Part shown: one piece after another, positions 1-32,271 of the stretch | Position numbering within the stretch: position 1 is the first letter of the stretch | Layout of the letters: the number at the start of each line of letters is the position of its first letter | NCBI GenBank assembly: GCA_947496065.1 | Contig: CANMBF010000028.1 | Span: 1-32,271 of the forward strand | DNA length: 32,271 nt | Reading direction: 5' to 3' | From: Bacteroidota bacterium | GTDB lineage: Bacteria; Bacteroidota; Bacteroidia; NS11-12g; UBA955 | Notes under the pieces: model-generated | The model's input: only the letters and a program-made list of their open reading frames with translations | What the model was told of the DNA's origin: nothing | Database searches by the model: none | Program-made: the position numbers and the translations under genes

Positions 1-45
1 TAATCTGTTGTCAAATTCTTCTTGATTCATGACTTGTAATTTCAT
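1..45 (-). CDS. 5' end of a gene downstream of the ECF sigma factor (partial, likely regulator or anti-sigma)
   Basis: On the minus strand an ATG at 45 (in frame with a second ATG at 30) opens a reading frame that runs off the window. The visible peptide reads MKLQVMNQEEFDNRL. The frame overlaps the last ~35 bases of the sigma factor gene, a layout typical of a translationally coupled sigma/anti-sigma pair. Only 15 codons are visible, so the function is not determined; an anti-sigma or membrane regulator is an inference from position alone. Confidence 0.4.
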   Translation of the reverse strand, partial: MKLQVMNQEEFDNRL

Positions 46-571
46 TTTTATATAACTGCCATAAAAGACCGCGCGCCCTTGTTAAAGTGCTGCGTGAGGT
101 GCTCTCTGGCATATTTAATTTTTCTGCAATTTCTTTATGACTGTACCCATCTATTGCATAAAGCATGAGCACAATACTATAATTTTCTGGTATGCGTTTT
201 AGCAACATCAAAACCAACTCTGAATCGAATTTTTCTGGTGCTTCTTCTTTTATTTCCGCCATCTGCCACGTTGTTTCATCAATCGAAACTTGGAGTGCAA
301 GTTTCTTGTTGGCCCTCAACTTATTGATGGCTTCATTGATAAAAATACGGGTCATCCAAGTTTCTAAACTACTTTGAAAACTGAACTTGTCAAGGTTGTT
401 AAACACCTTCACAAACGCATCTTGGAAGGCATCTTCTGCCAACTCCATTTCTTTCAAATATCGTTTACATACAGCCAACATTTTTCCCGAAAAGCGATTG
501 TACAAAGCTTCTTGCGACAATCTGTCGCCCTTTAAACATCCCTCTATCACTTGCTGTTCGGCAAATACCAT
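11..571 (-). CDS. ECF-family RNA polymerase sigma factor (sigma-70 family)
   Basis: A 186-residue protein with the two-domain layout of ECF sigma factors. Region 2 is near residues 20-90, with the core-binding and -10 recognition segment around DAFQDAFVKVFNNL and then TWMTRIFINEAINK. Region 4 lies near residues 120-175, with the helix-turn-helix segment HKEIAEKLNMPESTSRSTL. It would direct RNA polymerase to a small stress or envelope regulon. It resembles the second sigma factor of this window (29503-30045), sharing the YAIDG.xHKEI motif, so the two are paralogues. The ATG at 571 follows a -7 element at 589-596, giving a leader of about a dozen bases. The downstream gene overlaps its 3' end. 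Which genes it controls cannot be read here. Confidence 0.93.
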   Translation of the reverse strand: MVFAEQQVIEGCLKGDRLSQEALYNRFSGKMLAVCKRYLKEMELAEDAFQDAFVKVFNNLDKFSFQSSLETWMTRIFINEAINKLRANKKLALQVSIDETTWQMAEIKEEAPEKFDSELVLMLLKRIPENYSIVLMLYAIDGYSHKEIAEKLNMPESTSRSTLTRARGLLWQLYKNEITSHESRRI

Positions 572-588
572 ACTGATTAATCCTTAGA

Positions 589-596
589 CAAAATTA
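589..596 (-). promoter_or_regulatory. Bacteroidota -7 element for the ECF sigma gene
   Basis: The minus strand reads TAATTTTG, an exact TAnnTTTG match, 17 bases before the ATG at 571. A good -33 TTTG at 19-base spacing is not present, so only the -7 box supports this call. Confidence 0.5.
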
Positions 597-941
597 AGCA
601 TTAAAACGCTGCAATCATTGAGAAATTTTATTAAAAAGAATGCTTTTAACCAGCTTGCCTTTGTAATGGTTATCAACTTTCAAACAATTTCAAAACCAAT
701 TTTGCGTTATAAATACAACGTGTTGATAGCATCAATAATAGACAAAACCACAAGTATAGCCTAATGATTCAATACGCTTTAATTTTAAGATTCTCCCTTT
801 CTTTAAGCAGTCCTTTTTGCCAATCCATGTGATTGGTGAAGAGGTTTTGCTAAGACATACATTTTTTAGCTTTTCAAAGGTACTTTTTATTGAGATGAAA
901 GGCATTGGCCAATTGAGTAGTTAAGAATTCATAAAAAAATG
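597..941. other. Intergenic region between divergent ECF sigma gene and thrS
   Basis: About 345 bases with no convincing reading frame. It is AT-rich and carries the promoters of the two divergent flanking genes at its edges. A short dyad (TTGAT-AGC-ATCAA, 723-735) is present and could be an operator, but it is too short to rule out chance. No T-box-like or other structured leader was seen before thrS; the thrS -7 box lies so close to its start codon that a long leader from that promoter is excluded. Confidence 0.5.
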
Positions 942-949
942 TATCTTTG
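942..949 (+). promoter_or_regulatory. -7 element of the thrS operon promoter
   Basis: TATCTTTG is an exact TAnnTTTG match, 13 bases before the ATG at 963. It lies inside the longer reading frame that begins at 939, which is why the upstream ATG is rejected as a start. A TTG at 913-915 is too far upstream for standard -33 spacing, so the -33 box is unclear. Confidence 0.65.
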
Positions 950-962
950 CGGTCCTTTTTTT

Positions 963-2903
963 ATGTCGGAAATCAAGATTACATTGCCTGATGGCTCAGT
1001 TAAGCATTTTGAAGCTGGAACCTCCGCTTTGCAAGTAGCGCAAAGCATTAGTGAGGGTTTGGCACGCAATATTATTGCAGCAAAAGTGAATGGTAAAGTG
1101 GTAGATGCCACCTTGCCTATACTGACGGATGCTGACTTGGTGCTTTTGAAATGGGAAGACCAAGACGGTAAACGTACCTTCTGGCATTCATCGGCTCACT
1201 TATTGGCCGAGGCTTTAGAGGCCTTGTATCCGGGTGTGAAATTAGGCATAGGTCCTCCAGTAGAAACAGGCTTTTATTACGATGTAGATTTTGGCGATCA
1301 AAAATTTACAAGCGAAGAATTTGGCAAATTGGAAAATAAGATGCTTGAATTGGCAAGAACCAACAGTGCCTATGTGCGCAAAGAAGTATCCAAAGCAGAG
1401 GCCATTCAATATTTTACTGAAAAAGGCGATGAGTATAAATTAGAGTTGATTGAGGATTTAAACGATGGTGAAATTACCTTCTATTCTCAAGGTAATTTTA
1501 CAGATTTATGCCGCGGTCCGCACATTCCAACTACAAGCTTTATAAAGGCCATCAAGATTACAAGTCTTGCAGGTGCTTATTGGAGAGGTAACGAAAAAAA
1601 CAAACAGCTTACTAGAATATACGGTGTCACCTTTCCTAAAAAATCGGAATTGGATGAGTACATGGTGATTCTAGAGGAAGCCAAAAGACGCGATCATAGA
1701 AAAATAGGCAAGGAACTTGAGCTGTTTACATTCTCCGAAAAAGTGGGAATGGGTTTGCCATTGTGGTTGCCTAAGGGCGCTAGATTGCGCGAATCTTTGG
1801 TGCAATTTTTACAAAAAGCCCAAGTGGCTGCAGGCTATCAACCAGTAATTACGCCACATATTGGCAATAAAAATTTATACATCACCTCTGGTCACTACGA
1901 GAAATATGGTGAAGATGCTTTTCAACCCATTAAAACACCGAGAGAAGGTGAGGAGTTCTTCTTAAAACCAATGAACTGTCCGCACCATTGCGAAATATAC
2001 AAGGCGTCTCCTAAATCTTATAAGGACTTGCCTGTGCGTTATGCAGAGTTTGGTACAGTATATAGATATGAGCAGGCAGGTGAATTGCATGGCTTAACCA
2101 GGGTAAGGGGCTTTACACAAGACGATGCGCATTTGTTCGTTCGTCCTGATCAAGTAAAAGAAGAATTTTGTAAAGTGATAGATTTGGTGCTTTATGTATT
2201 TAAATCATTAGACTTTAAAGATTATACAGCACAAATTTCATTGCGCGATCCTAATAATAAAACCAAATACATTGGCTCCGATGAAAATTGGGCATTGGCC
2301 GAAGCAGCGATTATAGAATCTGCCGCTGAAAAAGGCTTGAGTACAGTCATTGAATTAGGCGAGGCTGCGTTTTATGGTCCTAAGTTAGATTTCATGGTAA
2401 AAGATGCCATCGGCAGAAAATGGCAATTGGGAACGATACAAGTAGATTATAATTTGCCTGAGCGTTTTGAGTTGGAATACACTGGAAGCGATAATTTAAA
2501 ACACCGCCCAGTAATGATACACCGTGCACCTTTTGGATCATTAGAAAGATTTGTTGCGGTACTCATCGAACACTGCGCAGGAAATTTCCCATTGTGGCTA
2601 ACACCAGAGCAAGTGATAATCTTGCCGATTAGTGAAAAATATCAAGAATATGCAGAAAATCTTTTGAATGTCCTGAAAAAGCACGATATTCGCGCCCTCA
2701 TTGACGATAGGTCGGAAAAAACTGGCAAGAAAATACGCGATGCTGAATTAAAGAAACTCCCGCTAATGCTAATAGTTGGCGAAAAGGAGCAAGCTGAAAA
2801 TACAGTATCGGTAAGAAAGCAAGGTGGCGAAGATTTAGGTTCAATGAGCGTAGAAAGTTTAGTGAGCTGGATAAACAAGGAAATAGAAACACAATTAAAT
2901 TAA
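963..2903 (+). CDS. thrS: Threonyl-tRNA synthetase
   Basis: A 646-residue class II aminoacyl-tRNA synthetase that charges tRNA-Thr in the cytoplasm. Domains in order: N-terminal TGS domain (about residues 1-60); editing (SAD) domain with HSSAH at 75-79, where the two histidines belong to the deacylation site; class II catalytic core with the zinc ligand in [10 protein letters not shown] (Cys339); and a C-terminal HGTP anticodon-binding domain after [10 protein letters not shown]. Length matches the family. The start at 963 ([11 protein letters not shown]) is chosen over an in-frame ATG at 939 because the -7 promoter element overlaps that upstream codon and TGS domains start as seen here. It is first in an operon with infC, rpmI and rplT; infC starts 7 bases after its stop. 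Confidence 0.97.
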
Positions 2904-2910
2904 TTAGAGA

Positions 2911-3498
2911 TTGCAAAAAAAACCGTATTCACCAAAGCCTACAAGGCCAAAAACGAACAAGCCAAGAGTCAACAGAGGTAGAAGAGAGGCTTTACACAAA
3001 ATCAATGGGTTCATTACTGCTCAGGAAGTTAGAGTAGTTGGCGAAGGCATTGAGTCGGGTGTTTATTCTATCAGTGAGGCACGCAAAATTGCACAAGCAA
3101 TGGAGCTCGACTTGGTAGAAATCTCGCCAAATGCTGAACCCCCTGTTTGTAAGGTTGTTGATTATAACAAATTCTTATACGAGCAGAAGAAAAAAATGAA
3201 GGAGCTTAAAGCGACTGCCATTGTTAACGAGGTAAAGGAAATAAGATTTGGACCGAATACAGATGAGCATGATGTGGATTTTAAAATCAAACATGCGACG
3301 AAGTTTTTAGGTGAAGGTGCAAAGGTGAGAGCATATGTGTTTTTCAAAGGTAGAACCATTATCTACAAAGAAAGAGGATATGATCTATTGATGAGATTCG
3401 CAAATAAATTGGTGGAAGATGGTATTGCTAAATTAGAGTCACCACCAAAACAAGAAGGAAAGAAAATGATTATTCTCTTAGGTCCCGTAAAGAAATAA
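2911..3498 (+). CDS. infC: Translation initiation factor IF-3
   Basis: A 195-residue IF-3 that binds the 30S subunit, blocks premature 50S joining and proofreads the start codon and initiator tRNA. The N-terminal domain contains NGFITAQEVRVVGEG and the C-terminal domain contains EVKEIRFGPNTDEHD and FFKGRTIIYKERG. A basic N-terminal tail of about 30 residues precedes the conserved core. The start is a TTG at 2911: an in-frame TAG lies at 2905-2907, and no in-frame ATG precedes the conserved N-domain. A non-AUG start on infC is the known basis of IF-3 autoregulation in Enterobacteria (AUU there), so similar control is plausible. It sits between thrS and rpmI in a conserved order. Confidence 0.96.
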   Translation: MQKKPYSPKPTRPKTNKPRVNRGRREALHKINGFITAQEVRVVGEGIESGVYSISEARKIAQAMELDLVEISPNAEPPVCKVVDYNKFLYEQKKKMKELKATAIVNEVKEIRFGPNTDEHDVDFKIKHATKFLGEGAKVRAYVFFKGRTIIYKERGYDLLMRFANKLVEDGIAKLESPPKQEGKKMIILLGPVKK

Positions 3499-3523
3499 TC
3501 GAACTATTAAATAATAAATATAA

Positions 3524-3529
3524 AAGGAG
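3524..3529 (+). promoter_or_regulatory. Shine-Dalgarno sequence of rpmI
   Basis: AAGGAG lies 9 bases before the rpmI ATG. It is notable because most other genes in this window lack a recognisable Shine-Dalgarno sequence, as is usual in Bacteroidota. It suggests strong independent initiation of the ribosomal protein gene within the operon. Confidence 0.6.
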
Positions 3530-3538
3530 CAACAAGTT

Positions 3539-3741
3539 ATGCCAAAAATGAAGACGAATAGCAGTGCTAAAAAAAGAGTTAGCCTCACTGCATCAGGAAA
3601 AATAAAACGTAAAAAAGCGTTTAAAAATCACATCTTAACAAAGAAATCTACCAAACGTAAACGTGGCTTAACCCAAGGTGGTTTAGTAAACGATACGGAT
3701 ATGCCAAACATGAGATTCATGTTGACCATCGGTAAGTAATA
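3539..3741 (+). CDS. rpmI: 50S ribosomal protein L35
   Basis: A 66-residue, strongly basic protein beginning [20 protein letters not shown], the L35 signature. It is full length for the family and lies in the expected place between infC and rplT. It binds 23S rRNA in the large subunit. A clear AAGGAG precedes the ATG, and the TAA ends at 3739. A 92-base gap to rplT is longer than the other gaps in this operon and might hold an L20-responsive site, but no structure could be shown. Confidence 0.96.
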
Positions 3742-3831
3742 TTTTTTAAAACCTTGCCAGGCCTTAAAGATTCTGCCCTTGTAGAACGCCTGTCATAACA
3801 TCAATAACTCAAAAAGTAACAAAGTAAAAAA

Positions 3832-4401
3832 ATGCCTCGTTCAGTTAATCACGTAGCCAGTAAAGCACGTAGAAAAAAAGTTCTCAAAATGGCCAAAGGC
3901 TATTTTGGAAGAAGAAAAAATGTATGGACCGTAGCTAAAAATGCGGTTGAAAAAGCGTTAGGTTATGCCTATCGCGACAGAAAACAAAAGAAAAGAAATA
4001 TCCGCTCTATTTGGATTGTGCGTATCAACGCCGCCGTTAGAGAATTCGATATGTCTTACTCTCAATTCATTGGTAAATGTAACGCTGCTGGTATCACCTT
4101 AAACAGAAAAGCATTGGCCGATTTAGCTTTAAACCACCCAGAAGCTTTTAAAGCCATCGTTATGGAAGTAAAAGATGCAACGCCTGTATCTCGTCCTGAC
4201 AACGAACCAAGAGCTACTAGATTAAGAGAAACCGCTCCTGCTGCTCCTGAAAAAACTAGCAAGCCTAAAGTTGAGAAAGTAGCTGCTCAAGCTGCTCCTA
4301 CTGTAGTTGCCGAAGTAGTTGCCGAAACTGAAGTAGTAGCTGAAGAAAAACCCAAAGCAAAAAAGAAAAAAGCTGAGGATACCGAAAGTACCGAAGCTTA
4401 A
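3832..4401 (+). CDS. rplT: 50S ribosomal protein L20 with long C-terminal extension
   Basis: The first ~114 residues are a complete L20 ([19 protein letters not shown], then [20 protein letters not shown] and [20 protein letters not shown]). L20 binds 23S rRNA early in 50S assembly and often autoregulates its operon. Usual length is ~115-120 residues; this protein has 189. The additional ~75 residues are low-complexity, rich in Ala, Val, Glu, Pro and Lys, with a KAKKKKA patch and an acidic end. The reading frame is uninterrupted and stops just before the operon terminator. The tail is probably disordered; its role is unknown. Confidence 0.96.
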
Positions 4402-4425
4402 TTGCGAATAGCAAAACAATAATTT

Positions 4426-4462
4426 AAAGCCCCGCCCTTTCACAAGGTGCGGGGCTTTTTTT
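4426..4462 (+). terminator. Intrinsic terminator of the thrS-infC-rpmI-rplT operon
   Basis: A GC-rich hairpin with perfect arms AAAGCCCCGC (4426-4435) and GCGGGGCTTT (4449-4458). An inner CCTT/AAGG extends it around a TCAC loop, and a run of T follows. It lies 25 bases after the rplT stop and is one of the clearest terminators in the window. Confidence 0.93.
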
Positions 4463-4565
4463 ATGATATTTAACATAGTTAGAACGCATATTTAGCATTC
4501 CATTGTAATGAATTCATAGGCATATTATTTTATTTATTTCTCAAGTTAAAATTCGCAAAATTTAT

Positions 4566-4573
4566 TAAATTTG
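4566..4573 (+). promoter_or_regulatory. -7 element of the Uma2-family gene
   Basis: TAAATTTG matches TAnnTTTG exactly, 15 bases before the ATG at 4589. No clear -33 box. The AT-rich context makes chance matches possible. Confidence 0.5.
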
Positions 4574-4588
4574 TTTTTAAATTATTGA

Positions 4589-5185
4589 ATGGAAGTCAAT
4601 GAACCCATATTAGATTACAGTTTACTTGATTTAAAAGGAAGCTATACGTATGCGGATTATATGCGCTGGCTGTTCAAAGAACGCGTTGAGTTAATAAAGG
4701 GGAAGGTTGTCAAAATGAGCCCTGCTCCAAATAATACGCATCAAACTTTGTTGTTTAATTTGAGCGGGTTGTTGTACAATCTATTTCACAAACAAATGTG
4801 TAAGGTTTATCCAGCGCCATTCGATGTAATTTTACCGATTCCTTCTGCCAAAAAAGATACAACGGTGGTGCAACCTGATTGTACGATACTATGTGACTTA
4901 ACTAAATTAGATGGCCATGGTTGCAAAGGAGCACCAGATTTAGTAATGGAAATTTTATCGCCAGGGAATTCCAAGCACGATTTGACTACTAAGTTTAAAC
5001 TCTATGAAGAAAGTGGCGTAAAAGAGTATTGGATCATTGATCCGCTAAACAGAACAGTATTTATTTATGCGCTTCGCAACAATCAATACATAGGTTTGCA
5101 GCCATTCACCGAAGGTGCAATTGCAACAAGTGTTTTGTTCGCCGATTTGAGAATTGAAGTGAATGCTATTTTTGAAGGGGTTTAG
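4589..5185 (+). CDS. Uma2 family (DUF820) PD-(D/E)XK nuclease-fold protein
   Basis: A 198-residue protein with the Uma2/DUF820 layout: N-terminal RVELIKGKVVKMSPAP, then VVQPDCTILCDL and the restriction-endonuclease-like core PDLVMEILSPGN with a following lysine in DLTTKFKLYEESGVKEYWIIDP. The PD...E...K residues expected at the active site are present. Members are called putative endonucleases from the fold, but cellular roles are mostly unproven. Length is normal. It has its own promoter, follows the ribosomal operon terminator, and its stop codon abuts the stop of the convergent menE-like gene with no gap. Confidence 0.88.
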   Translation: MEVNEPILDYSLLDLKGSYTYADYMRWLFKERVELIKGKVVKMSPAPNNTHQTLLFNLSGLLYNLFHKQMCKVYPAPFDVILPIPSAKKDTTVVQPDCTILCDLTKLDGHGCKGAPDLVMEILSPGNSKHDLTTKFKLYEESGVKEYWIIDPLNRTVFIYALRNNQYIGLQPFTEGAIATSVLFADLRIEVNAIFEGV

Positions 5186-6148
5186 TTAAACTCTCACAAT
5201 CTTATCACTCGCGTTTCTTTCAAATTTATCAATCACTTTGATGGCCTTCGGTATGGCATATGGGTTAATGGTCTTCAAGAATGCTAAATCCTCTAAATTG
5301 TATTCAAAGTTTTGTTCCGCTATTAAAATTATTTTGTTGCCCAAGGCTTCATCTTTTTCACTCGAAATAATAAAGGCATGTTTGGGTTTTAATTTTTCTC
5401 TTATGTCTTTTTCTATAACCTCAGGTTGAATTTTTACACCGCCTGTATTAATCATGAAATCTGCACGACCAGTGACTTTGAAGCTGCCATCGGTATTTCG
5501 ATCAATGTTATCTGTAGATGTTAATTCAATGCCATTCAATGGTAATTTAATCTGTGCACAACCAGCTTCATTCACCGTTATTTCCACATCGTCGAATGGC
5601 TTAAAGTAAGCAGAGGCGTTGGGGCCATTGATTGCTCTTAACGCAATATGCGAATAGGTTTCGGTCATGCCATAACTGTGGTAAAAACAGGTATTGTTAA
5701 ACTCACTTTTTAACAATTGTGCTTCGAGTATTTCGGATAATTCGCCACCACCAATAATCACCGTACGTGTGTTTTTTAGATGCGCTTTGCTCTCGGAATT
5801 TTCTAGTACTTGGTACAATTGATAAGGCGTAAGTGAAACAATAGTCGCCCTCCTTTCAACTAAAAATGGATTCGCAATGGGTTCAATAATTTCAATTGGG
5901 AGTTGCCATTCGACTGCACGCACCAACATCATTAATCCGCCAATTTTAGTGCAAGGCAAGCAACATAAAATGCTATCCTCTTTAGTAGGATGTATTACAC
6001 TCGCAGTATTCGCTGCACTCCATTGCATGACTGTTTTGTCTAATACAATTGTTTTTGGAACACCTGTACTTCCTGAGGTTTGTATAGTAAAGGAGGAAAC
6101 CCCTTGTTGCCATTCATCTATAAATTGATTGGCGATTTCATCGTTCAT
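5186..6148 (-). CDS. menE: AMP-binding acyl-CoA ligase, probable o-succinylbenzoate-CoA ligase
   Basis: A 320-residue adenylate-forming enzyme. It shows the phosphate-binding motif TSGSTGVPK (residues 24-32), the A5 motif YGMTET, the hinge/A8 motif GRADFMINTGGVKI, and a C-terminal catalytic lysine in NASDKIVRV (Lys316). It is much shorter than typical fatty acyl-CoA ligases; Bacteroidota MenE proteins are similarly compact, which favours o-succinylbenzoate activation in menaquinone synthesis. No other men gene is in the window, so substrate assignment rests on length and motif style. Its ATG directly abuts the stop of the upstream aminotransferase (TAAATG), so the two are co-transcribed and probably coupled. 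Confidence 0.75.
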   Translation of the reverse strand: MNDEIANQFIDEWQQGVSSFTIQTSGSTGVPKTIVLDKTVMQWSAANTASVIHPTKEDSILCCLPCTKIGGLMMLVRAVEWQLPIEIIEPIANPFLVERRATIVSLTPYQLYQVLENSESKAHLKNTRTVIIGGGELSEILEAQLLKSEFNNTCFYHSYGMTETYSHIALRAINGPNASAYFKPFDDVEITVNEAGCAQIKLPLNGIELTSTDNIDRNTDGSFKVTGRADFMINTGGVKIQPEVIEKDIREKLKPKHAFIISSEKDEALGNKIILIAEQNFEYNLEDLAFLKTINPYAIPKAIKVIDKFERNASDKIVRV

Positions 6149-7417
6149 TTATAGCTTTATAAATTTATCAACTGCAGTCAGAAATGTATCTATCTCTTCT
6201 TGGTTGTTATAAATATGGGTCGAAATTCTTAGGCAATTGATATTGTTTTCGGCCACATAACGTGTGGTTATTTTATAATCCGAACAGTGTGCATATAATT
6301 TTGACATCTCTTTATCCTTTATTTTAAAGGATACCTGTGCCCCGCGAGAAATCGATTCTACAGGGGTTAACATCTCAATTTGATCGCTTAATTGAATCAA
6401 GTGTTCTTGTAAATAGGTGGCCAAAGAACGCACGCGTTTTTCAATTAATTCTCTGCCAATTTGGTTCTGAAATTCTATTGCTTTGGTAATTCCTTTAAAC
6501 AAGGAAAAATTTTGTGTGCCATAATAATAGCGGTGTCCAGTTTCTGCATAGCCTTTGATGGCTGGAGGATTGCTCAGCATGTCCCAACCCGTATCGAATC
6601 CACCACCACCATAGTAGGCTTGTACTTCGTTGCGTTTGCTTTCGGCTACATATAAAAAGCCAGTGCCTTTTGGTCCGCACATCCATTTATGGCAACAGCC
6701 AACATATACATCACATCCAATATCTTTCAAATCGATTACTAACATGCCGGGAGGATGTGCCCCATCAATAATACTCCAGATGGAACGTTCTTTGGCTAAG
6801 GTGCAAATTTCTTTAACGGGTAAAATTTGTCCAATGGTGCAAGGAATATGAGGGACACTGATGACTTTCGTTTTTTTAGTAATTAGGTTTTTAACGTTGT
6901 TCAAAGTTTCATCGGCCGTTTTTCCCAACTGTATTACTTTAATCACAATGCCGTGCAATTTGGCTCTGTTCAGCCAAGGAAGGGCATGACCAACGTGCTC
7001 GTGACCAGTCATAATCACTTCGTCGCCTTTTACTAAATTTAAACCCCAACAAGCAATATTGATGCCTTCGGTAACATTGCGGGTTAAACTCAATTCTGTA
7101 TCCTTGACGTTTAAAAATTTACCCAGGGCTTTCAATGCAGCATCTTCGTGACCGCCATATCTGCCAAAGGTATCAACTTCTAGCATGTCTTGTTGCACTT
7201 CGTGAATAACACTGAAAGGAGAAGGCCCCATGGTTCCATTGTTTAAAAAGATTTTTTCCTTGCTTAACGGGAATTGAGCTCTAATCAATTTCCAATAAGC
7301 TTCATCATCGGTGTTAACAGCGGGAAGTTGGGGTGCTCCAACGCTCGCATTGGCAGTAAATGCAACTGCTCCGGCGAGTAATGCACCTTGTTTTAAAAAG
7401 TCTCTTCTGTTGGCCAT
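6149..7417 (-). CDS. Tat-exported class V aminotransferase (PLP-dependent, CefD/NifS-like fold)
   Basis: A 422-residue fold-type I PLP enzyme. The N-terminus has a twin-arginine signal (RRDFLK, then a hydrophobic segment to about residue 27), so export of a folded, cofactor-loaded protein to the periplasm is expected. PLP residues are visible: Asp218 and His221 in IIDGAHPPG, and Lys244 in CCHKWMCGPKGTG. The family includes isopenicillin-N epimerase-like and cysteine desulfurase-like enzymes; the substrate here is unknown. It is the first gene of a two-gene operon with the menE-like ligase. A near -7 box (TAGTTTG, one base short) lies just upstream. Confidence 0.87.
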   Translation of the reverse strand: MANRRDFLKQGALLAGAVAFTANASVGAPQLPAVNTDDEAYWKLIRAQFPLSKEKIFLNNGTMGPSPFSVIHEVQQDMLEVDTFGRYGGHEDAALKALGKFLNVKDTELSLTRNVTEGINIACWGLNLVKGDEVIMTGHEHVGHALPWLNRAKLHGIVIKVIQLGKTADETLNNVKNLITKKTKVISVPHIPCTIGQILPVKEICTLAKERSIWSIIDGAHPPGMLVIDLKDIGCDVYVGCCHKWMCGPKGTGFLYVAESKRNEVQAYYGGGGFDTGWDMLSNPPAIKGYAETGHRYYYGTQNFSLFKGITKAIEFQNQIGRELIEKRVRSLATYLQEHLIQLSDQIEMLTPVESISRGAQVSFKIKDKEMSKLYAHCSDYKITTRYVAENNINCLRISTHIYNNQEEIDTFLTAVDKFIKL

Positions 7418-7500
7418 AATGTGGCCAAACTACAGAAAAAAGACGGCAATGCAAAATGATTGTTTTTACAATTTGACTTTAAAAGAAAACTTTTCGTTAA

Positions 7501-9111
7501 TTACCACTTCTTTTTAATCTGCATTACAAAGCGAAAGCCTAGATTGGCATCAGGGTTTTCATAGGTTTCTCTTGCTCTTATTTGGATATAATATTGCGAG
7601 GAGTTCCAACTCCCACCTTTGCTTACACCTTTTTGTTCTATCATTTCGGCTACATTGCCCGAGCAGTTGAATAAACCAAAATTGTTTGGAAAATAACTGT
7701 TAATGGGTGTTGCGAATTCAGTGCCATCGGCAATTCTGCTAATTGTTGAGTCGCCATTAGGATAACGGTAGTAATGGTCACCTAGGCTATCTCTGTATAA
7801 ATAGTCTTCTTCTAAAGGACAGAAATTCGCTAAATAGCAACCCCTGTTATTCCTATAATAAGGACCACCCCAAGGATAGGTATTCATTCCCTCTTTGCCC
7901 GTGCTGGCCATGTATTCCCATTCTGATTCGTTAGGCAGTTTGAATACCACTTCCTTAAATTTTCGGTTGGGATCCTGGTGGTATTTTTGTGTAAGCCAAG
8001 CACAAAAATGTTGTGCAGCTTCATAGGTTATATTGACTACAGGATAATTGTCAAAAAGCTTGTGTTGACCATATTGGTTATAATAGTAATACCGCGTAAA
8101 TTTTTTCCAATTGTTGTATTGAATGCTATCTTTAAATTGTCTTGTTTCTAATAGGTACTGATCATAAAAGTAATTGGTGGTTTCACTTAATGCAGCATAT
8201 AAACTATCCTCTATAAACTTTACTTGTCCATCAATCCATTTGGAGGTAATATCAGCTGCTTTTTTAATAGGAGGATTTTTATAGCTAATGATTTCCATAA
8301 CCGGTCGGAAACCCACACCGCTACTCGCAGCAGAATCGGCATATGATTCAGCAGAAATGTTAATTCTTGCGTTGTATGCATTGCTCATCCAACTACCGCC
8401 CTTGGCCTTATTTTTTTCTTCTATCCATTCTGAAACATTGCCACAAATATTATACAAGCCAATTTGATTGGGCCAGTATGATTCAACAGGTGTTGTAATA
8501 AATCCTCCATTGCTAAATGAACCATCTACAGAACTTAACAAATGGTCAGCAATGGCAATGTTTAACATGATTTTACCTTGGTCCTTTTTTTGACAATTGT
8601 TCATGCGTATTGAATTGCCGGGCCATGGGTAAACCGCTGTTTCAGGCAATCCCCCGCGCGCGGCCTTCATCCACTCTTTTTCCGAAGGTAAGCGCACAGC
8701 GATTTTTGCAAAATTGCTTGTTTTAAATTCGGACGACTCCATAAGGCGATTGGCCATCCATTGGCAATAGGCTTGTGCTTTGTACCAAGAGATGCCTACG
8801 ACAGGAAAATCTGCATAGGCAGGATGTCTGAAATAATATTCTACAAAGGGTTCATTGTAGCTAAATCTTGTTCGCCATATGGTTGTATCTGGTAATACTT
8901 TTTTATAGGTATCTAGTCCTTTCTTTTGATAAACCCAATTGATGAATTTTAAATATTGGCCATTCGAAATCTCCGTTTTAGAAATCAATAAATAAGGGGC
9001 ATTCACATACGAAAAATTGTTTTTACTGAAAAACGATTGGTCGGATTTGCTTTGTGCTAGTCCCAAGTTAAAAAAAGCAATCCCAATAATGAAGAGTAAA
9101 ATTTGTCTCAT
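7501..9111 (-). CDS. GldJ/GldK-like protein with two tandem formylglycine-generating-enzyme-fold domains
   Basis: About 536 residues starting MRQILLFIIGIAFFNLGLAQ, a signal peptide. An upstream ATG at 9138 is rejected because a -7 box overlaps it. Two FGE-sulfatase (SUMF1/EgtB/PvdO-type) domains follow at roughly residues 36-275 and 310-532. The first has the segment YNEPFVEYYFRHPAYADFPVV, which resembles GldJ and GldK of the gliding/T9SS machinery. Both end in the fold's GGSW motif (GGSWMSNAYNARI and GGSWNSSQYYIQI), but the copper-binding/catalytic cysteines expected after it are Ser/Asn, so a structural role is likelier than catalysis. No gldLMN neighbours are present. It is likely periplasmic or outer-membrane-associated; exact orthology is unsettled. 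Confidence 0.82.
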   Translation of the reverse strand: MRQILLFIIGIAFFNLGLAQSKSDQSFFSKNNFSYVNAPYLLISKTEISNGQYLKFINWVYQKKGLDTYKKVLPDTTIWRTRFSYNEPFVEYYFRHPAYADFPVVGISWYKAQAYCQWMANRLMESSEFKTSNFAKIAVRLPSEKEWMKAARGGLPETAVYPWPGNSIRMNNCQKKDQGKIMLNIAIADHLLSSVDGSFSNGGFITTPVESYWPNQIGLYNICGNVSEWIEEKNKAKGGSWMSNAYNARINISAESYADSAASSGVGFRPVMEIISYKNPPIKKAADITSKWIDGQVKFIEDSLYAALSETTNYFYDQYLLETRQFKDSIQYNNWKKFTRYYYYNQYGQHKLFDNYPVVNITYEAAQHFCAWLTQKYHQDPNRKFKEVVFKLPNESEWEYMASTGKEGMNTYPWGGPYYRNNRGCYLANFCPLEEDYLYRDSLGDHYYRYPNGDSTISRIADGTEFATPINSYFPNNFGLFNCSGNVAEMIEQKGVSKGGSWNSSQYYIQIRARETYENPDANLGFRFVMQIKKKW

Positions 9112-9135
9112 AAAAATACCTAACGCAAGTATAGG

Positions 9136-9143
9136 CAAAAATA
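9136..9143 (-). promoter_or_regulatory. -7 element for the GldJ/GldK-like gene
   Basis: The minus strand reads TATTTTTG, an exact TAnnTTTG match 24 bases before the ATG at 9111. Its overlap with the upstream ATG at 9138 supports the shorter start, where the signal peptide also begins. Confidence 0.55.
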
Positions 9144-9216
9144 GTATGCTTGCAGCATGTTTGCTTGATATATAGGCCTTAACTATCGAATTATAAACTT
9201 GTACAATAGGGTGGGC

Positions 9217-9247
9217 TTTGTATTATTGAAAAAATAGATTAACTTTG
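9217..9247 (+). promoter_or_regulatory. guaB promoter (-33 TTTG, -7 TAACTTTG)
   Basis: TTTG at 9217-9220 is separated by exactly 19 bases from TAACTTTG at 9240-9247, the full Bacteroidota housekeeping consensus. The guaB ATG is 30 bases further on. This is one of the two best promoters in the window. Confidence 0.85.
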
Positions 9248-9277
9248 CACCGCAAATAACCATATTAACTATTTGCA

Positions 9278-10768
9278 ATGGCTAAGCCTAAATCTTCCAA
9301 AATCAACTTCTCTTCCAAAATCTTTTCTGATAGTCTTACGTTCGATGATGTCCTTGTATTGCCGCGTTACAGCGAAATACTGCCAAGAGACGTTGTGACG
9401 AGTACACAACTAACCAGAAACATTCGCATTAATATTCCTGTCGTTTCTGCTGCTATGGATACTGTTACCGATAGTAACATGGCCATCGCCATAGCGCGCG
9501 AAGGTGGAATTGGTATCATCCATAAAAACATGACCATACTTCAACAAGCCAAGGAAGTGACCAAGGTGAAAAGAAGCGAAAGTGGGATGATACAAAATCC
9601 AATCACATTAACTGGCGAAGCAACTTTAAGAGATGCTTTAAAGTTGATGAAGGACAACCACATTGGGGGTATTCCAATTGTTGATGGCACAGGCAATTTA
9701 ACGGGTATTATTACCAACCGCGATTTAAGGTTCGAGAAAAATACAAGCAAAAAAATTAAAGAAGCCATGACCCAAAAAAGTTTAGTAACGGGCGAGATTG
9801 GTACCGATTTAATTAAAGCCGAAGGTATTTTACAAAAACACAAAATTGAAAAATTACCGATTGTAGATAAAAAAGGCAAGTTGGTTGGTTTGATTACTTA
9901 TAAAGATATTCTCAAAGTTAAAAGTCACCCAAAAGCGTGTAAAGATAAATTTGGTAGATTATTAGTGGGAGCCGCAGTTGGCATTACGGCCGATACTTTA
10001 GACCGTGTAAAAGCATTGGTTGAAGCAGAAGTTGATGTCATCACTTTGGATACCGCTCATGGTCATTCGAAAGGTGTCATCACAGAGTTGAAAAAAATCA
10101 AAAAAGCATTCCCTAAATTAGATGTAATAGTAGGTAATGTGGCCACTGGTGCTGCAGCCAAAGCGCTAGCCGATGCTGGTGCCGATGCTGTAAAAGTAGG
10201 GGTGGGTCCGGGTAGTATCTGTACCACCCGTATCATTGCTGGTATTGGAGTGCCGCAACTCTCTGCCATTATGCATTGTGCCGAAGCGTTGCAAGGTACT
10301 GGTGTGCCTGTAATTGCCGATGGTGGAATCCGTTATAGTGGCGATTTAGTGAAAGCCATCGTCGCTGGTGCAAGTACTATCATGGCAGGTAGTTTATTCG
10401 CAGGTACCGAAGAAAGTCCCGGAGAAACCAGTATTTACGAAGGGCGTAAGGTAAAATCATACCGCGGTATGGGCAGTATCGAAGCCATGAAAGAAGGTAG
10501 TAAAGACCGTTATTTTCAAGAAGCCGAAGACGAAATTGCTAAACTAGTACCTGAAGGCATTGTAGGGACCGTTCCTTTCAAAGGTAAAGTAGGCGAGGTG
10601 CTCTACCAATATGTTGGTGGTTTGAGAGCAGGTATGGGTTATTGCGGTGCTGCAACGATTGAAGATTTGCAAACTGCACAGTTTGTGAGAATCAGTAATG
10701 CCGGTATCAAAGAAAGCCACCCACACGATATTAGTATTACCAAAGAGGCGCCTAACTACAGCCGTTAA
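9278..10768 (+). CDS. guaB: Inosine-5'-monophosphate dehydrogenase
   Basis: A 496-residue IMPDH that oxidises IMP to XMP with NAD+, the committed step to GMP. The TIM barrel begins with [20 protein letters not shown] and is interrupted by a pair of CBS domains (about residues 100-215, [14 protein letters not shown] and [20 protein letters not shown]). The catalytic loop GPGSICTTR contains Cys315. The IMP-binding [10 protein letters not shown] and the flap segment [12 protein letters not shown] follow. Full length, ordinary start, strong promoter. A DUF4340 gene follows 63 bases downstream with no terminator between them. Confidence 0.98.
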
Positions 10769-10831
10769 TTCAACGCGACTTGTTCTCGCATTGCAGCATA
10801 TTGAACCCAATAAACGTCTATCTCTAAAATC

Positions 10832-11860
10832 ATGAATAAGAAAACCATCATTTTACTCAGCGCAATTGCATTAGTAGTAGCGCTGTTTTTTATATTAAAT
10901 AAAGACAATACCCAAACCCTCAGCACCAATGAGCGCGACTTTGGTTTTAAAGCAACCGATAAGATTGATAAAATTTTTATTACCAATATTCAAAGTAAAG
11001 AGTATGCCTTATTAACCAAAGTGGGAAAGGATGAATGGCGTTTGAATGATAAGTATGATGCAAGTACATCTCAAATTGAATCTATGCTCGAAACCATGCG
11101 AAAAATTCAAGTGAAGAAACCTGTAGCAAAAGATGTGGTAGACAATGTTATTAAACAAATGGTGATTCGTGGAACTAAAGTTGAATTTTATGAAGCGGGC
11201 AAATTGTCAAAAGTGTTTTATGTAGGGGGCAATACGCCTGATGATTTAGGTACTTATTTTTACATGGAAAATGCTAAAGAGCCGTTTGTTTGTCATGTGC
11301 CTGGTTTCAATGGTTTTTTAAGCGGCAATTTCTTTACCAGTATAGAAGCTTGGAGAAGTAAGGTCGTATTTAAAACCAAGGAAGAAGACATTGCCAAAAT
11401 AGATGTCAAATGGCTAGATCAACCCATTGCTTCATTCCAACTTGATAATAAGGGGAATTTGCCAACCTTAATGAGCGGTCCAAAAGTCTATAAAAACAAT
11501 TCCGAAGTAAATCTTAATAAAATAAAATCCTATCTTAAATCTTGGGAATTTTTGTGTTATGAAGGGTTTCCGATCGATTTGGATGCACATAAAATTGATT
11601 CCATAGCACGCACCAAACCAATGGCAATAATAAGTTTAACCGATAAAAGTGGTAGAACTAAAATTCTGACAGTCCATCGCAAAGGATTAAAAGCCGATTC
11701 TTATAAGCAGACCAATGACGAAGGTAATCCAATGGCCTTTGAAATGGAAAATTACTATGCCTTTATCGACGATAATAAAACTGAAATTGTGCAAATTCAG
11801 GATTTTGTTTTTGGCAAAGTTTTGAAACAATTATCCGATTTCTACGTCACTAGAGAGTAA
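10832..11860 (+). CDS. DUF4340 domain membrane-anchored protein
   Basis: A 342-residue protein with one N-terminal hydrophobic segment (residues 4-22, IILLSAIALVVALFFIL) that should act as a signal anchor, leaving a periplasmic domain. The pattern TDKIDKIFITN, then DEWRLNDKYDA and the repeated half-domain, resembles DUF4340, a family often found next to GldG-like ABC transporter auxiliary proteins. No ABC transporter is present here. It follows guaB on the same strand and may be read through from its promoter. It converges with the metalloprotease gene, with 15 bases between stops. Function unknown. Confidence 0.75.
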   Translation: MNKKTIILLSAIALVVALFFILNKDNTQTLSTNERDFGFKATDKIDKIFITNIQSKEYALLTKVGKDEWRLNDKYDASTSQIESMLETMRKIQVKKPVAKDVVDNVIKQMVIRGTKVEFYEAGKLSKVFYVGGNTPDDLGTYFYMENAKEPFVCHVPGFNGFLSGNFFTSIEAWRSKVVFKTKEEDIAKIDVKWLDQPIASFQLDNKGNLPTLMSGPKVYKNNSEVNLNKIKSYLKSWEFLCYEGFPIDLDAHKIDSIARTKPMAIISLTDKSGRTKILTVHRKGLKADSYKQTNDEGNPMAFEMENYYAFIDDNKTEIVQIQDFVFGKVLKQLSDFYVTRE

Positions 11861-11875
11861 GTTCAATAGCTTTTT

Positions 11876-14800
11876 TTAGAGCACTTCAATTTTTGCAGTG
11901 GTCCATTGCATGCCATCATGTATTCTTAGCATGTAAAATCCTTTCGCTATGCCATTTAGATTTAATGCAGTTGAATGATTGAAAAAGCCTGTGGAAATTG
12001 ATTTGCCGTCCATGCTTAACATTTGCCATTCATATGCTTGATTGGTTTCACCTATAACATGTAAAATATCGCCACTCGGTATTGGGTAAACTTGGATCGT
12101 CTGACGAGTAATATTGTTGATGTTTGATTTTACCACCTTAAATGTTTTGGTTAATTCACATGAACAACTGGTGCTACTTGTAACCTTAACTTTAACGGTG
12201 TAATTGCCATCGTTGAAAAATTGATGAACCATGTTATTGTTGGAGCCTGTGGTGCCATCGCCAAAATCCCATTGATAATTGCTGTGGTTATTTTGTGTCA
12301 CCATAAATTTATAACCTCTGCCATCGTAATTAATCCAATAATTTTCAGCACTAAAATCACAGTTTGGATTTTCATTGACAGTGACTTGTTTGCAAATACT
12401 ATCTGCACAGCCTTTGGTATTGGTTTCTTTTAAACAAACCACATAGGAAGTGGCCTTGTTTACCTGCCAAGCCTTGGTAATATCTTTTGTTTTGGAGATG
12501 CCAGCCGATGCCACATTCCATTCGTGAATGACTGGTATAGTATAAGTGCTTTGGTTTTTAAAATAAAAAGAATCACCCGAACAAACCTCATCTTTCACGG
12601 TATAATCCGCTTTAGGGGTTTCGAATATTTCAAAAGTTTTTGTTTGAATGGCTTTGCACTCTTTTGTATTAGCTCTAAAACTAATGGTTAGAGTTTGAGG
12701 AGAAAATTTTTCAGTTGGGTGCAATTGATTGTTATATTTTCTTGTGTTGTTAATGGTCCAATAAAAATCAATAATTGGTTTTCTGTAATTGATACTAGCA
12801 TCTAATTGAGTGGCTTGTTGAGAACAGAAGTTTCGCGCATCAAAATTCACATTTAAAATTTCAGGTTTTACACTGATGCTGGTTGTGTTTTGACAGCCCA
12901 AATCATCGTATACAGTTAATTGAAAGGTCTGTTGCGTAGAATCAACAACTTTGAATTTGATGGTGTTCATGTTTTGTGGATTCCAAAAACCAAGGGTCCA
13001 TTCATTATAAGCAATGGCACGGTTATGAGTGGTTAAATCTACCAATTGCCCAGAGTCGCCATAGCAATATGAACTTATGCCAATAACCGGTTTAGGCTTG
13101 TTGTAAACGGTTACATAGCGAATGGCAGTATCGGAACAACCCGTCACCAAATCGGTGGATTTTAAAACAATGCTATGATTACCCTCGCGACAATAATTTT
13201 TTGCAGGTTGGAATAATGTTTTAGAAGTGGTATCATCAAACTGCCATTTAAATGAATAGGTAGATGCTGAGATATCGGTTGTGTTTTTTAATTTCAAGTC
13301 AGCACAAGGACATGTATTTTTTGCAGTAAAAGAGGGTTTCACATTGCCCACCACAATATAGGATAAAGAGGCGGTGTCTTTGCAGCCATTGCCATAAGAA
13401 GCTTTTAATTCAATGTAGTAATCGGCAGTTGCATTTCTTGCTACCTTGATATTTTTACCACTCAAATTGTAGTTGTTAAAAGGCCCCACAATCCAAGTAT
13501 AACTAATCGGCAATGTTGGTTCGGTATGAACAGAAGAATTGAAGATGGTGAGTGAATCATTCGATTGGCAATATTTTGCAGACATACCATTTAAGTTCGC
13601 AATTGGATTTAAACTGAGTGAAACGGTGGTGGTATCAAAAAATGTTTTCTTACAAACTTCAGTTTTTAGATAAATGGTGTAAGTGCCACTCTTGTTAAAG
13701 TTTTTAACCACATTTTGATTCACCAATGAATCATTTGGTCCAAAATACCAAGTACATTTTCTAGAAACATCACCTAAACTACTGAAGGAAACATTGGTAT
13801 TATTGGTGCCGCAAAATAGCCGCTGGTTCGCAACATAGTGGTCAAAGTTAATGATGGTACTTGTATCACTCACGCCAGCTGCAAGCCATGCTTCTTTGGT
13901 CATGGCCGCTTCAATACCGCAACTGCCGAATAAATCTTTTGCAGCCTTTACATCGAAGGTTGCTATCATGCCAAAATCTGTATTGGGGGTAATATAATTG
14001 AGAATGGCTTGGTAAACTATTTTTACGCCTTTTTCGAATCCCAATCCTTTTACAGCGTAATTGTAACTGTTGTCATTAGTGCCTGTGTCACCATGGGTAA
14101 GGGTGTAAAAGAAATGGTTTTGAACACCCCCATCGCTATGGAAACCACCACCAAAATATTTACCATTATAGGTGTCAGGATTCTGGAAATTTTTAGGTTC
14201 AGCCATGTCGCGAATGCCACCAACCCAAACTTGGTCGCCAACAATCCAGTTAAAATTCGTGCTATCACCTGTGCGTTCGGTGATATACCCTTGAATATCT
14301 GCGAAGCTCTCGTGCAAAGCACCCGACTCGCCACTGTAAACCAATTTTGCGATGCCATCTAAAACACCATGTCCTAATTCATGTCCAACAACATCGAGCG
14401 AAGTGCAAGGCGTAACTGAACCACTAGTGCCTGTATAATAATTGACGTAGTTGCCACCTAAGGTCCAGAATGCATTGCCCGAACTACTAGGTTGTGCGAG
14501 GTTGTACAGCAAGGTGCCTTTATTATCGAAACTGTTAACGTTAAATCGTTTTTTTAATAAATCCATGAGCACTTCTGTACCCCAATGGATATCATTGGTG
14601 CCATAGCTGCTATCGGCCCAATGTTTGGTTTTGTTCCAAAAATCGTTGCCTTGAAATTGCAAAAAAGTCTCAATATACCTTTGCCCATTTTCTCTTAATC
14701 TAAAACTATCCTTCTTTAAAAAATCCGCTTTAATGTTGCGTAGGCCCCTGTATAAAGTTTTAGCTGTGTTCACAGAATCAACATGGGCAATTAAATTTTC

Positions 14801-15427
14801 TTTTAATACAATGGCACCTGTTTGTGTGTTGATGTATATTTTATCGTGCAGTTCACCTTCAATCACTTTAATGCGATAGGCATGGCATAAATAAAACGGC
14901 GATTGTTCATAGCCTGTGGTTGATTTAGCCCAAATTAATTCAGGAATATTGGATTCAGGTTTTGGATTCCAGTTCGATTCTGAACCATTGAAATAATGTT
15001 CGGTTGCAATTGTAAGTGTTTTTTTGGAACTAAGTGAAGCTGCATAATCATCTGGTGTAAATTCAAATAAATCGGTGTTAAAAGATTCAACAACGTTATG
15101 CTGCAAGTGCAAAATAATGGCCGAATGATTGATAGGAATTTGATCCAACATTTGAATATAACGAACATGTCTTAATCCCACTTCATCTGTTTTATCACTT
15201 TCTATTATAAAACTAAAATTTTTATAAGCAGAGTATTGGTTTTTGAACCATAACCAGAAGTTATCTGTTTCGAGGGTAGGTTGGGTAAATTCCGCGTACC
15301 AAGGCAAGGTATTTCCTTGATGATAATGGGCATTTCGTAGTTTTGGAGTTGCGCTTGCATTGGCATATCCACCTATAAAAAGGGTTAAAAACAATATGAA
15401 TGACTTAAGCGTATTTCTTGCGTCCAT
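11876..15427 (-). CDS. Secreted M4 (thermolysin-family) metalloprotease with PKD-like domains and T9SS sorting signal
   Basis: An 1183-residue secreted zinc protease. The signal peptide (residues ~7-24) is followed by a propeptide region to about residue 220. The M4 catalytic domain has the zinc motif HELGH (349-353), the third zinc ligand Glu373 in HESFAD, and His430 in GFHSDGGVQN. Several Ig/PKD-like modules follow, the last with WDFGDGTT near residue 1055. A T9SS type A sorting domain starts near residue 1112 (VYPIPSGDILHVIG ... GFYMLRI). Export through the outer membrane with cleavage of the C-terminal domain is expected. The length and many cysteines suggest a cell-surface or matrix-degrading enzyme. 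The -7 box lies only 4 bases from the ATG. Confidence 0.93.
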   Translation of the reverse strand: MDARNTLKSFILFLTLFIGGYANASATPKLRNAHYHQGNTLPWYAEFTQPTLETDNFWLWFKNQYSAYKNFSFIIESDKTDEVGLRHVRYIQMLDQIPINHSAIILHLQHNVVESFNTDLFEFTPDDYAASLSSKKTLTIATEHYFNGSESNWNPKPESNIPELIWAKSTTGYEQSPFYLCHAYRIKVIEGELHDKIYINTQTGAIVLKENLIAHVDSVNTAKTLYRGLRNIKADFLKKDSFRLRENGQRYIETFLQFQGNDFWNKTKHWADSSYGTNDIHWGTEVLMDLLKKRFNVNSFDNKGTLLYNLAQPSSSGNAFWTLGGNYVNYYTGTSGSVTPCTSLDVVGHELGHGVLDGIAKLVYSGESGALHESFADIQGYITERTGDSTNFNWIVGDQVWVGGIRDMAEPKNFQNPDTYNGKYFGGGFHSDGGVQNHFFYTLTHGDTGTNDNSYNYAVKGLGFEKGVKIVYQAILNYITPNTDFGMIATFDVKAAKDLFGSCGIEAAMTKEAWLAAGVSDTSTIINFDHYVANQRLFCGTNNTNVSFSSLGDVSRKCTWYFGPNDSLVNQNVVKNFNKSGTYTIYLKTEVCKKTFFDTTTVSLSLNPIANLNGMSAKYCQSNDSLTIFNSSVHTEPTLPISYTWIVGPFNNYNLSGKNIKVARNATADYYIELKASYGNGCKDTASLSYIVVGNVKPSFTAKNTCPCADLKLKNTTDISASTYSFKWQFDDTTSKTLFQPAKNYCREGNHSIVLKSTDLVTGCSDTAIRYVTVYNKPKPVIGISSYCYGDSGQLVDLTTHNRAIAYNEWTLGFWNPQNMNTIKFKVVDSTQQTFQLTVYDDLGCQNTTSISVKPEILNVNFDARNFCSQQATQLDASINYRKPIIDFYWTINNTRKYNNQLHPTEKFSPQTLTISFRANTKECKAIQTKTFEIFETPKADYTVKDEVCSGDSFYFKNQSTYTIPVIHEWNVASAGISKTKDITKAWQVNKATSYVVCLKETNTKGCADSICKQVTVNENPNCDFSAENYWINYDGRGYKFMVTQNNHSNYQWDFGDGTTGSNNNMVHQFFNDGNYTVKVKVTSSTSCSCELTKTFKVVKSNINNITRQTIQVYPIPSGDILHVIGETNQAYEWQMLSMDGKSISTGFFNHSTALNLNGIAKGFYMLRIHDGMQWTTAKIEVL

Positions 15428-15431
15428 TTAA

Positions 15432-15439
15432 CAAAAATA
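15432..15439 (-). promoter_or_regulatory. -7 element for the M4 metalloprotease gene
   Basis: The minus strand reads TATTTTTG, an exact TAnnTTTG match, just 4 bases before the ATG at 15427. If used, transcription would start at or next to the start codon, giving a leaderless mRNA. No other in-frame ATG precedes the end of the signal peptide. Confidence 0.5.
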
Positions 15440-15526
15440 AATGATTCGGAGCATTAAAAGTAGAGTTAAAAGAAATTTTAATCTCAAAATTGGGGATAAA
15501 AAACTACCATTTTAATCTAAAATGCT

Positions 15527-15534
15527 TATTTTTG
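15527..15534 (+). promoter_or_regulatory. -7 element of the hppA promoter
   Basis: TATTTTTG matches TAnnTTTG and is followed by GCACCC, the same context seen after other boxes here. It lies 37 bases before the hppA ATG. The -33 box is unclear. Confidence 0.6.
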
Positions 15535-15571
15535 CACCCTTAAAAATTAAAAGAACTGCAATCAAACAAAT

Positions 15572-18049
15572 ATGAACAATTCAATTTTATACTTAGTCCC
15601 AGCTCTTGGAGTAATAGGACTAATTGTGATGGCGATTAAATCGGCCTGGGTAAGTAAACAAGATGCTGGCGACAAGAATATGCAAGAATTAGCAGGCTAC
15701 ATTGCTGATGGTGCGATGGCTTTCTTAAAAGCAGAATGGAAGGTATTAAGTATTTTCGTAGTATTTGCAGCAGCCTTATTGGCATACTCAGGTACCATAC
15801 ACCAAGTAAATGGTGTTGAGATTCACTCTAGTTGGATTATCTCCATTGCATTTGTTATTGGCGCTGTATTCTCTGCAACTGCTGGTTATATCGGTATGAG
15901 GGTGGCTACTAAAGCTAACGTTCGGACGACACAAGCTGCACGTACCAGTTTAAAACAAGCATTAAAAGTATCTTTCACAGGTGGAACCGTAATGGGACTT
16001 GGTGTTGCTGGTTTAGCAGTGCTGGGTTTAGGTGGATTGTTTATAGTATTTTTAAAATATTTCAATGTAGTTGAAGTGGGTAGCACTCAAATGAAAACAG
16101 CCATCGAAGTATTAACCGGTTTCTCTTTAGGAGCCGAGTCAATTGCTTTGTTTGCCCGTGTTGGTGGCGGTATTTATACAAAGGCTGCCGACGTAGGTGC
16201 CGATTTAGTAGGTAAAGTTGAGGCAGGTATTCCTGAGGACGATGTTCGTAACCCTGCAACCATTGCCGATAACGTAGGTGATAACGTAGGCGACGTAGCA
16301 GGTATGGGTGCCGATTTATTCGGTTCTTATGTTGCTACAATTCTTGCCACCATGGTATTGGGTCAAGAAATTACCTTGGTTGATAATTTCGGAGGTATGT
16401 CGCCAATCTTATTACCAATGGTAATATGTGGTTTAGGTATCTTATTCTCAATCGTTGGTACTTGGTTCGTAACCATTAAAAACGATCAATCAAATGTTCA
16501 AAACGCATTGAATCTAGGCAACTGGTCTTCAATGATATTAACGGTAATTGCTTCTTATTTTATCGTTATGTATATGTTACCAGAAGGTGATATCTTTTTA
16601 CGTGATACAACATTCACAAGAAATGGTGTGTTCTTAGCCATTTTAGTTGGTACTGTTGTAGGCGCTATCATGAGTATCGTTACTGAGTACTACACTGCAA
16701 TGGGCAAAGGTCCTGTTAACTCTATTATTCAACAATCTTCAACTGGTCATGCTACCAATATCATTGGTGGTTTATCAGTCGGTATGAAATCAACTGTTAT
16801 CCCGATTTTAACTTTAGCGGCTGGTATCATGGCTTCTTATCACTTCGCAGGTTTATATGGTGTGGCTATTGCAGCTGCCGGTATGATGGCAACAACTGCT
16901 ATGCAATTAGCAATTGATGCTTTCGGTCCTATTGCAGATAACGCTGGTGGTATTGCCGAAATGAGTCAATTGCCTCCTGAAGTAAGAGAGCGTACTGATA
17001 ATTTAGATGCTGTTGGTAACACAACTGCTGCCACTGGTAAAGGTTTCGCTATTGCTTCTGCAGCTTTAACTTCTTTGGCATTATTTGCAGCCTTCGTAGG
17101 GATTGCAGGTATCGATGCTATCAATATTTACAAAGCAAATGTATTAGCAGGTTTATTTGTGGGTGGTATGATTCCATTCATCTTCTCAGCATTGTGTATA
17201 CAAGCAGTTGGTAAAGCGGCTATGGACATGGTACAAGAGGTTCGTAGACAGTTCCGCGAAATTCCAGGTATCATGGAATACAAAGCAAAACCAGAATACG
17301 AAAAATGTGTAGCTATTTCTACCAAAGCATCTATCCGCGAAATGATGATGCCAGGTGCTATTGCTTTGATTACTCCTGTAATTGTAGGTTTTGTATTCGG
17401 ACCTGAAGTATTAGGTGGCTTATTAGCTGGTGTTACAGTATCAGGTGTATTGATGGGTATCTTCCAATCAAATGCTGGTGGTGCATGGGACAATGCTAAA
17501 AAATCTTTCGAAAAAGGTGTTAACATCAATGGCGAAATGTTCTATAAAAAATCTGAGCCACATAAAGCTTCAGTAACAGGTGATACAGTAGGTGATCCTT
17601 TCAAAGATACTTCTGGTCCTTCGATGAATATCTTAATCAAGTTAATGTCTATTGTTTCTTTGGTTATTGCTCCATACATCGCTGTAGGTGGTGGTGCTGC
17701 TTCAATGAAAGACGATTGCTGCAAAGAGCAAATGGAAATGGATTGTTGCAAAGACAGTGGCGCAATGATGAGCGGTAAATGCGAAATGAGCAAATGTGCT
17801 ACCATGACCAAAGCGCAATGTGCTGTTATGTGCGATTCAATGGGTTGCGATTCAACTGAAAAAGCAATGTGCATGCGCATGTACAATGCAGAAGGCAAAT
17901 TCATTGGTAAAGCAGGTGCTGCTTGCTGCCAAGGAATGGATGCCGACCATTGCAAAATGGACAAAGACAAATGTGCTAAAGGCGATGCTTGTTGCAAAAG
18001 CGAAAAAGCTGGTGCAGCTCCGAAAGCTTGTTGCAAAGACAAAAAGTAA
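15572..18049 (+). CDS. hppA: K+-dependent H+-translocating membrane pyrophosphatase with Cys/Met-rich C-terminal tail
   Basis: An 825-residue integral-membrane pyrophosphatase that couples PPi hydrolysis to ion pumping. Core motifs are intact: GGGIYTKAADVGADLVGK (198-215), PEDDVRNPATIADNVGDNVGD and DAFGPIADNAGGI. Ala486 and Gly489 in GNTTAATGKG are the K+-dependent signature. The coupling Glu is absent from helix 6 (Gly251 at 6.53, Ala at 6.57); Glu189 in GAESIALFAR sits at 5.43, the position used by flavobacterial-type H+-pumps. The last membrane helix ends near residue 705. An additional ~114 residues (712-825) contain 18 cysteines, including five CC pairs, and about 14 methionines. Family termini face the periplasm, so this tail should be periplasmic. 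It has its own promoter and terminator. Confidence 0.96.
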   Translation: MNNSILYLVPALGVIGLIVMAIKSAWVSKQDAGDKNMQELAGYIADGAMAFLKAEWKVLSIFVVFAAALLAYSGTIHQVNGVEIHSSWIISIAFVIGAVFSATAGYIGMRVATKANVRTTQAARTSLKQALKVSFTGGTVMGLGVAGLAVLGLGGLFIVFLKYFNVVEVGSTQMKTAIEVLTGFSLGAESIALFARVGGGIYTKAADVGADLVGKVEAGIPEDDVRNPATIADNVGDNVGDVAGMGADLFGSYVATILATMVLGQEITLVDNFGGMSPILLPMVICGLGILFSIVGTWFVTIKNDQSNVQNALNLGNWSSMILTVIASYFIVMYMLPEGDIFLRDTTFTRNGVFLAILVGTVVGAIMSIVTEYYTAMGKGPVNSIIQQSSTGHATNIIGGLSVGMKSTVIPILTLAAGIMASYHFAGLYGVAIAAAGMMATTAMQLAIDAFGPIADNAGGIAEMSQLPPEVRERTDNLDAVGNTTAATGKGFAIASAALTSLALFAAFVGIAGIDAINIYKANVLAGLFVGGMIPFIFSALCIQAVGKAAMDMVQEVRRQFREIPGIMEYKAKPEYEKCVAISTKASIREMMMPGAIALITPVIVGFVFGPEVLGGLLAGVTVSGVLMGIFQSNAGGAWDNAKKSFEKGVNINGEMFYKKSEPHKASVTGDTVGDPFKDTSGPSMNILIKLMSIVSLVIAPYIAVGGGAASMKDDCCKEQMEMDCCKDSGAMMSGKCEMSKCATMTKAQCAVMCDSMGCDSTEKAMCMRMYNAEGKFIGKAGAACCQGMDADHCKMDKDKCAKGDACCKSEKAGAAPKACCKDKK

Positions 18050-18071
18050 ATTTTAATCCAAAAATATTTCT

Positions 18072-18107
18072 AAACCCTTTCAGCTTTATGTTGAAAGGGT
18101 TTTTTTT
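18072..18107 (+). terminator. Intrinsic terminator of hppA
   Basis: An 11-bp perfect stem, AAACCCTTTCA (18072-18082) with TGAAAGGGTTT (18092-18102), around a 9-base loop, followed by a run of T to 18107. It lies 23 bases after the hppA stop. Confidence 0.92.
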
Positions 18108-18112
18108 GTGAG

Positions 18113-18183
18113 ACTCCATTTTTGCCCTAGCAAAAATGGCGAGTCGAACAAATCCCGATAGCGAGGCACGAGCGTATCGGGAT
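18113..18183 (+). repeat. Double-hairpin repeat element, copy 1 (REP-like)
   Basis: A ~70 bp unit made of two dyads. The first has arms CATTTTTGC and GCAAAAATG around CCTA, extended by outer ACTC/GAGT pairing with a two-base bulge. A 9-base spacer CGAACAAAT follows. The second has perfect arms ATCCCGATA and TATCGGGAT around a GC-rich 14-base loop. The same unit recurs 54 bases downstream, nearly identical. It is non-coding and sits right after the hppA terminator. It resembles bacterial REP/BIME or small MITE elements; no transposase is nearby. Confidence 0.85.
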
Positions 18184-18236
18184 AGGTTGTAGAAACCTCT
18201 AACATTTGAGATAACAAAATGTGATGTTAAGATACC

Positions 18237-18305
18237 ACTCCATTTTTGCCTAGTAAAAATGGCGAGTCGAACAAATCCCGATAGCGAGGCACGAGCGTAT
18301 CGGGA
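18237..18305 (+). repeat. Double-hairpin repeat element, copy 2 (REP-like)
   Basis: Same strand and order as copy 1. The last ~50 bases are identical; differences are confined to the loop of the first hairpin (CCTAGC becomes CTAGT), where a one-base deletion and a C-to-T change still allow stem pairing through G-U. The 54 bases between the copies hold further short dyads (AGGTT/AACCT and ACATTT/AAATGT). Pairing-preserving change in an otherwise identical unit suggests the fold is what is maintained. Confidence 0.85.
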
Positions 18306-18352
18306 AAATCATGATAATATTAAAATAATAAATCGCCTAAACTCTACTAATC

Positions 18353-18381
18353 TTGGTATTAAATTTATTCTCGTAACTTCG
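18353..18381 (+). promoter_or_regulatory. Probable promoter of the NYN-domain gene
   Basis: TTG at 18353-18355, then 18 bases, then TAACTTCG at 18374-18381, one mismatch from TAnnTTTG. It lies 39 bases before the ATG. The mismatch lowers confidence. Confidence 0.4.
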
Positions 18382-18420
18382 AATCGAATTAAACCCTATT
18401 AACCCAATAACTAATCACCC

Positions 18421-19176
18421 ATGGACATACAAAGAGACCTACGCTTAGCATTACTTATCGATGCCGATAATGTGCCCTATGCCAATATAAAAGAAATGTT
18501 GGAGGAGATTGCCAAATACGGCACGCCTACTTTCAAAAGAATCTATGCCGACTGGACCAAACCAACCGTTTCGGGATGGAAGACTGTGCTTTTAGAAAAT
18601 GCCATTACACCTATTCAACAATACAGCTATACTACTGGTAAAAATGCCACCGATAGTGCCATGATTATTGATGCTATGGATATACTTTACTCTAATAGGG
18701 TAGATGGTTTCTGCATTGTATCGAGCGATAGCGATTTTACAAGATTAGCCACTCGCCTGCGTGAAGCAGGTATGAAAGTAATAGGCATAGGTGAAAAGAA
18801 AACACCCAGTCCCTTTATCTCAGCCTGTGAGAAATTTATTTACATTGAAATTTTAAAACAAACTACGGCACCCATTGCCAAAGATATTAAAGGTAAAATA
18901 GAAAAATCAACACAAGCTACCAATGCTGGTATTGAAAAAGTAAACAGTGCTTTAATAAAATTATTGACCGATTCTATCAATGATTTAGCCGATGAGAATG
19001 GTTGGGCTTTCCTTGGTGATCTTGGTAATCTAATAATTAAGAAGCAAACCGATTTCGATCCTCGTAATTATGGCTTCAATAAAATGTTGCCTTTGATAAA
19101 GAGTATTGATTTATTTCAAGTGGATGAACGTGATACAGGTAACAACAATAAATTGGTGTATATCAAAATCAGGTAA
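18421..19176 (+). CDS. NYN/PIN-like (LabA-type) putative RNase with C-terminal OST-HTH/LOTUS domain
   Basis: A 251-residue protein. The N-terminal NYN domain (about 8-145) has the acidic residues of the PIN-like metal site: Asp14 and Asp16 in LLIDADNVP, Asp78 in KNATDSAMIIDAMD, and Asp103/Asp105 in VSSDSDFTRLA. The C-terminal part (about 175-245, SALIKLLTDSINDLADENGWAFLGDLG) fits an OST-HTH/LOTUS domain, an RNA-binding module. This pairing is known in bacterial and eukaryotic RNA-processing proteins; the RNA target is unknown. It stands alone between the repeat region and a convergent lipoprotein gene. Confidence 0.87.
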   Translation: MDIQRDLRLALLIDADNVPYANIKEMLEEIAKYGTPTFKRIYADWTKPTVSGWKTVLLENAITPIQQYSYTTGKNATDSAMIIDAMDILYSNRVDGFCIVSSDSDFTRLATRLREAGMKVIGIGEKKTPSPFISACEKFIYIEILKQTTAPIAKDIKGKIEKSTQATNAGIEKVNSALIKLLTDSINDLADENGWAFLGDLGNLIIKKQTDFDPRNYGFNKMLPLIKSIDLFQVDERDTGNNNKLVYIKIR

Positions 19177-19206
19177 TTTATCGAATAGGTTTACTAAATA
19201 AAAAAA

Positions 19207-19737
19207 TCAGTCTTCAAAAATGAAGATACCATTTGAATCATACGGAGATTTTGAAATATAGGTTTTGTTATTGAGGAGGAGTGATTGTAATGGTGTAGCG
19301 CAACAACATTCATTGTCATATGGAGTTGATACATCTATATAATCTGCAAAAATTGAATCTGTTTGGCCATTGGGCCAATCAAGGTAGAATTTTTTTATGT
19401 TGTTGATTGCACTTAATTCAGGGATTTCACCTATCGATAAAAAATATTGAGGAAATTGGTTATCAAAATTAGTTGTAATTATTGTATAAGTTAGATAGGT
19501 TCTAGCATTACTAATATTATTTAAATAATATACCAAAGGTTTAGTATAAAATCCAAACTTAATCGAATCCTTCGGGTATTTTTTGAATAATGTTTGGCTA
19601 TCTTTGAAAGTAATACCCAATGCACTTTGTCGAACATAATAATTTGATCCAGAACACCCATATTTACTAATAAATTCTTTTTCTTTGCAATTAGTAAAAT
19701 GGATTAGAATCAGAAGATAAAATAATAGCTTCTTCAT
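19207..19737 (-). CDS. Small lipoprotein of unknown function
   Basis: A 176-residue protein starting MKKLLFYLLILIHFTNCKEK: a short lipoprotein signal with Cys17 as the probable lipidated residue. I do not recognise the mature domain. It has a Cys28 in KYGCSG and a run of three cysteines (144-146, NECCCATP), unusual for a periplasmic lipoprotein. It follows the MoxR gene but after a 126-base gap with its own -7 box, so it is probably a separate transcript. Base composition is AT-rich like the intergenic DNA around it, which could mean recent acquisition or weak constraint. Confidence 0.7.
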   Translation of the reverse strand: MKKLLFYLLILIHFTNCKEKEFISKYGCSGSNYYVRQSALGITFKDSQTLFKKYPKDSIKFGFYTKPLVYYLNNISNARTYLTYTIITTNFDNQFPQYFLSIGEIPELSAINNIKKFYLDWPNGQTDSIFADYIDVSTPYDNECCCATPLQSLLLNNKTYISKSPYDSNGIFIFED

Positions 19738-19760
19738 AGTATAATTTTCATGCTATTTTT

Positions 19761-19768
19761 CAAATTTA
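19761..19768 (-). promoter_or_regulatory. -7 element for the small lipoprotein gene
   Basis: The minus strand reads TAAATTTG, an exact TAnnTTTG match 23 bases before the ATG at 19737. A CAAA (TTTG on the minus strand) at 19791-19794 sits at 22-base rather than 19-base spacing. Confidence 0.45.
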
Positions 19769-19863
19769 AGTTCATAACGAAATTAATCATCAAATTTTTA
19801 TATCACATTGCTATTAATTCAATTATCAAACTATTAGCAATATTATAACTAAGAGATTGTTTC

Positions 19864-20817
19864 TTATAGCAAGTCTTTCACAATATCATCATTGCTTAAA
19901 CCTTCGGCTTCTGCTTTGTAGTTTTTCACCAAACGGTGTCTCAATACATTATAGGCCATGGCCCTTACATCTTCAATATCTGGCGAAAGTTTGCCATTCA
20001 TTAAAGCATGGCATTTAGCACCAAGCACTAAAAACTGACCGGCACGTGGACCAGCTCCATAGCTTATGTATTCGTTTACTTTTGATGTGGCCATTGCCGT
20101 TTGTGGACGGGTTTTGCTTACCAAGGTAACAGCATAATTCAATACATTATCCGCTATTGGCGCCTTGCGAACCAAATCCTGAAACGATAATATTTCCTGA
20201 GAATTAATCAATTTATTGGTTTGCACTTTTACGTTCGAAGTGGTATTTCTTACAATATTAATTTCCTCTTCGAAAGTAGGATAGGTCAGCGTAAGGTTTA
20301 ACATGAAACGGTCTAACTGTGCCTCAGGTAAAGGATAAGTTCCTTCTTGCTCAATTGGATTTTGAGTGGCCAAAACAAAGAATGGATGACCCAATGAATG
20401 TGACTTGCCACCAACTGTTACATTTCTTTCTTGCATGGCTTCCAATAAAGCCGATTGTGTTTTAGGGGGCGTTCTATTGATCTCATCGGCCAAAATAATA
20501 TTAGCGAATAAAGGACCTCTTATAAATTTGAACTGTCTGTTCTCATCTAATATTTCATTACCGGTAATATCACCAGGCATTAAATCCGGTGTGAATTGAA
20601 TTCTGTTAAATTCTAAATCCAATACATCCGAAATGGTTTTAATTAATAAAGTTTTTGCTAGTCCTGGTACACCAACAAGCAGGGCATGGCTATTGCAAAA
20701 CAAGGTGGTTAATACACCATTTACGGCATCATTCTGACCAACAATAACTTTGCCTATCTCATCCTGAATTTGTTTATAGGTATGGGTAAATTTTTCTGCT
20801 GTTGCAATATCGCTCAT
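19864..20817 (-). CDS. MoxR-family AAA+ ATPase
   Basis: A 317-residue AAA+ protein with Walker A GVPGLAKT (49-56), Walker B and neighbouring residues LADEINR (109-115), sensor segment ATQNPIEQEGTYPLPEAQLDRF, and the C-terminal lid. MoxR ATPases act as chaperones, often with DUF58 and VWA (BatA/BatB) partners encoded downstream. Here no such partner follows; instead the gene is last in a cassette of periplasmic folding factors, 8 bases after the SurA-like gene. This order (parvulins then MoxR) is seen in other Bacteroidota. It acts in the cytoplasm, so its connection to the upstream periplasmic chaperones is by co-regulation. Confidence 0.93.
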   Translation of the reverse strand: MSDIATAEKFTHTYKQIQDEIGKVIVGQNDAVNGVLTTLFCNSHALLVGVPGLAKTLLIKTISDVLDLEFNRIQFTPDLMPGDITGNEILDENRQFKFIRGPLFANIILADEINRTPPKTQSALLEAMQERNVTVGGKSHSLGHPFFVLATQNPIEQEGTYPLPEAQLDRFMLNLTLTYPTFEEEINIVRNTTSNVKVQTNKLINSQEILSFQDLVRKAPIADNVLNYAVTLVSKTRPQTAMATSKVNEYISYGAGPRAGQFLVLGAKCHALMNGKLSPDIEDVRAMAYNVLRHRLVKNYKAEAEGLSNDDIVKDLL

Positions 20818-20825
20818 AATAGTAA

Positions 20826-22187
20826 TTATCTTTTAACGGTTATCCATTCATCAATAAATCCACAATTCAAATAATGCGAACTGATAGAAATATACATGTC
20901 TTTTCTTTTGGTTACAGCCCACTTGTCTAATTCGGTTTTCTTTTTTGCCTCTAATGCCATGGCTTGAATTCTTTGCCAATCATCTTCTAAATTCGCAACA
21001 TGTGGTTTTGTTTCAGATTTTAAAAATAGAATACGGTAGTAGGTGCTACCATCCGGGGCAAAACCCAGGATAGGTTCACTGTACTGTCCTATTTTTAATT
21101 GACCTACCGCTGCGGCCATATCTTTTTCTAAATAATCGTAAGGTATTCTTTGTGTACCTAAATTAGGGTCAGTGAAAAAGCCGCAATTGCTTTTGGTTTC
21201 GTCATCTTGACTATAATCTTTAACTGCTTTACACAATGAAATTGAATCTTTGCGCAACCAACCTAAGATGGTGTCAATTTTATTTCTCACCAATTCTAAA
21301 TCGTTCTCAACAATTAAAGGTGAAATTAAAATATGGCGAACAATAAGACGTTCACCACGCTTATCTACAACCTTAATAATATGATAGCCATAACGTGTTT
21401 CTATAATATTAGAGACACTGTCCTTTTTTGTTTTGAAGGCAGCACGCTCAAATTCAGGAACCATGTCATTTCTTCCAAATTCCGGTAATAAACCGCCAGT
21501 ACCTTTACTGCCAGGATCTTTTGAATATAATGAGGCAAGTTTCCCAAAATTTTCTCCTTTTAGAATACGTTCGCGCAATAATTCTATTTGCTCTTTTGCA
21601 ATCTCTTTCGACTCGGGACTAAAAATAGGTTTAATAGCAATTTGTGCGACCTCCACTTCGGCCGAAATAAAGGGTAAACTATCTACAGGAATTTTCTTAT
21701 AAAAATCCCTTACTTCCTTTGGGGTTATTTTTACATTACTTTGGATTTGGTATTCCATTTTTTCTACCAACATCTGTGCTCTAACTTTAGGTCGCATTTG
21801 TGATTTGTATTCCGCAATGCTCATACCCAAATACCTTTCCAAATTGGCCTTATTGTTCCTTTGTCTTTCAAAAATACGCAAGTTGTTGTCCATCTTATCT
21901 TCTACCTCTGTCTCAGTTATTGGGAGACTATCCACACCAGCTTGGTGGATTAACATTTTGTCGGTCAATAATCTTCTAAAAATAGAACAACGCAAGTCAT
22001 CGGTTACTGGAATGTCTGGGTCAATTTGCGAGATTAAGACATCTAACTCTGAACGCAACACAGGTGTGTTACCAACCACAGCAATAACTTCATCAATTAC
22101 CTTTGGCTCTTTGCTTTGGGCTTGTATCTGTTGTCCCCAAAAGACGAGGTTAATGAGCAATGCGATATATTTGATTCTTGGTCTCAA
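20826..22187 (-). CDS. surA: SurA-like periplasmic peptidyl-prolyl isomerase/chaperone
   Basis: A 453-residue secreted chaperone for outer-membrane protein folding. The signal peptide (about residues 5-23) ends in QIQAQ. A SurA N-terminal domain follows (VIDEVIAVVGNTPVLRSELD), then two parvulin (PPIC) domains: the first near 175-275 with GTGGLLPEFGRNDMVPEFE and TRYGYHIIKVVDKR, the second near 280-390, more divergent. The start is a TTG at 22187: no in-frame ATG lies in the signal peptide or just upstream. It follows the lipoprotein gene by 28 bases and precedes moxR by 8. A weak start codon may set a lower level than its neighbours. Confidence 0.9.
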   Translation of the reverse strand: MRPRIKYIALLINLVFWGQQIQAQSKEPKVIDEVIAVVGNTPVLRSELDVLISQIDPDIPVTDDLRCSIFRRLLTDKMLIHQAGVDSLPITETEVEDKMDNNLRIFERQRNNKANLERYLGMSIAEYKSQMRPKVRAQMLVEKMEYQIQSNVKITPKEVRDFYKKIPVDSLPFISAEVEVAQIAIKPIFSPESKEIAKEQIELLRERILKGENFGKLASLYSKDPGSKGTGGLLPEFGRNDMVPEFERAAFKTKKDSVSNIIETRYGYHIIKVVDKRGERLIVRHILISPLIVENDLELVRNKIDTILGWLRKDSISLCKAVKDYSQDDETKSNCGFFTDPNLGTQRIPYDYLEKDMAAAVGQLKIGQYSEPILGFAPDGSTYYRILFLKSETKPHVANLEDDWQRIQAMALEAKKKTELDKWAVTKRKDMYISISSHYLNCGFIDEWITVKR

Positions 22188-22215
22188 TTTTATTTTTATT
22201 AATTAGGAACTGATT

Positions 22216-23079
22216 TTATTGTAGCGGGTAAATTTTGACATCACCATTACTTTTTGCTTTTTCAACAAGTGAATTTTGTGTACGCTTAAGAAAATTAAGT
22301 TTGCGTTGATAAAGTAAAATGTCTTTTATTTTATCGCGTTCAAATTCAATTGGTGAAACGGTATTTTTGATTCTAAAATCGATGATATACAACAAATACA
22401 AAATCCCATTTTCTTCAATTGTAATAAATTTATTGTTACTCAAAAAGCGCTGTTGGTTGTAATTTTCATCCAATGGAATTTCCTTGATAATATCATCGAG
22501 GTACAACCAATTGTCATCTACATAAAAATTATCTGCTTGTTTTTCTGCGCTCATGCGCAAGAGAGAGTCATTCAAAATATTGGGAATTTGCATAAGGACT
22601 TTGATATTATTGATATCCGAATGACCTTTTTTGATTTTTACGTAACGAATTTTGACAATGTTTTTTTTCAATTGAAAGTTGTTTGAATTGCTTGTATAGA
22701 ACGTTTCAATTTCACTTTCTGTTACACCAGTATCTAATTTTTCTTTGATCAGTTTTTGTTGATATTCAAAAATCAACAAAGAGGTTTTATAATCTTCAAT
22801 TAATTTTGATTTGTCTTTTTCTTCACTGCTTAAATTAGTTTCGGCAGCTTGTAACATCAATTGTTTCTCAACCCATCGGTCGATGTATTGTTTAAGCAAT
22901 CCCGAACTATCACTCTCGGTCAATGCTTGAAAATAATTCGCAGGGATATCAATTTTATACAAAGTTTTACCTCCAGCCTCAGCCAAAATATCACCCGTCT
23001 TCGCTTGGTCTTTTGGTTTACAACCAACCGATGCAATAATCAGACAAATGAAGATATAATTGATGAAGCGCAATGCCAT
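22216..23079 (-). CDS. Lipoprotein with SurA/PpiC-like N-terminal chaperone region
   Basis: A 287-residue protein with a lipoprotein signal (ending IIASVGC, Cys20). The region after it (YIDRWVEKQLMLQAAE ... VTESEIETFYTSN) looks like the helical chaperone part of SurA/PpiD-type proteins, but the later segment lacks an obvious intact parvulin domain. It is probably a lipid-anchored holdase that works with the flanking isomerases. Its ATG overlaps the stop of the upstream isomerase gene by one base (TAATG), so translation is coupled. Family assignment rests on weak similarity and strong context. Confidence 0.72.
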   Translation of the reverse strand: MALRFINYIFICLIIASVGCKPKDQAKTGDILAEAGGKTLYKIDIPANYFQALTESDSSGLLKQYIDRWVEKQLMLQAAETNLSSEEKDKSKLIEDYKTSLLIFEYQQKLIKEKLDTGVTESEIETFYTSNSNNFQLKKNIVKIRYVKIKKGHSDINNIKVLMQIPNILNDSLLRMSAEKQADNFYVDDNWLYLDDIIKEIPLDENYNQQRFLSNNKFITIEENGILYLLYIIDFRIKNTVSPIEFERDKIKDILLYQRKLNFLKRTQNSLVEKAKSNGDVKIYPLQ

Positions 23080-25100
23080 TATCGGGTCATTCTATTTTTG
23101 AAAATAGTGTAAATGGCTTGATCAACTATGATAGGGTATTTGGCCATTAAGGTTTCTAACCATGCTTTCTCTAAATAATTCTGGTAGTCGCTGGTGATAG
23201 GGCCTCTCGCTTCATTCAATGTTTTCTTACCTGAAGGTAAAAACTGGTGAATTTGAATAATCACATAACCGCCTGGTACTTTCATATCTTCAAATATTAA
23301 ATATTTGGTATCCGTTTGACCCGTTTCAAATAACATGTTCGCATAGTTATTATCGCCTTTTTCAAATTTACCAGTTATAGGATTGGCAATGTTTAAAGGA
23401 TTCTTTCTATTGTATTTTCTTACAATTGAATCCACCGTCAAATTGGCTTCTAAATCTTTTTTAACACCATCGGCAACCTCTTTGGTAGCGCATCTGTAAA
23501 TGGTCGCATCATAACGGTTTTGGAAAGTGTATTTTGCTGTATTTTGATTGTAGAAGTTTTTTAAACCAACAGTATCTTCCACACTTTTGGTCCATACTTT
23601 TTTATCAGTTAAAGTAAACAATAAAATGCCTTCTCTGTATTCTTTGTACAATGCAGCGAACGTATCGTTAATATTTTCCAAATCATTTTCATAATAATCC
23701 ATTACCGATTGAAGTTTGAATTCTTTGTATGCGTTGGCAACCACTGCAGCCAAATTTTTTGATTCAGTTGGTGTTTCAATTTGATTTAAAAATTTACCAA
23801 AATCTGCAACCGTAAATGCTTTTTTCTTGGTGGCTAAAGTGAACAAAGGTAGTTTAGCCAGTTTAGCAAATTGCTCCTTGGTTAAATGGTTGGCGCTGAA
23901 TTTATATTGACCCATCAACAACGAATCAGTGATTTCGGGTTCGTAAGCCGTTAATGCTTTTGGATTTTCTTTTACTTTATAATAGGCAAGTGCTCTGTTG
24001 TATACAGCAACAGTGTTTCTGTACTGGCGACTGTCTCGGCTAATTTTTGTTAGTATTGTACCCCTCATGTCTTTCATGGAAGCCAAAGGCTTTAATGAAA
24101 CACGTTTGATAATATGAAAGCCTGCTGGTGTTTGAATCGGTTGAGAATACTCACCATCGCGCGCTAAACTAAATGCGGTTGATTTAAATTGCTCTGGTAA
24201 ACGCATGCTCGTCATTGAGAATGGAGGCAATTCGCCATTATTTGTTGCTGATGAAACATCTTCTGAATATTGTTGAACCAATTGGTCGAATTTTTCGCCA
24301 GCTTGTAATTTTTTGTATACTTCATCAATTTTTGCTTTTGCTTCAGCTACCTCATCTGCTCCAGGGTTTGGATTGGTTTGAATCATAATATGCTTAACCG
24401 TCATATCACCTTTTGTGGGTCTTCTGTCAACCACTTTTAAAATATGGTATCCAAAAGATGTTCTGAAAACTGTTGATACTTGTCCAACGGGCGTATTGTA
24501 GGCTTGATTTTCATATTCGTAAACCAATTGAAAAGCTGTGGCAAATCCTAAGTCACCTCTGTTATCTTTGGCAGAAGGATCTTCGCTAAAGGTTTCAGCA
24601 GCATTGGCAAAATCTAATTTACCACTCACAATATCATTTCTTAATTCATTTAATTTAGCCAATGCCTTCAAAGTGTCAGCGGGTGCTGCATCAGGTGTAA
24701 TCCTTATCAATATATGGCTGGTTCTTACCTCATATCCATAACGTTCGTAGGCTTCCTTTACCAACTGATCATTCACTATTTTGTCAGTTAAATAAGGCTT
24801 AGCAATTTGTTTGCGGTAGGTGGCCAGCTCACTTTTAAAACCTTCAGTGGTATCAATACCTTGGTCGTAAGCGTCTTGTACTTTTAATTTAAATTTTTTG
24901 TAAAGTTCTAAGTAGTCATCTACGTCCTTTGCACTGTGTTTTGTGCCTGGTTTTTCATTTTTTGTAAATCCATGGTCAAATTCCTTTAGGTTTACTTTCT
25001 TCGCTCCATAAGTAAACAAGGTGGTGTCTTTACCCTTTTTTTGTGCATTCGATAAGTTGGCTATAAAAAGCGCCAATGTAATAATAACAAAACGTTTCAT
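23079..25100 (-). CDS. Periplasmic peptidyl-prolyl isomerase with two parvulin domains (PpiD/SurA-like)
   Basis: A 673-residue secreted protein. After a signal peptide ending NLSNAQ come a helical N-terminal chaperone region (about 25-120) and two parvulin domains: one near 122-225 (VRTSHILIRI, then DLGFATAFQLVYEYE and SFGYHILKVVDRR) and one near 233-335 (VKHIMIQTN, then NNGELPPFS and AGFHIIKRVS). A long helical C-terminal half of about 330 residues follows. It is first in the four-gene cassette and is preceded by a -7 box. The role is folding of outer-membrane or secreted proteins; the large C-terminal half may hold a substrate-binding cradle. Confidence 0.9.
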   Translation of the reverse strand: MKRFVIITLALFIANLSNAQKKGKDTTLFTYGAKKVNLKEFDHGFTKNEKPGTKHSAKDVDDYLELYKKFKLKVQDAYDQGIDTTEGFKSELATYRKQIAKPYLTDKIVNDQLVKEAYERYGYEVRTSHILIRITPDAAPADTLKALAKLNELRNDIVSGKLDFANAAETFSEDPSAKDNRGDLGFATAFQLVYEYENQAYNTPVGQVSTVFRTSFGYHILKVVDRRPTKGDMTVKHIMIQTNPNPGADEVAEAKAKIDEVYKKLQAGEKFDQLVQQYSEDVSSATNNGELPPFSMTSMRLPEQFKSTAFSLARDGEYSQPIQTPAGFHIIKRVSLKPLASMKDMRGTILTKISRDSRQYRNTVAVYNRALAYYKVKENPKALTAYEPEITDSLLMGQYKFSANHLTKEQFAKLAKLPLFTLATKKKAFTVADFGKFLNQIETPTESKNLAAVVANAYKEFKLQSVMDYYENDLENINDTFAALYKEYREGILLFTLTDKKVWTKSVEDTVGLKNFYNQNTAKYTFQNRYDATIYRCATKEVADGVKKDLEANLTVDSIVRKYNRKNPLNIANPITGKFEKGDNNYANMLFETGQTDTKYLIFEDMKVPGGYVIIQIHQFLPSGKKTLNEARGPITSDYQNYLEKAWLETLMAKYPIIVDQAIYTIFKNRMTR

Positions 25101-25128
25101 TCAATAGGTTGATTTTAAAATAAGGATA

Positions 25129-25136
25129 CAAAAATA
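25129..25136 (-). promoter_or_regulatory. -7 element of the parvulin/SurA/MoxR operon
   Basis: The minus strand reads TATTTTTG, matching TAnnTTTG, 28 bases before the ATG at 25100. The best upstream CAAA (25161) is at 24-base spacing, so the -33 is uncertain. Confidence 0.5.
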
Positions 25137-25287
25137 AGGAATTTAGATTTTAAAAAATAGCAAATCGATAAGGTCTACTAAATTGAAGCTAAAGTATGGA
25201 ATTTACTAGGTTTTTAGCCCAATTTATAAAATAAACATGAATTCAAAATTTCAGATTAATCAAATTTGACCGAATTTTGACCAAAGT

Positions 25288-27765
25288 TTATTGTTTGATG
25301 AATTTACTATAAAGCATTGTGTCGCCTTTCTGAATTTGAACCATGTACAAACCATTTGATAGGCATTCAATAGGAAGGGTAAGCATTGGTGTAGCTTCAT
25401 TTACAAGCTTCTCATAAACAATCTGACCCTGTAAATTATAGATGGTAACTTTGTCGTGTTGATTTATTGCTAACTTCAAATTTAATTGATCGTTGGCGGG
25501 GTTAGGATATACTTCAAAGCGACTATTTTTTTGTACCGAATGAATGCCCGTATTGACAACAGTGCAATAGGCTGTATTGGTTTTGCCTACATATTGGTTG
25601 TCGTAAAAAATGGCAGCCGTATTCTTAACAATATAGCCATTGCTAATTGGTTTCATTACTACCTTAAATCCAATGTATGAACCGCTGTTTGGGTTTTCAA
25701 AGTCCATGGTTGGATTAGCCACTAAGTTGATGTTAGGGAAATGCCATATAATGATACCGCGATTTGGGTTATTAGGGTCGGTTTCTAATGTTGTATAATA
25801 GGCTTTATTACTGCCCGTTTCTTCGATATAGGACATGTCTAAATTAAGGTCCAAAGTGTCTGTAATAATGGCATTGTAAACCATGTTTGAAGTGTAGTTG
25901 TTAAAGCTAATATTATAGCGAATATCTCTGTTGCTCATGGCAAGATAACTTACTGAATCACCTGGATTAGGTGTAGGGTAAATGTCTTTTCTAAAAGGGG
26001 CATATTTATTGTCGATATATTGTTCTATTGAGTCACTATCATCATTCGGGAAATCATTACTTGTAGCCGCTATCGAAGCCGAAGCCTGGGCTTGCAGAGG
26101 GGCATTGTTTTTAAAGGATGTGTCGTAGGCGATCCCTGAAAAGAAAAAGCTGCGTTTTTCGCCTGGTTTTAAATTGGCATAACTCCATACCACTGTTTCT
26201 AAAGTACTACTGGCCTCTGGTTTTGGGTCAGAAACCGAAGATGCTAACAATGGATTCTTTTTAAGTTTGACCAGTCCCGAAACGATGTTTGATCCTACAT
26301 TTTCACAAGTTACATAGTATTCTGTGCGTTTATCTTTCATTACTTGCGTGCCCTTCGGAGCAGCAATAATTACTTTCACATCATTGATATTCGTTTTTCG
26401 GATGATTGGAAAGGCAACACTATCTACATAGTTTTTTGTAAAGCTTTTAATAACAGTATCAAATGAACAATTACTTGGCTTGAAATTGCGCGGTAAATTT
26501 ATCGTAAATGGAATTTTTGGACTAATTGGCACAAATAAAAATTCGGCCATCCCCGCTTCATTCGTAATAGCATAGCGATTCAAAGGTGTGCTCATTTTGA
26601 TAAACTGTCGCGGCAACGCACGCTCGTTTTTATCTTGCAAACAATTGTTATTAGAATCTAAAAATACTTTTACAGTGGTTAAAACCGCATTTTTATAAAA
26701 CCTCACCACATGCATATTTTTATTCCAAATGCTCAATGGTTTTTGGGCTGTTCCTATTGCAAATAAAGCATTTCGGCCAACAGCAATTGATTTAGTACCT
26801 GGGTAATTGTTGGAATAATCATCCCACAAAACATTGTTGCTATTATATGTTAAAGTTGATCTCGGAACCTTGTTGCCTTTTAAATAGGCAACGCCATTCA
26901 TCCATAATGCGTTCTCATAAATTTCTAATTTGTTAAGTCGCGGAATGGAATCGAAATTCGTTTTTAAATCAATAAAACTTTTTTCAATCTTGTAAATTTT
27001 GCGCTCCTTGTTCACAATTCCCGAACCAAACAGGTTGACTCCGTTTAAAGCCAAATGGTCAATAATGGCTGGCGTATTGACAAAACTATCGAAAGCATCA
27101 CTTAAGTGATGAATAAAAAGATAATTGGAACGTTTGCCTTTAATGCTTGTAAAGTTGCCGGCAATTGCGAGAAGCGTATCTGTTACTGCAAGGTCAATCA
27201 CAGGGCCATTCGGCATGCAATTGGTGCAATTGAAAACCGAAGAGAAATTAAGGCCATTATATGCCACTAAATAGGGCACCGAATCTTTGGTGGCCAAAAC
27301 AGAATTGAAATTGCCGCCAATGATTAATTTTTTGTTAAAAATTTCGAGTGATGAAACAACAGCAATCTGTTGGTTGTTGCGCCTAAATTTTGAAATGGGT
27401 CCCCAATTAGTGCCATTAAATTTTATTAGCGCAGAGTAAAGACCGTTGTCAAAAGTAAAATTGCCGCCAACAAATAGCTGTGTACCATACAATTTAATGG
27501 TATTAATTTCTGCAGTTTTATTCAAGACCAAAGCGGGTAAATTACTCCAGCTTTTGCCGTCGTATTTGCCCACCACCCAATATGATTTAGTAGTGTCTTC
27601 GGTATACTTACTAATCGTAAAAATTAGGTTGTTATCGATTGTAAACGCAACAGGCTGTGGCATGTAAAATTCACCCTCAGGAAACCATACTTGTGCCTTT
27701 GCTTGAAAAGCAAAAATCAGACAACTGAATGCCAAAATAATTCTTCTTAATTTTTCACTTTTCAT
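25288..27765 (-). CDS. T9SS-exported surface protein with beta-propeller-like N-terminus, SdrD B-like and DUF11/DUF7619-like domains
   Basis: An 825-residue secreted protein. After a signal peptide (ending FQAKAQ), about 330 residues show repeated GNFT/VGGNF segments typical of a beta-propeller-like region. Then comes an SdrD B-like insert (VFLDSNNNCLQDKNERALPR), a DUF11-like repeat region with conserved-repeat segments (YYVTCENVGSNIVSG, then VYNAIITDTLDLNLDMSY), and a T9SS sorting domain from about residue 749 (FEVYPNPANDQLNLKL). It is likely a surface-anchored adhesin or matrix protein. Its ATG directly abuts the stop of the upstream anti-sigma/beta-barrel gene (TAAATG), making it the third gene of that operon. 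Confidence 0.88.
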   Translation of the reverse strand: MKSEKLRRIILAFSCLIFAFQAKAQVWFPEGEFYMPQPVAFTIDNNLIFTISKYTEDTTKSYWVVGKYDGKSWSNLPALVLNKTAEINTIKLYGTQLFVGGNFTFDNGLYSALIKFNGTNWGPISKFRRNNQQIAVVSSLEIFNKKLIIGGNFNSVLATKDSVPYLVAYNGLNFSSVFNCTNCMPNGPVIDLAVTDTLLAIAGNFTSIKGKRSNYLFIHHLSDAFDSFVNTPAIIDHLALNGVNLFGSGIVNKERKIYKIEKSFIDLKTNFDSIPRLNKLEIYENALWMNGVAYLKGNKVPRSTLTYNSNNVLWDDYSNNYPGTKSIAVGRNALFAIGTAQKPLSIWNKNMHVVRFYKNAVLTTVKVFLDSNNNCLQDKNERALPRQFIKMSTPLNRYAITNEAGMAEFLFVPISPKIPFTINLPRNFKPSNCSFDTVIKSFTKNYVDSVAFPIIRKTNINDVKVIIAAPKGTQVMKDKRTEYYVTCENVGSNIVSGLVKLKKNPLLASSVSDPKPEASSTLETVVWSYANLKPGEKRSFFFSGIAYDTSFKNNAPLQAQASASIAATSNDFPNDDSDSIEQYIDNKYAPFRKDIYPTPNPGDSVSYLAMSNRDIRYNISFNNYTSNMVYNAIITDTLDLNLDMSYIEETGSNKAYYTTLETDPNNPNRGIIIWHFPNINLVANPTMDFENPNSGSYIGFKVVMKPISNGYIVKNTAAIFYDNQYVGKTNTAYCTVVNTGIHSVQKNSRFEVYPNPANDQLNLKLAINQHDKVTIYNLQGQIVYEKLVNEATPMLTLPIECLSNGLYMVQIQKGDTMLYSKFIKQ

Positions 27766-29496
27766 TTAGTTTAACAAATATAATAATTTAATTGAAAGAC
27801 CATAACTGTATAGGTGCTCTTGCGCCTTGAAAGCACTGCCACTGGCACTGTAAGGATATTGCTTAGCAGAGAAATCCTTGTCGAAACGATTTGTAACCGT
27901 GTAAGAAGCCGCTAAATTGGTTTCCAATAAAAAGGAAGTGCCAATTTTGCGCTGTATTCCTAAACTCAAACCAGGACTAAAGGCCAAAGTATTCTGCGCT
28001 TTTTTAAGGTAATTAAAATGATAAAGTTGACTGTTCGCAGGATTTAACATAAAGTCTCCAGAACTTTTTACAGTGATACCTATAATACCGCTCAACCCAG
28101 TCATTAATTCCGTTTTAGTGTCTAATTTCCAAAAACGGTGATAGGTAAATGGAATATTTATTTTCTTAACAGCCATGTGGGCGCTGCCTAAAATGGTGGT
28201 ATCTCTTTTTTTGCCAAGAGAAAATTTGCCAACCAAAATACCTTGCGGGCTATAAACAGGAATTGAATCTTGTATCTGAATGACATAATTATAATTCGAT
28301 GTAAAATTTTGAGAAGTTATTTGAGCTCCCAGTTGAAACTGATTTCGCGCTTTTTGCATACCTGCAACAAAACCATATGAGAATTGGGTGATGGCTTTAT
28401 CCGCGTTGTTTCTAATGCTGTTATAAGCTGTAGGGTTATTGCCACTCAAGTGGCGATAGGTGCGGTCGATATCAGTTGCCAAGCCTACATAAAATTGAGG
28501 TAAAATTCGAGGCGGTCCTGGGGGAGGAGGTGTTGTAGTTTTCGGTGTTCCCTTTTTACTTGTATCAATCGATGCAATGGCAGGTGTTATGGTTTCACTT
28601 GCAGGATTGATAATTACTTCAGTTACTTTCTCTCTGCCTGAAATGCCGTCTAAAGTTTCAGGTACTGCTTTTATTTCAGTATTATTCAGAATATTTTCAA
28701 TACTGCTTTTTTGAGAATGCGCACTCACTATTTCAGTTTTAATTGGATTGGCAATTGGGGTCGTATTAATTAAACTTGTTGCTTCAATTGGTTCATTAAA
28801 AACTGCTTTTGTAATGCTGCTATGGGAGGTGTAATTGGTAGTTAACTGAAACACTTCTGGTTTTGATGTGACACTTTTTAAATTAGCACTCTGTTGAACA
28901 CGTGTGGTTTGCCTTACAATTGGAGAACTTACTTTGGTATTTGCTTTTAAAGGCGTTACAATTGTTTTTTCGGAGATTAATAGTTCAGGACTTGTATTTT
29001 TAGTCGGAGGCGCAATCGCAGGAGCATCTGAAACTATTGCATTTTTAATGTCTGTTTTATTGGTTTGTCCAATACTTGCAGTTGAATGCAAAGGTGTAAA
29101 ATAATTGGCCAATGCACCTAACAATAGCCCTATGATGGCCATATTCAACCACCACCACCAAACCATTTTTTTCTTTGATGAAGTCTCTAATTTATTTTTT
29201 GTGGCTGTCCAATCGGCATCAGTAACTGCAATTTCAAAATCTTTGAAAACATCTTTGGCATAGTCTGTAGGCAATAAAACCACAGTTCTACTGGGCTCTT
29301 TTTCTAATCTTTCTTTAATGCCTTGCCAATCTTTATCAGTAACAGGAAGTTCAAAATTTTCGAACAATGAATTATTTGTTGCAGTATCTGTTACCTCTGC
29401 TTTTATCTTTTCAAAATCTGAAGAAAATACCGGTAGCTCAAGGTTTTCTAAGCCTTTTGCAAATAATTGATCAATATGTATTTTCGTATTCGACAA
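27766..29496 (-). CDS. Putative dual membrane-spanning anti-sigma factor: repeated cytoplasmic motif, TM helix, periplasmic linker, outer-membrane beta-barrel
   Basis: A 576-residue protein. Residues 1-110 are charged and cytoplasmic, with three repeats of a motif LF+.FELPVTDxDWxxIKxxLE (about 11-33, 44-66, 83-104). Residues 112-132 form one transmembrane helix (MVWWWWLNMAIIGLLLGALA). Residues 133-330 are Thr/Ser/Pro/Lys-rich and probably disordered, ending in a PPPPGPP stretch. Residues ~333-576 resemble an 8-strand-type outer-membrane beta-barrel (QFYVGLATDI ... SYGFVAGMQK ... YSYGLSIKLLYLLN). It starts with TTG, 6 bases after the sigma stop. This matches the architecture of dual membrane-spanning anti-sigma factors known in Bacteroides. 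Anti-sigma function is inferred from architecture and neighbours. Confidence 0.8.
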   Translation of the reverse strand: MSNTKIHIDQLFAKGLENLELPVFSSDFEKIKAEVTDTATNNSLFENFELPVTDKDWQGIKERLEKEPSRTVVLLPTDYAKDVFKDFEIAVTDADWTATKNKLETSSKKKMVWWWWLNMAIIGLLLGALANYFTPLHSTASIGQTNKTDIKNAIVSDAPAIAPPTKNTSPELLISEKTIVTPLKANTKVSSPIVRQTTRVQQSANLKSVTSKPEVFQLTTNYTSHSSITKAVFNEPIEATSLINTTPIANPIKTEIVSAHSQKSSIENILNNTEIKAVPETLDGISGREKVTEVIINPASETITPAIASIDTSKKGTPKTTTPPPPGPPRILPQFYVGLATDIDRTYRHLSGNNPTAYNSIRNNADKAITQFSYGFVAGMQKARNQFQLGAQITSQNFTSNYNYVIQIQDSIPVYSPQGILVGKFSLGKKRDTTILGSAHMAVKKINIPFTYHRFWKLDTKTELMTGLSGIIGITVKSSGDFMLNPANSQLYHFNYLKKAQNTLAFSPGLSLGIQRKIGTSFLLETNLAASYTVTNRFDKDFSAKQYPYSASGSAFKAQEHLYSYGLSIKLLYLLN

Positions 29497-29502
29497 TTTC
29501 TT

Positions 29503-30045
29503 TTAACCTAATGTTTGTTCCAGTTTTATAATTTCCGTTTTTAAATAAGTGCGGGCTCTGTTTAATTGCGATTTGCTAGTTCCTTCACTAATCCCTAACA
29601 CTGCACCAATTTCTTTGTGCCCCAAGCCATCGATGGCATACATGTTAAATACCATTTTATAACCAGCAGGCATTGTGTCAATTAATGCCAATAGTTGATC
29701 TTGCCTTAATTGCGGAGACTCTACATAGTCTTCTTCGCCACCATCATTAAAGTAATGATCGTCACTCACAAATTGTACTTTGTTTATTTTTTTGACGCTA
29801 TCAATGGCGGTGTTCATCATGATTCTTGTTATCCAAGTATTAAAACTACTTCTTCCCTCATACTTATGCAAATTGGTGAAAATTTTCACGAACCCATCTT
29901 GCATAGCGTCTTTTGCATCATCTAGTGAAACCAGATAACGCCTGCAAATGCCAAGCATTTTAGGTCCAAAGAGTTTAAATATCTTCTCCTGCGCCCAGCT
30001 TTCATTTGCCTTACATGCCAATATCAATTCATCAATATCGCTCAA
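29503..30045 (-). CDS. ECF-family sigma factor, partner of the membrane-spanning anti-sigma
   Basis: A 180-residue ECF sigma factor. Region 2 is near residues 25-90 ([26 protein letters not shown], split here as [13 protein letters not shown] and [13 protein letters not shown]). Region 4 is near 120-170 ([19 protein letters not shown], then [18 protein letters not shown]). An acidic linker ([15 protein letters not shown]) separates them. The start is TTG at 30045; no nearby ATG fits. It is the first gene of an operon with the beta-barrel anti-sigma and a T9SS surface protein. No perfect -7 box lies directly upstream; a TAAATTTG on the minus strand at 30182-30189, inside divergent miaB, would give a ~130-base leader. 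It may be autoregulated through its own, unread, promoter motif. Confidence 0.92.
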
Positions 30046-30125
30046 ATTTCAGTTTTAATTCTATCCATTAGTCTGCCATTTATTAGAATGGTTGCACGGG
30101 TGGTGGCAATAATTTTATTTTTACC

Positions 30126-30133
30126 TAAATTTG
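30126..30133 (+). promoter_or_regulatory. -7 element of the miaB promoter
   Basis: TAAATTTG matches TAnnTTTG exactly and ends 8 bases before the ATG at 30142. It lies inside the longer frame beginning at 30088, which argues against that upstream start. The -33 box is not clear. Confidence 0.55.
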
Positions 30134-30141
30134 CAATCCTT

Positions 30142-31551
30142 ATGCAGGTCATCGATACCATTATACAACCCATTATTGAAACAAATTTAAGACAATTATA
30201 CATAGAAAGCTATGGTTGTGCCATGAATTTCAGTGATAGCGAAATCATTGGTTCGATTATGTCAGAGCACGGTTTTGAATTCACAAACGATGAGTTCAAT
30301 GCGGATGTTATTTTTTTAAATACGTGTGCTATTCGAGACAATGCCGAGCAAAAGATTCGCGACCGTTTAAAACACTTGCGAGGCAATAAAAAGCAAAATA
30401 AAGACCTTATCATAGGTGTTTTAGGTTGCATGGCCGAGCGTCTTAAGAGCAAATTATTAGAAGAAGAAAAATTAGTAGACATAGTGGCGGGTCCTGATGC
30501 CTATAGAGACTTGCCAAAACTGGTAGCACAAGTTGAAGATGGCAATAAAGCTATTAATGTTTTATTGAGTCGCGAAGAAACCTATGCGGAAATTTCTCCA
30601 TTGAGATTGAATACCAATGGTGTTTCGGCTTTTGTCAGTATAATGCGCGGTTGCGATAACATGTGCTCATTCTGTGTGGTGCCCTTTACCCGTGGTCGCG
30701 AGCGAAGTCGCGATGCCGAAAGCATTGTCAACGAAGTAAAGATTTTGAGCGATGATGGATATAAGGAAGTAATACTTTTAGGTCAAAATGTAGATAGTTA
30801 TTTATGGTTTGGTGGTGGTCCTAAAGTGGAATTCAAAAATGCTGAAGAATCGGTTAAAAAAAACGCCATTACGTTCGATGGTTTGTTAGAAATGGTGGCA
30901 TTGGTCAATCCTGAAATGCGCATCCGTTTTAGTACTTCACATCCCAAAGATATTTCGGAAGAAGTATTACTGGTGATGAAAAAATACGACAATATTTGTA
31001 AGCACATTCATTTGCCAGCCCAAAGTGGAAGTACCCGTATATTAGAGGCCATGAACCGCACCTATACCCGCGAATGGTATTTGGCAAAACATGCGCGAAT
31101 CAAAGAATTGATGCCAGAGTGCAGCATTAGTTGCGATATTATTTCTGGCTTTTGTACCGAATCGGACCATGACCATCAAGAAACACTAAGCTTGATGGAA
31201 GCTTGTCAGTTTGAATTTAGCTATATGTATAAATACAGCGAAAGACCGGGTACTTTAGCGGCTAAAAAAATGACCGATGATGTACCTGAGGAAGTTAAAG
31301 GCAGTCGTTTAACAGAGATTATACATTTGCAAAGTAAAATGTCTTTGGCCAATAACAAATCATACATTGGAAAAACAGTTCGTGTATTGGCGGATAGCGT
31401 TTCTAAAAAAAGTGAACATGATTTAGCCGGTCGCAACGATCAAAATAGCAAAGTGGTTTTCCCTAAAGGCCATTATAAAATGGGCGACTTTGTAAATGTT
31501 CTTATCGAAAGGGTCACAACAACCTCACTTATTGGCACTGTAGTACCTTAA
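30142..31551 (+). CDS. miaB: tRNA-2-methylthio-N6-dimethylallyladenosine synthase (methylthiotransferase MiaB)
   Basis: About 469 residues; adds a methylthio group to i6A37 of tRNAs. The N-terminal UPF0004 domain has three cluster-binding cysteines in [24 protein letters not shown] and [10 protein letters not shown]. The radical SAM motif is [22 protein letters not shown]-like (CxxxCxxC), split here as [11 protein letters not shown] and [14 protein letters not shown] domain closes the protein ([14 protein letters not shown] ... [12 protein letters not shown]). The start at 30142 (MQVIDTIIQ) is preferred to 30088 because the -7 box lies between them and the additional 18 residues are hydrophobic and not family-like. 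It is divergent from the sigma operon and has no coding neighbour downstream. Confidence 0.95.
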
Positions 31552-31556
31552 ATCTG

Positions 31557-31597
31557 AATTTTGTCTTGGCAAATAATAAAAAATGCATGACAAAATT
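31557..31597 (+). other. Inverted repeat downstream of miaB
   Basis: Perfect 9-base arms AATTTTGTC (31557-31565) and GACAAAATT (31589-31597) around 23 bases, starting 6 bases after the miaB stop. It could help terminate or stabilise the miaB transcript, but there is no GC-rich stem or following T run, so it is not a standard intrinsic terminator. Confidence 0.35.
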
Positions 31598-31599
31598 GA

Positions 31600-31737
31600 A
31601 TGATGTTAATAGGTAGAAGATTGGTCTCCATTGATGGTCAACCTCTTTCAGGCATTGACAAACATCGGTATGCACCCTTCAAAAAGGCATTACAAGTGAG
31701 TTGGCCGATGCCCGTTTCTAATAGATTGTCTATTTAA
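31600..31737 (+). CDS. Possible small ORF (45 codons), unrecognised
   Basis: An ATG at 31600 opens 45 codons ending TAA at 31737; the peptide begins MMLIGRRLVSIDGQPLSG and continues with KHRYAPFKKAL and SWPMPVSNRL. It is more GC-rich than the flanking AT-rich DNA, and its codon pattern is unlike random sequence here. It has no clear ribosome binding site or promoter. I recognise no family. It may be a small basic protein, a gene remnant, or chance. Confidence 0.2.
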   Translation: MMLIGRRLVSIDGQPLSGIDKHRYAPFKKALQVSWPMPVSNRLSI

Positions 31738-32144
31738 GTAAATGCCTTTTCTATGCTGTATAAAGTTTTCATTGGGTTTTAAATCTCCTTATTGTTTTCG
31801 CAATTGATTTAACTCTTTTCATAACCCACTCGTGATTGGGGCAATTGGAGTTTATTAAACGCATTGAGAAGTGGGACTAAATGGGCATTCTTGGCAACGA
31901 TTTAGGTAGCTCTGCCATTAGTAATAGAATCCTTGTTATTTTTATTATTTCCAATTGCTTTGTTGTTGCATGCTTTATTTCAAAAGAGAAGTGTAAAAAT
32001 GAAATAATGTTTAGTTGTTATTTTTTAATCTTTTAAAATGCATCTAGCCATTGCTATGAAAGGTTACATAGTGGTTCTCAATTGAATTCTATTGCCCATT
32101 TTAATTGTTTTATTCTAAATTAATTTAAAATAATTGAGGATATA
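31738..32144. other. AT-rich intergenic region after miaB, no supported gene
   Basis: About 400 bases with no convincing gene. A 51-codon frame at 31881-32036 on the plus strand with one hydrophobic stretch looks like chance in AT-rich DNA. The last part (about 32100-32140) is especially AT-rich, as expected upstream of a strong promoter. Confidence 0.5.
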
Positions 32145-32175
32145 TTTGGTAATGTAAAAACTTTCCTTACTTTTG
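32145..32175 (+). promoter_or_regulatory. Strong promoter pointing out of the window (-33 TTTG, -7 TACTTTTG)
   Basis: TTTG at 32145-32148, exactly 19 bases, then TACTTTTG at 32168-32175: the full Bacteroidota consensus, with AT-rich DNA upstream. No start codon with a sustained frame follows within the last ~95 bases. The leader contains TTAAAAAGGAG and a TCTTTGGAAATGT segment near the end. That layout recalls rRNA operon leaders in the phylum, so an rRNA operon or another highly expressed gene may begin beyond the window. Confidence 0.7.
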
Positions 32176-32271
32176 CACCCCTCTTAAAAAGGAGTTGCAC
32201 ACTAAGAAAAGACAAGAAGAAGCATCGTTTTTTTAACCCTTAAAAGTTTTTAAAATAATCTTTGGAAATGT

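Follow-up and report, generated by a model that had tools for sequence, protein, structure and literature searches.

A predicted dual-membrane anti-sigma switch of the Dma/Reo kind linked to a type IX secreted propeller protein across a bacterial order

Introduction

Several Bacteroidota couple events at the cell surface to ECF sigma factors. Dma2 of Bacteroides thetaiotaomicron regulates its own operon, which is among the most induced genes after deletion of Dma2 (PMC13088901). The Reo system is induced by toxin and responds to envelope attack, and its regulon consists of secreted NigD proteins (PMC9308784, PMC13114119). A different arrangement is found in Porphyromonas gingivalis, where PorA, a protein with a sorting domain, acts upstream of the ECF sigma factor SigP (PMC7712824). 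The signal that is sensed by Dma/Reo switches is a standing question, and the published work that we found concerns gut Bacteroides and Phocaeicola. In the open-licence literature no paper was found that connects Dma-type anti-sigma factors with type IX cargos.

Here we analyze a three-gene locus in a 32,271-nucleotide stretch of DNA (contig CANMBF010000028.1 of assembly GCA_947496065.1; hereafter the window) from a member of the Bacteroidota. A preliminary description made from the sequence had likened its second gene product to the dual membrane-spanning anti-sigma factors of B. thetaiotaomicron. The comparison with Dma proteins (PMC13088901) proved apt as regards architecture: the sigma factor and the middle protein have the published Dma/Reo layout, and a switch of this kind is already known. 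What differs is the third gene, which encodes a type IX secreted surface protein (the cargo).

Organization of the locus

The genes for the sigma factor, the middle protein and the cargo follow one another on the minus strand with gaps of 6 bp and 0 bp, which leave no room for further genes. Positions of the genes and of their predicted parts are collected in Table 1.

Table 1. Features of the locus, in window coordinates
Feature	Position	Strand	Basis
Predicted ECF-type promoter, TGCAACCAT-N14-GACTA	30069..30096	-	23 bp before the sigma start codon
ECF sigma factor, 180 aa	29503..30045	-	TTG start; Pfam Sigma70_r2 and Sigma70_r4_2
Dma-like dual-membrane anti-sigma factor, 576 aa	27766..29496	-	TTG start; layout and fold; directly 3' of the sigma gene in relatives
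Cytoplasmic part, residues 1-110, three tandem short F-x-FE-x-DW units	29167..29496	-	Repeat test; sigma binding presumed
Predicted inner-membrane helix, residues 112-132, after KKK and WWWW	29101..29163	-	Sequence; model helix 93-132
Periplasmic tether, residues 133-330, mostly disordered, poorly conserved	28507..29100	-	pLDDT under 50 for 132-313
Predicted outer-membrane beta-barrel, residues 331-576	27769..28506	-	pLDDT mostly 85-98; OprF/OmpA/NspA/OmpW matches, Z 16-17
Type IX secreted surface protein (cargo), 825 aa	25288..27765	-	Por_Secre_tail and TIGR04183 over cut-off; linkage to sigma-Dma in the order
Cargo beta-propeller, about residues 24-359	26689..27696	-	Model m71922a10d3f7; propeller matches Z 20-22 over model residues 268-607
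Cargo DUF7619 domain, residues 608-733	25567..25944	-	Pfam PF24595, E 2e-13
Cargo C-terminal type IX sorting domain (type A), residues 752-823	25297..25512	-	Pfam PF18962

The sigma factor was recognized by Pfam regions 2 and 4 (E 4e-15 and 1e-14), shares 39-97% identity with the corresponding proteins of the first relatives and folds with confidence (mostly pLDDT 85-98) when modelled by AlphaFold in fusion with the middle protein. In searches of curated family profiles, a set without ECF-group models, it matched generic ECF models only; with TIGR02985, the Bacteroidetes FecI-like sigma subfamily, it scored 73 bits against a cut-off of 126.4. The same searches gave no match to a FecR domain in the middle protein. 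On these two grounds a FecI/FecR reading of the trio was rejected. The preliminary description had placed the locus outside the FecI/FecR model, which holds, but the Dma/Reo model does cover it, the type IX cargo excepted.

An operon of peptidyl-prolyl isomerase genes (20826-25100, minus strand) begins 187 bp past the trio and is common to the nearest relatives only; it contains PpiC/SurA-like genes at 20826-22187 and 23079-25100, with a 287-aa protein between them. A functional tie of the trio to this operon or to MiaB is unsupported, because only the nearest relatives share these flanks, whereas the trio is kept beyond them. A second sigma gene of the same family (11-571, minus strand; E 2.9e-60 against the sigma profile) reaches the contig end. 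G000:C36:87-1532(+) is its possible Dma partner, in which case the two contig ends would be joined.

The middle protein

Curated-family searches, Pfam included, returned no significant match for the middle protein, and a PDB sequence search returned nothing useful. Structure prediction was performed on a read-through fusion of the sigma factor and the middle protein, which lie in the same frame, with the sigma stop codon read through; such fusions served to fold neighbouring products in one model, and no claim is made that they exist as proteins. An alignment in which Dma-only rows were misaligned onto the sigma factor was set aside, and another was used for AlphaFold.

In the resulting model residues 331-576 are all-beta, mostly at pLDDT 85-98 except for a loop at about 550-562. 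Structure comparison matched this part to OprF (4rlc, Z 17.3, 131 residues aligned), OmpA (1qjp, Z 16.8, 134 aligned), NspA (1p4t, Z 16.8, 155 aligned) and OmpW (2f1v, Z 16.1, 176 aligned). The C-terminal 246 residues are confidently predicted to form an 8-strand outer-membrane barrel, and the model supports the barrel suspected there from the sequence, at Z 16-17 to known 8-strand barrels. A helix at residues 93-132, which contains 112-132, was modelled at pLDDT 46-66, and about 180 residues (132-313) fell under pLDDT 50. A single membrane helix followed by a long disordered tether is a feature of Dma/Reo proteins, and here both are predicted. Overall, the layout read from the sequence, with cytoplasmic, membrane, periplasmic and barrel parts in this order, is supported.

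The cytoplasmic part consists of short tandem units. The score of units 2-3 was reached in none of 2000 shuffles, and that of units 1-2 in one of 2000. The number of copies varies: three are present here, four in L026 and one in most of the order. In the fused model residues 1-110 have pLDDT of about 33-66, from nine alignment rows only and with no interface score. These residues presumably bind the sigma factor. The general layout of the protein is common to 16 relatives. In relatives the HID-LF and DW motifs are conserved together with a membrane helix, and a signal peptide is absent.

The cargo

Pfam detected Por_Secre_tail (E 1e-13) and DUF7619 (E 2e-13) in the third gene product. Its sorting domain scored over the cut-offs of both PF18962 (51.5 bits against 27) and TIGR04183 (46.8 against 23). 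In the model a propeller is joined to a stack of Ig-like domains; this predicted architecture resembles that of ligand-binding proteins and would suit ligand binding. A fused model of the barrel and the cargo gave good folds and no interface score. The SprA translocon is encoded in the genome (TIGR04189, 2418 bits against 200), and about 116 type A sorting domains exceed the Pfam cut-off, so that, judging from genome size, type A cargos would account for roughly one gene in twenty. A 1183-aa protein encoded at 11876-15427 of the window (minus strand) likewise carries a type IX sorting domain.

Conservation of the gene order

The three-gene order, conservation of which had been proposed as a check, was present in all 16 first relatives (from two families) where the contig permits a test. 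Genes flanking the trio differ among these relatives, the nearest ones excepted. A search of the order that started from the cargo identified 54 full-length cargo homologues in 39 genomes. The 54th lies at a contig end; a Dma-like gene adjoins 50 of the 53 testable ones, with a 154-aa frame intervening in one of the 50 pairs. This tally was made by hand, six cases being judged from coordinates alone. The three homologues with no adjacent Dma gene (L236, L239 and L246) could reveal what the cargo does without the switch. Throughout the order, even at low identity, one cargo family keeps its tie to the switch. The distances between cassettes obtained from the sigma factor, from the barrel and from the propeller agree with one another (Mantel rho 0.55-0.72), which shows co-inheritance of the cassette only and not contact.

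Dma-like proteins are widespread in the class, with matches in 363 of 396 genomes at E 0.001, and a sigma gene lies directly upstream in nearly all of the loci examined. The third gene elsewhere often encodes another exported protein: type A cargos of about 500 aa, very large CHU_C type B cargos and a CBM-bearing cargo were seen, and at some loci the position is occupied by lipoproteins, as judged by eye. Four Dma loci were found in the genome under study. The propeller cargo is the third gene of one; another continues with a 509-aa protein whose weak type A sorting domain is below the Pfam cut-off, another with an 1830-aa type B cargo, and the remaining one, after a wider gap, with a lipoprotein containing cytochrome c domains. 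Because unrelated cargos are repeatedly paired with it, a functional link of the Dma switch with surface export is indicated.

Predicted promoter and candidate regulon

The putative promoter of the operon is the sole match to its motif in the window, and no match occurred in 100 shuffles. The motif, GCAACCWT-N14-GWCWA, is of ECF type, with AAC in the upstream box and GTC or GAC in the downstream box. All 27 cassettes that were inspected, many of them close orthologues, have it upstream; in its strict form the motif was found ahead of 54 of 86 sigma genes of the order versus 4 of 37 elsewhere in the class.

With the spacer set to 13-14, the pattern occurs at six sites in the genome under study and its reversed form at none; in eight relatives the counts are 41 and 9, respectively. 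One of the six sites belongs to the operon, one is inside a gene and four lie ahead of other surface genes: two of these encode proteins with type IX sorting domains, one having PKD repeats and the other being a sulfatase, and two encode lipoproteins. The PKD protein and the 297-aa lipoprotein retain the motif in relatives although the spacer differs. A lipoprotein family of 291-297 aa (L287:358-1248, L293:398-1270, L294:1473-2345) keeps the GCAACC motif in several genomes of the genus and gave no Pfam match in the two members scanned. From sequence evidence we predict autoregulation and a regulon of surface proteins; paralogous sigma factors may read similar promoters.

Discussion

We consider it probable, at about 0.7, that the operon encodes an autoregulated switch of the Dma/Reo kind by which surface events reach transcription, that this switch is coupled to type IX secreted proteins and that the propeller cargo is its dedicated third component. 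The middle protein would hold the ECF sigma factor by its short cytoplasmic tandem repeats, would cross the inner membrane once by the predicted helix and would reach the outer membrane through a disordered tether that ends in the 8-strand barrel. By analogy with Dma1 and Reo, a change in the barrel (outer-membrane damage, loss of a surface partner or binding of a ligand) would free the sigma factor, which would then act at GCAACCWT-N14-GWCWA promoters, as the sequence suggests, to transcribe a few surface genes besides its own operon. The co-transcribed cargo would be at least an output. Sensing of its secretion or assembly by the barrel had been suggested earlier, and the cargo is possibly the surface partner being monitored. 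Such a reading fits the published behaviour of Reo and Dma2. A relation between cargo and switch is likely because their linkage is conserved and the promoter is shared. Against this reading stand the three full-length cargo homologues with no Dma neighbour and the fact that only four candidate target genes lie outside the operon in this genome, one of the six motif sites being intragenic.

The alternatives concern mainly the part played by the cargo, for which output and input fit equally well. The odds are about even that it is an output only, the switch sensing general outer-membrane stress and the exported protein being one product co-expressed in the operon. The promoter motif also stands ahead of surface genes away from the operon, the Reo/EcfO regulons consist of secreted proteins and third genes at other loci are unrelated, all of which agree with such a role, but one family tied to the switch through an order at low identity is more than would be expected of a random target. 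That same near-obligate linkage, together with an architecture like that of ligand-binding proteins and the precedent of PorA upstream of PorXY-SigP (PMC7712824), speaks for the cargo as the true input: the exported and anchored propeller protein would dock on the barrel and keep the switch off, or would bind an activating ligand, and the cell would thereby monitor its own surface protein or its secretion. We regard this as rather unlikely, since a main target gene would show equal linkage, other Dma loci carry different cargos and the barrel-cargo model came without an interface score. A more specific proposal, held to be about as unlikely, is three-component signalling in which the anchored type IX propeller acts as an outside sensor gating the barrel of the dual-membrane anti-sigma factor. 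If true, ligand binding or failed secretion of the cargo would be reported in one step to the sigma factor, which would renew the cargo and other surface proteins.

It is also conceivable that the middle protein, instead of being an anti-sigma factor, links the envelope or is an ordinary protein of the outer membrane, and that it lies 3' of the sigma gene by chance. Its N-terminal part indeed lacks a curated-family match and was modelled at low confidence. Conservation of the HID-LF and DW motifs with a membrane helix and no signal peptide, and the sigma gene directly upstream at nearly every locus examined in the class, make this explanation very improbable.

As far as the literature was searched, four elements are new: a Dma-type switch is coupled almost obligatorily to one family of type IX cargo throughout an order, further type IX cargos recur in third position, the cytoplasmic unit is repeated, and a promoter with target genes is predicted. 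Conservation across the order suggests that these bacteria have joined type IX secreted surface proteins to a surface-stress switch of a known type. In this lineage the copies of one cargo family are nearly all tied to the switch, which offers a concrete candidate for the surface molecule that is sensed or protected, and the predicted promoter with its short list of candidate targets makes the regulon testable in a cultured relative. The locus further suggests that type IX secretion and transcription are connected by a route distinct from PorXY-SigP.

Comparison with known systems

The closest likeness in architecture is to Dma1/Dma2 with Das1/Das2 of B. thetaiotaomicron (PMC13088901), where an ECF sigma gene is likewise followed by a gene for a protein with a cytoplasmic domain at the N-terminus, a single membrane helix, a long disordered tether and a barrel at the C-terminus. 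The Dma2 operon also has three genes, but its third encodes a DUF4943 protein, whereas here the position is held by a type IX cargo kept through an order, and the cytoplasmic part, unlike that of Dma1/Dma2, is built of tandem repeats. The EcfO/Reo system of Bacteroides fragilis and Phocaeicola vulgatus (PMC9308784, PMC13114119) resembles the locus as a sigma/anti-sigma pair acting across both membranes, with proposed sensing of outer-membrane stress and a regulon of secreted surface proteins; its known targets are NigD lipoproteins and O-antigen functions, and no type IX cargo has been described in the operon. PorA-PorXY-SigP of P. gingivalis (PMC7712824) likewise places a surface protein that bears a type IX sorting domain upstream of its ECF sigma factor, but it works by way of a two-component system, controls the secretion machinery and has no dual-membrane anti-sigma factor. 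In FecI/FecR/FecA, too, a surface event is passed to an inner-membrane anti-sigma factor and on to an ECF sigma factor; the trio differs in having neither a FecR domain nor a TonB-dependent transducer, and in uniting the barrel and the anti-sigma part in one chain.
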